From Pelagibacteraceae bacterium AG-337-G06 (GTDB taxonomy: Bacteria > Pseudomonadota > Alphaproteobacteria > Pelagibacterales > AG-422-B15), in the NCBI GenBank assembly GCA_003282175.1, contig QBZX01000002.1, positions 62,001 through 126,000 on the forward strand: a stretch of DNA of 64,000 nt, in the 5' to 3' direction. A program made the position numbers and the translations under genes. Of this stretch, positions 1 through 64,000 are shown piece by piece (position 1 is the first letter of the stretch; the number at the start of each line of letters is the position of its first letter). The notes beneath the pieces are model-generated. The model was not told where the DNA came from. It did no database searches and saw only the letters and a list, made by a program, of their open reading frames with translations.

Positions 1-188
1 AGAAATCTCGTACAGTACTATCTGGAAGAACATCTACATCAAACCTTGATATGTTCAGGATGTGGATTGAAGATGGTAAGTTGAAACCTGTAATTGAAAA
101 AACTTATTCATTTGACCAGTACCACGAGGCCTACGAGCATTTATCGAGCGGTAGAGCAAAAGGGAAGCTGTTAATAAAAATTATTTAA
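1..188 (+). CDS. C-terminal fragment of a zinc-binding/quinone oxidoreductase-type (MDR) dehydrogenase, truncated by window start
   Basis: Open frame from position 3 to TAA at 186-188 ending ...YSFDQYHEAYEHLSSGRAKGKLLIKII, typical MDR/quinone oxidoreductase C-terminus. Confidence 0.7.
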   Translation, partial: KSRTVLSGRTSTSNLDMFRMWIEDGKLKPVIEKTYSFDQYHEAYEHLSSGRAKGKLLIKII

Positions 189-190
189 TC

Positions 191-1036
191 ATGCGCACTA
201 CTATCAACCAGATTATATCGCCAATAAATACATCAGATGGCGCAGGTGTTAAATTAAAGCGATCAATTGGTACTCAGCTTCTTGATTACTTTGACCCGTT
301 TTTGATGCTGGATGAATTTGGCTCTGATAAAAGCGATGATTACCTTGGCGGGTTCCCGGCTCACCCACACCGAGGCATAGAAACAGTTACGTATATGTTA
401 AATGGTGAATTTGAACATAAGGATAGTACTGGGGCAGTAGGAGTCATGAAGTCAGGTGATGTTCAATGGATGAAGACAGGAAGTGGGATTATTCATTCAG
501 AAATGCCTGCAATGTCTGAGGGTAAATTACATGGATTCCAGCTTTGGATAAATATGCCTGCAGAAAAAAAAATGGACGACCCTGAATATATTTACTTAGA
601 CTCAAATCAAATCAAAACATACGAAGATACTGATATTAAAGTTAAGGTTATTGCTGGTTCTTTTAAAGAGGTAAGTGGACTCGTAAAAAAACATAATATT
701 GATCCTACGTATCTTGATATTCAAATTATTAGCGACCAACCATTTAAATACAATCTAGAAAATGAATACAACTCATTTATTTACGTATATTCTGGCAGCA
801 TTTATTTGGACGGTGACAATAGTGAAATTAAAAGTTCACATTTAATTACTTTAAATAAAGGTGGCAGCTTAGTGGTTAAAAGTAAAAATAGAGCAAAGTT
901 TCTATTAGTATCTGGTAAGCCTATTGGTGAACCAATTGCAAGAGGTGGCCCTTTTGTAATGAATACAAGAGATGAGATTATTTCTGCTATAAATGATTAT
1001 AATAATGGCACATTTGTTAAGGCGGGAGTGAAGTAA
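191..1036 (+). CDS. Pirin family protein
   Basis: Pirin cupin motif FPAHPHRGIETVTYMLNGEFEHKDSTG...GDVQWMKTGSGIIHSEMP. Confidence 0.93.
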   Translation: MRTTINQIISPINTSDGAGVKLKRSIGTQLLDYFDPFLMLDEFGSDKSDDYLGGFPAHPHRGIETVTYMLNGEFEHKDSTGAVGVMKSGDVQWMKTGSGIIHSEMPAMSEGKLHGFQLWINMPAEKKMDDPEYIYLDSNQIKTYEDTDIKVKVIAGSFKEVSGLVKKHNIDPTYLDIQIISDQPFKYNLENEYNSFIYVYSGSIYLDGDNSEIKSSHLITLNKGGSLVVKSKNRAKFLLVSGKPIGEPIARGGPFVMNTRDEIISAINDYNNGTFVKAGVK

Positions 1037-1501
1037 ATGGCATGTATTTATGACTTTTCTGTAAAAGACATTGATCACCAAGAAATTAGTCTTAAAAAAT
1101 TCAAGGGTAAAACTTTGCTTATAGTTAATGTTGCTAGCCGGTGCGGTTTTACACCTCAATATACCGGACTTCAGAATTTATATGAAAAATATAAAGATAA
1201 AGGATTTGAGATCTTAGCTTTTCCATGTAATCAGTTTGGCTCACAGGAAAAAGGAACTAATGATGAGATTAAGGATTTTTGTAGTAATGAGTACAATGTG
1301 TCGTTCACACTTTTTGATAAAATTGAAGTAATTGGAGATAATGCTTCACCTTTATTTAAAAAACTTACTCAAGATGCAGGTAGAGAAATACAATGGAACT
1401 TTACAAAATATTTAATAAACAAAGATGGTGACTTTGTACGTGGATTTGGAACTCAAAAAAAACCAGAAGAAATAGAAGAACATATTATTAAAATATTGTA
1501 A
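1037..1501 (+). CDS. Glutathione peroxidase (Cys type)
   Basis: NVASRCGFTPQYTGLQ...LAFPCNQFGSQE...WNFTKYLI. Confidence 0.95.
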   Translation: MACIYDFSVKDIDHQEISLKKFKGKTLLIVNVASRCGFTPQYTGLQNLYEKYKDKGFEILAFPCNQFGSQEKGTNDEIKDFCSNEYNVSFTLFDKIEVIGDNASPLFKKLTQDAGREIQWNFTKYLINKDGDFVRGFGTQKKPEEIEEHIIKIL

Positions 1502-1503
1502 TT

Positions 1504-2079
1504 ATGGCTGACCAGATAAATCAAATATTTGTCGAACCGCAGACTTGCTATAAGTTTTTAGACAAAGAAGTCTCAGATCAATCACTCAATGATTTATATG
1601 ATTTGCTGAAGTGGGGCCCTACATCTTTTAACTGCAGTCCCATGAGGTTAAAATTTCTTAAAAGCAGGCAAGCAAAAGAAAATTTATCACGACTTGTAAG
1701 TGAGGATAATGTTAATAAGGTCTTGAATGCACCTGTTTGCACGATTATTGGCATGGATACCGAATTTTGGAGAGACTTACCAAAGAATTACCTTCGTGAG
1801 AATGCAAAAAAATATTTTGAAAATGACCCAGAAAAATCTCAAATTACTGCATTTAGAAATTCATCAATTCAAGGGGGTTATTTTTTGAAAGCCGCCAACG
1901 CTCTCGGTCTGGCTGTGGGGCCAATGTCTGGATTTTCTAACGAATTAGTTGATGAGGAATTTTTTAATGGGACAACGACCAAAAGTAATTTTTTATGTAA
2001 CCTAGGTTACCCTGATAAAGACGGTTATTTCGAAAGAGCGCAGCGTTATAACTTTAGTGATATTGCAGAAATCCTCTAA
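1504..2079 (+). CDS. Nitroreductase family, malonic semialdehyde reductase RutE/HadB-like
   Basis: WGPTSFNCSPMRLKFL...QGGYFLKAANALGLAVGPMSGF. Confidence 0.85.
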   Translation: MADQINQIFVEPQTCYKFLDKEVSDQSLNDLYDLLKWGPTSFNCSPMRLKFLKSRQAKENLSRLVSEDNVNKVLNAPVCTIIGMDTEFWRDLPKNYLRENAKKYFENDPEKSQITAFRNSSIQGGYFLKAANALGLAVGPMSGFSNELVDEEFFNGTTTKSNFLCNLGYPDKDGYFERAQRYNFSDIAEIL

Positions 2080-3047
2080 GCTGCAATAAGGTTTAAGTAG
2101 GCATACTCAAGTTTTTGAATGTCTCTTAATCTAATCAGATCATTAATTTCTTGCTTAAATTTCTTCGATCCAGGAACTCCAAAGCAAAACGCTAAAAGGG
2201 GACTTAATAGTTCATAGGTTGAAATTAGATCAATATTCTCTTTCACATAATCAAAATATTTTTTTACTACAAAACTCCTATCTAACTCTATCTTTTTCAA
2301 GCTATAAAACTTAGAGTCAACATCTTCTAAAAAAAATGGGTTGGCTTGAATTGATCTTCCTACCATCACTCCATCTAAATAATTCAATTGATCTAGACAA
2401 TCATCAATATTGTCTAAACCACCATTGATTATGAATTTAATATGTGGAAACTCTTTTTTAATTTTATAGACAAAATCGTATTTAAGTGGCGGTAACGTAC
2501 GGTTTCTTTTAGGGTCAAGACCTTTAAGATACGCTTTACGTGCGTGAATAAAGATAATTTTGATACCACTTTCAATAACTGTTGAAATGAAACTTTTGAA
2601 AAAGTCATATGTATCAAATTCATCTACTCCAATTCGACATTTCAATGAAACGTCCATTGAAGTTTCAGACTTCATTCCTTGAAGACATTGTTTGACCAGG
2701 GTTGCTTCTTTCATTAGACATGCACCCATTTTACCCTGTGATACTTTTTTTGATGGACAGCCGACATTGAGATTTATTCCCTGATAATTATATTGATTTG
2801 CAAGTTCTGTTGAATATTTTAACAGATTAACGTCAGAACCGCCCACTTGAAGAATCACAGGTGACTCGATAGATTCTTTTCTCAGCATTTTCTTAAAGTC
2901 ACCTCGATGTAATGCTTGGCTAGCTATCATCTCTGTAAATAACACTGCTTCCTTAGATATCAATCTATACATATAGCGTGCACTTGATGTGGTTACACCC
3001 ATCATTGGTGCTACGGAAAACTTATAATTTAAATTTAATTCATTCAT
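2076..3047 (-). CDS. dusA: tRNA-dihydrouridine synthase A
   Basis: APMMGVTTSSARYMYRLIS...LNVGCPSKKVSQGKMGACLM...HARKAYLKGLDPKRNR. Confidence 0.93.
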   Translation of the reverse strand: MNELNLNYKFSVAPMMGVTTSSARYMYRLISKEAVLFTEMIASQALHRGDFKKMLRKESIESPVILQVGGSDVNLLKYSTELANQYNYQGINLNVGCPSKKVSQGKMGACLMKEATLVKQCLQGMKSETSMDVSLKCRIGVDEFDTYDFFKSFISTVIESGIKIIFIHARKAYLKGLDPKRNRTLPPLKYDFVYKIKKEFPHIKFIINGGLDNIDDCLDQLNYLDGVMVGRSIQANPFFLEDVDSKFYSLKKIELDRSFVVKKYFDYVKENIDLISTYELLSPLLAFCFGVPGSKKFKQEINDLIRLRDIQKLEYAYLNLIAA

Positions 3048-3904
3048 ATTTTTTGTTTAATCGTAATTAAAACTCCACTACTAACAATGCAAAGAATACC
3101 AAAACAAACGATTATATTTGGTATATCTTTAAAAAATAAAATGCTTATTAACATATTACTTATGATTTCAAAATAGTGAAATGGCGCCAAAATACTTGCT
3201 TCAGCATTCTGATAGGCCTTAATAAATATAAAATGTACTAAAATCACAACTAATCCAATTGAACCCATCAATAGATACTGGTCAATTGTTGGAGAGCTTT
3301 CCCAAAAAAATGGAAGACACAGTGTCATTATTATGGCGCCAGGTATAGCAGTGTAACATAGACTTACCCAAGGATCAGAATTGAAATTAACCCTTCTTGT
3401 GTAGATTAAGTACATGGCGTAACAAAATCCAGACAACAAAGCCAAAAGTGAATAGAAATTAAATTCTTCAAACCCTGGTTGTATGACCAGTGATGTTCCA
3501 AAAAAACCAAAGAAAGTACAAAATATTTTAAAAGAATTTAATTGTTCTTTAAGAATATAAGAAGACATGAATACCACAATAATTGGAGCAACGAGCATTA
3601 TACTTAAGGCATTGGCAAGAGGAATTTCTGAAATAGCACCATAGAAAAAAGCAGTAGCTAAAAAAATAAAAGTTCCTCTAACAATTTGGTGTTTAGATGA
3701 GGAACTAAAAAATAATTTTTTACCCTTTATAAAATAAACAAGGGGTACCAGAAAAATAAAATGACTGAAGAACCTCGCCCAAATAATTTCTAAAATATGA
3801 ATGTCTTCGCTTAAATATTTTGCTAGTGCATCGTATAGGGGGGCAATCAGTAATCCTAAGCATAAAAGCGATATGCCTAAGACAACATTCTGCTTAGGAA
3901 GCAT
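3044..3904 (-). CDS. EamA/DMT family transporter
   Basis: About ten predicted TM segments, DMT/EamA-like sequence. Confidence 0.85.
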   Translation of the reverse strand: MLPKQNVVLGISLLCLGLLIAPLYDALAKYLSEDIHILEIIWARFFSHFIFLVPLVYFIKGKKLFFSSSSKHQIVRGTFIFLATAFFYGAISEIPLANALSIMLVAPIIVVFMSSYILKEQLNSFKIFCTFFGFFGTSLVIQPGFEEFNFYSLLALLSGFCYAMYLIYTRRVNFNSDPWVSLCYTAIPGAIIMTLCLPFFWESSPTIDQYLLMGSIGLVVILVHFIFIKAYQNAEASILAPFHYFEIISNMLISILFFKDIPNIIVCFGILCIVSSGVLITIKQKI

Positions 3905-3907
3905 TAA

Positions 3908-5086
3908 TTATTTATTAAGTTCGCGCATAGCCTGATCAATACCTTCAATGGTTAAAGGAAACATTCTATCCGAAAAAATTTGCTTTATGATTGAAGCTGA
4001 TGATATGCGGTCCCAGTATCTTTCTGGTATTGGATTTAACCATATTGCGTTTTCATAGACATTCAGAAGCCTAGTTAGCCACGTCTCACCTGACTCTTCG
4101 TTCCAAAATTCAACACTTCCTCCAGGATATGTAATCTCATATGGACTCATTTCGGCATCGCCAACAAATATAACTTTATAGTCTGAAGGGTATTTATGAA
4201 GAAGATCCCAAGTCTTTATGTTCTCATTGTACCTTCTTTTATTATCTTTCCATACGGCGTCATAGAGGCAGTTATGATAGTAAAAATACTCCATGTGCTT
4301 AAATTCTGTTCTTGCTGCAGAAAAGAGCTCTTCACATATTTTTATATGAGCATCCATCGACCCACCAACATCGAAAAATAAAAGTACTTTTATCTTATTC
4401 CTACGTTCGGGCATCATCTTTACGTCAATGTAACCTTTATGTGCAGTAGATTTGATTGTATTATCTAAATCTAGTTCTGATTCAACTCCTTCACGAGCAA
4501 ACTTCCTTAGTCTTCGAAGTGCAACTTTAATATTACGAGTTCCCAACTCCACATCACCATCGAGGTTGCTGAACTCTCTTTTGTCCCATACTTTTACAGC
4601 TTTTTTATTTCGACTTTCTTTTTGACCAATCCGAATGCCTTCAGGATTATAGCCATATGCACCGAAAGGAGATGTTCCTCCAGTGCCAATCCACTTACTA
4701 CCACCTTGATGACGTTTTTTTTGTTCTTCTAAACGTTTTTTTAATGTTTCCATTAGCTTGTCCCAACCGCCTAAGGACTCAACCATTTTTTTCTCTTCGT
4801 CAGTAAGGTATTTTTGCCCCATGAGCTTCAACCACTCTTCTGGTATTTCTTTTTCTGTTTCACTTTCAGAGTTTTCGAGCCCTTTAAAAGAATGTCCAAA
4901 GACTCTGTCAAATTTATCCAGATATCTCTCGTCTTTAACTAGCGCTGATCGGCTTAAGTAATAAAAATCATTTACATTAAAAGAGTCCACAACCCTTTTG
5001 TTCATGGCCTCCATAAGCATCAAATATTCTTTTAAGGATACAGGTAAACTTGCTTGCTTAAGGTCAAAGAAGAAATTAATGAACAT
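3908..5086 (-). CDS. VWA domain-containing CoxE-like protein
   Basis: MIDAS-like FFDVGGSMDAHIKICEELF; adjacent to a MoxR-type AAA ATPase. Confidence 0.88.
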   Translation of the reverse strand: MFINFFFDLKQASLPVSLKEYLMLMEAMNKRVVDSFNVNDFYYLSRSALVKDERYLDKFDRVFGHSFKGLENSESETEKEIPEEWLKLMGQKYLTDEEKKMVESLGGWDKLMETLKKRLEEQKKRHQGGSKWIGTGGTSPFGAYGYNPEGIRIGQKESRNKKAVKVWDKREFSNLDGDVELGTRNIKVALRRLRKFAREGVESELDLDNTIKSTAHKGYIDVKMMPERRNKIKVLLFFDVGGSMDAHIKICEELFSAARTEFKHMEYFYYHNCLYDAVWKDNKRRYNENIKTWDLLHKYPSDYKVIFVGDAEMSPYEITYPGGSVEFWNEESGETWLTRLLNVYENAIWLNPIPERYWDRISSASIIKQIFSDRMFPLTIEGIDQAMRELNK

Positions 5087-5114
5087 ACTAATTTATCTTA
5101 ATGAAAAAATAATT

Positions 5115-5969
5115 CTACTCAAGATTCTCATTTTCTCTTCGAGAGATAAAGGCTAATCGCTCAAATAAATGAACGTCTTGCTCATTTTTCAAAAGAGCGC
5201 CATGAAGGGGTGGAATAAGCTTTTTGGGATCTTTTTCCCTCAATATTTTTGCATCCACGTCATCGGTCATCAATAATTTAAGCCAATCAATAAGCTCAGA
5301 TGTTGATGGCTTTTTTTTGATACCTGGGACTTCTCTAATATCATAAAAAATCTTAAATGCTTCTTGTATAAGGTCTTTTTTTATTTCAGGATAATGTACA
5401 TTAACAATTTCTTCCATAGTGTCTGGATCAGGAAACTTAATGTAATGGAAAAAACATCTCCTTAAAAAGGCATCAGGTAGCTCTTTTTCGTTATTTGAAG
5501 TGATGATTACAATTGGTCTATTTTCTGCTTTTATGGTCTCTCCTGTCTCATAAACAAAAAATTCCATTTTATCAAGTTCTAGGAGAAGATCGTTTGGAAA
5601 TTCAATATCTGCTTTATCAATTTCATCAATCAAAAGTACCGGTCTTTTATTACTCTCAAAAGCATTCCACAATTTACCCTTACTTATATAATTTTTAATA
5701 TCTTTTACTTTTTCATCTCCAAGCTGAGAGTCTCTTAATCTAGTAACAGCGTCATACTCATACAGCCCTTGTTGAGCTTTGGTCGTTGACTTAATATGCC
5801 ATGTAATAATTTCGGCCCCTAATGATTGAGCAACCTCGTGAGCCAACATAGTCTTACCAGTGCCAGGCTCTCCTTTGACAATGATCGGTCTTTCCAAGGT
5901 TATAGCTGCATTAACCGCAACTTTTAGGTCCTCAGTAGCTATATATGAACTTGTGCCTTCAAATTTCAT
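5115..5969 (-). CDS. MoxR-family AAA+ ATPase
   Basis: Walker A VKGEPGTGKTMLAHEVA, Walker B LLIDEIDKAD, sensor ITSNNEKELPDAFLRRC. Confidence 0.92.
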   Translation of the reverse strand: MKFEGTSSYIATEDLKVAVNAAITLERPIIVKGEPGTGKTMLAHEVAQSLGAEIITWHIKSTTKAQQGLYEYDAVTRLRDSQLGDEKVKDIKNYISKGKLWNAFESNKRPVLLIDEIDKADIEFPNDLLLELDKMEFFVYETGETIKAENRPIVIITSNNEKELPDAFLRRCFFHYIKFPDPDTMEEIVNVHYPEIKKDLIQEAFKIFYDIREVPGIKKKPSTSELIDWLKLLMTDDVDAKILREKDPKKLIPPLHGALLKNEQDVHLFERLAFISRRENENLE

Positions 5970-6043
5970 TAAATTCTTAAAATTGTTTCAGGAAACATAT
6001 TATATTTCAGCTATATATCAATCATAAAAATTGTATTGTTCAA

Positions 6044-6072
6044 TTGACTTAAATATCAAAAACTACTAAAAG
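6044..6072 (+). promoter_or_regulatory. Candidate sigma70-like promoter for dksA
   Basis: TTGACT (6044-6049)-N17-TAAAAG (6067-6072); downstream AAAGGAG Shine-Dalgarno before ATG 6113. Confidence 0.35.
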
Positions 6073-6112
6073 CACCAGACTGTTTTTAATTCTAAATCCA
6101 AAAGGAGTAAAC

Positions 6113-6523
6113 ATGGTAAAACTTCCAAAGAGCTATAAGCCTACAAAATCTGAAAAATTCATGAACGCGAAACAGAAGGAATATTTTAGAACAAAGCTTA
6201 AAGATTGGAAGAATGACATTTACAAAGAAAGCAGAGAAACTGTTGAGAATCTCCAAGATTCAATCGCCCCAGCCGATATGTCTGATAGGGCTACCCAAGA
6301 ATCAGAAAAAACACTAGAACTCAAATCAAGAGACCGGCAACGAAAATTAGTTGCTAAAATAGATGCAGCATTAGCTAGAATCGAAAATGGAAGTTATGGT
6401 TACTGTGAAGTTACAGGCGAACCTATCAATATTGAGAGATTGGATGCAAGACCAGTAACGACACTAAGTATAGAGGCTCAGGAAATGCACGAAAGAAACG
6501 AAAAATTGCATTCTGATGATTAA
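6113..6523 (+). CDS. dksA: RNA polymerase-binding transcription factor DksA (alphaproteobacterial type)
   Basis: DMSDRATQE...YGYCEVTGEPINIERLDARPVTTLSIEAQEMHER. Confidence 0.93.
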   Translation: MVKLPKSYKPTKSEKFMNAKQKEYFRTKLKDWKNDIYKESRETVENLQDSIAPADMSDRATQESEKTLELKSRDRQRKLVAKIDAALARIENGSYGYCEVTGEPINIERLDARPVTTLSIEAQEMHERNEKLHSDD

Positions 6524-6636
6524 AAAAACTTATTAACAAAGAAAATCGGCCAAATTCATATATTTATTCACGTATTTTGCTTATGGATGTAACATCTGTA
6601 AATAGAATCACCTGTTGATAAAAATATAAAATATAA

Positions 6637-6651
6637 GAACATTAATTGAAC
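6637..6651. promoter_or_regulatory. Putative LexA/SOS box upstream of recA
   Basis: GAAC(6637-6640)-N7-GAAC(6648-6651), reverse complement of the alphaproteobacterial LexA consensus GTTC-N7-GTTC; about 105 bp upstream of recA. Confidence 0.65.
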
Positions 6652-6703
6652 AAATTATATTTTATACAATAAAAACAGTAGCTTAATTAGTATTGTAAAA
6701 TTA

Positions 6704-6718
6704 GAACAAAATGTGTAC
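6704..6718. promoter_or_regulatory. Degenerate second LexA-like half-site pair upstream of recA
   Basis: GAAC(6704-6707)-AAAATGT-GTAC(6715-6718): one mismatch to GAAC-N7-GAAC. Confidence 0.3.
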
Positions 6719-6756
6719 ATTGAGAACAGTTATTAATTACAGTTTGGAGAAAGCAG

Positions 6757-7836
6757 ATGAGCAAAGCAAATTTGAAAGTAGTAGACGATAAAAAAATGGA
6801 CAACTCTGAAAAAGCAAAAGCCTTAGATGTAGCAATGTCACAAATTGAGCAGACTTATGGAAAAGGTTCAATTATGAAACTGGGCCAAAGAACTGCCATG
6901 GATGTTGAAGCTATTTCAACTGGATCCTTGTCGTTAGATGTAGCATTAGGAATAGGTGGTTTACCAAAAGGTCGTATTGTTGAAATCTATGGCCCTGAAT
7001 CATCAGGTAAAACTACTTTGGCACTCCATGTTATCGCAGAAGCACAAAAGAAAGGCGAGAACTGTGCATTCATTGATGCTGAGCATGCGTTAGATCCTGC
7101 GTACGCAAAAAAATTAGGAGTGAATATTGATGAATTGCTAATTTCTCAACCTGATACTGGGGAGCAAGCACTAGAGATTACTGACTCACTAGTTAGGTCT
7201 AAGGCAATATCCGTATTAGTAGTTGATTCCGTAGCCGCATTAACACCAAAGGCAGAAATCGAAGGTGAAATGGGTGATGCGCATATGGGTCTTCAAGCTA
7301 GATTGATGAGCCAGGCATTGAGAAAGTTAACTGGATCAGTTTCTAAATCTAATTGTATGGTTATCTTCATTAATCAAATTAGAATGAAAATTGGTGTAAT
7401 GTTTGGCAGTCCCGAGACAACCGCAGGTGGAAATGCTTTAAAATTTTATTCATCATGTAGATTGGATATTAGAAGGATTGGTGCAATTAAAGATAAAGAT
7501 GAAATTATTGGAAACCAAACGAGAGTTAAAGTTGTAAAGAATAAGGTCGCACCACCATTTAGATTGGTTGAGTTTGATATAATGTACGGCGAAGGCATTT
7601 CAAAGTTAGGTGAGCTTATTGATCTTGGAGTTAAGGTGGGAACTATTGAAAAATCTGGAGCATGGTTCTCATATAAAGGAGAGAAAATTGGTCAAGGAAG
7701 AGAAAATTCTAAGATCTTCCTCAAAGAAAATCCCGCTATAGCTCAAGAAATTGAGTCGATAATTAGAGGGCAGTCAGAAGAAATGCCTGAGCAAATTGGT
7801 GAAAACTCGGAAACCGAAGAACCAGAAGAAGAATAA
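6757..7836 (+). CDS. recA: Recombinase RecA
   Basis: [23 protein letters not shown], full-length RecA. Confidence 0.99.
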
Positions 7837-7864
7837 ATTTTAATCATTATAATTGATCATAGCA

Positions 7865-7896
7865 AGGAGGCGCTGAAAAGTGCCTTTTTGCGTTTT
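7865..7896 (+). terminator. Rho-independent-like terminator after recA
   Basis: AGGCGCT-GAAA-AGTGCCT hairpin (one G-U pair) followed by TTTTTGCGTTTT. Confidence 0.65.
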
Positions 7897-7922
7897 ATTC
7901 AACAGGGTGTTATACGTAACAT

Positions 7923-10505
7923 ATGAGAATTAATGATCTAAGAAATGCTTTCATATCATATTTTGAAAATGAGGGGCATGAGCACGTTCATTCGAGCCCC
8001 CTTGTCCCACAGAATGATCCAACACTTATGTTTGCTAATTCAGGAATGGTGCAATTTAAAAATGTTTTTACTGGATTAGAAAATAGAGACTTCAAAAGAG
8101 CAGTTACTGCACAAAAATGCATTAGAGCGGGCGGCAAACATAATGATCTAGAAAACGTTGGATATACTTTGAGACATCATACTTTTTTTGAAATGTTAGG
8201 AAATTTTTCTTTTGGAGATTATTTTAAAGATGATGCAATTAATTATGCCTGGAAGTTCATTACATCTGATCTCGCTATAAATAAAGAGAAACTATGCGTT
8301 ACAATTTATCATGATGATGAACAAGCATATGTTGTATGGAAAAAAGTTGCTGGCCTTAGTGATGACAGGATAATTAGAATTTCAACCAAGGATAATTTTT
8401 GGTCCATGGGTGAAACAGGTCCATGTGGACCTTGCTCTGAGATATTTTATGACCATGGTGAGAAATTTACCGGAAAGTTACCCAGTGAAGCTGACGAAAC
8501 TGGTGACAGATTTGTTGAAATATGGAATCTAGTTTTTATGCAATTCGAACAGTTGAATTCGAACGAGAGAATTGATCTGCCTAAGCCCTCAATTGATACG
8601 GGTATGGGAATTGAGAGAATTGCCGCTGTCATGCAAGGCACAAATGATAACTACCAAGTTGATAGCATGAAAGAAATTATTAACAATTCAATAGATCTAA
8701 CTAAAGCTGACGACAATAAGTTAATTTCAAGTCACAGAGTGATTGCAGATCATCTACGTTCTTCATGTTTTTTAATAGCTGATGGCGTATTACCTTCTAA
8801 TGAGGGAAGAGGCTATGTGCTGAGAAGAATCATGAGAAGAGCAATGAGACATGTTCATCTGCTTCAATACAAAGATACTTTAATGCATAAATTAGTCCCA
8901 ACCTTGATGCTTAACATGAAGGACGCTTATCCAGAATTGTTAAGGGCAGAAGTATTAATCAAAGAGACATTAAAGTATGAAGAGGAAAAATTCAAAAATC
9001 TTTTAGAAAAAGGTATTACGCAATTAGACTCTATATCTCAAAATCTTGGACCTAATGATATTTTTCCAGGAGAGTCTGCATTTAAGCTATATGATACTTA
9101 TGGGTTTCCAATTGATCTAACTCAGGATATATTAAAAAGTAAAAATATTTCTATAGATATTGAAAGTTTTAATAAAAAACTTGATGCGCAAAAAGAATTA
9201 GCACGAAAAAATTGGTCAGGTGCGGGGGGAGCTGTAACTGATAGAATTTGGTTTGAATTAAATAACGAATTACCTGCAACAGAATTCCTTGGGTATAATA
9301 GTACTGAAACTCAAGGAGAAGTTTTGTCAATAATCAAAAAAGATCAAAGAGTGAAAAAGTTAGAAGATAATGAAAAAGGAGCGCTTATATTAAATCAAAC
9401 TGTTTTTTATTCAGAGTCAGGTGGGCAAATCGGGGATACAGGAACAATAAAAGGAGAAGATTTTGAGTTCAAAGTTGAAGATACTCAAAAAAAAGGACAA
9501 GTAATTATTCATACAGGCGTCATGGTTAGTGGTATTATAGAAATTGGTCTAAATGCATCCTTATCAGTTAATCAAAAGCAAAGAAATGATTGTCGGGCAT
9601 ATCATTCAGCTACACATATTTTACACCAATCTCTAAGAGATAGACTTGGGGAGCATGTTACACAGAAAGGATCTTTAGTTTCAAATGACAAATTAAGGTT
9701 TGATTTTAGCCATCATAAATCAATGACAAATATAGAAATTGAAGATGTCCAAAATAAAGTAAATGAAATTATCAAGAATGAATCTGAGGTTGAAACACAA
9801 ATAATGTCCCCAGATGATGCCGTAAAGGCAGGTGCTCTTGCCTTGTTTGGAGAAAAGTATTCAGATGAAGTAAGGGTTCTCAAAATAGGTAAATTAAATG
9901 ACAAAATATATAGTACTGAGTTATGTGGAGGAACACACGTCTCAAATACAAGAGAAATTGGGGAACTGAAGATTATCAGTGAGTCTTCTGTTGCCTCAGG
10001 CGTAAGAAGAATTGAGGCTTTAAGAGGAGATGACCTATTAAAATTTAATGAAGAGAAGAAGAATGAAAATCTTAGGTCAGAAGAAAAAAAATTAGATCTA
10101 AAAAAAGAAAAAGAAATTTCTACTGTAAATATAAAACTTCTTAAAGAAGCGATACAAATGAGCATTAGTAATGACTCTGATCAAAAAATAATTATTGAAT
10201 TCTGTGAAAATGTGCCAATTAATGAGTTAAGACCACTGATAGATAAGTATAAAAAATTAATTTCTGGAGACGGCGTTATAATCATCTGCGTTAAAAAGGA
10301 TGATAAGCTAAGTTTCCTAATTGGCGTTACTGATCTATTAACTAACAAAATTGGAGCTGACGAAATAGCTAAATTTGCATCTTCTATTTCAAATGGTAAA
10401 GGGGGTGGAGGCAGAAAAGATTTTGCTCAATCAGGAGGTATGCTAATTAATGAAAATGATCAAAAAAATAAACTCAGAGAGTTTATTATTGATAAGTTAC
10501 AGTAA
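7923..10505 (+). CDS. alaS: Alanine--tRNA ligase
   Basis: [29 protein letters not shown]...[16 protein letters not shown]...[11 protein letters not shown]...[16 protein letters not shown]. Confidence 0.99.
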
Positions 10506-11715
10506 GTTTTTTATTTAGGTTTCGTTCAATAATTTCTAAAAAATCTTCAGTACTATGCCAATCTTGTTCATGAGGCATTAATAAAGCCAGATCTTTTGTC
10601 ATTGAACCACTTTCAACTGTCTCAACACAAACTTTTTCCAGCTTATCTGCAAACTTAATAAGCTCATCATTCTCATCCAGCTTTCCACGATATTTAAGAC
10701 CCCTTGACCATGCAAAGATAGAGGCAATGGGGTTAGTTGAGGTTTGTTTGCCTTCTTGATGCAATCTAAAATGTCTCGTGACTGTTCCATGAGCAGCTTC
10801 TGCTTCGATCGTTTTTCCGTCTGGCGTCATAAGTACACTTGTCATGAGCCCTAGTGAACCAAATCCTTGAGCAACAGTGTCTGATTGTACATCTCCATCG
10901 TAGTTTTTACACGCCCACACAAATTTTCCATTCCATTTCAATGCAGATGCGACCATGTCATCTATCAATCGATGCTCGTAATCTAAATTAAGTGATTTAA
11001 ATTTTTCTGCAAAGTCCTTTTCATATACTTCTTGAAAGAGATCTTTGAAACGACCATCGTATTGTTTTAAAATTGTATTTTTAGTTGACAGATAAACAGG
11101 CCATTCACGCATTAATGCATAATTCATACAAGACTTTGCAAAGTCTCTGATCGAGTCGTCTGTATTATACATCGCCATAGCAACACCACTTGAATGAAAT
11201 TCATACACCTCTTTTTCAATTGGTTCCATATTTGGATCTTCAGGAGTCCATTTAATACTTAACTTACCTTTCCCAGGAACTCTAAAATCCGTTGCTTTGT
11301 ATTGATCTCCAAAAGCATGTCTACCCACAACTATGGGGTCAGTCCATCCAGGAACAAGTCTTGGGACGTTTTTACATACTATTGGCTCTCTGAAGACTGT
11401 TCCTCCTAATATATTTCTTATAGTTCCATTTGGTGATCGCCACATTTCCTTTAGTTTAAATTCTTCAACACGGTCTTCATCAGGAGTTATTGTGGCACAT
11501 TTAACTCCAACCCCGTATTTCTTAATAGCATTGGCAGAATCAACAGTAATTTTATCATTGCTTCTATCTCTGCTTTCAACTCCGAGATCATAATAATCAA
11601 GTTCAATATCAAGATAAGGAAGGATGAGTTTATCTTTGATAAACTGCCAAATAATCCTTGTCATTTCATCGCCATCTATCTCAACTAATGGTGTTTTAAC
11701 TTTAATTTTATTCAC
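10486..11715 (-). CDS. icd: NADP-dependent isocitrate dehydrogenase
   Basis: [38 protein letters not shown]. Confidence 0.97.
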
Positions 11716-12250
11716 AGATTCTCAATTCTTTTTTTAATTCGTCCAGATTTGTGATTACCTTATATGCTTCTTTCATATTTTCGCCAGCAAAATTCTTCCT
11801 TACTAGATTATCAATGAGCATAATCAAATCATCCCAAAAATTATTAAAATTATATATTATGATTGGTTTACTATGGATGTGAAGCTGCTTCCATGAATAA
11901 ACTTCAAAAAATTCTTCCAAGGTGCCAATGCCTCCCGGAAAAATTAAAAAAATTTCTGAGCTATTAAACATTTCTATTTTACGCTCATGCATAGAAGTGA
12001 CAATTTTTAAATTATTCAAACTTTTATTTTTTTTTTCAAAGTCGATTAAATGCTTTGTTATTACTCCATATACGTGTCCCCCTGCTGCAATCGAGCTATT
12101 AGAAATTGTTCCCATTAGGCCCATATTTCCACCTCCGTATACAATCTTATATTTATTTTTACCTAATAGCTCACCAACTTTTCGGGCTTCTTCTTTGTAA
12201 ACTTCGTCAACATCATTTGATGAACTGCAGTAAACTGCAATAGATTTCAT
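11708..12250 (-). CDS. LOG family (TIGR00730) Rossmann-fold protein
   Basis: [27 protein letters not shown]...[14 protein letters not shown]. Confidence 0.92.
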
Positions 12251-12253
12251 TTG

Positions 12254-15200
12254 TTATAAAGGCTCACTTGAAAGAACTTTAGTCGCTGAGTTTATATTCT
12301 TTCTAGTGAAAATTGATTTTAATCGATCTGGTAAAGCCAGTAGTGATGGAGTAACAAATAAAGTTGCTACAGTGGCAAAAGATAATCCAAAAACAATTGC
12401 CCATGCAAGAGGCTGTACAAAATATGTTTCAGGAGATTTGTAAGAAAGCGTTCTATCAAAAACATCAACGCTAATTTGTAATGCTGAGGGTAGTAAACCA
12501 AATACTGTTGTTACAGTTGTTAAAAAAATTGGTCTGATTCTACTTTTTGCTGCAAGTAATATTGATTTCATCTTATCTGACTCATTCTTTCTAATCTTTC
12601 TATAGCTGTCTATAAGAATAATATTGTTGTTCACAACAATTCCTGTACAGGCAACTATACCTAATCCAGTCATGACACCACTAAAGGGCATTTGTAAAAT
12701 AATTAATCCTACAAAAATTCCAGTAGTCGATAATGCAATTGAAAATAGAATTAGAAACGTATGATAAAAATTGTTAAACAGCGAAATTAAAATTATAAAC
12801 ATTAACAATAAGGCGGTACCAAATGCAGAAAATACAAAGATAAGGGAACCCTCAGAATCCTCCGCTTCGCCAACAAGTTTTACATTTGCTTCGATTGGAA
12901 TGTTTGCCTCGCTTAGCCAAGTCTTTATTTTATCTATATTTTCAGCAGTATTAAAGCCATTCTTTGTATTGGCGTCTACAATTAGTATCCTTTCAGCATT
13001 TTTCTTTCCAATTGAAAAAATTTTATTTTTTGGTTTTTGAGTGACAAATTCTGAGATAGGGAGGGGACCTCTATTAGTATTTATAAATATATTTTTTACC
13101 TCATCTAGTGTTCTCAGGTCATCTGGTAAATATAGTTTAATATCTAATTCTTTGTCTGTATCAGCTGGACGAATAGTGCCTATTTTTGTTCCTGTAGTCG
13201 CAAGATTAATTATTGCGCCAATAGATTGTACTGAAACATCATACTTTGAGGTTTCTTTTCTATCAATATCGTAAAGCCATTCTATACCTGTAACAGGATA
13301 TTTTATTTCAACATCTTTCACACCCTCAAATTTTATCAATTCATCTCTTACTATCTGCGCTACTTGATTTATTAGTCTTTTGTCTTTTGCAGTTACCTCA
13401 ATTTCTATATCTTTTGGACCAATGATTGATGAGCTATAAGTATTTCCTTTTATTCTGGCTTGAAATCCATTCAATTTATTTAGATCTTTCTGTATATCTG
13501 ACAATAATATATCGCTATCAGGCCTTTGATCGATCGGCACTAGGTCTAACCAAACTCTTCCAACTATATCAGTAGGACTATCATCAAATAGCCAAATACG
13601 ATTTCTGCTAATAGTATTTGCAACATAATTGCCTACATAAGGATTTGCGTTTATGATGTTAGATACTTCTGTTATATAACTTCCAGTTTCAGTAGGGGAC
13701 AGGTTGCCCCTTGCCATTACCTCCACACGTGCTGTAGCGGCCTTATCATTTGGAAAAAAAATAACTCCACTATTAAATTTGCTGTAAAGCATGATCACTG
13801 CTGTAAATGTAATAAGTGTCATTATTAATACTGTAATAGGTTTAGTGATAGCCTTACTTAGCAAGTTTTCATAAGTATTAATAAAAATATTATCACGTCT
13901 TATATTATCATTTGACATCTGTGATGTTTTTCTTTCTATCATTGACCCCATTGCTGGCAGAAAAATTAATGTAACTATTAATGATGTAGACAATACAACT
14001 ATTACTGTAAGAGGAATGACCCTCAGCCATTGACCAAGCATTTCAGGCCAAAAAAGTAAGGGAAAAAATGCAGCAATTGTAGTAAGAGCAGAAGCAATAA
14101 TAGGCCAAAACATATTGTATGAGGAATTTATATATGAATCTCTTCTTCTAACACCTCTCTCCTGCTCGGCTCTCGCAAATTCTGTTATCACAATTGGCCC
14201 ATCGACTAAAAGACCAACAGCTAGTATGAGTCCAAATACGGTCATTAAATTGTATGTCATGCCCATGTAGTCAAGAATTAATATTGAAAACAAGTATGTC
14301 GTAGGAATTGATAACCCAACGATTAGGCCACTTCTGATTCCAAGGGCTGCGATGACAATTATCATTACTAATATGACAGCTGTAATTACTGTATTTTCAG
14401 AGGATTCTATCCTTTGTTTTATCTCAGTAGACTCATCATCTACAATGACTGTCTTAATTAAAGGATGAAATTTTCCATCATTCTCTTTCAAAACATTTTT
14501 TACAAACTTATAAGTATCAAGTACATTTGTGCCAGACTTTCTTGATACCTCGAGGCTTAGAGCCGGTTGGCCATTAACAATAACAGTATTCTTGCTTCTA
14601 TCATAACTTCGCTTTACTTCAGCAATATCACCTAGGGATAAAGTGAAATTATCGTTTGCGTTGATAGGCAAATTCTTTATCTGCCTATAATTTTGATAAA
14701 GACCAGGTATCTTGACAGAAAAATCTGCATTATCATCGGTAAGCGCTCCCGCTGGAACAATGTTATTATAGGATTTAAGTGCATTATATACATCAGAGAT
14801 ATTAATCTTATATTTTTGGAGCAGAGTTGGATCAAGGGTAATTTTAATAATTTCTTCTCTCTCACCTTTTATGTCAACTTCAGTAACATTGCCAATTTTT
14901 TCCAATGAGTCTTTATAAGAGTTGGCAGCTTTGAGAAGCACTTCATAAGGCACGTTTCCATATAAACCGATATAAATTCTTGAGAACATTGAAGAGTCAT
15001 ATTCTTTTACTTCAATTATTTCCATTTCCCTGGGGAGCTTATCATTTGCATCAGAAATTGTATTTCTTACTAATTTTGCAAGACTATTGTTCTCAGTATC
15101 CAACTTAAAAGATACCATGAATGAGGCAATATTATCTTTTGATATTGAAATAATTTCATCTAAATCTTTAAGTGCCATTAATTCTCTTTCAATTGGCTCG

Positions 15201-15409
15201 ACTATTAACTTTTCAATTTCATTTGCAGACATCCCGTCATATTTAATAATTACCGCTACCGTTTTAAGGTCAATTTCTGGCATCTCTTCTTTAGGAAAAG
15301 TAATATATGAGATCACCCCTAAAAGAATAATCATAAGCAAGAGCGTAGAGATTGTTTTTTTTCTTAAAAGGATAGCCGATAAGATATTACGTAGCATTTT
15401 ATGCCTCAA
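12254..15409 (-). CDS. Efflux RND transporter permease subunit (second of pair)
   Basis: 1051 aa, AcrB/MdtBC-type RND architecture. Confidence 0.93.
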   Translation of the reverse strand: MRHKMLRNILSAILLRKKTISTLLLMIILLGVISYITFPKEEMPEIDLKTVAVIIKYDGMSANEIEKLIVEPIERELMALKDLDEIISISKDNIASFMVSFKLDTENNSLAKLVRNTISDANDKLPREMEIIEVKEYDSSMFSRIYIGLYGNVPYEVLLKAANSYKDSLEKIGNVTEVDIKGEREEIIKITLDPTLLQKYKINISDVYNALKSYNNIVPAGALTDDNADFSVKIPGLYQNYRQIKNLPINANDNFTLSLGDIAEVKRSYDRSKNTVIVNGQPALSLEVSRKSGTNVLDTYKFVKNVLKENDGKFHPLIKTVIVDDESTEIKQRIESSENTVITAVILVMIIVIAALGIRSGLIVGLSIPTTYLFSILILDYMGMTYNLMTVFGLILAVGLLVDGPIVITEFARAEQERGVRRRDSYINSSYNMFWPIIASALTTIAAFFPLLFWPEMLGQWLRVIPLTVIVVLSTSLIVTLIFLPAMGSMIERKTSQMSNDNIRRDNIFINTYENLLSKAITKPITVLIMTLITFTAVIMLYSKFNSGVIFFPNDKAATARVEVMARGNLSPTETGSYITEVSNIINANPYVGNYVANTISRNRIWLFDDSPTDIVGRVWLDLVPIDQRPDSDILLSDIQKDLNKLNGFQARIKGNTYSSSIIGPKDIEIEVTAKDKRLINQVAQIVRDELIKFEGVKDVEIKYPVTGIEWLYDIDRKETSKYDVSVQSIGAIINLATTGTKIGTIRPADTDKELDIKLYLPDDLRTLDEVKNIFINTNRGPLPISEFVTQKPKNKIFSIGKKNAERILIVDANTKNGFNTAENIDKIKTWLSEANIPIEANVKLVGEAEDSEGSLIFVFSAFGTALLLMFIILISLFNNFYHTFLILFSIALSTTGIFVGLIILQMPFSGVMTGLGIVACTGIVVNNNIILIDSYRKIRKNESDKMKSILLAAKSRIRPIFLTTVTTVFGLLPSALQISVDVFDRTLSYKSPETYFVQPLAWAIVFGLSFATVATLFVTPSLLALPDRLKSIFTRKNINSATKVLSSEPL

Positions 15410-18400
15410 TAGTCTGTTTGCTTTGTAATCTAAAAAGTGATCTAATGTGAGATGGTAAAATTAAGAGGCATGGCGTTACTATTAGAGTAAGAAATGCTGA
15501 AAATGACAACCCATAAACAATGCATTGTGCAAGAGGTGTCCAGAAACCACTTACATTAGAGTCATATTCAATTGTTCGAGACAACGGATCTATACTATAG
15601 TTAAGGGCTAAAGGAATTAGGCCTAACATTGTTGTAATTGTTGTTAAGAAAATAGGTCGAAGTCTTTGTGCACAAGCTTTTAAAACACTATTAAACAAAT
15701 TGTCAGTATCTTTGTCTCTAACAAAGTTAAAGGCATCAATTAATATAATATTATTGTTTACTACGATGCCTGCCAGTGAAACCACGCCAACACCATGCAT
15801 TATTGCTGAAAAGGGTTGGTTAAATATGAGTAAGCCAAAAAATACACCTGCAGTGCTCATAATGACTGCTGTAAGTATAATAAAACTTTGATAAAAACTA
15901 TTAAACTGTGTCACTAGTAAAGCAGCCATGATCAATAAAGAAATTATAAATGCCTGTGTCACAAATTTCATAGACTCGGTTTGCTCTTCGTTTTCGCCAC
16001 CGAAAGCAACATTTATATATGAGGGGTAATTTTGATCAGCAATCCACTTTTGTATTTGAACTACCTTGTTTGCAGCAATTTCTCCTTGATCAACATTAGC
16101 TTTTATGTACATAGCATTTCTTGCGTCGTATCTACGAATAAAGCTAACATTTTGCTTAGGTTTTTTTTCGACAAAATTACTTATTGGAATTTGACCCGAT
16201 CTTGTTTCTATCATTATGTTATCAAGCTGATCGATTGACCTCTCATTATCGGCATACCTTACATATATTTCTAACTCATCATCCACATCATCCGGCCTAT
16301 ATTTGCCAATCATTACTCCATTAGTTACAAGACTTACTGCTTTTCCAATTGTAAATATATCAGCCCCAAATTGTGCAGCCTTTGGTTTGTCTATTATAAG
16401 CTCCCAATCGACCCGAGGAACCGGTAATGTATCTTCCACTCCAACTAATCCCTCTACATTTTCGTCAATATATGCACGAACCTCTTTTGTTATACCTATT
16501 AAGCTATCACTGCTAGGACCAGTAATTCTAACCTGTATATCCTTGCCAACTGGTGGACCACCAGATTCTTCACTAATCTCAATCTTTATTCCATTAATTT
16601 TATTAAATTCATTTCTCAAATCAGCTATAATTTTATGACCATTTTCTCTCTTATCTCGGTCTACGAATTCAAAGAATGCTGTAGCAATTAAATCTTCGGA
16701 ATTTCCACCACCGCCAGATGATACAACATTACTGAATTGACCAGTCTGCAAAAAGTAATTTTTAATTCCAGACCTTTTACTAATTATAATTTCAACATCA
16801 GTTGCGAGTCTATTTACTTCTTCAATTGACAAGTTTCCACGAGCAAATATTTGTATTTTACCAAAATATGGATCTCCCGTAGAAAAATATATCATCCCCT
16901 TTCCGAGGCTGAAAAACCCAGCAATGATTGTAAACAAAATGATAAATACGGATGCTAAAGTCAAAATAGGTCGCTTGAGCAATTTTTCCAATAAATTAAC
17001 GTATATTCCTATATAGCCTGTAAGCTCTTTCAAATTAAAACTTTGATCAGATCCAAGTTTCTTAAACGCGTTTGCAGAAGCATTTGAGGGCTTGCCAACA
17101 ACACTTCCGATAACTGGCACAAACATCAAGCTAAATATGAGAGCTATGGCAAGTACAACAAAAACTGTTACAGGAAGAATTTTCATAAATTGACCACTCA
17201 CGCCCGGCCAAAAGAACAAAGGTATGAAGACCGCTAAAGTTGTTGCTGCTGAAGCAACAATAGGCCAGAACATTCTTTTGGCAGAGTAGATGTAGGCCTT
17301 TTCTCTACTAAATCCCTCAAGCATTTTCCTATCAGCCATTTCTACCACCACTAAAGACCCATCAATGAGCATTCCGAGCGCTACAAGTATTCCAAAGATT
17401 ACCATAAAATTATAGTCGTAGCCCAATATATACATAACAAAAAGAGCAATCAAAATTGATACAGGAATTCCTGATCCTACAATCAAAGAAGATCTTATAC
17501 CTAGGGCTAACATTGTTACTAACAAGACAAATATGGTTGCAAGAAGAATATTGCCTTGAAGAGAGTCTACATTATCTTGCATAATTTCTCTTGTATCCAT
17601 AACGTAAGTAAAATTTATATCAGATGATACTTTAGCTTTAAATTTTTGAACCACCTCATCTACTTGATTGATAGTTTCGATAACATTTCTCCCACGACCT
17701 TTTTTTACAAGGAGCGATATTCCTGGCTCGCCATTTACTTTTGTATAACTTATTCTATCTTTAAAGTTTCTTCTGATTTCAGAAATGTCACTAAGATTTA
17801 CAGAGCTATTATTTGTCGATCGAATAGGTAACTCATAGATATCCCTTGCATCTTCAAATAATCCAGGAACATTAACTGAAAATTGACCTTGTCCAGTCTC
17901 AATCTCGCCAGCAGTAACCACTTGGTTATTATTTGCAACTGCATTTATAATTTCGCTAAAAGAAATATTGTAATTTTCCATCTGTGATCTGTTTAAAGTA
18001 GCTTCAAGCTGTTCTTCTCTTGCGCCAGCTAACTCAACTTCAAAAATTGATGGTATTAATTCAATATCTTTTTTTATTTCCTGAGCTAAATTTAAAAGAT
18101 AACGTTCTGAAGCTGAGGGAGAGTCAATTGACAAGATGATTGTAGGATTATCTTGAACAGAAACTTCACTAACAACTGGCTCTTTGGCATCGTCAGGAAA
18201 TTTTACCTTGGCATCATTAACAGCATCTCTAACTTTATCTAGTGATTTTTTCATCGTTGCAGCAGCATCAAATTTAACTATTGCTGCAGCATAATTTTCA
18301 AATGCAAAGCCTTGTAACTGGTCGACCCCTTCAATACTTCGCAACTCATCTTCTATTGGCTTTAAAAGTAATCTTTCAGCATCTTGAGGGGAAATACCAG

Positions 18401-18548
18401 TTAGACCAACGCCAACATAAACGACCGGTATAATTATCTCAGGCTCGTTTTCTATTGGAATATTAACACGGCCAAATATACCTGCACAAATAAGTACTAA
18501 AAGTAATGCTAAAGCAGTTCTTTTTCTGTCTACTAAAAATTCAATCAT
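15399..18548 (-). CDS. Efflux RND transporter permease subunit (first of pair)
   Basis: 1049 aa, RND permease; ORF overlaps the next permease by 11 nt. Confidence 0.93.
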   Translation of the reverse strand: MIEFLVDRKRTALALLLVLICAGIFGRVNIPIENEPEIIIPVVYVGVGLTGISPQDAERLLLKPIEDELRSIEGVDQLQGFAFENYAAAIVKFDAAATMKKSLDKVRDAVNDAKVKFPDDAKEPVVSEVSVQDNPTIILSIDSPSASERYLLNLAQEIKKDIELIPSIFEVELAGAREEQLEATLNRSQMENYNISFSEIINAVANNNQVVTAGEIETGQGQFSVNVPGLFEDARDIYELPIRSTNNSSVNLSDISEIRRNFKDRISYTKVNGEPGISLLVKKGRGRNVIETINQVDEVVQKFKAKVSSDINFTYVMDTREIMQDNVDSLQGNILLATIFVLLVTMLALGIRSSLIVGSGIPVSILIALFVMYILGYDYNFMVIFGILVALGMLIDGSLVVVEMADRKMLEGFSREKAYIYSAKRMFWPIVASAATTLAVFIPLFFWPGVSGQFMKILPVTVFVVLAIALIFSLMFVPVIGSVVGKPSNASANAFKKLGSDQSFNLKELTGYIGIYVNLLEKLLKRPILTLASVFIILFTIIAGFFSLGKGMIYFSTGDPYFGKIQIFARGNLSIEEVNRLATDVEIIISKRSGIKNYFLQTGQFSNVVSSGGGGNSEDLIATAFFEFVDRDKRENGHKIIADLRNEFNKINGIKIEISEESGGPPVGKDIQVRITGPSSDSLIGITKEVRAYIDENVEGLVGVEDTLPVPRVDWELIIDKPKAAQFGADIFTIGKAVSLVTNGVMIGKYRPDDVDDELEIYVRYADNERSIDQLDNIMIETRSGQIPISNFVEKKPKQNVSFIRRYDARNAMYIKANVDQGEIAANKVVQIQKWIADQNYPSYINVAFGGENEEQTESMKFVTQAFIISLLIMAALLVTQFNSFYQSFIILTAVIMSTAGVFFGLLIFNQPFSAIMHGVGVVSLAGIVVNNNIILIDAFNFVRDKDTDNLFNSVLKACAQRLRPIFLTTITTMLGLIPLALNYSIDPLSRTIEYDSNVSGFWTPLAQCIVYGLSFSAFLTLIVTPCLLILPSHIRSLFRLQSKQTIEA

Positions 18549-18554
18549 TACAAT

Positions 18555-19619
18555 TTATTCTACTAATTCAACCTCAACATTTTGATTGTTTACTACATAC
18601 TCTTGACCCACAGTAATGATGGTAGAATTTTTTGGCAATCCAGTTACCCATAATCCTTCAACAGTATCTTCAATAATTTCGATATTACTAAATAAAACTT
18701 TTGTATCGTTGAGAATTTTTATACCAAGATCTCCAGCATCGTTAAGTGATATTAAATATGAAGGTATTAGATGTGCTTGAACCCTACTGATAGGAACGAG
18801 CATATCAGCTGATAACCCTTCTCTTATAATACCTTTTTTATTATCTACAGTTGCTTCAATTTTATAAGTTCTTGTACTTGGATTTGCACTTTTGCTTATA
18901 AAACTTATTTTTCCAGTAATAGAACTTTTATCTAAGAAATTTATAGTAACTTCTTTTTCTAAATTGATTTGATCAACATTTTTTTCAGTTACTTCACCTG
19001 TAATTATCATTGGATTAAGTTTCATGACCTTAGCACAAGGGGAGGCTGGTGTAATCAAGTCACCTAATTCTAAATATACATCCTCAACAAATCCATCAAA
19101 AGGAGACCTTATCTTTATATTATCCAACTCATTAATAGCCATCTCAACCCTTGCAATTGAGGCTTTTAAAGCCGCTTCAGCTGTTGCAACTGAATTGTCT
19201 GATCTATATCCCTCTTCAGATAGCGTTTTTATTGCATCATATTGCAATTGGGCCTTATTTTTAGAAGCATTCGCTTCATTTAAGGCTGCAATTCTATTTT
19301 CAGGATCAAGCTCACAAATAAGTTCATCTTTTTTTACAAATGATCCTTTTTCAATTGTATAGACAATTGTGGATGAAGTTTTTGGCTTTAACAGAACAAC
19401 TTTATCTGCTTCTGCTCTTCCTCTTATTGTAAGGAAATAAGTTTTATCAAGAGCATTAAAATTCTTTGCACGTACAGAAATTAGTTCTTCAACAACATTG
19501 TCATCACTTACCTGAGCAACATCATCGTTACTGCTAAATGACCCTGAGAAAATCCAGGCTATTACAATCACAAATATTATAATTGCAGATAAATAATTTA
19601 TAGGAATTTTCTTAAACAT
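18555..19619 (-). CDS. Efflux RND transporter periplasmic adaptor (HlyD/MFP family)
   Basis: N-terminal TM/signal anchor; biotinyl-lipoyl-like and hairpin segments; KIRSPFDGFVEDVYLELGDLITPASPCAKVM. Confidence 0.9.
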   Translation of the reverse strand: MFKKIPINYLSAIIIFVIVIAWIFSGSFSSNDDVAQVSDDNVVEELISVRAKNFNALDKTYFLTIRGRAEADKVVLLKPKTSSTIVYTIEKGSFVKKDELICELDPENRIAALNEANASKNKAQLQYDAIKTLSEEGYRSDNSVATAEAALKASIARVEMAINELDNIKIRSPFDGFVEDVYLELGDLITPASPCAKVMKLNPMIITGEVTEKNVDQINLEKEVTINFLDKSSITGKISFISKSANPSTRTYKIEATVDNKKGIIREGLSADMLVPISRVQAHLIPSYLISLNDAGDLGIKILNDTKVLFSNIEIIEDTVEGLWVTGLPKNSTIITVGQEYVVNNQNVEVELVE

Positions 19620-19620
19620 A

Positions 19621-20169
19621 TTAATTTAACTTTTCTCTATTTTTTTCCATATAAGTTAATCCACTTTCAATTAAAGTTGTTGCTAAGCCTCTAATAAAAG
19701 TAATAGATTTTTCATTTCTAAGAGCTTGTAGATCTGATGGTACCGGACCATCATACTTAAATTGTTCAAGTTTTTGCTGAAGAAAGAGGACTCTTTCATT
19801 TAATACCGTTTCTAGGGTCTCCTTAGGAAGATACTTTGCAAACAATAAAAGTAAAAAAAATTCAGATTTAATTTGGTCACCAAAGTTACCAGAACGAATA
19901 TAAGCTGAAGCATCACCTAGTAGGTTTTCCTTCATCAAATCTTTCCCTTTTTTTGTAATTGTATAAACCTTTTTATCTGGTTTCTTACTTTGAGATAATT
20001 GTTTACATGAAACATATTTTTCAGATTGAAGCTTATTTAAAGTTGGATAAATTGTTCCAAAACTTAAACTATAAAAATCAGATAATGGACCCTCAAACAT
20101 TTGTTTAATTTCATAGCCTGATCTAGGACCCAATGAAAGTAAGCCTAAACAGAGAGTATCTTTTTGCAT
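19621..20169 (-). CDS. PadR family transcriptional regulator
   Basis: LGLLSLGPRSGYEIKQMFEGPLSDFYSLSFGTIYPTLNKLQSEKYVS...YTITKKGKDLM. Confidence 0.93.
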   Translation of the reverse strand: MQKDTLCLGLLSLGPRSGYEIKQMFEGPLSDFYSLSFGTIYPTLNKLQSEKYVSCKQLSQSKKPDKKVYTITKKGKDLMKENLLGDASAYIRSGNFGDQIKSEFFLLLLFAKYLPKETLETVLNERVLFLQQKLEQFKYDGPVPSDLQALRNEKSITFIRGLATTLIESGLTYMEKNREKLN

Positions 20170-20170
20170 T

Positions 20171-21466
20171 TTAATTCACCTTTAAATTTTTTTTATCGAG
20201 TGTGCCAGACATATACATAATTTGAGTTTTAACAATTTCTCTATCTTTTTGTTTATTGAAATAATTGATTTCTGAATTGAGCAATGACTGTCTAGCTTTC
20301 AATACATCGAGCACACTTCTTTCACCAACTTCTTGTTCTATTACAGTGCCTTTATAGGCAGTTTGATTAGCATTGTAAGTAAGCTCAGCAGCTTTTATTG
20401 TTTGTTCAGAAATTTGGAACTTATCCCAGATATTCTCAGAAAGGATTACTGTCTCATTACGAGTTTTTTGCAAAAGTATATATTGACTGTTTTTCATTTC
20501 TTTTGCTTTACGCACATTGGATAATGACTTTCCAGCCGTAAAGATTGGCCAATTAAGAGAAGCTTTGATTTCTTCGCTAGTTAGCTCATCTACAGTTGAT
20601 GAATATTCATCTAATTCAGACTTAGTTGCTGTGAGATTTAGTTGTGGATAGTAAGCAGATTGTGCGACCCCTACATTAGCATCCATAATATTCAAGTTTG
20701 CTTCAGCCATTCGTATAGAATAATTATTGGCAATTAAGCTCTCTTTAAATTGATTGAGTGAATTTGGTATATCTGCGTTAATTTCGGAAAAAATTAAATC
20801 TTCTGCTTCAACACCAACTAAATCAATGAATAAATTTTTTAAATTTTTTAGGATTATTTTTGAATCTAACAAATCAATCTTGGCATTATTTAAGTATGCT
20901 TCAGCCTGAGCAACGTCAGTTTTAGATGCAAGTCCAACCTCATATTCCTTTATTGTTGCATTTGATCGTTCTGTGACTGACTCAAGATTATCTCTATATG
21001 ACTGAACGGTCTTTTCAGCAATTAGAACATTATAATAAGCTTCAATTGTTTCTAATATTATATCCTGTGTTACTTTCTTCTCATTTAGTCTTTTCAGATT
21101 CAGAGATTCCTTTGATGATATTGAATTATAAATACGGCTGAAGCCGCTAAACAAATTTTGGGATAAAATTATTGATTTACTGCTTGGGGATAACTCGTAA
21201 TCATTTGAGGTAATACCTGACTGTGCTCTAAGGTTTGAGTATTCGGTTTCGGCTATATTAGCGTTTATATTAATAGAGGGTAAGTAACTAGTCTTTGATT
21301 GAAAATAATCTTCCTCAGCAATATCTACTGCATTGGCCTCTATTTTAAGTAACAAGTTATTTGCCAAAGACTCATCAATTGCTTCATTTAAACTTAATGC
21401 TCCTGCATTGTTTGATAGCAACAATGTTGATAAACTTATTAGATACACAAAAAATTTCATATTCAA
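20171..21466 (-). CDS. TolC family outer membrane efflux protein
   Basis: Signal peptide; SLNEAIDESLANN...; internal duplication of TolC-type coiled-coil repeats. Confidence 0.92.
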   Translation of the reverse strand: MNMKFFVYLISLSTLLLSNNAGALSLNEAIDESLANNLLLKIEANAVDIAEEDYFQSKTSYLPSININANIAETEYSNLRAQSGITSNDYELSPSSKSIILSQNLFSGFSRIYNSISSKESLNLKRLNEKKVTQDIILETIEAYYNVLIAEKTVQSYRDNLESVTERSNATIKEYEVGLASKTDVAQAEAYLNNAKIDLLDSKIILKNLKNLFIDLVGVEAEDLIFSEINADIPNSLNQFKESLIANNYSIRMAEANLNIMDANVGVAQSAYYPQLNLTATKSELDEYSSTVDELTSEEIKASLNWPIFTAGKSLSNVRKAKEMKNSQYILLQKTRNETVILSENIWDKFQISEQTIKAAELTYNANQTAYKGTVIEQEVGERSVLDVLKARQSLLNSEINYFNKQKDREIVKTQIMYMSGTLDKKNLKVN

Positions 21467-21485
21467 GTTCCTAAAAAAGAAGGTA

Positions 21486-21513
21486 TCTATATCAGTTTGA
21501 TATATATTATCAA
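21486..21513 (-). promoter_or_regulatory. Candidate promoter of the tolC-padR-RND operon
   Basis: On minus strand TTGATA (21513-21508)-N16-TATAGA (21491-21486), about 20 nt from the tolC start. Confidence 0.4.
21489..21503. promoter_or_regulatory. Palindromic operator copy 1 (proximal to tolC)
   Basis: ATATCAG-T-TTGATAT, one mismatch from a perfect 15-bp palindrome; overlaps candidate promoter. Confidence 0.65.
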
Positions 21514-21516
21514 TAC

Positions 21517-21535
21517 CTATATCAATTTGATATAG
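21517..21535. promoter_or_regulatory. Palindromic operator copy 2
   Basis: CTATATCAA-T-TTGATATAG, perfect 9-bp arms; centre 21526 is exactly 30 bp from centre of copy 1 (21496). Confidence 0.7.
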
Positions 21536-21578
21536 TAGAATTTAATATTATTTCAAGTAGTATGCATCTACTATTAAA

Positions 21579-22223
21579 TTGTTGAAAAATAACGACTTTA
21601 TGAAAATAAAGAATAAATCATTCAAAGATAAAAGTAAGAAATGGCTTAAAAGGCATGTAGATGATGAGTTTGTGCAAAAGTCTATTAGTGATAATTATAG
21701 ATCCAGGGCTGCATACAAGCTAATAGAAATTATTGAGAAATATAAAATATTAGATGGAGTTAAAAATATAATTGATTTGGGCTCAGCGCCTGGAAGTTGG
21801 TGTCAAGTGCTTAAAAATCAAGGGAAAAGTCTAAGCTCAATAATTGCTGTAGATATCCTAGAAATGGCAGAAATTAAGGGTGTCACTTTTTACCAATCAG
21901 ACTTTTTATCTTCAGAGTTCGAGATAGTTTCCAAAACTGTAGGCCCATTTGATCTTATACTTTCTGATATCTCGCCTAATTTGTCAGGCAATAAAGTCTC
22001 TGATTTTCTTCTTTCCAAGGATTTGGTTGAGAATGCCTTAAGTTTTTCACTTCAGAATCTTAATACTAATGGGCATTTTGTGGCAAAGTATTTCAGAACA
22101 GGCGATATTTCAGATGTTCTTACTATATGTAAAAGGAATTTTTATAAGGTTGCTTCATTTAAGCCAAAATCAAGCAGAAAAAATTCGAGTGAAATATACC
22201 TAGTTTGCCTTAGAAAAAAATAA
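21579..22223 (+). CDS. rlmE: 23S rRNA (uridine-2'-O-)-methyltransferase RlmE/FtsJ (start may be ATG at 21600)
   Basis: YRSRAAYKLIEI...IIDLGSAPGSWCQVL...DLILSDISPNLSG. Confidence 0.95.
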   Translation: MLKNNDFMKIKNKSFKDKSKKWLKRHVDDEFVQKSISDNYRSRAAYKLIEIIEKYKILDGVKNIIDLGSAPGSWCQVLKNQGKSLSSIIAVDILEMAEIKGVTFYQSDFLSSEFEIVSKTVGPFDLILSDISPNLSGNKVSDFLLSKDLVENALSFSLQNLNTNGHFVAKYFRTGDISDVLTICKRNFYKVASFKPKSSRKNSSEIYLVCLRKK

Positions 22224-22266
22224 CACCTTGATTGACATAATTTGTTAAATAATTTATTCATCAGAG

Positions 22267-23733
22267 ATGGAGCGTTCCGCTATTCAAAAATCTCTTTCAT
22301 TTGACGATGTCCTAATAAAGCCTGCGCGCTCGTCTATTCTTCCCACTGAGGTCCAATCACATACGTCTATCACTTCAAATATAAAACTTGGCATACCATT
22401 AATTTCCTCTGCGATGGATACTGTTACCGAATATAAGTTAGCTATCGCTATTGCTCAATCTGGTGGACTGGGGATACTTCATAAGAATATGTCTATTGAC
22501 GATCAAGCGCAAAATGTTGCGAAAGTAAAAAAGTTTGAAACTGGCATGGTAATTGACCCAGTGACTATAGCACCTGAAGCCACTCTATCAGATGCTTTAG
22601 ATCTAATGAAAGAGCATCAAATTTCTGGTGTTCCTGTAGTCGATAGGAACGATAAATTACTTGGCATTTTAACCAATAGAGATGTTCGTTTTGCAACTAA
22701 CATGTCTCAAAAAATTAGTGAATTAATGACAAGTGAAAATTTGATTACCGTTAAAGAGGGAATCTCTAGCGACGATGCACAAAAATTACTACATGCTCAT
22801 AGAATTGAAAAATTAATTGTTGTTGATGATAATAGAAAATGTATTGGGTTAATCACGGTGAAAGACATCGAAAAAAGTCAACTCAACCCTCATGCATCTA
22901 AGGATGCCAAAGGAAGGCTGATAGTAGGCTCTGCAATAGGCGTTGGAATAGAAGCAATTAATAGAGCTGAACGCTTAATTGATGCTGGTGTAGATGTATT
23001 GGCAATAGATACTGCCCATGGCCACTCAGAAAAAGTTATTTCTACTCTTGAAGAAATTAAATCTCATTTTTCTATTGACGTAATCGTTGGCAATGTAGCT
23101 ACAAAAGAAGCCACAGCAGAATTAATTGATAAAGGTGCAGATTGTATAAAAGTTGGTATAGGTCCAGGGTCAATTTGTACTACAAGAGTGGTTGCTGGTA
23201 TAGGGGTCCCTCAATTCTCAGCAATTTTGGATTGTTCTGAAATTGCAAACAAAAAAAATATTCCTGTCATTGCTGATGGAGGCATAAAATATTCTGGAGA
23301 TATTGCAAAAGCTCTAGGCGCAGGAGCTAACGCAGTTATGATAGGATCATTGTTTGCAGGGACTGACGAGTCACCAGGAGAAGTTTACTTATTTAAAGGT
23401 AGAAGCTATAAATCATATCGTGGAATGGGTTCTTTGGGTGCAATGGCACGAGGGTCTGCAGATAGATATTTTCAAGAAGAGATTACAGAAAGCAATAAAC
23501 ATGTACCTGAAGGAATTGAAGGAAGAGTTCCATACAAAGGACCAATATCACCAATAATATATCAACTTGTTGGAGGCCTCAAAGCTTCAATGGGCTACAC
23601 AGGTTCTAAAGATATTATGCGATTTAAGAAGAATGTTCAGTTTATTGAAATCACAGGCGCAGGATTAAAAGAGAGTCATGTGCATGATGTTGACATCACT
23701 CGTGAGTCGCCAAATTATCCAACAAACATTTAA
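22267..23733 (+). CDS. guaB: Inosine-5'-monophosphate dehydrogenase
   Basis: [19 protein letters not shown] pair; [20 protein letters not shown]. Confidence 0.99.
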
Positions 23734-23737
23734 GTAG

Positions 23738-24136
23738 ATGAAATATTTTATAATTTTAATTTTTTTTTTATACTCATTTCATTCTTTGTCTGCATCAAAT
23801 TTTTATGACAATGCTCTAGAGAGTTTCTATGACACTAGTTACGAAACAGCCATTAAATATCTAGAAAAGGAAATTGTATTCAACCCTAAATCATCTGAGT
23901 CATTTCTTTTACTTGGGAAATCTTATGAAAAGATTGACGATCTAATCACTGCCAATAAATATTATAATATTGCGTTTACATTAATACCTCACAATTTAGA
24001 GCTTAACTTTCTTTTAGGAAAGACTGCATATAACTTAGGTAATATAGAAGATTATGCTGAATTTATTTCTAATTTAGAAATCCTTTGTGATAATGATTGT
24101 GAAGAAATTAACAACTTAAAGATACTAGCTGAGTAG
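23738..24136 (+). CDS. Small secreted TPR-containing protein
   Basis: N-terminal signal-like helix; TPR-like repeats (SSESFLLLGKSYEKIDDLITANKYYNIAFTLIPHN). Confidence 0.65.
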   Translation: MKYFIILIFFLYSFHSLSASNFYDNALESFYDTSYETAIKYLEKEIVFNPKSSESFLLLGKSYEKIDDLITANKYYNIAFTLIPHNLELNFLLGKTAYNLGNIEDYAEFISNLEILCDNDCEEINNLKILAE

Positions 24137-24137
24137 T

Positions 24138-25676
24138 ATGATTTATATTGTTGACTTCGGCTCTCAGGTAACCCAATTAATTGCAAGAAGAGTTCGAGAG
24201 GCTGGTGTTTACTGTGAAATTGTAAGTAACATTAACCTTTTAAATAAAATTAAGGATACTAAACCAACTGGTATTATATTCTCAGGTGGTCCAGCAAGTG
24301 TTCATAAGTCGCGTACGCCAAAAATTAACCAGAAAATCTTCTCCTTAAATATTCCGATTCTAGGAATTTGTTATGGTATGCAACTTATAGTCCATCAACT
24401 TGGAGGTAAAGTTGAAATATCTAATAAACGTGAATTCGGTAAAACATTAATTACGCATATTAATAAAAGTAAGCTGTTTCAAGGTATAAAATTGAAAAAT
24501 AAACAACATTTTGTTTGGATGAGCCATGGTGATAAGGCAATTAAATTGCCCAAAGATTTTTTTACTATTGCAAAAAGTAAAAACTCTAAATTTGTAGGCA
24601 TAGAAAATAAAAAACTAAAAATTTATGGTCTCCAATTTCATCCAGAAGTGGTTCATACGCAACAAGGTGAAAAAATAATCAAGAATTTTATAATCAATGT
24701 TTGTAAATCAAAGCCAACATGGAGTATGCAAAACTATCTCAAAATGCAAGTTGCTAAAATAAAGATAAAAGTTGATAAGCACAAAGTAATTTGTGGGTTA
24801 TCTGGAGGTGTAGATAGCATGGTGACTGCAGCAATAATTTCAAAAGCAATTGGTAAACAATTAACATGTATTTATGTGGACACTGGGTTAATGAGGCTAA
24901 ATGAAACGAAGGAAGTTCAAAATTTATTCAAGAAGTATTTTAAATCGAGGCTTGTTACGGTTAATGCCAAGAATAAATTTTTTAATTCTCTTATAGGAAT
25001 ATCAGATCCTGAAAAAAAACGTAAAATTATAGGTAATCTATTTATTAAAATATTTAATGCTGAGTCAAAAAAAATATCTAAGGCAAAATTCTTAGCCCAA
25101 GGTACTATCTACCCGGATATAATTGAAAGTAAAAGTTTTCATGGAGGGCCGACTTCCGTCATTAAGTCCCATCATAATGTTGGAGGGTTACCCAAAAAAA
25201 TGCAGCTAGAACTTGTTGAGCCTTTACAAGAATTATTTAAAGATGAAGTGCGCAGAGTCGGCAAAGAACTAAAATTGCCAAAAGAATTTATACAAAGACA
25301 TCCATTTCCAGGACCTGGATTGGGTATTCGAGTATTGGGTGATGTTACAAAAGAAAAAGCACAAATTTTACAACAGGCAGATAAAATTTATATTGATGAG
25401 ATTAAAGCAGCTAATTTATATGATGAAATTTGGCAGGCTTTTGCTGTCTTATTGCCGGTTAGAACTGTTGGTGTAATGGGCGACCAAAGGTCATATGAGT
25501 TTGTTTGTGGCTTGAGAGCTGTTACATCTGTAGACGGCATGACTGCTGATTTCTATCCTTTTAGTGGTGAATTTTTAAGTAAAGTTTCTACTCGTATTAT
25601 TAATGAAGTGAAAGGGATTAATCGTGTAGTTTATGATACGACTTCCAAACCGCCGGGCACTATTGAGTGGGAGTAG
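24138..25676 (+). CDS. guaA: GMP synthase (glutamine-hydrolysing)
   Basis: GICYGMQLIVHQLGG; CGLSGGVDSMV; C-terminal TSKPPGTIEWE. Confidence 0.99.
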   Translation: MIYIVDFGSQVTQLIARRVREAGVYCEIVSNINLLNKIKDTKPTGIIFSGGPASVHKSRTPKINQKIFSLNIPILGICYGMQLIVHQLGGKVEISNKREFGKTLITHINKSKLFQGIKLKNKQHFVWMSHGDKAIKLPKDFFTIAKSKNSKFVGIENKKLKIYGLQFHPEVVHTQQGEKIIKNFIINVCKSKPTWSMQNYLKMQVAKIKIKVDKHKVICGLSGGVDSMVTAAIISKAIGKQLTCIYVDTGLMRLNETKEVQNLFKKYFKSRLVTVNAKNKFFNSLIGISDPEKKRKIIGNLFIKIFNAESKKISKAKFLAQGTIYPDIIESKSFHGGPTSVIKSHHNVGGLPKKMQLELVEPLQELFKDEVRRVGKELKLPKEFIQRHPFPGPGLGIRVLGDVTKEKAQILQQADKIYIDEIKAANLYDEIWQAFAVLLPVRTVGVMGDQRSYEFVCGLRAVTSVDGMTADFYPFSGEFLSKVSTRIINEVKGINRVVYDTTSKPPGTIEWE

Positions 25677-25732
25677 ATTTTAACTATTAATTTTTACCTA
25701 AAAATTTAAATGAATATAACTATAATAAAGCA

Positions 25733-26248
25733 ATGAAAGACTTTTTTTATAAAATCTTTAATTTTTTTAAATCAATATTTAAATTAAATTTTACTGATTT
25801 TACGTGGATTAAATCAGCTAAATTTATTGAGTTAAATAATATTAATGTTTCAGAAGACCCTGTAAGACCAGAGCTTGATCTTGAATGGAGAACTACACAT
25901 GACAGAAAAATATATGGTTTAGAATATAATAATGAAATTGAAGGCATAATGTGTTTGGCGTTTACTAAGGATGTTCCTCATTCAATAAGAGAATTGGACT
26001 TAATGAGCCGATTGGCAGTCTACGAGCAAAACGCTGATACAATTATTGCTTATACTGTATGGTCTAGAAAAAAAGGTGCGGGCAAAAAAATTATGGAAGA
26101 AGCTCTAAAATTTGGCAAGGAGATGGGTTATAAAAGGATTGTTACTCTATCCCCATTGACTCCCATGGCCACTCATTACCACATCAGAAACGGGGCAAAA
26201 CTCTTAGGACATAATCCAACGACCCAGAATTTTGAATATTCTCTCTAA
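25733..26248 (+). CDS. GNAT-like protein of unknown function
   Basis: WSRKKGAGKKIMEEALKFGKEMGYKRIVTLSPLTPMATHYHIRNGAKLLG resembles a GNAT acetyl-CoA-binding region. Confidence 0.6.
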   Translation: MKDFFYKIFNFFKSIFKLNFTDFTWIKSAKFIELNNINVSEDPVRPELDLEWRTTHDRKIYGLEYNNEIEGIMCLAFTKDVPHSIRELDLMSRLAVYEQNADTIIAYTVWSRKKGAGKKIMEEALKFGKEMGYKRIVTLSPLTPMATHYHIRNGAKLLGHNPTTQNFEYSL

Positions 26249-26308
26249 TACTGCAGGCTATTAACTCAAATCCATGGAAACTAGATATAATTAAGCTATA
26301 TATTAATC

Positions 26309-27751
26309 ATGGCATCTAAAAAGAACATAAATGTGATGTGGTTTAGGCAAGACCTGCGGTTAGCTGACAATCCCGCTTTATCAAAGTCATTAGAGGACGG
26401 AAAGACTTTGCCCATTTTTATATTTGATAATGTAAATTCAAAAGAACATACAAATGGCGCTGCAAGCAAGTGGTGGCTGCACAATTCATTAACAAAATTA
26501 AATAAGTCATTAGATAGTAAGCTCTGTTTTTTTAGAGGCAACCCAATAGATATTCTTGATGAAATTAATAAACAATTTGAAATTTCAAATATATTCTGGA
26601 GTCGTTGTTATGAACCTTGGAGAATAAAAAGAGATAAAAAAATAAAAAAATATTTCAGTGATAAAGATATAAATGTGAATACTTTTAATGGATCGCTTCT
26701 ATGGGAGCCTTGGAATATAGCAAAAAAAGATGGCACTCCATATAAAGTGTTCACTCCCTACTATAGAAAAGGGTGTTTAAATTCGGAAAAGCCTCGCATG
26801 CCATTACCAGCACCTAATCTGTCTAATTTAATATCAATTGATAACCATAATGTAAAAATAGATGACTTGGAGTTAGTGCCTAGGCAAAATTGGCATAATA
26901 AAATGACTTCTCTTTGGTCTCCAGGAGAAGAAGGTGCACTTTATAAAATTGAAGAATTTATTTCAAATGGATTAAATAATTATAAAGAAGGCAGAAATTT
27001 TCCGTCCAAGCAGAACGTTTCTCAACTTTCACCTCATTTACACTTTGGTGAAGTCTCACCAAACCAAGTATGGTATCGAGCAAAGACAAAAGAAGGAAAA
27101 TTAGGTATTAAGAAAGACTTAGATCACTTCTTAAGTGAATTAGGTTGGCGAGAGTTTTCTTTTAATTTGCTCTATCATTTTCCATTTCTTCCAAAGGAAA
27201 ATTTACAAAAAAAGTTTGATAATTTTCCTTGGGACAATGACAAAGATAAATTAAAGAAGTGGCAAAGAGGACTAACTGGATATCCCATTGTGGATGCTGG
27301 CATGCAAGAATTATGGCAAACTGGCTATATGCATAATAGACTAAGAATGGTAGTAGGCTCATTTCTTGTAAAAAATTTACTTTTGCATTGGCATCATGGA
27401 GAAAGATGGTTTTGGGATTGTTTAATTGATGCAGATCTTGCGAGTAATAGTGCAGGGTGGCAATGGATCGCTGGCTCAGGCGCAGATGCTGCTCCTTATT
27501 TTAGAATTTTTAATCCAATAACACAGGGACAGAAATTCGATCCAGATGGAAAATATACAAGAAAATACTTGCCTGTTTTAAGCAATATACCAGATAAATT
27601 CTTATTTAATCCTTGGGAAGCCCCTGAAGATGTTTTAAGATCAGCGGGTGTAAAGCTTGGCGAAAATTATCCACTACCCATTGTTGAAATTGGTTCTTCC
27701 CGTCAAAAAGCTTTAGAGGCATTTGCTACAACTAAAACTTTAATATCCTAA
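26309..27751 (+). CDS. phr: Deoxyribodipyrimidine photo-lyase / cryptochrome family
   Basis: MWFRQDLRLADNPAL...SQLSPHLHFGEVSP...HNRLRMVVGSFLVKNLLLHWHHGERWFWDCLIDADLASNSAGWQWIAGSGADAAPYFRIFNP. Confidence 0.96.
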   Translation: MASKKNINVMWFRQDLRLADNPALSKSLEDGKTLPIFIFDNVNSKEHTNGAASKWWLHNSLTKLNKSLDSKLCFFRGNPIDILDEINKQFEISNIFWSRCYEPWRIKRDKKIKKYFSDKDINVNTFNGSLLWEPWNIAKKDGTPYKVFTPYYRKGCLNSEKPRMPLPAPNLSNLISIDNHNVKIDDLELVPRQNWHNKMTSLWSPGEEGALYKIEEFISNGLNNYKEGRNFPSKQNVSQLSPHLHFGEVSPNQVWYRAKTKEGKLGIKKDLDHFLSELGWREFSFNLLYHFPFLPKENLQKKFDNFPWDNDKDKLKKWQRGLTGYPIVDAGMQELWQTGYMHNRLRMVVGSFLVKNLLLHWHHGERWFWDCLIDADLASNSAGWQWIAGSGADAAPYFRIFNPITQGQKFDPDGKYTRKYLPVLSNIPDKFLFNPWEAPEDVLRSAGVKLGENYPLPIVEIGSSRQKALEAFATTKTLIS

Positions 27752-28269
27752 TGAATACAGACACTATTCTTCTCATTGTTCAAATGGTAGCTGCATTTGG
27801 TGTACTGGTCTCTGTTATTTATTTAGGATTACAAATTCATCAACAAAATGAAATTACCAAAGCTCAATTTGGACATTCCCTTACTCAGCGAATGTATGAA
27901 AGATATTTTAATACAGCTAAAGATAAGGAGTTTAGTAATTTTTTAGCTAAGGATTGGGCTACTGGTGACTTAGATGACTCTGACAAATGGCGAGTAGCTA
28001 TTTTTATAAATACATTATTGGTAGATATATTCGATACTTATGAAAAAGTTGAGAAAGGGTTTGTAGATGAATCACATTTAAAAATGAGGATGCACATGCT
28101 TAAGCTTGGAGTAATGAAAGCACCTATAGCGCAATCTTCATGGAAATATTGGAAAGGAATAAAGTCAGATGAATTTATTAAATGGTTTGAAGCAGAAATA
28201 TATGGAGATTCTGACTCTTTTAATGAAGGGTATCAAGAAGAAGTAATCCCTAATGTTAGGCGAAAATAG
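27751..28269 (+). CDS. Conserved hypothetical membrane-anchored protein
   Basis: N-terminal TM helix then soluble helical domain; no recognised motif. Confidence 0.6.
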   Translation: MNTDTILLIVQMVAAFGVLVSVIYLGLQIHQQNEITKAQFGHSLTQRMYERYFNTAKDKEFSNFLAKDWATGDLDDSDKWRVAIFINTLLVDIFDTYEKVEKGFVDESHLKMRMHMLKLGVMKAPIAQSSWKYWKGIKSDEFIKWFEAEIYGDSDSFNEGYQEEVIPNVRRK

Positions 28270-28324
28270 CCAGTTTTTTAGCTTTTTATAGAAATTTTTC
28301 TATTTCTAAAGTATAAACCGCTGC

Positions 28325-29152
28325 ATGAAACGTAAATCTGTAATTGATATCAAAAACCAAAAGGGAAAAACCCCAATTGTTTGCTTAACGGCTTACACTT
28401 CCCCCATTGCAAGATCTATTGACGGCTGTGGTGATCTTTTATTAGTAGGTGACTCGCTTGGCATGGTTCTTTATGACTATCAAAATACATTACCTGTAAC
28501 ACTCTTCCAGATGATAGAGCATTCAAAATCTGTTGTTAATGCAACAAAAAAGTCTTGCATTATAGTTGATATGCCTTTTGGCACTTATGAAGAATCCGTT
28601 GACAAAGCTTTTATGAACGCCGCAAAAGTAATGAAGGAAACAAACTGTAACGGTATAAAGCTTGAGGGTGGAAGAAATATGTTTGATACCGTAAAATATT
28701 TAACCGATCGTTCAATCCCAGTAATGGGGCATATTGGTCTTCAGCCTCAAAGTGTGCTTATAGATGGTGGTTATAAGGTAAAAGGAAGAAATAAATTTGA
28801 TTGGGGTAAATATATTGATGATGCAATTGCAATAGAAGAGGCTGGAGCATTTTCAGTAGTACTAGAAGGCATGGCAGAACCATTAGCTGCGGAGATTACA
28901 TCTAGAATTTCGATACCTACAATTGGCATAGGCGCCTCTCCTAATTGTGATGGCCAAGTATTAGTAACAGAAGATATGTTGGGCTTAACTAATATTGCAC
29001 CTAAATTTGTGAAGAAATATGTTGATTTAGAAAGTTTAATAAAGAAGGCGGCAAGTCAATACGCAGATGAGGTTAGGAATAGAGAGTTTCCAGGCAATGA
29101 ACATACTTACGCAATGGGCCCTCAAATCGTTAGAAAGAGCGAAGAAGATTAA
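28325..29152 (+). CDS. panB: 3-methyl-2-oxobutanoate hydroxymethyltransferase
   Basis: PIVCLTAYTSPIARSIDGCGDLLLVGDSLGMVLYDYQNTLPVTL; VMGHIGLQPQS. Confidence 0.97.
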   Translation: MKRKSVIDIKNQKGKTPIVCLTAYTSPIARSIDGCGDLLLVGDSLGMVLYDYQNTLPVTLFQMIEHSKSVVNATKKSCIIVDMPFGTYEESVDKAFMNAAKVMKETNCNGIKLEGGRNMFDTVKYLTDRSIPVMGHIGLQPQSVLIDGGYKVKGRNKFDWGKYIDDAIAIEEAGAFSVVLEGMAEPLAAEITSRISIPTIGIGASPNCDGQVLVTEDMLGLTNIAPKFVKKYVDLESLIKKAASQYADEVRNREFPGNEHTYAMGPQIVRKSEED

Positions 29153-29784
29153 TGTCAGATATTTTAAGGCAAGTTGATGAAGAACTAAGGCAGGACCGTC
29201 TTTTGAATTTGTGGAGACGTTACCGTATATATTTAATTGGTGGACTTATTTTATTAATTGGTTCAGTTCTTGGCTATCAAATTAATAAATCATTAAATAA
29301 GTCATTTTATGAGAATGAAGTAGAGAAATATATAAATACGTTAGATCTTATAGATTTTAATCAAACAATTGAGGGTTTAAATAGAATTGATAATTCAAAT
29401 CAGTTACTTATTTCAGGTATAGCTCAAATAAAAATTGCTAAGCTATTAATGGAAAATGGAAAAATGCAAGAGAGCAAATCCAAACTATTAGAAATTATTA
29501 ATGAAGGCAAGGTAGACCCAATCATAAATGACCTGGCTATCTATTTTTATTTAATGAGCAATTTAAATGATATATCGATTGAAGAAATAAATATATATTT
29601 AGGCAGCAATAAATCAGAGAATAGTACTTTTAAATATCTTTTCAAAGAAACCATTGCTATTAAACATTTATTAGCAGGCAATATCAAACAAGCTAAAGAA
29701 AGATTTGATGAATTAATCAATGATGAAAATGCTCCAAGAGATATTATTATTAGAGCGGCTAAATTTTTAGACACAATAAAGTAG
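29152..29784 (+). CDS. YfgM/ancillary SecYEG translocon-like tetratricopeptide protein
   Basis: DILRQVDEELRQDRLLNLWRRYRIYLIGGLILLIGS; located directly upstream of bamB. Confidence 0.75.
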   Translation: MSDILRQVDEELRQDRLLNLWRRYRIYLIGGLILLIGSVLGYQINKSLNKSFYENEVEKYINTLDLIDFNQTIEGLNRIDNSNQLLISGIAQIKIAKLLMENGKMQESKSKLLEIINEGKVDPIINDLAIYFYLMSNLNDISIEEINIYLGSNKSENSTFKYLFKETIAIKHLLAGNIKQAKERFDELINDENAPRDIIIRAAKFLDTIK

Positions 29785-29785
29785 T

Positions 29786-31084
29786 ATGAGAAATATTTTC
29801 TATATCATTCTACTATCAATATTTGTAATTTTTAGTTGTACAAAAAATGAAACTATAGAGGAAAATACTAATAGTTTTTCTATTTTGGCTTATGATGCAG
29901 AGGTTTCTGAAACTTTAGGCCTAAATATAGAAGATATAAGAATAGATCCTCCAAGAGAAGTAAATTATTGGTCGCAGCATTTTCAGAATCCTGCGAATAA
30001 TCTGAATAACATATTTTCTTTATCCGCTATTGAAAATAAGACAAAGCTTGTTTCTGGATCAAAAGGAGCTCTTAATATAATCCAGCCAATTTATTTTAAT
30101 GATACAATTTGCTATATTTTACCTAAGGGCTTCCTCGAATGTAAAAGTCTAAAAAGTAATGAAAAAATATTTTCAATTGATATTAAGGTTAATGGTAATA
30201 AAAAATATGAAATTATAAGAGGTGGGCTTGCTTATTTTGATAATAAAGTATTACTTGTTGATGCTTATGGGCAGATCTTACTCATTGATGCAAATGATGG
30301 CAGTAAAATATGGGAGAAAAAAATTGAATTTTCTATTTTATCTCCACCGTTAATTTATAGAAATCAAATTTTATTCATATCATCAGATAATCGATTATTT
30401 TCACTTTCTTTTGAGACTGGAGAAGTAGTATGGTCATTTCAAACAGTGGCAGAAGATAAGAAGAGTCTTATTACAGCGTCACCGATAGCTTTTGAAAACA
30501 TAATTATTGCTCCTTTTAGCAATGGTGAACTAGTTGCATTCACTAATGATACCGGAAGACCTTTGTGGTCAGAAAACGTCTCAAAGATCTCATCATTGAG
30601 TAATTTTGATATTAGGGATATTTCTGCTAGCCCAGTCTTATTAAATAATACAATTTTTTCAGTTAGCACTAATGGCAAATTGATATCGACAAATGCCATA
30701 AATGGAAAAAGGAATTGGGCAATTGATTTATCAGGATACAGGACACCAACTGTTTCTGGAGGGCAAATATATGTCATTGATGAAGATGGAAAACTTATCT
30801 GTCTAAATAAAAATACAGGTGAAGTCTTTTGGATTACAGAACTCAACAAATATATAAAAGGTCAAAAAGCAAAGGATCTGAATTTATGGCTAGGTCCATA
30901 TTTAATAAATAATTTATTATATAATATTTCTTACTTTGGTGAATTAAAGACTGTATCCCCAATGACAGGCGAAGTTCTGTCAAGTGATAATATAGGTGTG
31001 AAAGGTATTATATTACCACCAGTTATATTAAGTAACAAAGTATTTATTATGGACGAAAACTCAAATGTCTTCCATTTTGAATAA
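29786..31084 (+). CDS. bamB: Outer membrane assembly lipoprotein BamB-like (PQQ-like beta-propeller)
   Basis: Lipobox IFSC near N-terminus; repeated propeller blades (DANDGSKIWEKKI, SFETGEVVWSFQ, NKNTGEVFWITEL); upstream of der. Confidence 0.9.
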   Translation: MRNIFYIILLSIFVIFSCTKNETIEENTNSFSILAYDAEVSETLGLNIEDIRIDPPREVNYWSQHFQNPANNLNNIFSLSAIENKTKLVSGSKGALNIIQPIYFNDTICYILPKGFLECKSLKSNEKIFSIDIKVNGNKKYEIIRGGLAYFDNKVLLVDAYGQILLIDANDGSKIWEKKIEFSILSPPLIYRNQILFISSDNRLFSLSFETGEVVWSFQTVAEDKKSLITASPIAFENIIIAPFSNGELVAFTNDTGRPLWSENVSKISSLSNFDIRDISASPVLLNNTIFSVSTNGKLISTNAINGKRNWAIDLSGYRTPTVSGGQIYVIDEDGKLICLNKNTGEVFWITELNKYIKGQKAKDLNLWLGPYLINNLLYNISYFGELKTVSPMTGEVLSSDNIGVKGIILPPVILSNKVFIMDENSNVFHFE

Positions 31085-31886
31085 AATAAATTTATGTATT
31101 ATTGGTAAACCAAATTCAGGTAAATCAACTTTATTTAACTGCTTACTAGGAAATAGCATTTCTCCAGTTGGTGAAGAATACGGACTCACAAAAAAATTAT
31201 TTAAAAATAAATTTACTTCATATAGCCACGATTTTACAATTTTTGATACGCCGGGACTGAGAAGAAAAAGTAAAATTGATGATTTAGACGAAAAGGAAAG
31301 AAACAAGGAAGTCATAAAACTTATCGATAGGGTAGACGTAGTAATTTTGCTCATAGATTCTGTAGAAAATATTACCAAGCAAGACTTTAGGTTGGCTGAA
31401 ATAGCAATAACAAAAAAAAGGATACTATTTTTTTTGTTTAATAAGATGGATCTTATTGACGAAGTTAACAAATTTAAAACTAAAATCGATAAATATTTAA
31501 GCAATAATTATAGTCAATATCAGATGATTAATACTGATTTCATTTCTGCAGAGAAAAACATCAGAATTAAGAATTTTATAAAAGAAATTATTAAAAAAAA
31601 TAAACTTGTTCACATTGAAATCACAAAAGCCAATTTAAATAAATTTCTTAATTATTTAAATAAACTATCAAAATATCCAAAAATTAAAAAAAGAGAAATA
31701 AAGCCTAAGTATATTGTGCAATTAAAGGCCAGTTCTCCACTTTTTAAAGTCTTTATTAATTCAAAAAAGAAAGCGCCTCTTATATTTCAAAGATTTTTTG
31801 ATAATTCATTTAGGGATTATTTTAAGATAAAAGGAGTACCCATTTCTTATAAATTTATAAGCTCCAGCAATCCTTATTCAGACTAA
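31065..31886 (+). CDS. der: Single-G-domain Der/EngA GTPase (GD2 + KH-like domain only)
   Basis: G1 GKPNSGKS, G3 DTPG followed by LRRKSKI (GD2-type), G4 NKMD, G5 SAE, C-terminal KH-like region ending GVPISYKF...NPY; bamB-der synteny; only 273 aa. Confidence 0.8.
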   Translation: MSSILNKINLCIIGKPNSGKSTLFNCLLGNSISPVGEEYGLTKKLFKNKFTSYSHDFTIFDTPGLRRKSKIDDLDEKERNKEVIKLIDRVDVVILLIDSVENITKQDFRLAEIAITKKRILFFLFNKMDLIDEVNKFKTKIDKYLSNNYSQYQMINTDFISAEKNIRIKNFIKEIIKKNKLVHIEITKANLNKFLNYLNKLSKYPKIKKREIKPKYIVQLKASSPLFKVFINSKKKAPLIFQRFFDNSFRDYFKIKGVPISYKFISSSNPYSD

Positions 31887-32572
31887 AGCTTAATTATCTC
31901 ACCACTTTTTTCATTCGATAGTAAGAAATTTACAATCGTTCTTGCTACATCGACTGGTTTTTTTATTTCTTTTTTATTCTCACCAGGCATGATATTTTCT
32001 CTAAAATTAGTATTTACCGCACCTGGATAGATAATATTAACATTTATAGAGGTCCCTTTATTTTCATTGGCATAACTTAAGACTAATTCATTTAATGCCG
32101 CCATAATTGGTTGATATATACCCCAATATTGGGATTTCATCTCATCTTTTATTGATGAAATAACTACAAAGTTAGATTTCTTAGAATTTTTCAGCAAAGG
32201 GTGAAAATGCTTCATAATTCTAAAATTAGAAACATAGTTTAATTTGATAGTGTCATTGAATTCATTTAAATCAATTGACTCTACAGGCGATAGTTTAGTA
32301 ATTTGACCTGCAGATGAGACAATAATATCTAAAAACTTATCTTTTTTAAAAATTTCTTCTGAAAGATTTTCAATTACATTAGGTTCACATAAATCAATTG
32401 GAACAATTGTACATTCACATCCATTTGAAATTATTTTGTCATTTATCTCCTCTAATTTAGACGTATTGCGTGACAAAATATATATGTGTTTAACTGACCT
32501 TGACAGCTCTTGAGCAATACTTGCCCCAATTCCAGATGAGGCGCCTGTAATAAGACAATTAAGAGTTCTCAT
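31883..32572 (-). CDS. SDR family oxidoreductase
   Basis: ITGASSGIGASIAQELSR; SSAGQ. Confidence 0.9.
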   Translation of the reverse strand: MRTLNCLITGASSGIGASIAQELSRSVKHIYILSRNTSKLEEINDKIISNGCECTIVPIDLCEPNVIENLSEEIFKKDKFLDIIVSSAGQITKLSPVESIDLNEFNDTIKLNYVSNFRIMKHFHPLLKNSKKSNFVVISSIKDEMKSQYWGIYQPIMAALNELVLSYANENKGTSINVNIIYPGAVNTNFRENIMPGENKKEIKKPVDVARTIVNFLLSNEKSGEIIKL

Positions 32573-32574
32573 GT

Positions 32575-33090
32575 TTATATGTCTATTTCTTCTAAATTTC
32601 TTGGCATATGTTCAAAAAAATCTATTCCAATATTTACCATTTCAGCAAATGAGCTATTGGTCATTAAGTCATTTAACAGAATAGAAGATATATTTTGATT
32701 TATAAAAAATAAGGTTATCACAATTACAATATATCCCCTGAAAATACCCAGGATCCCTCCAAGCCCCATATCAACAAAACCTTTTTTTTTAGGTTGTAAA
32801 AATCCAATAATAAGTCTCAGTAGGAATGAAAAAAATATATATGAGGTTATTAGTGTAATTAGAAATATTGTTATATCAGATAAAGTCTCATTAGTAATAT
32901 ACTGATCTGCAACAGGTCTTAATAATTTAAAACAATTTTTAAGTATAAAAAATATTAATATCCATTTGATTAAATTAAAAAAACTCTTTAATAATCCATT
33001 TTTAGTGCCAAAAAAAATTGATATCAAACAAATGATCAGGAAAGAAATATCAAAAGTATTGAGAAATTGAGAATAATTAAGGTCGTTCAT
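32575..33090 (-). CDS. cvpA: CvpA family protein
   Basis: Four TM segments, KKKGFVDMGLGGILGIFRGYI. Confidence 0.85.
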   Translation of the reverse strand: MNDLNYSQFLNTFDISFLIICLISIFFGTKNGLLKSFFNLIKWILIFFILKNCFKLLRPVADQYITNETLSDITIFLITLITSYIFFSFLLRLIIGFLQPKKKGFVDMGLGGILGIFRGYIVIVITLFFINQNISSILLNDLMTNSSFAEMVNIGIDFFEHMPRNLEEIDI

Positions 33091-35527
33091 TTAATGAATT
33101 TTTATTAAAGTATCCGAGCAATATCGGCAATATAGTAAGACTTCCTACTAAAGCAATTAACATTGCAAGTGCTGTAAATGCTCCAAAATATATTGTAGGG
33201 TAAAAATTAGAAAATATTAAAATTGAGAAACCTGCCATAATAGTTATTGAAGTATTTTTGATTGCAGTGCTCACTGTTTTTTGGCAGTTATTGACCGCAT
33301 ATGTGTGTGAGCCAGTAATTGCAACATATTCACGATACCTATAAACATAATGTATGCAATTATCTACCGCTATCCCAATCGTAATAGAAGCAATTGTAAT
33401 TGTCATTAAATCCAGGGGTATATTCAATAAGCCCATGCTACCCAATATAACAAAACAGGCTACTAAATTTGGTATCAAAGCAGCTAAAGCTATTTTAAAG
33501 GATCGGAATAAAATAATTAATATAATAAATATTCCCATTAAAACAATTCCCAAAGATTTAATTTGAGAGTCAAAAAGACTTTGTAACATGTTATTGTACA
33601 AAATTAATATTCCAGTAAGACTTACTTCAATATTCTGATTGTTATAATTTGACTCCATATGCTCTCTAAGCTCATTAACAAAATCTGCTCTTTTTAATTC
33701 TGGGTGAGTGTCGATTACACGAAGAGATATTCTCGCTTGATCTTTATCTATCAACACATAGGGTTTTAAAATTTGATCTTTAATTTCTTGCGGTAATTTT
33801 TTGTACAAAACTGAAAGTTCGAGAGTGTCAAATTCTTCATTTAAATTAAGTTTTTCTGCAGTTCTTATAATGGATGCCAACGAAAGTACTTTACCCACAA
33901 AATCATACGATTCTAGATAGTCATGAATACTTTTAACACTATCAATTTTTTCTTTAGTAAACCAATAGTCTGCAGGATCATAATCTATACCAAAATCCAT
34001 AAAATCTTCCTCATCAAAAGATAAATCATCACTTGTTTCATCTTTGAACTGAATAATAATATCTAAGGGAGTTGTCCCACCCAATTGTTCATCAATCAAT
34101 TTCATCCCTTTATATATTTCAGTATCTTCTTTAAAGTAATTAACAAAACTATTTTCTACTTTAAGAGTACTTGCTCCATATATGCCGATAGCAAACAAGG
34201 ATGAAAAAAACAATAATGTTAATACTGGGAATTTGATCGATAAGAAAGAAAATACATCTTTACTATTATTTTTATCTAATAGTGCAGTTCCTTTTAAATT
34301 TAAGACTGATATCAAAATTGGTAAGAAAATAAAACTGCATAAATATGTGATAGTTAGGCCCATACACATCATAAGGCCAAAGTCCATAACCGGTTTAATT
34401 CCACTTGTGTAAAGTGATCCAAATGCAAAAATAGTTGTTAGAGCAGCAAATAGGCAAGGCTTATACATTTTTCCTAGAGTATGTAAAATGTTTTGATTAA
34501 TTGTAGATTTTCCCTCCTCTAAACTTATTTGTCGATACCTTACAACTATATGTACGGTCATTGATAAAGATAAGATCAAAATAAGCATGATAAAGTTTGA
34601 TGAAATAACGGTCACTTTCCATCCAAGTAGTGAAATAGACCCGATCATTATTATTAAAATAAATATGCAATTAGCTATACATGCAATCATCCACAAAGGG
34701 CTTCTAAAAACAAGATAGAGCACAATTAATATAAAAATAAAGGCTCCAATACCGAAAATAATAATATCATTTTTTACGAATGCGATAGTATCATTAGCAA
34801 TCATTGAAACTCCACCTAGATGAATTTTAATATTGTTATCTTCGAATTGCTCAATTATTGTTCTGACAGTTAAAATGTTATTTTCTCTCTCGTTATCTTG
34901 TTTCTTTTTTTCAATTTCATATCTGAGATCTAATTGAGATAATAGCTCAAGCTCAGCAACATTTTTTTTATTTAATTCATTAAGCCTTATTCTTTCATTT
35001 ACTATTGTATTGAAATTAAGATTTTTTTTTAGATTAATTAGTAAGCCTGTTGTGGTTGCATCTTCACTAATAATTAAGTTTTTGAAAATTGGACTGTTAA
35101 GTAATTCTATTTCTGCATCAGCAATATTTACTTGTGGTGATTTAATTGTAATTATTTCATTTACGAGATCTGACAAAGATTGATTATTAATTTCTAATAA
35201 TGGTGCGTCAAAAATTGATTGAGTTGATTCAACAAACGGAAGCTTATCAATTTCTAAAATAAAAGAATTTAAAAAATCAAGATTTTTCTTTGTAATAAAT
35301 TTTTGTTTTGATGTGAAAGTAACAATTAAAAAATCACTTGAATCATAGTCCTTGATTAGCTGTTGATATTTTTTTAAATCATCATCTTGTTCTAAAATGA
35401 GAGTATCAGAAGATGCGTCAAGCTGAAAATTATCAGAGTTAAATAGGAAAATAAATGCAACTGCTAAAAGTAGAAACAGAGATAATTTTGAATAATTATC
35501 AAGAATTGACGAAAAGATTTTTTCCAT
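33077..35527 (-). CDS. RND superfamily (MMPL/patched-like) exporter
   Basis: 816 aa with two TM bundles separated by periplasmic domains; TIASITIGIAVDNCIHYVYRYREY. Confidence 0.9.
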   Translation of the reverse strand: MEKIFSSILDNYSKLSLFLLLAVAFIFLFNSDNFQLDASSDTLILEQDDDLKKYQQLIKDYDSSDFLIVTFTSKQKFITKKNLDFLNSFILEIDKLPFVESTQSIFDAPLLEINNQSLSDLVNEIITIKSPQVNIADAEIELLNSPIFKNLIISEDATTTGLLINLKKNLNFNTIVNERIRLNELNKKNVAELELLSQLDLRYEIEKKKQDNERENNILTVRTIIEQFEDNNIKIHLGGVSMIANDTIAFVKNDIIIFGIGAFIFILIVLYLVFRSPLWMIACIANCIFILIIMIGSISLLGWKVTVISSNFIMLILILSLSMTVHIVVRYRQISLEEGKSTINQNILHTLGKMYKPCLFAALTTIFAFGSLYTSGIKPVMDFGLMMCMGLTITYLCSFIFLPILISVLNLKGTALLDKNNSKDVFSFLSIKFPVLTLLFFSSLFAIGIYGASTLKVENSFVNYFKEDTEIYKGMKLIDEQLGGTTPLDIIIQFKDETSDDLSFDEEDFMDFGIDYDPADYWFTKEKIDSVKSIHDYLESYDFVGKVLSLASIIRTAEKLNLNEEFDTLELSVLYKKLPQEIKDQILKPYVLIDKDQARISLRVIDTHPELKRADFVNELREHMESNYNNQNIEVSLTGILILYNNMLQSLFDSQIKSLGIVLMGIFIILIILFRSFKIALAALIPNLVACFVILGSMGLLNIPLDLMTITIASITIGIAVDNCIHYVYRYREYVAITGSHTYAVNNCQKTVSTAIKNTSITIMAGFSILIFSNFYPTIYFGAFTALAMLIALVGSLTILPILLGYFNKNSLNERP

Positions 35528-35530
35528 TAC

Positions 35531-36631
35531 TTATGAAATATATCTTCTTTGATATCTTTTGCCTAGGCTTGTTAAAATTTCATACGGTATTGTATTTATG
35601 CTCTGACAAACTGTATTGATAGGGTTCTTATTCCCAATAAATTCAAACTCTTTATTAGCTAAATGTTTTAAATTTATAAAATTTGTTAAATCAACTGTTA
35701 CCAAGTCCATTGAGACTCTCCCAATTAAGTTAATGCGTCTATTATCTAAATAAATTTTACAATTATTTGAAAAGAGTCTACTAAATCCATCACCATAACC
35801 AATGGCAAAAGTACCTACTTTCATCTTTTTCTTTGCTATAAATGTAGCTCCATAGCCTACAGTATCTCCTTTATTTATTTCCCTTGTCTGTATTAATTTG
35901 CTTTTTAAAGAAACTACATTTTTGTAATGTTTTCTCTCTCTAATTTGACAGTTGCCTCCATAAAGAGATATTCCTGGTCTAACCATATCAAGATGATATT
36001 TTTTACCGAGCAAAACCCCGCCAGAGTTCGATATGCTGTGCAGACAATTTGGAAAGTGTTTTCTTATTTTATCAAATTCCTTTAATTGAGTTTGATTTTT
36101 TTTGTTTTTTGGGTCATCAGCACAAGCTAAATGGCTCATAATTAGAACAAGATCTGAATTTTTAATTAATTTTGATTTATTTGTTATTAGACTTCTAGTT
36201 TCATTTTTATCTAAACCAAGTCTCGACATGCCAGTATCAAAATGAATTACAATTTTGAGTTTTTTATTATATTTACTTTGGTAGCGCTCTATTTTCTTGA
36301 GTTGTTTTAAATTATTGATTACTGGTATTAGTTTATACTTACTTATTATATTTAAATCATCTAAAACTAAACCATTAAGAATATATACTTCTACTTTCTT
36401 AGTTATTTTTCTAATTTCCATAGCTTCATCAGTAGATGCTACAAAAAAGTGCTTGCATTTTGATCTTACTAGCTCGGGTAGAACTTTCTTAACTCCCAGG
36501 CCATATGCATTTGATTTTACAGTAGCTGCAACTATACAATTTTTGGTTACGTTTTTTTTGATTTTTAAGTAATTGTCACTTAGGGATTTTAAGTCAATAT
36601 CTAAAAAAGTATTTTGATCAATATTCTTCAT
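35531..36631 (-). CDS. alr: Alanine racemase
   Basis: AATVKSNAYGLG near N-terminus; HFDTGMSRLG; VRPGISLYG; GRVSMDL. Confidence 0.95.
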   Translation of the reverse strand: MKNIDQNTFLDIDLKSLSDNYLKIKKNVTKNCIVAATVKSNAYGLGVKKVLPELVRSKCKHFFVASTDEAMEIRKITKKVEVYILNGLVLDDLNIISKYKLIPVINNLKQLKKIERYQSKYNKKLKIVIHFDTGMSRLGLDKNETRSLITNKSKLIKNSDLVLIMSHLACADDPKNKKNQTQLKEFDKIRKHFPNCLHSISNSGGVLLGKKYHLDMVRPGISLYGGNCQIRERKHYKNVVSLKSKLIQTREINKGDTVGYGATFIAKKKMKVGTFAIGYGDGFSRLFSNNCKIYLDNRRINLIGRVSMDLVTVDLTNFINLKHLANKEFEFIGNKNPINTVCQSINTIPYEILTSLGKRYQRRYIS

Positions 36632-36642
36632 TTCGAAAGACC

Positions 36643-38100
36643 TTACTCATAATTGCTTGAGTGATCTTTGCTAACAAAGTTTCCAAACTTTGTAAACTTA
36701 CTTTCAAAGCTTAGTCTTATATTTCCTGTTGGTCCATGTCTTTGTTTTGATATGAGAAGTTCGGCTTGACCATGAATTTCATCCATTTTTTGCTGCCATT
36801 CAATGTAATCTGCGGTACCAAGAGCAGGCTCACTTTTTTCTAAATAGTATTCTTCTCTATAAATAAACATTACTACATCAGAGTCTTGCTCAATAGAACC
36901 TGACTCTCTTAGATCCGATAATAATGGCTTCTTATCTTCCCTTTGTTCAACCTGCCTAGATAATTGTGATAATGCTATAACAGGAATATTCATTTCTTTT
37001 GCTAAAGCTTTAAGGCCTTGTGTTATTTCTGAAAGTTCAAGAACTCGAGACTCATTTCTTGATATCTTACTTGGCCTCAATAATTGCAAATAATCTATAA
37101 CAATTGCGCCAAGACCGTGTTTTCGCTTAAGCCTTCTTGCTCTAGAGGCAAGCGTTCCAATATTGATAGCGGGTGTGTCGTCAATGAATAGAGGTATCTC
37201 CAATATTTTTTTTGATACTGACACTAAATTATCTAAATCATTTTCTGATAAATCACCTTTTCTCATATCATTAGAACTTATTCTTGCCTCTTCAGATAAA
37301 ATTCTTCTTGCTAGTTGTTCTGATGACATTTCAAGTGAAAAGAATAGAACACTTGAATCCATATCATTATTATTATGAGCTTCTTTTGCCACATTAAATG
37401 CTATATTTGTGGCTAAAGCTGTTTTTCCCATAGATGGTCTTCCGGCAATTATGATAAGGTCAGATGAATGAAATCCTCCTAATTTAGCGTCAAGATCCCT
37501 AAATCCAGAAGATAGGCCAATCACGCTTGTATCCTTCTTAAATGCTTTAGTTGTCAGCTCTATAGCCTCTTCAATTGAACTTCTAAATGATTGAACCTTG
37601 TTTTTTGTAGTCCCTTTTTCTGATATCTGATATAAATCTTTTTCTGCATCTTCTATGAGATCTCCAGGTTTTACATCCATATCACTTTCAATAGCATCAT
37701 GTTGAACCTTGCCTCCAAGCTCATAAAGTCCTCTTCTTACAGCCATATCGTAAATTATTTGAGCATAGCTCTTCGCATATTCTAGAGAAACTGCTGAATT
37801 TGCAAGTCTAAATAGGTAATTTGCTCCACCTATTTCTTCTAGATTTTTTTCAATTTCAAAATAACTCTGCAAAGTAATCGGTGATGCAATCTGACCTTTA
37901 GAAATCATTTTATGTATTACTTCAAATATAACTCTATGAACTGGTTCATAGAAATGTTCTGAATTTACTATTTCAGTTACATCGTAGAATATTTCATTAT
38001 TAATTAGTATAGCGCCAAGTAAACCTTGTTCAGCTTCCAAGTTGTGTGGAAGCTGTTTGGAAGAAATATTATTGGATTGGATTTGAAATGTATTGGACAT
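36643..38100 (-). CDS. dnaB: Replicative DNA helicase
   Basis: LPHNLEAEQGLLGAILIN; IIAGRPSMGKTALATNIA; SDLRESGSIEQDSDVVMFIYREEYY. Confidence 0.99.
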   Translation of the reverse strand: MSNTFQIQSNNISSKQLPHNLEAEQGLLGAILINNEIFYDVTEIVNSEHFYEPVHRVIFEVIHKMISKGQIASPITLQSYFEIEKNLEEIGGANYLFRLANSAVSLEYAKSYAQIIYDMAVRRGLYELGGKVQHDAIESDMDVKPGDLIEDAEKDLYQISEKGTTKNKVQSFRSSIEEAIELTTKAFKKDTSVIGLSSGFRDLDAKLGGFHSSDLIIIAGRPSMGKTALATNIAFNVAKEAHNNNDMDSSVLFFSLEMSSEQLARRILSEEARISSNDMRKGDLSENDLDNLVSVSKKILEIPLFIDDTPAINIGTLASRARRLKRKHGLGAIVIDYLQLLRPSKISRNESRVLELSEITQGLKALAKEMNIPVIALSQLSRQVEQREDKKPLLSDLRESGSIEQDSDVVMFIYREEYYLEKSEPALGTADYIEWQQKMDEIHGQAELLISKQRHGPTGNIRLSFESKFTKFGNFVSKDHSSNYE

Positions 38101-38249
38101 TGAGTAAATAAATATGAATTGCTAGAAATTGTCAGTATTTTAATGATAAAAGATACTAACAGGATTAAAATAATGTTAATATATTCTTAGGCTTTATAAA
38201 GAGTATTATGTTTGCCTTTTAAATCTTTGAAATTGGTAAAGAATTATGA

Positions 38250-38696
38250 TTAAGTTTTTTTTGTTATTTCAAGGTGAAGATTAGCCTTAACATCCTCATA
38301 TAAGCTTATCTGTATTTCAGTTTCACCTAATTTTTTTATTGGATCAAGAATTAATGCGTCAGGTGAAATCTTTATTTCAAGTAAAGTAAATAAGCTCTCA
38401 CTTATAGATTTATGACTAACTGCACCATAGAGGCTACCATCATCGTTTGCTTCCATCTGTATTGAAATTTTCTTACCATCTAGTTTTGCTTTAAGCTCAT
38501 TAGCCTCAACAATTTTTTTATCATTATTAGAGTTTATTTGAGTGATACGATTTTCTAAATCAGCTTTATTTTTCTTATTGGCAATAATTGCTTTTTTCCC
38601 AGGTATCAAGAAATTTTTTGCAAAGCCATCTTTAACCGTGACAATCTCACCAGCTTTTCCTAATTTATTTAGTGATTCTAAAAGAATAATTTCCAT
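38250..38696 (-). CDS. rplI: 50S ribosomal protein L9
   Basis: [36 protein letters not shown]. Confidence 0.98.
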   Translation of the reverse strand: MEIILLESLNKLGKAGEIVTVKDGFAKNFLIPGKKAIIANKKNKADLENRITQINSNNDKKIVEANELKAKLDGKKISIQMEANDDGSLYGAVSHKSISESLFTLLEIKISPDALILDPIKKLGETEIQISLYEDVKANLHLEITKKT

Positions 38697-38896
38697 TACC
38701 GACCTGTATATGGCAATAACGCTAGATATCTTGCTCTTTTAATTGCATTTGAAAGATCTTTTTGTTTCTTTATTGAAATATAACTTATTCTCCTGGGGGT
38801 AATTTTTCCTTTTTCAGAAATAAATTTTCTTAGAGAGGAAAGATCTTTATAGTCAAAAGAAGAAGTATTGTTTTTTGTATTATTGTCCATAACCAT
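38696..38896 (-). CDS. rpsR: 30S ribosomal protein S18
   Basis: [49 protein letters not shown]. Confidence 0.98.
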
Positions 38897-39222
38897 TATT
38901 CATTTTCTTTAATCATTAAAGTAGGAGTTTCACTAAATGATTTAACTTTTATTGATAAATATCTGATAACATTTTCATTTAGATTTAATTTTGAGTTCAT
39001 TAAATCAATATTTTCTTGAGGCATTTCAATATTCATAAATTCATAAAATGCTTTTTTATTGTTTTTGATAGGATAAGCTAGATTTCTCATACCCCAGCTT
39101 TCTTGATAGATGATACTGCCTTTTAGTTCAGAGACTAAGTCTGTATGATTTTTTAGCTCGCTAGAAAGTTCGTTTGAACTTAAACTTTGTTTAAGTATTA
39201 TCACATGTTCAAAAAGAGCCAT
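38896..39222 (-). CDS. rpsF: 30S ribosomal protein S6
   Basis: [15 protein letters not shown]...[23 protein letters not shown]. Confidence 0.97.
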
Positions 39223-39294
39223 AAATTAGTCATATTTATTATTAAAGTCCGAATAAATATTCTATAATTAGCCATTAAGCAAGCATTCTTTTAA

Positions 39295-40227
39295 ATGAAA
39301 ACAGCATTAATTTTTCCTGGACAAGGGTCTCAAAACGTTGGGATGGGGTACGACTTTTATTCTGATTTTCAGTCATCACGTGATATTTATGACCAGCTAG
39401 ACAAAATAATGGGGGAAAGTCTTGCAAACTTAATTTTCAAAGGCGAAGAAAGTGAACTTGCCATGACAGAAAATTCACAACCCTCAATAATGGCAACAAG
39501 CATTGCAATATTCGCTGCTTTAAAAGAAAGTGGGAAATTAGATGATCATTCTTTTGATTGTGTAGCTGGCCACTCTCTTGGTGAATACTCGGCATTAGTC
39601 GCTAACAAATCACTTAGTTTTAAAGACTCTTTAAAATTACTTAAAATTCGATCCAAAGCTATGCAAAAATGTATGCCAATTGGCACCGGAGGAATGGCAG
39701 CAATTATTGGAGGCAACGAAGAAGCGATAGCTGGCATCATCAGCGATATCAGTTCGGAAGGAAAAATTTTTATTGCTAATGATAATGCAATTGGGCAAAT
39801 AGTTATAAGTGGTGAAATGAAAGCAATTGATTATGTTGTTGCAAATTCAAGAAAACTTGGTTTCAAAAAAGCTATTAAGCTGCCAGTAAGCGCCCCTTTT
39901 CATAGTGAGTTTATGATGAAAGCCTCAATGATAATGAAAGATGAGATTAATAAATATAGTTTTAATGCTTTCGCTGTACCACTTTATTCTAACGTGTCTT
40001 CTTTACCTTGTAATGTAGGAGAAATAAAGCAGATTCTAGTAGATCAAATAATAAAAAAAGTTAGATGGAGAGAAATTATAGCAAATATGATAAATGATGG
40101 AGTGGAAAGGTTTATTGAAATCGGACCTGGCAATGTATTGACGAATTTAGTAAAAAGAATGTCAAAAGAAACAATATCAATATCAATATCAAAAGTAGAT
40201 GATTTTGAGAAATTGGATAATATTTAA
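39295..40227 (+). CDS. fabD: Malonyl-CoA:ACP transacylase
   Basis: IFPGQGSQNVGMG; VAGHSLGEYSAL. Confidence 0.98.
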   Translation: MKTALIFPGQGSQNVGMGYDFYSDFQSSRDIYDQLDKIMGESLANLIFKGEESELAMTENSQPSIMATSIAIFAALKESGKLDDHSFDCVAGHSLGEYSALVANKSLSFKDSLKLLKIRSKAMQKCMPIGTGGMAAIIGGNEEAIAGIISDISSEGKIFIANDNAIGQIVISGEMKAIDYVVANSRKLGFKKAIKLPVSAPFHSEFMMKASMIMKDEINKYSFNAFAVPLYSNVSSLPCNVGEIKQILVDQIIKKVRWREIIANMINDGVERFIEIGPGNVLTNLVKRMSKETISISISKVDDFEKLDNI

Positions 40228-40229
40228 TT

Positions 40230-40949
40230 ATGAAGAATGTTTTAATTACTGGAGCGACAGGTGGAATAGGGTCTTCAATATTAAAATTATTTTATGAGAA
40301 TAATTATAATATATGCGTTACAGGTACCAACAAGGTTAAGCTAAATGAAATTGAGGTTAATTATAAAGGAAAAGTTAAATGTATTTCTTGCAATCTTAAT
40401 GAAGAATTACAAATAGAGAGTCTGGTCCAGCTGTCTAATGAATATTATGGATCAACTGACATACTCATTAATAATGCAGGAATTACTAAAGATAATTTGT
40501 TTTTAAGAATGAAAGATGAAGAATGGAACGATGTAATTAATATCAATCTAAACTCTAATTTTAAGCTAACAAAACAAATTTTAAAGGGTATGATAAAAAG
40601 TCGCTGGGGAAGGATTGTCAATATTTCATCAGATGCCGCTAAGATCGGAAATGCAGGTCAAGCGAACTATGTTGCCTCTAAATCTGCAATTGAAGGCCTT
40701 ACACGGACACTTGCAAATGAAGTAGCTTCAAGGGGGGTAACAGTTAACTGTGTCTCGCCAGGATTTGTTGAAACTGATATTCTTCAAACAATCGATAAAA
40801 AAACATTGCAAAATATGGTAGAAAAAATACCTCTTAGAAGAATGGGAACAATCGATGAAATTGCCTCTGCAGTTTATTTTCTTTCTTCAGAAGAATCGGC
40901 CTATATTACAGGTCAAGTGCTTCATGTTAATGGCGGCTTGACAATGTGA
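40230..40949 (+). CDS. fabG: 3-oxoacyl-ACP reductase
   Basis: ITGATGGIGSSI; NNAGITKDNLFLRMKDEEW; YVASKSAIEG. Confidence 0.97.
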   Translation: MKNVLITGATGGIGSSILKLFYENNYNICVTGTNKVKLNEIEVNYKGKVKCISCNLNEELQIESLVQLSNEYYGSTDILINNAGITKDNLFLRMKDEEWNDVININLNSNFKLTKQILKGMIKSRWGRIVNISSDAAKIGNAGQANYVASKSAIEGLTRTLANEVASRGVTVNCVSPGFVETDILQTIDKKTLQNMVEKIPLRRMGTIDEIASAVYFLSSEESAYITGQVLHVNGGLTM

Positions 40950-40997
40950 TGCAGAACGTACTAAACAAAATGTTAATATATTAAAACAGGAGTATTT

Positions 40998-41231
40998 ATG
41001 AGTGAAGTTGCTGACAAAGTTAAAAAAATTATTGCTGAACATTTAGGTATAGATGATATGAGTAAGATCACAGATGATGCAAAATTTATTGATGACTTAG
41101 GAGCAGATAGTTTAGATACTGTAGAACTTGTCATGGCCTTTGAAGAAGCTTTTGATGTTGAAATCCCAGATGACAAAGCAGAAACAATATTAACTGTTGG
41201 AGATGCAATATCTCACTTAGAAACAGACTAG
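40998..41231 (+). CDS. acpP: Acyl carrier protein
   Basis: [31 protein letters not shown]. Confidence 0.99.
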
Positions 41232-41244
41232 TAAAAACAATTTA

Positions 41245-42507
41245 ATGAAGAGAGTTGTAGTTACCGGAATGGGGCTAGTGACCCCGTTTGGCTGTGGAAA
41301 GTCACAAAACTGGAATAGCTTAATATCTGCTAAATCTGGCGCTACTAAAATTTCAAAATTTGACTACACAAAATATAAATGCCAAGTCGCATGTGAAGTT
41401 CCTATAGGCAATGGAGAAAATGGAACTTTTAATGCTGAGGACTGGATTGAGAGAAAAGAAATTAAAAAAATTGATGATTTTATTAAATATGCAATGGCTG
41501 CTGGTGAGGAAGCGTTTCAAGACAGTAATTTAGGCACAATCAATGATCCACAGTCTTACCGTGCAGGTTGTATTATTGGCTCCGGCATGGGTGGACTACC
41601 TGGAATTGAACGTACATCCATTGATTATTCAAATGGAAAAAAAATCAGCCCTTTTTTTATAACTGGAAGAATAATCAATATGCCAGCTGGCTACTTATCA
41701 ATTAAATATAATTTAAAAGGACCAAATTACTCAACAGTTTCTGCTTGCGCTTCTTCTGCTCATGCAATTGGTGAGTCATTTCGCCTAATTCAGCATGGAC
41801 AGGTCGATATCATGATGACCGGCGGATCAGAAGCGACTATAAGCCCTACAGGCATTGAGGGATTTACAGCGTGTAGAGCATTAAGTACAAAATTTAATGA
41901 TAACCCCTCAAAATCTTCTAGGCCCTTTGATGAAGACAGAGATGGTTTTGTTATGGGGGAAGGTGGCGCAGTTCTTATTCTTGAAGAATTAGATCATGCA
42001 CTAAAACGTAATGCAAAAATACTGTGTGAAATTAAGGGCTATGGAATGTCGTCAGATGCATATCACTATACCTTACCAGATATTTCAGGAGATGGAGCTT
42101 ACAGGGCAATGAATAATGCTATTGAGGATGCCGAAATTCAGTCAAATGAAATTCAATATATTAACGCTCATGGAACTTCAACTCCAGCAGGAGATAAAGC
42201 TGAGGCTCTAGCTATTGATAGATTATTCGAAGAGAACTCAGAAAAAGTCTGTGTATCATCAACAAAATCACAAATAGGTCACTTGTTGGGGGCTGCTGGA
42301 GCCGTTGAGGCAATATTTTCGATTATGAGTTTAGAAAATGAAATAGTACCTATTAATTTAAACTTAGAAAATGAGTTGGAAACAAAAAAAATAAATTTTA
42401 TTAAATCTGAACCTTTAATAATGAAACTTACTAACATAATGTCGAATTCATTTGGTTTTGGTGGGACAAATGTTTCGTTGATATTCTCTAAGTTTGATGA
42501 CATATAG
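41245..42507 (+). CDS. fabF: Beta-ketoacyl-ACP synthase II
   Basis: RVVVTGMGLVTPFGCG; STVSACASSAHAIGE; SFGFGGTNVSL. Confidence 0.98.
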   Translation: MKRVVVTGMGLVTPFGCGKSQNWNSLISAKSGATKISKFDYTKYKCQVACEVPIGNGENGTFNAEDWIERKEIKKIDDFIKYAMAAGEEAFQDSNLGTINDPQSYRAGCIIGSGMGGLPGIERTSIDYSNGKKISPFFITGRIINMPAGYLSIKYNLKGPNYSTVSACASSAHAIGESFRLIQHGQVDIMMTGGSEATISPTGIEGFTACRALSTKFNDNPSKSSRPFDEDRDGFVMGEGGAVLILEELDHALKRNAKILCEIKGYGMSSDAYHYTLPDISGDGAYRAMNNAIEDAEIQSNEIQYINAHGTSTPAGDKAEALAIDRLFEENSEKVCVSSTKSQIGHLLGAAGAVEAIFSIMSLENEIVPINLNLENELETKKINFIKSEPLIMKLTNIMSNSFGFGGTNVSLIFSKFDDI

Positions 42508-43096
42508 TCTTAATTCAAATAAATTGATTATTGTCATATCATCACCTTCTGGAGCAGGAAAATCATCTATATGTAAACAGTTATTAAAGGATGATCCTCA
42601 ATTAAATATATCTATTTCAGATACTACAAGACTCCCAAGAGATAATGAAACAAACGGTAGAGACTATAACTTTATTAATAAAGATGAATTTGAGAGTAAA
42701 ATTAAAAATAAGGAATATATTGAATATGCGAGAGTTTTTGGCAATTACTATGGATCACTTCAAAAGGATGTTCAAAAATCACTAGATAATGGTTTTGATG
42801 TTCTGTTTGATATAGATTGGCAAGGTTTCCTTCAGCTTAAAGCCTCTAATCGGCCAAACTTGTTAACTATTTTTATCATTCCTCCCTCAAAAGAGATTAT
42901 ATACGAAAGACTTAAGTTAAGAGCAGAAAAATCTGGAGATAACGAACAAGCTATTCAATATCGAATGAAAATGTACGAAACTGAAATGAGTCATCAAAAT
43001 GAATACCAATACATTGTTGAAAATGATAAATTTGATGAATGTGTTACAAAAATAAAGAAAATAATATTTGAAGCTAGGACAAAATTAAATGCCTGA
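42494..43096 (+). CDS. gmk: Guanylate kinase
   Basis: IVISSPSGAGKSSICKQLL; SISDTTRLPRDNETNGRDYNFI. Confidence 0.97.
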   Translation: MMTYSLNSNKLIIVISSPSGAGKSSICKQLLKDDPQLNISISDTTRLPRDNETNGRDYNFINKDEFESKIKNKEYIEYARVFGNYYGSLQKDVQKSLDNGFDVLFDIDWQGFLQLKASNRPNLLTIFIIPPSKEIIYERLKLRAEKSGDNEQAIQYRMKMYETEMSHQNEYQYIVENDKFDECVTKIKKIIFEARTKLNA

Positions 43097-43876
43097 AGCA
43101 AGCTTACAATAATCATCAACTGATAAGTTTTCTGCTCTTAACCCATCATCAATATCAAACCTTTTTAAAAGGTAGTCATAATCCCTTAAACTAGTTTTAA
43201 TTTTCTTCCTTCTGTGTTCAAACGATTTTCTGAGTAATTTTTGCAAATTTGAGATGTCAATATTCAGATACCTTGTAATTGGAATAAATTCAAGTATAGT
43301 TCCATCGACTTTTGGCTTTGGAAAAAAAATATTTGATGGTGCGCTTAAAAGTTCTTTTATTTCACAACGGGCTTGAGATATAACTGATATGCGACTGTAA
43401 CTTTTTTGATTGTGTTTAGCGACTATTCGATTGGCAACTTCTTTTTGAAACATCAACACCATCTTATTATAAAAAGGTGGCCAATTGTAATTAACTATCC
43501 AGTTTACAAGAAGTTGAGATGACATATTAAATGGTAGATTTCCAACAATTAATGATTTTTGACTTTTATTTATAGCCTCATAGTCATAATTAATTGCATC
43601 GGCATTAAATACAAATATATTTTTATCATTTTTGAACCTATCATTTAATTTTTGAAATAATAAAAAATCTTTTTCAATTAAATATAAGTTCTTAAATTTT
43701 TTTTTTATCAATTGATCAGTCAAAGCTCCCATACCAGGGCCGATTTCAAAGATATTAGTATCATTATCACTACGAATTAATGCACTTAATTTTAGAATAA
43801 AATCTTTATTTTGAATAAAGTTTTGGCCAAGAGATTTTTTTGGATACGTCTTATTTATATTCGATTGTAGCTTCAT
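43085..43876 (-). CDS. rsmA: 16S rRNA dimethyladenosine transferase RsmA/KsgA
   Basis: KKSLGQNFIQNKDF...IFEIGPGMGALTDQLI...IVGNLPFNMSS. Confidence 0.97.
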   Translation of the reverse strand: MKLQSNINKTYPKKSLGQNFIQNKDFILKLSALIRSDNDTNIFEIGPGMGALTDQLIKKKFKNLYLIEKDFLLFQKLNDRFKNDKNIFVFNADAINYDYEAINKSQKSLIVGNLPFNMSSQLLVNWIVNYNWPPFYNKMVLMFQKEVANRIVAKHNQKSYSRISVISQARCEIKELLSAPSNIFFPKPKVDGTILEFIPITRYLNIDISNLQKLLRKSFEHRRKKIKTSLRDYDYLLKRFDIDDGLRAENLSVDDYCKLASGI

Positions 43877-44462
43877 TAAACAAGTCTCTTATCATTTTAT
43901 CGCTCTTTAAATCTAATTGTTTTTGCACAATCATTTCTCTAGCTTTTTCCTTTGATATGTTTGGATTTTTCATAATAATTTCCTGAATTTCAATCTCACT
44001 AGTAGACGTAAGTCGATAATACATTCCTGAAATTAGCTTTTGCCAAGAAATGCCATCCATTAAATATTTTTTAAATTCACTATACTTGACTTCATTCAAT
44101 TCAAATACTCTATTAAGATCTTCTTTATTGAATGGATTATTGCGGTAAAAAAGTAATTCCTGTTGCAAATATTCTTCTTCACTTACAGAAATATCATATT
44201 CCTGTATTTTTTGATTTTTAAGATTTTCTTTTATCAGTTCATCTACTACTGAATTCAGTATTTGATTATTGTTTTCAGCAGTAATATCGATACCTGATAA
44301 AATAGCACCCATCTTCATTCTTTGCACAACATCATAAGACGTAATAATCTGATCGTTTACAAGTACAGCTATTCTATGGTCGTTTGTGCTAAATGAATTT
44401 GCATTCAAAATTAATGACTGTATTATAACTATTATTAGCAAAATTCTTTTCGTAATTTTCAT
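43851..44462 (-). CDS. surA: SurA-like periplasmic chaperone core lacking recognisable parvulin PPIase domains
   Basis: Signal peptide; HRIAVLVNDQIITSYDVVQRMKM (SurA N-domain); C-terminal AREMIVQKQLDLKSDKMIRDLFNEATIEYK resembles SurA C-terminal helix/strand; between lptD and rsmA; 203 aa. Confidence 0.75.
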   Translation of the reverse strand: MKITKRILLIIVIIQSLILNANSFSTNDHRIAVLVNDQIITSYDVVQRMKMGAILSGIDITAENNNQILNSVVDELIKENLKNQKIQEYDISVSEEEYLQQELLFYRNNPFNKEDLNRVFELNEVKYSEFKKYLMDGISWQKLISGMYYRLTSTSEIEIQEIIMKNPNISKEKAREMIVQKQLDLKSDKMIRDLFNEATIEYK

Positions 44463-44470
44463 TTTAATTA

Positions 44471-46558
44471 TTAAATTCTTGGTCCAAAAACTTTATTTTT
44501 CCCATAATTTTTTGTTGAGCCAAATGGCTTTAGTACTACAGTAAAGCTAAAACCATCACTTTCTTCTATATCCCTGTCTTTTGTAAGATCTCTATAATAA
44601 TTAAAGTCAATTCCTAGGCAATCATTTTCATAGACTATGCCATGTTGATAGCCTATGTTTTTATTTGTATCTAAATTTTTTGCTCCAGTAAATTTTAAAA
44701 ATAAATTATTTTCCAATTCAAATTTTCCTGCCAATGCAACTTGCTCTGCAGGATCACTATACTTACCTGAAGTATAATCATAATTAATAGCAAATATTAA
44801 ATCTCCAAATCTATTAAATGTATTGGCATTTAAAGATCTCATCTTTAAATCGTCCCTATCAATTATTAGTGAGCCGTCTAAATAATTTTCTAAGTTGATA
44901 TTTATATTTGAATTGACGAAATAATCAGATATTTCTCTAGCTTCATCATTACTGCGTTTATTAAAACGATAGTTTTGACCTATTACAGTACTAATGTCAG
45001 GCCCTTTCGCTGAATTAATAAACCATTCAATTCCATAATTTATTCTAGGCCCACTTTCCCATTCATTGATAGAAGTCGCCCTATTTGTTGAAAATAGATT
45101 ACTATTTGTAACTGTTTGAGCTTCTGTGTAGTTATTATAAGGAGCAACAATAGGCATAATTATAGGTGTGACAGTTTGATTAAATGTCGAGGAGGAATTT
45201 AATAAAGGATAAGATATTTTTGAACTAAGTTGGGGATAAAAACGAGTATTACTTGTATCGGATCTTGATTTTTCATCAATTGAAATAGATGCGACTCTCA
45301 AATTTGCTTCATTATCATAAATAATCCCTAAATTTTTATTTATTTCTTGATGTGACCAATTAAGTTGAGTGGAAGCAAGAGATACATAATTTTCATTAAG
45401 ATTTTTTCTAATTGAAAGTTTATTATTGAGCGATACATTTCCTTTCAAGTTACTGTTATTAATATTGTAGATGTCATAAATAATATTTGGATATAAGTAC
45501 TCCCATTGCTGATTTTCTGTTGTTAAATGTTTGTAACCTATTGTTTCAATTGAAAAATAGGTGTCACTTTCTTCTCTATCAAACTCTATTCCTGATTTTA
45601 ACACAGTAAGATTATTGATTTTATTTTTACGCATATAGGTATCGTTATTACTTGTTTTTATATATGTATTTAAGTTGCCATAAGAATTAAAAATTTTACT
45701 TTCAAGAAATATATGATTACTAGTACCAGTATCATCGTCATTGTCATCAATGCTTGAATTAATTTCTAGATCGACTAAATTGTTAAGATGCCTATAATCT
45801 AAATTATAAAAATTATTTCCTACAGTTTGGATGTTAGGAGTAAATGTAAGATCACGATTACTCGCAAGATTTAGAAAAATCGGTATTGAAAAAGTTTCAC
45901 CTAATTGATCATCAGTTTTAATAGTTGGCATCAAAAACCCAGATCTTTTTTTAACCGATGGGTCCGGATGAGAAAAATAGGGCAAATAAAAAACTGGAAT
46001 ATTAAATAATTGAATTTGAGCGTGATCATAGTGAATTGTTTTCTTTACATTATTGTGATAAATTTTTTTAGACTTAAGTTTCCAACCAGGGCAATTTTTA
46101 ATCAAATAATTTTCTTTTGCACATGGAGTATACTCAGCATTCTCAACAATACTAATTTCATCTTGCATATCAAAGCTAGAGCCAACAATTCTAGAGCCAT
46201 CGTGAAGCCGAGCTCTGACAGCTTTTCCAGATATAAGATTTAAATTGTTTGCTGCATTGAGTTCACTTAGAAAAAAAGTGTTTTGCATTTGATCATTAAT
46301 TATTACATTTCCATTAGCTTCAAGAAAATCATTACTTTTATCATATGTTAATTTGTTTGATTTAATTTTTAAATTATCTTCATTTATAGCGATAGCATCT
46401 CCAGTAGCTTTTACTTTTTCATTAATCTCATCAACTTTAATTTTATCTGCATAAATTTTAATTTTCTCATCAGCATATATCGCATTATAACAAAGAAGAA
46501 AAATAACTAACGAAATAAAAACTGCCAAGAATGCTCTATTTTTTTTTATACAGCTCAT
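44471..46558 (-). CDS. lptD: LPS-assembly protein LptD
   Basis: OstA-like N-terminus (IYADKIKVDEINEKVKATGDAIAIN); PVFYLPYFSHPDPSVKKRSGFLMP; C-terminal beta-barrel. Confidence 0.95.
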   Translation of the reverse strand: MSCIKKNRAFLAVFISLVIFLLCYNAIYADEKIKIYADKIKVDEINEKVKATGDAIAINEDNLKIKSNKLTYDKSNDFLEANGNVIINDQMQNTFFLSELNAANNLNLISGKAVRARLHDGSRIVGSSFDMQDEISIVENAEYTPCAKENYLIKNCPGWKLKSKKIYHNNVKKTIHYDHAQIQLFNIPVFYLPYFSHPDPSVKKRSGFLMPTIKTDDQLGETFSIPIFLNLASNRDLTFTPNIQTVGNNFYNLDYRHLNNLVDLEINSSIDDNDDDTGTSNHIFLESKIFNSYGNLNTYIKTSNNDTYMRKNKINNLTVLKSGIEFDREESDTYFSIETIGYKHLTTENQQWEYLYPNIIYDIYNINNSNLKGNVSLNNKLSIRKNLNENYVSLASTQLNWSHQEINKNLGIIYDNEANLRVASISIDEKSRSDTSNTRFYPQLSSKISYPLLNSSSTFNQTVTPIIMPIVAPYNNYTEAQTVTNSNLFSTNRATSINEWESGPRINYGIEWFINSAKGPDISTVIGQNYRFNKRSNDEAREISDYFVNSNININLENYLDGSLIIDRDDLKMRSLNANTFNRFGDLIFAINYDYTSGKYSDPAEQVALAGKFELENNLFLKFTGAKNLDTNKNIGYQHGIVYENDCLGIDFNYYRDLTKDRDIEESDGFSFTVVLKPFGSTKNYGKNKVFGPRI

Positions 46559-47664
46559 CTAATAATTTTCTTTCTTCTTAATTCTAAGTATTGATAAATG
46601 AATACTGCAATTCCAAATGTAATAACTGGCATACTAAAACTAGCAACAATAGGATGAATTTGAGAAGTAGATCCTAAAGCATTAAGTAAGTTCGATATAA
46701 AGTATAAGAAAAATATTATGATTAATGAACTTATTATAATTTTAGAAAATTTATTATTATGCTTAATACCTTGCACTAGGCAAAATGCTAAAAGAACAAG
46801 GGTAGAAATAAAAAATGGAAGACTTACAAGACTGTATAAATGCATTTTAAAATCAATTGCAGAATAGCCTAATTCTTCTAGAAAATTTATAAATGTTAAT
46901 AGGCGCCATACAGAAATACTAGAGGGCGAGGAAAGACTATCTGATATATCTTCAGGTTTAATATTTGTCTTATAATTAAGGTAATTTTGAAATCTTGTTT
47001 CACCGTATTTTGGTGTTAGCTGTATTGCAGACATCATCCAATATCCATCTTTAAGTTCAGCTCTTTTTCCGTCAATCCTGCCATTAAAAGCTCCTTTATC
47101 GTCGTATTCTAATAGCATAAAAGAATTTAAGACCCTGCCTTCTTGCTCAGTGCTTTTAGCATAAAGCACACTTGTCAGGTTTGTTTCGTAATTATCTTGT
47201 TTGAGCCAAAGGCCATATTTTGTAATAGATGCAAATTTATCAACTCGGTCTATATATTCATATTCTAAGTTAGAGTATCTATCATCAAATGCAGCAATAA
47301 GTGGGTTTGCTAGAGTGATAAATGTAATTCCAATAAAAAAATGAAGAATTAAGGCTGGAAAAATAGTTTTTAGATTAGAAATACCCATGCCGCTAATTAC
47401 TGTTAGTTCTGAATTTCTAATCATAATTAATAATGCCAAAATTGAAGAGAAAAAAGAAGTTATTGGCAATGTAAATGTAATTAAATTAGGAAAGTTAAAC
47501 AGTGTAAGCTGTAATATAATGTTAAAGGGTACTTCTTTTCCAGCTGTTTTTCTAAATTGTTCAACAAAATCTCCAATAAAAATTATAGAGGCTAATATGA
47601 TAAAAGTTATAAAAAAAGAATATAGAAAGTTATTTAATATATAGTAATTTATTTTATTAAACAT
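46555..47664 (-). CDS. lptG: LPS export ABC transporter permease LptG
   Basis: YjgP/YjgQ family; follows lptF. Confidence 0.92.
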   Translation of the reverse strand: MFNKINYYILNNFLYSFFITFIILASIIFIGDFVEQFRKTAGKEVPFNIILQLTLFNFPNLITFTLPITSFFSSILALLIMIRNSELTVISGMGISNLKTIFPALILHFFIGITFITLANPLIAAFDDRYSNLEYEYIDRVDKFASITKYGLWLKQDNYETNLTSVLYAKSTEQEGRVLNSFMLLEYDDKGAFNGRIDGKRAELKDGYWMMSAIQLTPKYGETRFQNYLNYKTNIKPEDISDSLSSPSSISVWRLLTFINFLEELGYSAIDFKMHLYSLVSLPFFISTLVLLAFCLVQGIKHNNKFSKIIISSLIIIFFLYFISNLLNALGSTSQIHPIVASFSMPVITFGIAVFIYQYLELRRKKIIR

Positions 47665-48772
47665 TTTTATTTCTTGATAGGTATAAAAAATCTTTATACA
47701 GATAAATTAGTGTTACCAAAATTATCATTATTGGAAATGAGTAATAAAGCGTAACTAATTGACTATTTTCGATTAGCAAATTCGAAAATGTAATTTGGAA
47801 TATCTGAATTACAAAAGCTATGGCAGAAACAGCAATTATAGGAAAGCGCCAGCTGTCATCGGGTCTCTTAGAAAAATTAATCATGAGAAGAGGCAGCAAT
47901 GCATAAAATATTATGTATATTGGATTAACATATCTTTTATGCAACTCAGCAAACTGTTCTTTTTCATTTTTTGAAAAGTTATTATGGGATATATTTTTTA
48001 ATTTATTTCTTATATCACTTGTAGATAGTTCATCTGGAAAAATATGTGAACTCTCTTTCTTATTAAAAGGCGTAAGGTCAAGATTATAGGTATCAAAAGC
48101 AATTTCTGATACTCGGTTTACATCGCTATCATATATTTGTATAAAGCCATTAAATAATCTTAAATAATTTACATTATCTTTTGTAACGAATTTACCTTTC
48201 TCAGCTATGTACGTCTGAGGTTTATTAACATTGCTTTGATCATGTATTAAAAGCCCAAATATTTCATCATCTTTTTTTTCCTGCAAGAATACTGTAAAGT
48301 TATTTGTAGGTGAGACAAACTTTTTTTCTTTTAATAAAGATATGTGTATACCCGAGGATCTTATTTCAATAATTTTATACCTAAGTTCATTTAATGAGCT
48401 TGGTGTTAAAAAAAGACTAAAAAAGAAAACTACTAGAAACATAAAAGAAGAAAATAAAATTATGGGCTTTATTAAAATATTTTTTTCTGATTTGCCTGAA
48501 GTCCCAAGTATGATTAATTCACTATCATTACGAAGCCTATTTAGATTAAACAGGACAGCTAAAAAGATACATACTGGAAAAGTTAACAGAATAATTTTGG
48601 GCAACAAAAGAACCACATATGAAAGATAGGTTTCAATTGAAACATTGTTCGTTGTTAGTAGGTCAATATGTCTCAATCCTTGTCCTAGCCATATTATCCC
48701 AGTTAGTAAAATTGATAGAAACAAAAAACTTGAAGTGATTTCTTTAATCGCATATGTTGTAAATCTTGACAT
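47657..48772 (-). CDS. lptF: LPS export ABC transporter permease LptF
   Basis: YjgP/YjgQ family; first of pair. Confidence 0.92.
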   Translation of the reverse strand: MSRFTTYAIKEITSSFLFLSILLTGIIWLGQGLRHIDLLTTNNVSIETYLSYVVLLLPKIILLTFPVCIFLAVLFNLNRLRNDSELIILGTSGKSEKNILIKPIILFSSFMFLVVFFFSLFLTPSSLNELRYKIIEIRSSGIHISLLKEKKFVSPTNNFTVFLQEKKDDEIFGLLIHDQSNVNKPQTYIAEKGKFVTKDNVNYLRLFNGFIQIYDSDVNRVSEIAFDTYNLDLTPFNKKESSHIFPDELSTSDIRNKLKNISHNNFSKNEKEQFAELHKRYVNPIYIIFYALLPLLMINFSKRPDDSWRFPIIAVSAIAFVIQIFQITFSNLLIENSQLVTLYYSFPIMIILVTLIYLYKDFLYLSRNKNV

Positions 48773-48812
48773 TTTCTCAATTATATCAATATTTTGTTAA
48801 AGGTATATATGT

Positions 48813-50324
48813 ATGGATATTCAATTTAGTAACTTAAAACAAGCAAAAGATGCCGTGGGTATTATATTTTGTGATCATAATTGTAGGTTAATAGGTTATG
48901 GTAAAAAATTAGACCTGCTCTCAAAAAAATACTTATCAAATACAATTAAATCTGATGAGTCATTCAAGTCTAGAAAATCAAAAAATTTTGATTACTTGAT
49001 TATTCATAATCCACAAAACCTTAGTTTTTCAAAGCTATATGTATTTAAATTAAAAAATATTAACAATGCTTCAAATAGAGACTTTCAAATTTTAGGAGGA
49101 AGTCTTCAATCTCTTGTAAAATTTTACAAAGAACATAACGTCATCATTTACCCTGATGGAATTAATTCATCTAAATTAAGCTTTGCAAACTCTACAAGTG
49201 ATATGCTACTCGGATTTTTATTAGCGTCTTACAAATTCACAAAGTATTTTTCTAAAAAAGGTAAGAAAAAAAACATCAACACAATAAAAATAAAAATTTA
49301 TTCAGCTCAGTATTCAAGATTACAAAAAGGCTATGAAACGGTGAAAGCCATTCATGATGGTGTCACGATGACAAGAAATCTTGTAACAGAACCGCCAAAT
49401 ATTATGACTCCGCCTGAGTTAGCTAAGAATGCTGCCTCGCTAGAAAAAGTAGGTGTGAAAGTTACAATTCTTGGTGAAAAAGAAATGACTAAACTTGGTA
49501 TGGGATCTTTACTTAGTGTTGGGCGCGGAAGCGAACATGAGTCCAAACTAGCCATCATGGAATGGAAAGGTCATAAAAATAAAAAGAAAAAACCGATTGC
49601 GTTTATAGGTAAAGGAGTATCATTTGACACAGGTGGAGTTTCACTTAAGCCTGCAGGTGGGATGGAAGAAATGAAATATGATATGGGAGGTTCAGCTGTC
49701 GTTATTGGATTAATGAAGACATTAGCCATAAGAAAAGCAAGGACAAATGTAATAGGTGTTGTAGGTCTTGTTGAAAACCACATTGGAAATATGGCAACAA
49801 GACCAAGTGACGTAGTGAAATCTTATTCAGGTCAAACAATAGAGGTGTTAAATACTGATGCTGAAGGTAGACTGGTGCTTGCTGACGCTCTCTGGTATAC
49901 CCAAGAGAAATATAAGCCTGAGTTAATGGTTGATTTAGCTACCTTAACTGGAGCAATAATTATCGCAATCGGCAATGAATATGCAGGATTATTTTCCAAT
50001 AACGACAAATTAAGTAAACAGCTGGAAGATGCTGGCAAGATTGAAGATGAAAAACTATGGAGATTCCCGCTTCATGATAAATTTGATAAAATGATAAATT
50101 CATCAATTGCAGATATGCAAAACATTTCCAATGGAAGAGGAGCGGGTTCTATTACTGCAGCTCAGTTTTTACAAAGATTTGTTAATAAGGTCCCTTGGGC
50201 ACATCTAGACATTGCTGGAACAACATGGTCAAAAACAAATTTACCAACATCTCCAAAAGGAGCAACAGCATTTGGGGTGAAGCTTCTAAATAAATTTGTA
50301 TCAAAATATCATGAGGGTAAATAA
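48813..50324 (+). CDS. pepA: Leucyl aminopeptidase (M17)
   Basis: [42 protein letters not shown]. Confidence 0.98.
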
Positions 50325-50746
50325 TGAGTACTGAAAGAACATTTTCAATTATTAAGCCAGATGCAGTTGAAAGAAATAAAATAGGTGAAATCACTGCAAT
50401 GCTAGAAAATGCAGGATTGAGGGTTGTTGCTTCTAAGAGGTTAAAGCTAGATCAAGTAAAAGCTTCACAATTTTATGAGGTTCATAAAGAGAGACCTTTT
50501 TTTCAAAGTTTGTGCGATTTTATGTGTTCTGGGCCAATTGTAGTTCAGGTTCTTGAAGGGGAGGATGCTGTAAAAAAAAATAGAGAAATTATGGGAGCTA
50601 CTAATCCTGAAGAGGCCGTTGAAGGCACAATAAGAAAAAAATATGCATTATCTCTAGAAAAGAACTCTGTTCATGGCTCTGACAGCCTTGAAAATGCAAA
50701 AATTGAGATAAGTCACTTTTTTTTAGAAGAAGAAATTATTTCCTAA
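50324..50746 (+). CDS. ndk: Nucleoside-diphosphate kinase
   Basis: [45 protein letters not shown]. Confidence 0.99.
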
Positions 50747-51317
50747 GTAATTTTATTATGGAAGCAGGGTAAAGCTTGTGTTCTGCTTTTAGAACCTTTT
50801 TTGATAATGTATCCGCATTATCCGTCTTTTCAATAGCAACGGAAGTTTGCATAATGATTTTCCCATCATCTACTTTACTATTTACATAATGCACACTGCA
50901 TCCTGACTCGACTTCTTGCGCATCCAATGCTCTCTGGTGAGTATTAAGCCCTTTAAATTTAGGAAGAAGTGAGGGATGTATGTTTATTATTCTGTTTGGA
51001 AAGCTATTAATTAATTTGTCGGTAATTATTTTCATATATCCCGCAAGACAAATAAGCTCAATATTATAAGGTTTTAGTAGTTTAAGAATCTCTTCTTCAT
51101 AATGATCTTTGCTCTCAAAATTATTTAAATCTAGAGTATGAGTATCAATATTATTTTTTGATGCAAATTGAAGACCTATTGCATTAGCATTGTCAGAAAA
51201 AACACATACAACTTTTGCTGGAAAGTTATCATCTTTGCAAGCATTGATAATCGACTCTAAGTTAGAACCTCTGCCTGATATAAAAACCCCAATAGGTTTT
51301 TTACTCATCGAAATCAA
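50736..51317 (-). CDS. purN: Phosphoribosylglycinamide formyltransferase
   Basis: [34 protein letters not shown]. Confidence 0.97.
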
Positions 51318-52347
51318 GTCTTCCTATAAATTCTACACTTTTTTCTTTAGCAGATTTTTTTATTTCAATATTGCCAATTATATCAGATTTTAATTTATAT
51401 TTTGTTATTGTTTTTCTAACTCTATTGAGATTATTTTCATCAATTATAATTACCATTCCATAGCCACAATTAAATGTTCTTAACATCTCATTTTGAGATA
51501 CATTAAAACTGCTAATCCATTTAAATATTGTTGGAAGTTTCCATTTATTCAAATCTATTACAGCCTTGGTATTTTTACTGAATGACCTGGGTAAGTTTTC
51601 GGTTACACCGCCACCAGTTATGTGTGAACAAGTCTTAATAAGATTTTTGCTAAAAAGATCAAGAATTACATCAACGTAAATATGCGTAGGCTTTAATAAT
51701 ATTTTTCCTAAAGTACTATTTTTGATAATTTTCTTTTTTAGACTAATATTATTATCTTTTATAATTTTACGGATAAGTGAAAAGCCATTTGAGTGGATTC
51801 CAGATGACTCTATTCCGATGATAAGATCACCTTTGTTTATTCGTAAAACTTTCTTCGAAATACCACTTTTTACTCCAATACAAAAACCAGCTAAATCATA
51901 TTTTTCCTTAGTATCATATCCTGGATGCTCGGCTGTCTCACCACCAAGTAAAGCACAATGCGAAATTTTGCATCCCTTTATAATCCCTTTAATTATATCA
52001 ACACCTTTAGAGACATTTAATTTTCCAGTTGAGATGTAGTCTAAAAAAAATAAGGGAGTTGCTTTATCAACAATCAAGTCATTCACGCACATAGCTACCA
52101 AATCTATACCAATTGTTTTATAGTCATTCATTTCCTCTGCAATTTGAATTTTTGTTCCTACGCCGTCTGTTGCTCCAACTAATATAGGCTTTTTAATTTT
52201 AGAGCTTAAGGGGAATTGACCTGAAAATCCTCCGATTTCAGTCTTAATAAGACCTTTATCTTTTTTGATTAAGTTGCTAATTTTACTTACAAACTCATTT
52301 CCTTTGTTGATACTTACACCAGAACTTGAGTATGATAATTTTTTCAT
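51301..52347 (-). CDS. purM: Phosphoribosylformylglycinamidine cyclo-ligase (start re-assigned to CAT 52345-52347)
   Basis: MKKLSYSSSGVSINKGNEFV...VGATDGVGTKIQIA...GGETAEHPG; ORF track extends to 52389 but the conserved N-terminus begins at the internal Met. Confidence 0.93.
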   Translation of the reverse strand: MKKLSYSSSGVSINKGNEFVSKISNLIKKDKGLIKTEIGGFSGQFPLSSKIKKPILVGATDGVGTKIQIAEEMNDYKTIGIDLVAMCVNDLIVDKATPLFFLDYISTGKLNVSKGVDIIKGIIKGCKISHCALLGGETAEHPGYDTKEKYDLAGFCIGVKSGISKKVLRINKGDLIIGIESSGIHSNGFSLIRKIIKDNNISLKKKIIKNSTLGKILLKPTHIYVDVILDLFSKNLIKTCSHITGGGVTENLPRSFSKNTKAVIDLNKWKLPTIFKWISSFNVSQNEMLRTFNCGYGMVIIIDENNLNRVRKTITKYKLKSDIIGNIEIKKSAKEKSVEFIGRLDFDE

Positions 52348-52362
52348 TTGTCTACTATATAT

Positions 52363-53439
52363 ATGATTTATCAATTTTTCGCTAAACATATTAAACAGTT
52401 ACTCGCTCTCATTTTATTCTTATTTTTAAATTTTCCTCTTATGGCTGACGAAGATATATTTTTTTCAGGAATGAATATTTTAGTGAAAATTCCTTATTCT
52501 AATAATTCAAATGTAAGAAACCTAGCAATTTCAAAAGCAGAAAAATTAGCATTTGAGAAAATTTCAAAAAAACTTTTGACACCAAGAGACTACAATAAAA
52601 TTATAAAATTAAACGATATTAATTATGAATATTTAGTAGAGAGTATTGAGTTTGTTGATGAAAAAATATCATCTGAAACTTATAGTGGGAGCTTTAATGT
52701 TTATTTTAGTCCATTTAAAGTTAGAGAATTTTATGAGTCTCGCTCACTGATATATTCAGAGCTAACCTCAAAAGACATAATTGCCTATATTGCATTTTCA
52801 AACCACTTTGAGTTCTTTACATTATTTAATAATTGGAACACAGAATGGAAAAAAATAAATAATATTGGAAGTAAAATTAATCTGAACGTAAGAACTTTTT
52901 CTTCATCTGAAACGTATAAGCTAGATTTAGCAAGATTCTTGGAAGGATCAAATTTGAGTCAAGTGAATGATGTAAAGGACGCTGTGCTGATTTGGTGTGC
53001 TCCATCTAATGTACGGAATGATAAAATCAAATTTGAAATTATTATTAAGCTCATAGCCAATAATAAAGAAAATGTATTTAGAAAAACATTCATAGAAGAA
53101 AATAGCTTTTACAGAGATGATATTTTTGCTCAAATCATTAAAGATATTAATTCTGAGTTATTATCAGTTTGGATTGATATAACAAAACAATCGAATGAAA
53201 AGTTTTTGTATAATTTTGTTTATGATATTAATTCAATAGATGATTGGGTAAAACTAAGAAAAGAACTAGAAACTTTAGAGTTACTTAATTCCTTTCACGT
53301 GACTTCATTTAATCTATCTAAGGTTGAAGGGGTTATTAATTTTTCTGGCACTAATAATAAGTTAGAATTAATAATGTCTCAAAATAATATTGATGTAGTT
53401 AATATGGGTCCTTACTATAAAATTAGCTTGTATGATTAA
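52363..53439 (+). CDS. DUF2066 domain-containing protein (ATG start favoured over TTG 52348)
   Basis: Signal peptide MIYQFFAKHIKQLLALILFLFLNFPLMA; syntenic with the DUF2066 gene divergent from purM in alphaproteobacteria. Confidence 0.75.
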   Translation: MIYQFFAKHIKQLLALILFLFLNFPLMADEDIFFSGMNILVKIPYSNNSNVRNLAISKAEKLAFEKISKKLLTPRDYNKIIKLNDINYEYLVESIEFVDEKISSETYSGSFNVYFSPFKVREFYESRSLIYSELTSKDIIAYIAFSNHFEFFTLFNNWNTEWKKINNIGSKINLNVRTFSSSETYKLDLARFLEGSNLSQVNDVKDAVLIWCAPSNVRNDKIKFEIIIKLIANNKENVFRKTFIEENSFYRDDIFAQIIKDINSELLSVWIDITKQSNEKFLYNFVYDINSIDDWVKLRKELETLELLNSFHVTSFNLSKVEGVINFSGTNNKLELIMSQNNIDVVNMGPYYKISLYD

Positions 53440-53977
53440 AAATATTCCAAATTTATTGTCAATATTCAGATTAATAACTATTCCCATCGTAGCTTGGTTG
53501 CTTTTAATTAATTTATTCTTTTATGCTGCTCTTTTTACAATCTTTATTGCAGTTAGTGATTTTTTGGATGGATTTATAGCAAGGTCTTTAAAGGTAGAAA
53601 GTGAATTGGGTTCTTACTTGGACGCTATTGCCGATAAAGCATTTGTAATTTCAATCTATATATTAATCGGAACAGCAAATCTTTTACCAGTTTTTATCAT
53701 CATCTTAGTCATATCAAGGGATATTATTATCTTAGGCTCTTTTGTAATAACATTTTTTGCAGGAATAAAAATTAAACTAAAAACTAGTAAAGTAAGTAAG
53801 TGGAACACTTTCTTTCAATTTTTTTTGGTTATAGCTACATTATTAGGAAATACAGCAGGATTTGAAAATTTGATAAATGAGACGAGGTTAATTGAATTGC
53901 TGATTGGGATCGTTGTAATTACTACGTTAATATCCTTGTTCATTTATATAAAATATTGGATGGAGAGTATTAATTAG
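53432..53977 (+). CDS. CDP-alcohol phosphatidyltransferase family protein
   Basis: SDFLDGFIARSLKVESELGSYLDAIADKA (CDP-alcohol transferase motif). Confidence 0.93.
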   Translation: MIKNIPNLLSIFRLITIPIVAWLLLINLFFYAALFTIFIAVSDFLDGFIARSLKVESELGSYLDAIADKAFVISIYILIGTANLLPVFIIILVISRDIIILGSFVITFFAGIKIKLKTSKVSKWNTFFQFFLVIATLLGNTAGFENLINETRLIELLIGIVVITTLISLFIYIKYWMESIN

Positions 53978-54631
53978 ATGAATAAAGGTCAATTAGTTTT
54001 TGATTTAGGCAAATTCGAAAATTTTGATCCTAATGATTTTTTTATTAGTGAAAGTAACCAGCAAGTTTCATCTTTACTTAATGAAACAAATAATTGGTTC
54101 AATGGTTCAGCGGTTGTCTATGGTAAGTCAAAATCTGGGAAGACGCACTTATTAAAAATATGGACAGCTAACAATGACGCCACTTTTCTTAATTGCAATG
54201 AGGTGAGTAATTGGAAAAGTTTGTCAGCTAGTTGTAATTATGCAATTGATGATTTGCATCATCTCAAAGTGGAGAGAGAAAATAATTTTTTTCATTTTTA
54301 CAATAATTTAGTGCTAAAAAAATTTAAAATACTTTGTTCAGTTGACACTGACGCTAACTTTGAAATCTCACTAAGTGATTTGAGGTCAAGATTTAATTCA
54401 TTTACTTCTTCTTATATAGATGATCCAGATGATGGACTAATAAAAATCTTAATAGTAAAGTTCTTTAGCGATCTTCAATTAAAAGTAGAAACTAATGTAA
54501 TAGAGTATCTCACTAAACGAGTCGAAAGAGATTATTCTAAACTATATCAATTTATGGAAAAAATTAATTTTTCCTCAATGCAAACTAAAAGTAAGATTAC
54601 TATCCCTTTTTTGAGAGATTTTTTGAATTAA
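53978..54631 (+). CDS. DnaA-related HdaA-like protein
   Basis: VVYGKSKSGKTHLLKIW, AIDDLHHL; synteny with purMN/DUF2066/CDP-alcohol transferase. Confidence 0.8.
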   Translation: MNKGQLVFDLGKFENFDPNDFFISESNQQVSSLLNETNNWFNGSAVVYGKSKSGKTHLLKIWTANNDATFLNCNEVSNWKSLSASCNYAIDDLHHLKVERENNFFHFYNNLVLKKFKILCSVDTDANFEISLSDLRSRFNSFTSSYIDDPDDGLIKILIVKFFSDLQLKVETNVIEYLTKRVERDYSKLYQFMEKINFSSMQTKSKITIPFLRDFLN

Positions 54632-55442
54632 TATAATCACTAAATTTACTTATTTGCTGATTATACATTTTTTTATTTCTCTCTAAACCAACCTCTTTAC
54701 CTTTAGATGCTTTGATTAGATTTTTATCTGAAATAACCCAGTTCCTGGGTATATTTAGGTTTTGTGCACAGACCTCTCTCCATCTAGAATATTTTTTTAG
54801 TATAGTTTTTTCTTTTTGATTAAAATTTTTTGTTTTAATTTTTTTATACGCAAACTTTGGATTATAAATGTCATTATTCTCAGTTAGTTCTTGGTTTTTA
54901 TTATTAATTTTATTAATTAAGTTTCTTTTTTTTATAAAATTAATTAGATAAGTATAAATTCTTGGCAAATATAAAACATCATTTTCTGCATATGCTAGCT
55001 GATTTTTACTTAGTGGCCTTGATTCCCAATCTGAAACTTGATACTTTTTTGATAATTTTATTTTAAAAAGTTTTTCCACTAAATTGGTATAGCCAATTTC
55101 ATCGCCTCCATGAAGGACATTATAGGCCATTTGAGTGTCAAAAATGTTTTTGATTTTGATATCTAAAGCGTAATTAATTACCTCAATATCTTGCTTAGCT
55201 GAATGAACTACTTTTCTTAACTTTTTGTCTATTAATATTTCTTTTAGTGCATTCATATTCATTTGCTCAATTAGAAGCATGTCCACCAAATATACGTTTC
55301 GCTGTGTTTTAAATTGAATAGTACATAGTTTCGGCCAGTATGTTCTGTCTCGTTTAAACTCAGTATCTAGATAGATAACTTTCTGTGTTTTTAGTAATTT
55401 GCATAGATTTTTAAGAGATTTATTGTCTTGGACTATTTTCAT
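54600..55442 (-). CDS. rnd: Ribonuclease D (short form)
   Basis: DEDDy motifs YLDTEFKRDRTYWPKLCTIQ, VVHSAKQDIEVI, LAYAENDVLYLPRIY; one HRDC-like region; next to aspS. Confidence 0.92.
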   Translation of the reverse strand: MKIVQDNKSLKNLCKLLKTQKVIYLDTEFKRDRTYWPKLCTIQFKTQRNVYLVDMLLIEQMNMNALKEILIDKKLRKVVHSAKQDIEVINYALDIKIKNIFDTQMAYNVLHGGDEIGYTNLVEKLFKIKLSKKYQVSDWESRPLSKNQLAYAENDVLYLPRIYTYLINFIKKRNLINKINNKNQELTENNDIYNPKFAYKKIKTKNFNQKEKTILKKYSRWREVCAQNLNIPRNWVISDKNLIKASKGKEVGLERNKKMYNQQISKFSDYINSKNLSKKG

Positions 55443-55475
55443 AAATCAAACTATATATGAACTTGAGTTTAAAGC

Positions 55476-57275
55476 ATGGTAAAATATAGAACACATAATT
55501 GTAACGAGTTAAAAGAAAGCGATGAAAATAAAGACGTTATACTCGCTGGATGGATTAATCGTGAGCGAGATCATGGTAATGTCTTGTTTATTGATTTACG
55601 TGACCATTATGGCGTAACTCAGTGTGTTATTGAAAAAAAAAATACAAAGCTATTAAAAGAATTTGAAAGTCTAAGGGCTGAATCCGTTATTAAAATTCAT
55701 GGTAAAGTTATTAAGCGTGATAAAGAAACCATTAATGAGTCCCTAGTAACTGGTAAAATTGAGATTTTTGTTGATGCGTTAGAAGTTCTCTCTGCTGCAA
55801 ATGAATTACCAATGCCTGTATTCGGTGAAAATGATTATCCTGAAGAAATAAGATTAAAGTATAGGTTTTTAGATATTAGAAGAGAACAATTGCATAGCAA
55901 CATTGTATTAAGATCATCTATTATTTCCTATATAAGAAAGTTAATGTCCGAGGCAGGTTTTCTTGAAATGCAAACACCTATTTTAACTGCATCAAGTCCC
56001 GAAGGCGCTAGAGATTATCTTGTTCCAAGCAGAATTCATCCTGGAAAATTTTACGCCTTACCTCAAGCGCCTCAACAATTTAAACAATTAATAATGGCGG
56101 GGGGCTTTGATAAATATTTTCAAATTGCTCCTTGTTTTAGAGATGAAGATGGCAGAGCAGATAGGAGTCCTGGTGAATTTTATCAATTAGATATGGAAAT
56201 GGCATTTGTTGAGCAAGATGATGTATTTAATGCTATAGAACCCGTTTTATCTTCAGTATTTAAAAAGTTTTCAAATTTTAAAGTAACTGATTTGCCTTTT
56301 CCAAGAATTACCTACAAAGAAGCAATGAAAAGGTATGCAACAGACAAACCAGATTTAAGAAATCCAATTGAGGTATTTGATATTACTCAAGAATTTTCTG
56401 ATGACGATGTTGAATTCAAGGCTTTCAAAAAAGTTATAGATGCTGGTGGACGAGTACTTGGGATACCTGCACCAAAATCTTCAATGCAACCAAGAAGTTT
56501 TTTTGATAATTTAAACAATTGGGCAAAAAAAGAAATGAATGCTCCCGGTCTTGGATATATTATTTTTGAAGAAGTAGATGGCATACTTACTGGAAAAGGC
56601 CCAATTGCAAAATTTATACCAAACAATATTCAATTAGAAATTGCTAAAAAAGCAAATTTAAATTCAGGAGATTCTATATTCTTTGCATGTGATAAAGGTA
56701 AGTTGGTATATGATATTGCTGCAGCAGCAAGAAATAAAATCGGAGAAATTCTTGATCTTATCGAAAAAGATGTATTCAGATTTTGTTGGATTATAGATTT
56801 TCCAATGTACGAGCAGGATAGGGAAACAGGTAAAATTGATTTTAGTCATAATCCATTTTCAATGCCACAAGGTGGATTAGAAGCATTAGAAAATAGTGAT
56901 CCTTTAGATGTTCTAGGATATCAATATGATATTGTTTGCAATGGTATTGAGCTTTCATCTGGAGCCATTAGAAATCATATACCAGAAATTATGTATAAAG
57001 CTTTTGAAATAAGTGGTTATTCTAAAAAACAAGTACAAAATAAATTTGGGGGAATGATTAACGCTTTTTCTTATGGAGTGCCGCCTCATGGAGGCATAGC
57101 TCCTGGCATCGATAGGATTGTAATGCTTTTAGCTCAAGAAAAGAATATCAGGGAGGTAATTTTATTTCCTATGAATCAACAGGCACAAGACCTTATGATG
57201 CTTGCGCCGGCAGAAGTTGATGACAAGACTTTGGATGAGCTGAACCTAAAAGTAACGCCTACTGAAGAAGATTAA
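55476..57275 (+). CDS. aspS: Aspartate--tRNA(Asp/Asn) ligase
   Basis: [43 protein letters not shown]; bacterial-type AspRS. Confidence 0.98.
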
Positions 57276-60200
57276 GAACAGCCCGTAGTAGCTCCACACG
57301 TATCACATTTGAGACAAGTTCCATTTCTCACCAAAGTAAATGAACCACACTCAGGGCAAGCGTCGCCTTCGTAGCCCATCATCCTTGCCGCCTGTACTCT
57401 GCTCATTGATGCATCCGATGTTCCATTAGATAAAGTGCCACTACTTGACACAGCTTGCTCTGCAGTTACTGCGCCCATATCTCCAGAGGAGCTTACTACT
57501 GAAAGACCATCTTGACTTCTTAAGTAACCTTGGCTGGATACCTTTTTAACTAGTTTCCAAGGTATCTCATTGTTTTTAAGCGTTCCTTCCTCGGCACCTG
57601 TGCCAAGCGAAAAATCAACATCAGTATTATCTGCATGAGCCAGGTCATTTCTGCCTAAGTAAGAAACAGCTAATTCCCTAAATACATAATCCAGGATTGA
57701 TGTGGCATTTTTGATTCTATTATTTCCCTGAACAACTCCGGCAGGATCAAATCTCGTAAATGTATATGCCTCTACGTATTCCTCAAGTGGTACTCCGTAT
57801 TGAAGTCCAATAGAAATAGCTATAGCAAAATTATTCATTAAACTTCTCAAAAAAGCACCTTCTTTATGCATATCGATAAATATTTCACCTAAACTACCAT
57901 CTTCATATTCTCCTGTATGAAGATAAACTTTGTGGCCACCAACAATTGCTTTTTGTATATAGCCTTTTCGTCTATCAGGGACCTTATTTCTTGATCCATA
58001 AACAATTGAATTTACTGCTTCCTGAGCAACAGCAATTGTTTTATCAACTTGAGTTTGTTGAACAGCAATTTGATCAGATTCTGTAACATCTTCATCTTCA
58101 ACTAATTTTGATGCAAGCGGCTGACTTAGTTTTGATCCATCTCGGTATAATGCATTGGCTTTTGTTCCCAACTTCCAAGAGAGCAGGTAGGCTTCGTTAC
58201 AATCTTCTACGTCTGAGTCAGAAGGCATGTTAATTGTCTTGGAAATTGCTCCTGAAATAAACGGTTGAGCTGCTGCCATCATTCTTATATGACTTTCAAC
58301 AGACAAAAATCTTTTTCCTATTCTTCCACACGGATTAGCGCAGTCAAAAACCGCTAAATGCTCTTCTTTAATATAAGGAGATCCTTCTAGAGTCATTGTT
58401 CCACAACAATATGTATTAGCCTCATCTATTTCTTCATTAGAGAAACCTAAGAAAGCAAGCATATTAAAATTCATATCAGCTATCTGTTCATCAGAAATAT
58501 CTAATTTTTTTGAGCAGAACTCTTTTCCAAGAGTGAAGGAATTAAATGAAAATCTTATATCAAAAACATTCTTTAAGTTTTGCTCTAGTAATTCTAGTTG
58601 CTCATCTTCAAAACCTTTTTCCTTCAGGGACTCGTGATTAATGAAAGGTGCATCTTTTAAGGTCCCGTATCCAACAGCATAATTAATTGTTTCTTCAACT
58701 TCTTCATTAGTATACTGCAATTGTTTTAATGCCTCTGGAACAGTTCTGTTTATAATCTTGAAGTATCCTCCGCCTGCAAGTTTTTTAAATTTAACCATTG
58801 CAAAATCAGGTTCAATTCCAGTTGTATCACAGTCCATAACTAGTCCAATAGTTCCAGTAGGGGCTATAACCGTTGTCTGAGCATTCCTATATCCATATTT
58901 TTGGCCACCTTCATAAGCTTCATCCCAAGCTTTTTGAGCTTCCATGCCAAGATTTGTATCTCTTAAATCTTCGACAATAAATGGCACAGGATTTATATTT
59001 AGGTCTTCATAACCTTCTGTGTTGCCATAAGCCGCTCTCTTATGATTTCTTATTACGCGAAGCATGTTCTTGGCATTTTGCTGATAGCCAGGAAATGGAC
59101 CTTGTTCAGACGCAATCTCTGCTGAAGTTGCATAAGATATGCCCGTCATCAATGAAGTTATTGCTGCACAATTAGATCTACCTTCTTCACTATCGTATGC
59201 AACTCCTTTTGACATTAGATATCCACCCAAATTTGCATATCCCAATCCAAGAGTTCGGTATTCATAGGACAATTTAGCTATTTCTTTAGAAGGAAATTGC
59301 GCCATCATAACTGATATCTCTAGTATAAGAGTCCAGACTCTAACCGCATGTTTGAATAAAGTTGTATCGAGACACTTATTCTCATCCATAAATGTCATTA
59401 AATTGAGTGATGCTAAATTACAGGCTGTGTTATCTAGAAACATATACTCTGAACATGGATTTGATGCACGGATTTCACCACTTTCTGGACAGGTATGCCA
59501 GTCATTAATAGTTGTATGAAATTGTATTCCAGGGTCTGCACATGCCCATGCTGAATATCCAACCTGATCCCATAACTCTTTTGCGTTTACAGTTTTATTA
59601 ATTGAACCGTCAGTTCTGTTGACTAAATTCCATTCTTTATCATTCATAACTGCATTAAGGAATTCATCTGTTACGCGCACAGAGTTATTAGAATTTTGTC
59701 CTGATACTGTTACATATGCTTCAGAATCCCAATCGGTATTATAAGTTTCAAATTCTACTGACTTATATCCTTGTTTTGCAAAATGAATGATTCTTTGAAT
59801 ATAATTTTCAGGCACTTCGTTTCGCCTTGCAGCTATTATTTCTCTTTTAAGAGCCGGGTTTTTTGAAGGCTCAAAGCAGCTTTCTCCATCTGCTTCACAG
59901 TTGTGACAAGCACTCATAATGCTTTTAAGGTGTTTTGAGCATATTTTTGAACCAGTTACGATGGATGCAACTTTTTGCTCCTCTGTAACTTTCCACTTAA
60001 TAAACTCCTCTATATCTGGATGGTCAATGTCTACAACAACCATTTTAGCTGCTCTTCTTGTGGTACCACCAGATTTAATAGCTCCGGCTGCTCTATCTCC
60101 AATTTTCAGAAAGCTCATCAAGCCAGATGATTTTCCACCACCGGAAAGCCCTTCTGTGGAACCTCTTAAATTAGAAAAATTTGTTCCTGTTCCTGAGCCA

Positions 60201-60865
60201 TATTTAAATAATCGAGCTTCTCTAACCCAAAGGTCCATTATGCCGCCATCATTGACAAGATCATCATCAATGCTTTGTATAAAACAAGCATGGGGTTGGG
60301 GCCTTTCATAGGAGCTAGATGATCTAGTAAGTTTGCCATTTTCATGGTCAACGTAAAAATGACCTTGAGATGGTCCATCTATACCATATGCCCAGTTTAG
60401 CCCTGTATTGAACCATTGAGGACTGTTAGGAGCAATCATTTGATTGGCCAACATATATCTAACTTCATCAAAAAAAGCTTTTGCATCTTCTTCTGAGGAG
60501 AAATATCCGCCTTTCCATCCCCAATATGTCCAGGCTCCAGCCAATCTATCAAAAACCTGTTGAGAGTTTTTTTCTGATGAATAATTCAGTTCATCCGACT
60601 CTTCGTCTGCTATTCTTGGTGATAGCCAGGAGGGCACATTTCGTTCTTCAGTTCTCCTGAGCTTATTTGGAACACCAGCTTTTCTAAAATATTTTTGTGA
60701 GAGTATATCACTTGCAACTTGACTCCATTGCTCAGGTACCTCGAAATCTTTTAATTCAAAAACGATAGAACCATCAGGATTTCGTATTTCTGTAGAAACT
60801 TTTTTAAATTTAATATCTTGATAGGGAGATTGATTATCACTTGTAAATTCTCTATTTATTTTCAT
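57272..60865 (-). CDS. nrdJ: Vitamin B12-dependent (class II) ribonucleotide reductase
   Basis: 1197 aa; [24 protein letters not shown]-terminal [29 protein letters not shown]. Confidence 0.97.
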
Positions 60866-61002
60866 TTTTTTTCCTTATTTATAATTGCGCTTCAATAGCA
60901 GTTTAAATCAAGAACAAGTTAAGAATGGTTCCGACCGATTTATCACCAGAATGTTAAATGAGTAACTTCCTAGATTTCCAATATTTATTATTTGAAAAAT
61001 GA

Positions 61003-61018
61003 AGTCAACATCTTGTAT
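61003..61018. promoter_or_regulatory. Candidate second NrdR box (degenerate)
   Basis: AGTCAACATCTTGTAT, 11/16 matches to NrdR-box consensus ACACWATATATWGTGT; exactly 31 bp from the strong box. Confidence 0.45.
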
Positions 61019-61033
61019 AAAAAAAATTTATAA

Positions 61034-61049
61034 CCACTATATAAAGTGT
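61034..61049. promoter_or_regulatory. Candidate NrdR box upstream of nrdJ
   Basis: CCACTATATAAAGTGT, 14/16 matches to ACACWATATATWGTGT, near-palindromic. Confidence 0.6.
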
Positions 61050-61160
61050 AGTAATTGTGATTAATATTAAAATATGCTTTTATTTCAATGGTTTAAATAG
61101 TTACTATGATTTAATTTTTGTTGAAAAAACTGTTAATTTAAATAAGTATAACCAAAATTT

Positions 61161-61523
61161 ATGCTGAAAGAAATATTTACGTGGTGGAATGGCCAAACGC
61201 TTGGGACCCGATTATGGACATACTTTTATGGCATTGCTGCTGGAGTAGATAGCCAGGGCAATAAATATTTTCATAATAAAAAAGATACAAAAAGGTGGGT
61301 CATATATGCTGTTGAGGTCGAATCTACCTATGTTAATCCAGAGTGGAATAATTGGCTAAGGTTCACATCTAAGGTTAAGGCCTCAGAAAACAAGAAATAT
61401 GAATGGCAAAAAAATCATCTTTCAAATCAAACAGGGACAAAAAATGCCCATGATCCCGAAAAAAATAATACAAATGATATCTCCAAGAAAAGAAATGATG
61501 ATTATATTAAATGGTCACCATAA
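61161..61523 (+). CDS. NADH:ubiquinone oxidoreductase NDUFA12-family subunit
   Basis: FTWWNGQTLGTRLWTYFYGIAAGVDSQGNKYFHNK...RRWVIY-like and PEWNNWLRF. Confidence 0.95.
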   Translation: MLKEIFTWWNGQTLGTRLWTYFYGIAAGVDSQGNKYFHNKKDTKRWVIYAVEVESTYVNPEWNNWLRFTSKVKASENKKYEWQKNHLSNQTGTKNAHDPEKNNTNDISKKRNDDYIKWSP

Positions 61524-61998
61524 GAATTTAACCAGGTTAATATTTATTTTTATTATTTTACTTATATTTCCAACAAATGCTGAGGAAATTAAGATTGCTC
61601 CACTTATAAATCTTGATGAGATTGAGCCTACTTATGACGAGGAGATTATCTTAGATAATGTAGATAATCAATTAATTGAAAATAAGCAAAACGACAGTGA
61701 TCCTTATGACGGCAACGTCAACATGGCTGAAATTAGCATATTAAATAAAATCACTACGAATGTTGATACGCTTAAGTTACCCATGAAAGAAAATTTTCTT
61801 TACCAGGAATTAAAGATATATCCAATTGATTGCTATTTAAGCGGACCTTATGAAAAAAGTGAAGTTGGAATATACTTAAATATTCATCATAAAGATTCTA
61901 AAGAAAAAATATTCAATGGATGGATGCTAAAATCATTGCCATCAATTTCATCAATGGAACATCCAATTTATGATATTTGGGTCGAAGATTGTTACTAG
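61498..61998 (+). CDS. DUF2155 domain-containing protein (start probably 61495 or 61498)
   Basis: Signal peptide ...LIFIFIILLIFPTNAEE; C-terminal GWMLKSLPSISSMEHPIYDIWVEDC; ORF track start 61399 would overlap NDUFA12 by 125 nt. Confidence 0.88.
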   Translation: MIILNGHHKNLTRLIFIFIILLIFPTNAEEIKIAPLINLDEIEPTYDEEIILDNVDNQLIENKQNDSDPYDGNVNMAEISILNKITTNVDTLKLPMKENFLYQELKIYPIDCYLSGPYEKSEVGIYLNIHHKDSKEKIFNGWMLKSLPSISSMEHPIYDIWVEDCY

Positions 61999-61999
61999 G

Positions 62000-63340
62000 T
62001 TAGAGTTTATTTATATTTTTTTCTAGCCAATTAATTGGTACAGCTCCATTTTTAAAATCATTTGAAGAAAGTATTTTTTTATGGAGATCAATGTTTGTTT
62101 CTATTCCATCAATAACAATTTCATTTAGCGATCTAAGTGCTCTTTTGATTGCGTGGTTTCTGGTTCTGCCTGTTACAATAAGCTTTGCTAATAGGTTGTC
62201 ATAGTAATGGGGTACTTTATAGCCAGAGTAAATGAATGTGTCTAATCTAATGCCATTACCCGCTGGCGGATGATACATTTTAATTGTTCCTGCAGATGGT
62301 TTAAAATCATCAGAATTTTCAGCGTTTATTCTACATTCTATTGAGTGACCTAGAGGCTTAATATTTTCCTGAGATGTAAATATTTTATCACCTGCAGCTA
62401 CACAAATTTGTTCTCTTACTAAATCTATTCTTGTTAACATCTCAGTTATTGGATGCTCAACCTGAAGTCTCGTATTCATTTCCATAAAATAGAATTCATT
62501 ATCTGCGAATAAGAACTCAAGAGTACCTAAGCCTAAATAACCCATCTTTGCCATTGCATCTATACATATTTTGAATAGCTTTTCTTTTTTGGCTTGATCT
62601 ATTTCAGGCGCCAGCGCTTCTTCGATTACTTTTTGGTTCCTTCTTTGAATTGAGCAGTCTCTTTCATGTAAATGTAGAAAATTATTATGACTGTCACAAA
62701 TTACTTGAATTTCGATATGCCTAGGCGAGTCAATGAATTTTTCTATGTAAATTGAATCATTTCCGAAAAATGATAACGCTTCTTGTTTTAATATTGGTAA
62801 AGCATCGGTTAATTCTTTTTCATCATGTACTACTTTCATTCCTCTCCCCCCACCACCCGCACTTGCTTTTAATAGAACAGGGAACCCAATATTCTTTGAC
62901 GTATTTAATGCCTCTTCAAGGTCAACTATTGCTTCTTTTGAGCCGGGAACTGTAGGCACACCGTATTCTTGCATTATTTTTTTTGCTTGTATTTTATCTC
63001 CCATCATACTGATGTGTTTATACTTTGGCCCTATGAATGTTAATTTGTGATCATCAAGCATTTTTGCAAATGACGCATTTTCAGATAAGAACCCGTAGCC
63101 GGGATGAACTGCTTGTGCACCAGTAATTTCGCAAGCTGAGATAATTGCATGTGCATTTAAATAGCTTTTATTTACGGGGTTTGGCCCTATGCAAACACTT
63201 TCGTCAGCTATTCTCACGTGCATTGAGTCTGCATCAGCTTCACTATGAATAGCTACAGTTGATATTCCAAGTTCTTGACAAGCTCTATTAATTCTAACCG
63301 CAATTTCTCCTCGGTTAGCAATCAATACTTTATCAAACAT
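62000..63340 (-). CDS. accC: Acetyl-CoA carboxylase biotin carboxylase subunit
   Basis: MFDKVLIANRGEIAVRI; KASAGGGGRGMKVV; MEMNTRLQVEHPITEM. Confidence 0.99.
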   Translation of the reverse strand: MFDKVLIANRGEIAVRINRACQELGISTVAIHSEADADSMHVRIADESVCIGPNPVNKSYLNAHAIISACEITGAQAVHPGYGFLSENASFAKMLDDHKLTFIGPKYKHISMMGDKIQAKKIMQEYGVPTVPGSKEAIVDLEEALNTSKNIGFPVLLKASAGGGGRGMKVVHDEKELTDALPILKQEALSFFGNDSIYIEKFIDSPRHIEIQVICDSHNNFLHLHERDCSIQRRNQKVIEEALAPEIDQAKKEKLFKICIDAMAKMGYLGLGTLEFLFADNEFYFMEMNTRLQVEHPITEMLTRIDLVREQICVAAGDKIFTSQENIKPLGHSIECRINAENSDDFKPSAGTIKMYHPPAGNGIRLDTFIYSGYKVPHYYDNLLAKLIVTGRTRNHAIKRALRSLNEIVIDGIETNIDLHKKILSSNDFKNGAVPINWLEKNINKL

Positions 63341-63787
63341 TTAACCTATTAGCATTAACGGCTGTCCAAATTCGACTGCCTGCTCATTATCAACAAGTAT
63401 TTTCAAAACCTTTCCTTGCATCGAGGACTCGATTGGATTCATGGTTTTCATTGCCTCAATAATAAGTAGGGTTTGGCCAGATTTAACCTGGCTGCCAATA
63501 TCAACAAATTTATTTGCTCCCGGCTCGGGTTGAAGATAGACAGTTCCTACCATTGGTGATTTTACTGCTCTGGGGTCATTCTTAAAATCTGTTATGATAT
63601 TTTCTTCTTGATCATTTTTAATTTGTGTTGAGGCTGGGGCAATTTTTTGAGCTGCTGCTGCTTTAGAAACAGACACTGAAAAACTTCCATCTGAATAGGA
63701 AATTTCAGTTAGGTTTAAGTCGTCCAATATTTTTGCCAAGTCTTTTATTGGCTTAGTATCTATTATCTTTTTTGTTTTATCTGACAT
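63341..63787 (-). CDS. accB: Acetyl-CoA carboxylase biotin carboxyl carrier protein
   Basis: C-terminal biotinyl domain with IIEAMKTMNPIESSMQGKV. Confidence 0.98.
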   Translation of the reverse strand: MSDKTKKIIDTKPIKDLAKILDDLNLTEISYSDGSFSVSVSKAAAAQKIAPASTQIKNDQEENIITDFKNDPRAVKSPMVGTVYLQPEPGANKFVDIGSQVKSGQTLLIIEAMKTMNPIESSMQGKVLKILVDNEQAVEFGQPLMLIG

Positions 63788-63797
63788 ATTATTATAT

Positions 63798-64000
63798 TTA
63801 TATTAAATTATTGATACCATCAACAGCAAGTAAGTAACTATTAGATCCAAATCCACATATCACACCATTAACACCCTTGCTTATAAAAGAATGATGTCTA
63901 AAGTCTTCACGTTTGAATAAATTCGTAAGATGTATTTCAATTTTTGGAATTTGAATTGCGAGCAAAGCGTCCAACAAGGCAACCGAAGTGTGAGAAAAGC
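63798..64000 (-). CDS. aroQ: Type II 3-dehydroquinate dehydratase, C-terminal fragment (truncated by window end)
   Basis: Minus-strand translation AFSHTSVALLDALLAIQIPKIEIHLTNLFKREDFRHHSFISKGVNGVICGFGSNSYLLAVDGINNLI*; upstream of accB as in other proteobacteria. Confidence 0.92.
   Translation of the reverse strand, partial: FSHTSVALLDALLAIQIPKIEIHLTNLFKREDFRHHSFISKGVNGVICGFGSNSYLLAVDGINNLI

Follow-up and report, generated by a model that had tools for sequence, protein, structure and literature searches.

A single-GTPase-domain Der protein in relatives of SAR11

Main finding

The ribosome-assembly GTPase Der (EngA), which almost all bacteria make with two G domains, is found in a marine bacterium and in its order with a single G domain, and the Pelagibacter-type genomes of the sister family appear to lack it altogether. 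The gene lies in a 64,000-nucleotide stretch of DNA (hereafter the window), which is part of a 219 kb contig (QBZX01000002.1) of Pelagibacteraceae bacterium AG-337-G06, and encodes an intact 273-aa protein with one G domain followed by the Der-type KH domain (Table 1). Profile scores and phylogenetic trees show that the remaining G domain is GD2, the first G domain (GD1) being absent. We found that this architecture occurs in all seven genera of the order that have a Der and that all single-domain forms form one clade, suggesting that GD1 was most likely lost once, in the common ancestor of the order (Pelagibacterales by the evidence presented here). The initial annotation of this locus, which had read it as a Der with one G domain in the native bamB-der slot, is thus supported, but the phenomenon is larger than it had seen, being an order-wide loss followed by the complete loss of Der together with Era in Pelagibacter-type genomes.

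Table 1. Features of the single-domain der locus (positions within the window)
Position	Strand	Feature	Supporting observations
29786..31084	+	bamB, directly upstream, overlapping der by 20 nt	PQQ_2, E 4e-42; bamB-der adjacency also in the genomes G036, G039, G040, G051, G060 and G147
31065..31886	+	der, single-G-domain form (273 aa, ATG start): GD2 + KH, GD1 absent	TIGR03594, 195.1 bits, E 2.1e-57, profile positions 175-431 of 432; MMR_HSR1 (residues 10-127)
31104..31127	+	G1/P-loop GKPNSGKS, with the first K+-binding Asn (N17); the second Asn (N25) lies 5 residues after the P-loop Lys	G14, K15, P16, N17, G19, K20, S21, T22 and N25 invariant in 19 single-domain proteins; role of the two Asn from PMC3466195
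31182..31190	+	G2 region GLT (Thr42, switch I)	G40 and T42 invariant in 19 sequences
31245..31277	+	G3 DTPG followed by LRRKSKI, the GD2-type switch II	Windowed profile scores favour GD2 by 14-29 bits after the P-loop region
31440..31451	+	G4 NKMD (guanine specificity)	K127 and D129 invariant
31545..31553	+	G5 SAE	Sequence
31620..31856	+	Der-type KH domain (KH_dom-like)	PF14714 (residues 186-264), E 4.6e-14, 52.9 bits against a cut-off of 27.3

Domain architecture and origin of the remaining G domain

A search with the NCBIfam EngA model TIGR03594 matched the protein only over the part of the profile that corresponds to GD2 and KH, and well below the curated cut-off of 306.7 bits, whereas Pfam recovered a single MMR_HSR1 G domain and the Der-specific KH_dom-like domain, both above their cut-offs. 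The upstream DNA is an intact bamB, leaving no room for a GD1 hidden by a frameshift, and the conservation of the N-terminus across close relatives supports the start codon. The initial annotation had also pointed to the G2 region, which reads GLTKK; however, a GIT/GLT switch-I motif is seen in two-domain Ders too (for example GITRD in GD2 of the Der L098), so that only the change from R-D to K-K is unusual.

To establish which of the two G domains had been retained, we compared it with models built from 99 two-domain Ders and obtained 144.9 bits with GD2 and 85.1 bits with GD1; the corresponding alphaproteobacterial models gave 137.2 and 81.0 bits. In a tree of GD1, GD2 and single-domain G domains, GD1 separated with 100/100 support and all 13 single-domain G domains lay on the GD2 side as one clade (98/93), which was recovered again in a GD2+KH tree (99/99). 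Thus, independent origins in the two families of the order are not favoured, although long branches and skewed composition remain a caveat. We also considered a chimera of GD1 and GD2 generated by unequal recombination, because the proteins of the sister family (hereafter f2) look more GD1-like in their first 60 residues (up to -16 bits). As the tree still places all of them in one clade on the GD2 side, this was rejected for the protein in the window and is unlikely for f2, where a small gene-conversion contribution is not excluded.

The genome itself (1.27 Mb, 20 contigs, 93% complete) contains no second EngA. The other TIGR03594 hits in it have the sequence or frame length of MnmE, Era, ObgE, HflX, LepA, YchF and further translation-type GTPases. 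Likewise, searches of nine single-domain genomes with a GD1-only profile returned no orphan GD1, the hits other than Der itself having the frame lengths of Era, MnmE, Obg, YchF, HflX and translation factors.

Distribution in the order and in Alphaproteobacteria

None of 59 relatives has a match over the EngA cut-off. Across 298 genomes of the order the Der KH domain was found in 33, from seven of eleven genera, and the frames listed for these are 269-287 aa in length or shorter fragments. The gene was found in most genomes of the window's own family (f1), with gaps that incomplete assemblies would explain, and its adjacency to bamB is conserved in both families. Several of the genomes are closed chromosomes whose sizes fit published SAR11 strains, one (Fonsibacter LSUCC0530) to the base. 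Among the genomes of the order, with or without a Der, G147 (1,284,727), G039 (1,237,371), G042 (1,456,888) and G048 (1,343,202) fit IMCC9063, HIMB114, HTCC7211 and HIMB5 in kilobases (PMC3815206), and L103, a near copy of the G040 type, is titled SCGC AAA028-D10, a name that occurs in papers on the LD12 clade. From these sizes we infer that the order is Pelagibacterales, that f2 is its Pelagibacter-containing family and that a genus of f2 (g3) holds Pelagibacter.

We then searched 386 Alphaproteobacteria genomes with a profile of the single-domain proteins and recovered two-domain frames (437 aa and longer) in all matches outside the order that were inspected for length. One apparent single-domain case, L164, is a frameshifted two-domain Der whose GD1 is plainly visible in another frame. 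Of 21 weak cases that were re-examined, eleven have a two-domain Der, in one split over two contigs, and ten have none; most of these ten have congeners with one, so gaps are likelier than losses. In a family with genomes of 0.6-0.8 Mb (f17: L212, L213, L214) we noticed two-domain Ders of 410-438 aa with unusual P-loops (GETNVGKS, GRSNVGKS) and, in L212 and L214, no NKxD motif in GD2.

Absence of Der and Era in most genomes of the sister family

In f2, 11 genomes have the Der KH domain and 262 of 273 do not, the latter including all sampled Pelagibacter. In 14 genomes of g3 and of a further f2 genus (g6), a profile made from the f2 single-domain proteins found no Der-sized match: the hits have the frame lengths of MnmE (about 445 aa), Obg (about 335) and YchF (about 358), or are longer or much shorter frames. 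In six g3 chromosomes (L084-L089) bamB is followed not by der but by a conserved 143-153-aa gene (MILKFLEKIGRKKVVLDRGPSHP...) and an AFG1/ZapE-like ATPase gene. Era, the near-universal 30S assembly GTPase, shows the same split: at E 1e-38 the same 11 f2 genomes have it and 262 do not (the latter including, for example, G037, G038, G041, G042, G045 and G048 of g3 and G052 and G054 of g6), and in 13 g3/g6 genomes searched more loosely the best Era-profile match is the MnmE-sized frame. Incompleteness cannot explain this pattern, because many of these genomes are single contigs at 99-100% completeness. In addition, 21 genomes of the order gave no match to EngB/YihA (TIGR03598) above its cut-off, the hits corresponding in place or frame length to Der, Era, Obg, MnmE and longer GTPases, which raises the possibility that EngB is lost order-wide.

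These observations led us to propose a stepwise dismantling of ribosome-assembly GTPases in streamlined free-living bacteria, with the loss of GD1 of Der first and then, in the Pelagibacter lineage, of all of Der together with all of Era. Under this hypothesis, which we consider somewhat more likely than not, their ribosomes would mature without two factors regarded as near-universal and essential, through changes in the ribosome itself or in other factors, and the protein in the window would be a surviving intermediate.

Functional implications

The gene is under strong purifying selection, with dN/dS of 0.03-0.21 in nine pairs, and the P-loop residues, the two K+-coordinating Asn positions, the G3 Asp/Gly and the G4 Lys/Asp are invariant in 19 proteins. 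An AlphaFold2 model has a mean pLDDT of 89.3, and its best PDB matches are 50S-bound Bacillus subtilis YphC (9bsl_W, TM 0.85 over 260 columns, and 9bs0_W; rmsd 2.2-2.4), ahead of the free B. subtilis crystal forms (rmsd about 5), though as this rests on one predicted model it is a lead only. In ordinary Der, GD1 lies near the L1 stalk, GD2 occupies the P-site space and KH points to the peptidyl-transferase centre (PTC) (PMC13278734), while contact between KH and GD1 makes the closed state (PMC8696166); isolated GD2-KH with GMPPNP binds preferentially the 50S (PMC3466195). Removal of GD1 therefore leaves the parts that read the P-site/PTC and removes the L1-stalk contact and one regulatory input.

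Taken together, we interpret the protein as the true orthologue of der/engA from which the first G domain has been removed, and as a functional, constrained protein that most likely works as a one-switch GD2-KH factor of late 50S assembly (probability about 0.78). In this scenario GTP-loaded GD2 would dock in the P-site space of the immature 50S subunit with KH reaching the PTC, K+-stimulated hydrolysis in the single G domain would release it, and the GD1-L1-stalk contact and GD1-KH open/closed switching would be gone. The binding to the 50S, the release mechanism and the retention of the essential Der function are inferences. Against them, in E. coli both G domains are needed for ribosome interaction and in vivo function, and B. 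subtilis GD2-KH alone hydrolyses GTP about 150 times slower than GD1 or full-length EngA (PMC3466195), so that a GD2-KH protein could be a poor Der; hence, compensation within GD2 or in the ribosome is predicted.

The principal alternative, which we regard as unlikely, is that the shortened protein no longer performs the 50S checkpoint of Der and is a repurposed or vestigial GD2-KH GTPase on the way to loss, as already happened in Pelagibacter. The absence of Der from most f2 genomes indicates that the order can live without it, the G2 region is eroded, and the domain lost is the main catalytic one in B. subtilis (PMC3466195). Moreover, some f2 single-domain proteins (L067, L178, L179, L065) have unusual G3 motifs (DLGG, DVGG) and a strongly changed segment after the G2 Thr, hinting at faster decay in some f2 lineages. 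However, the strong constraint, the invariance of the nucleotide- and K+-binding positions and the presence of the gene in most f1 genomes speak against this.

The other alternatives are very improbable. Provision of GD1 function in trans by another protein is conceivable in that split two-domain proteins exist in general and Era and MnmE carry GD1-like G domains, but the GD1-only searches of nine genomes returned only Der and frames matching known, separately conserved GTPases, and Era is an ordinary full-length gene in the Der-bearing genomes. An assembly error, frameshift or pseudogene might be suspected in a 20-contig genome, but the same architecture is seen in dozens of genomes, among them the single-contig chromosomes G036, G039, G040 and G147, without stops and under purifying selection. 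Finally, the Era (NF000908) and MnmE (TIGR00450) profiles do match the G domain, but at 77.4 and 69.3 bits, far below their cut-offs of 237 and 252.6. Both proteins are encoded by separate genes in the same genome (the genuine Era at 212 bits over nearly its full length), and the tree places the G domain with Der GD2, so this reading is refuted.

Why Der needs two G domains is an open question, and the fact that an entire order of abundant free-living bacteria keeps only GD2-KH under strong constraint makes the role of GD1 directly testable with natural, evolved single-domain proteins, some from cultured strains. The associated absence of Der and Era in Pelagibacter-type genomes challenges the view that these factors are indispensable outside the Candidate Phyla Radiation (CPR), and offers a natural system for asking what a minimal ribosome-assembly pathway needs. 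We found no description of a single-domain Der, or of Der loss in SAR11, in a literature search that left out most subscription journals, so that prior mention, especially of gene absence in SAR11, remains possible.

Comparison with known systems

By descent the protein is der, and it shares with the two-domain Der/EngA/YphC GTPases (TIGR03594; PDB 2HJG, 1MKY, 3J8G, 9BSL) the GD2 and KH domains, the bamB neighbourhood, the G and K+ motifs and the predicted GD2-KH fold. Nevertheless, it fails the family's own definition, both in lacking the double G domain and in falling below the curated cut-off, and neither the GD1-L1-stalk contact nor the GD1-KH switch is possible. Its domain content is that of the laboratory GD2-KH truncation of B. 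subtilis EngA, which binds nucleotide and has a K+-stimulated GTPase (PMC3466195); that is an artificial construct with weak GTPase activity, while the form described here is natural, fixed across an order and under selection. A reduction of Der in small genomes is also known from CPR classes, which show presence or absence of der (PMC12641178). Here a free-living alphaproteobacterial order shows a halved protein and then complete loss, and uL1 is retained in all 15 genomes tested, unlike the der-uL1 coupling described for CPR. An apparently independent decay of the same domain is seen in another reduced alphaproteobacterial family with 1.4 Mb genomes (f30: L215-L217), in which GD1 is still physically present (417-425 aa) and keeps its P-loop but has lost the NKxD motif, while GD2 keeps NKID/NKMD.
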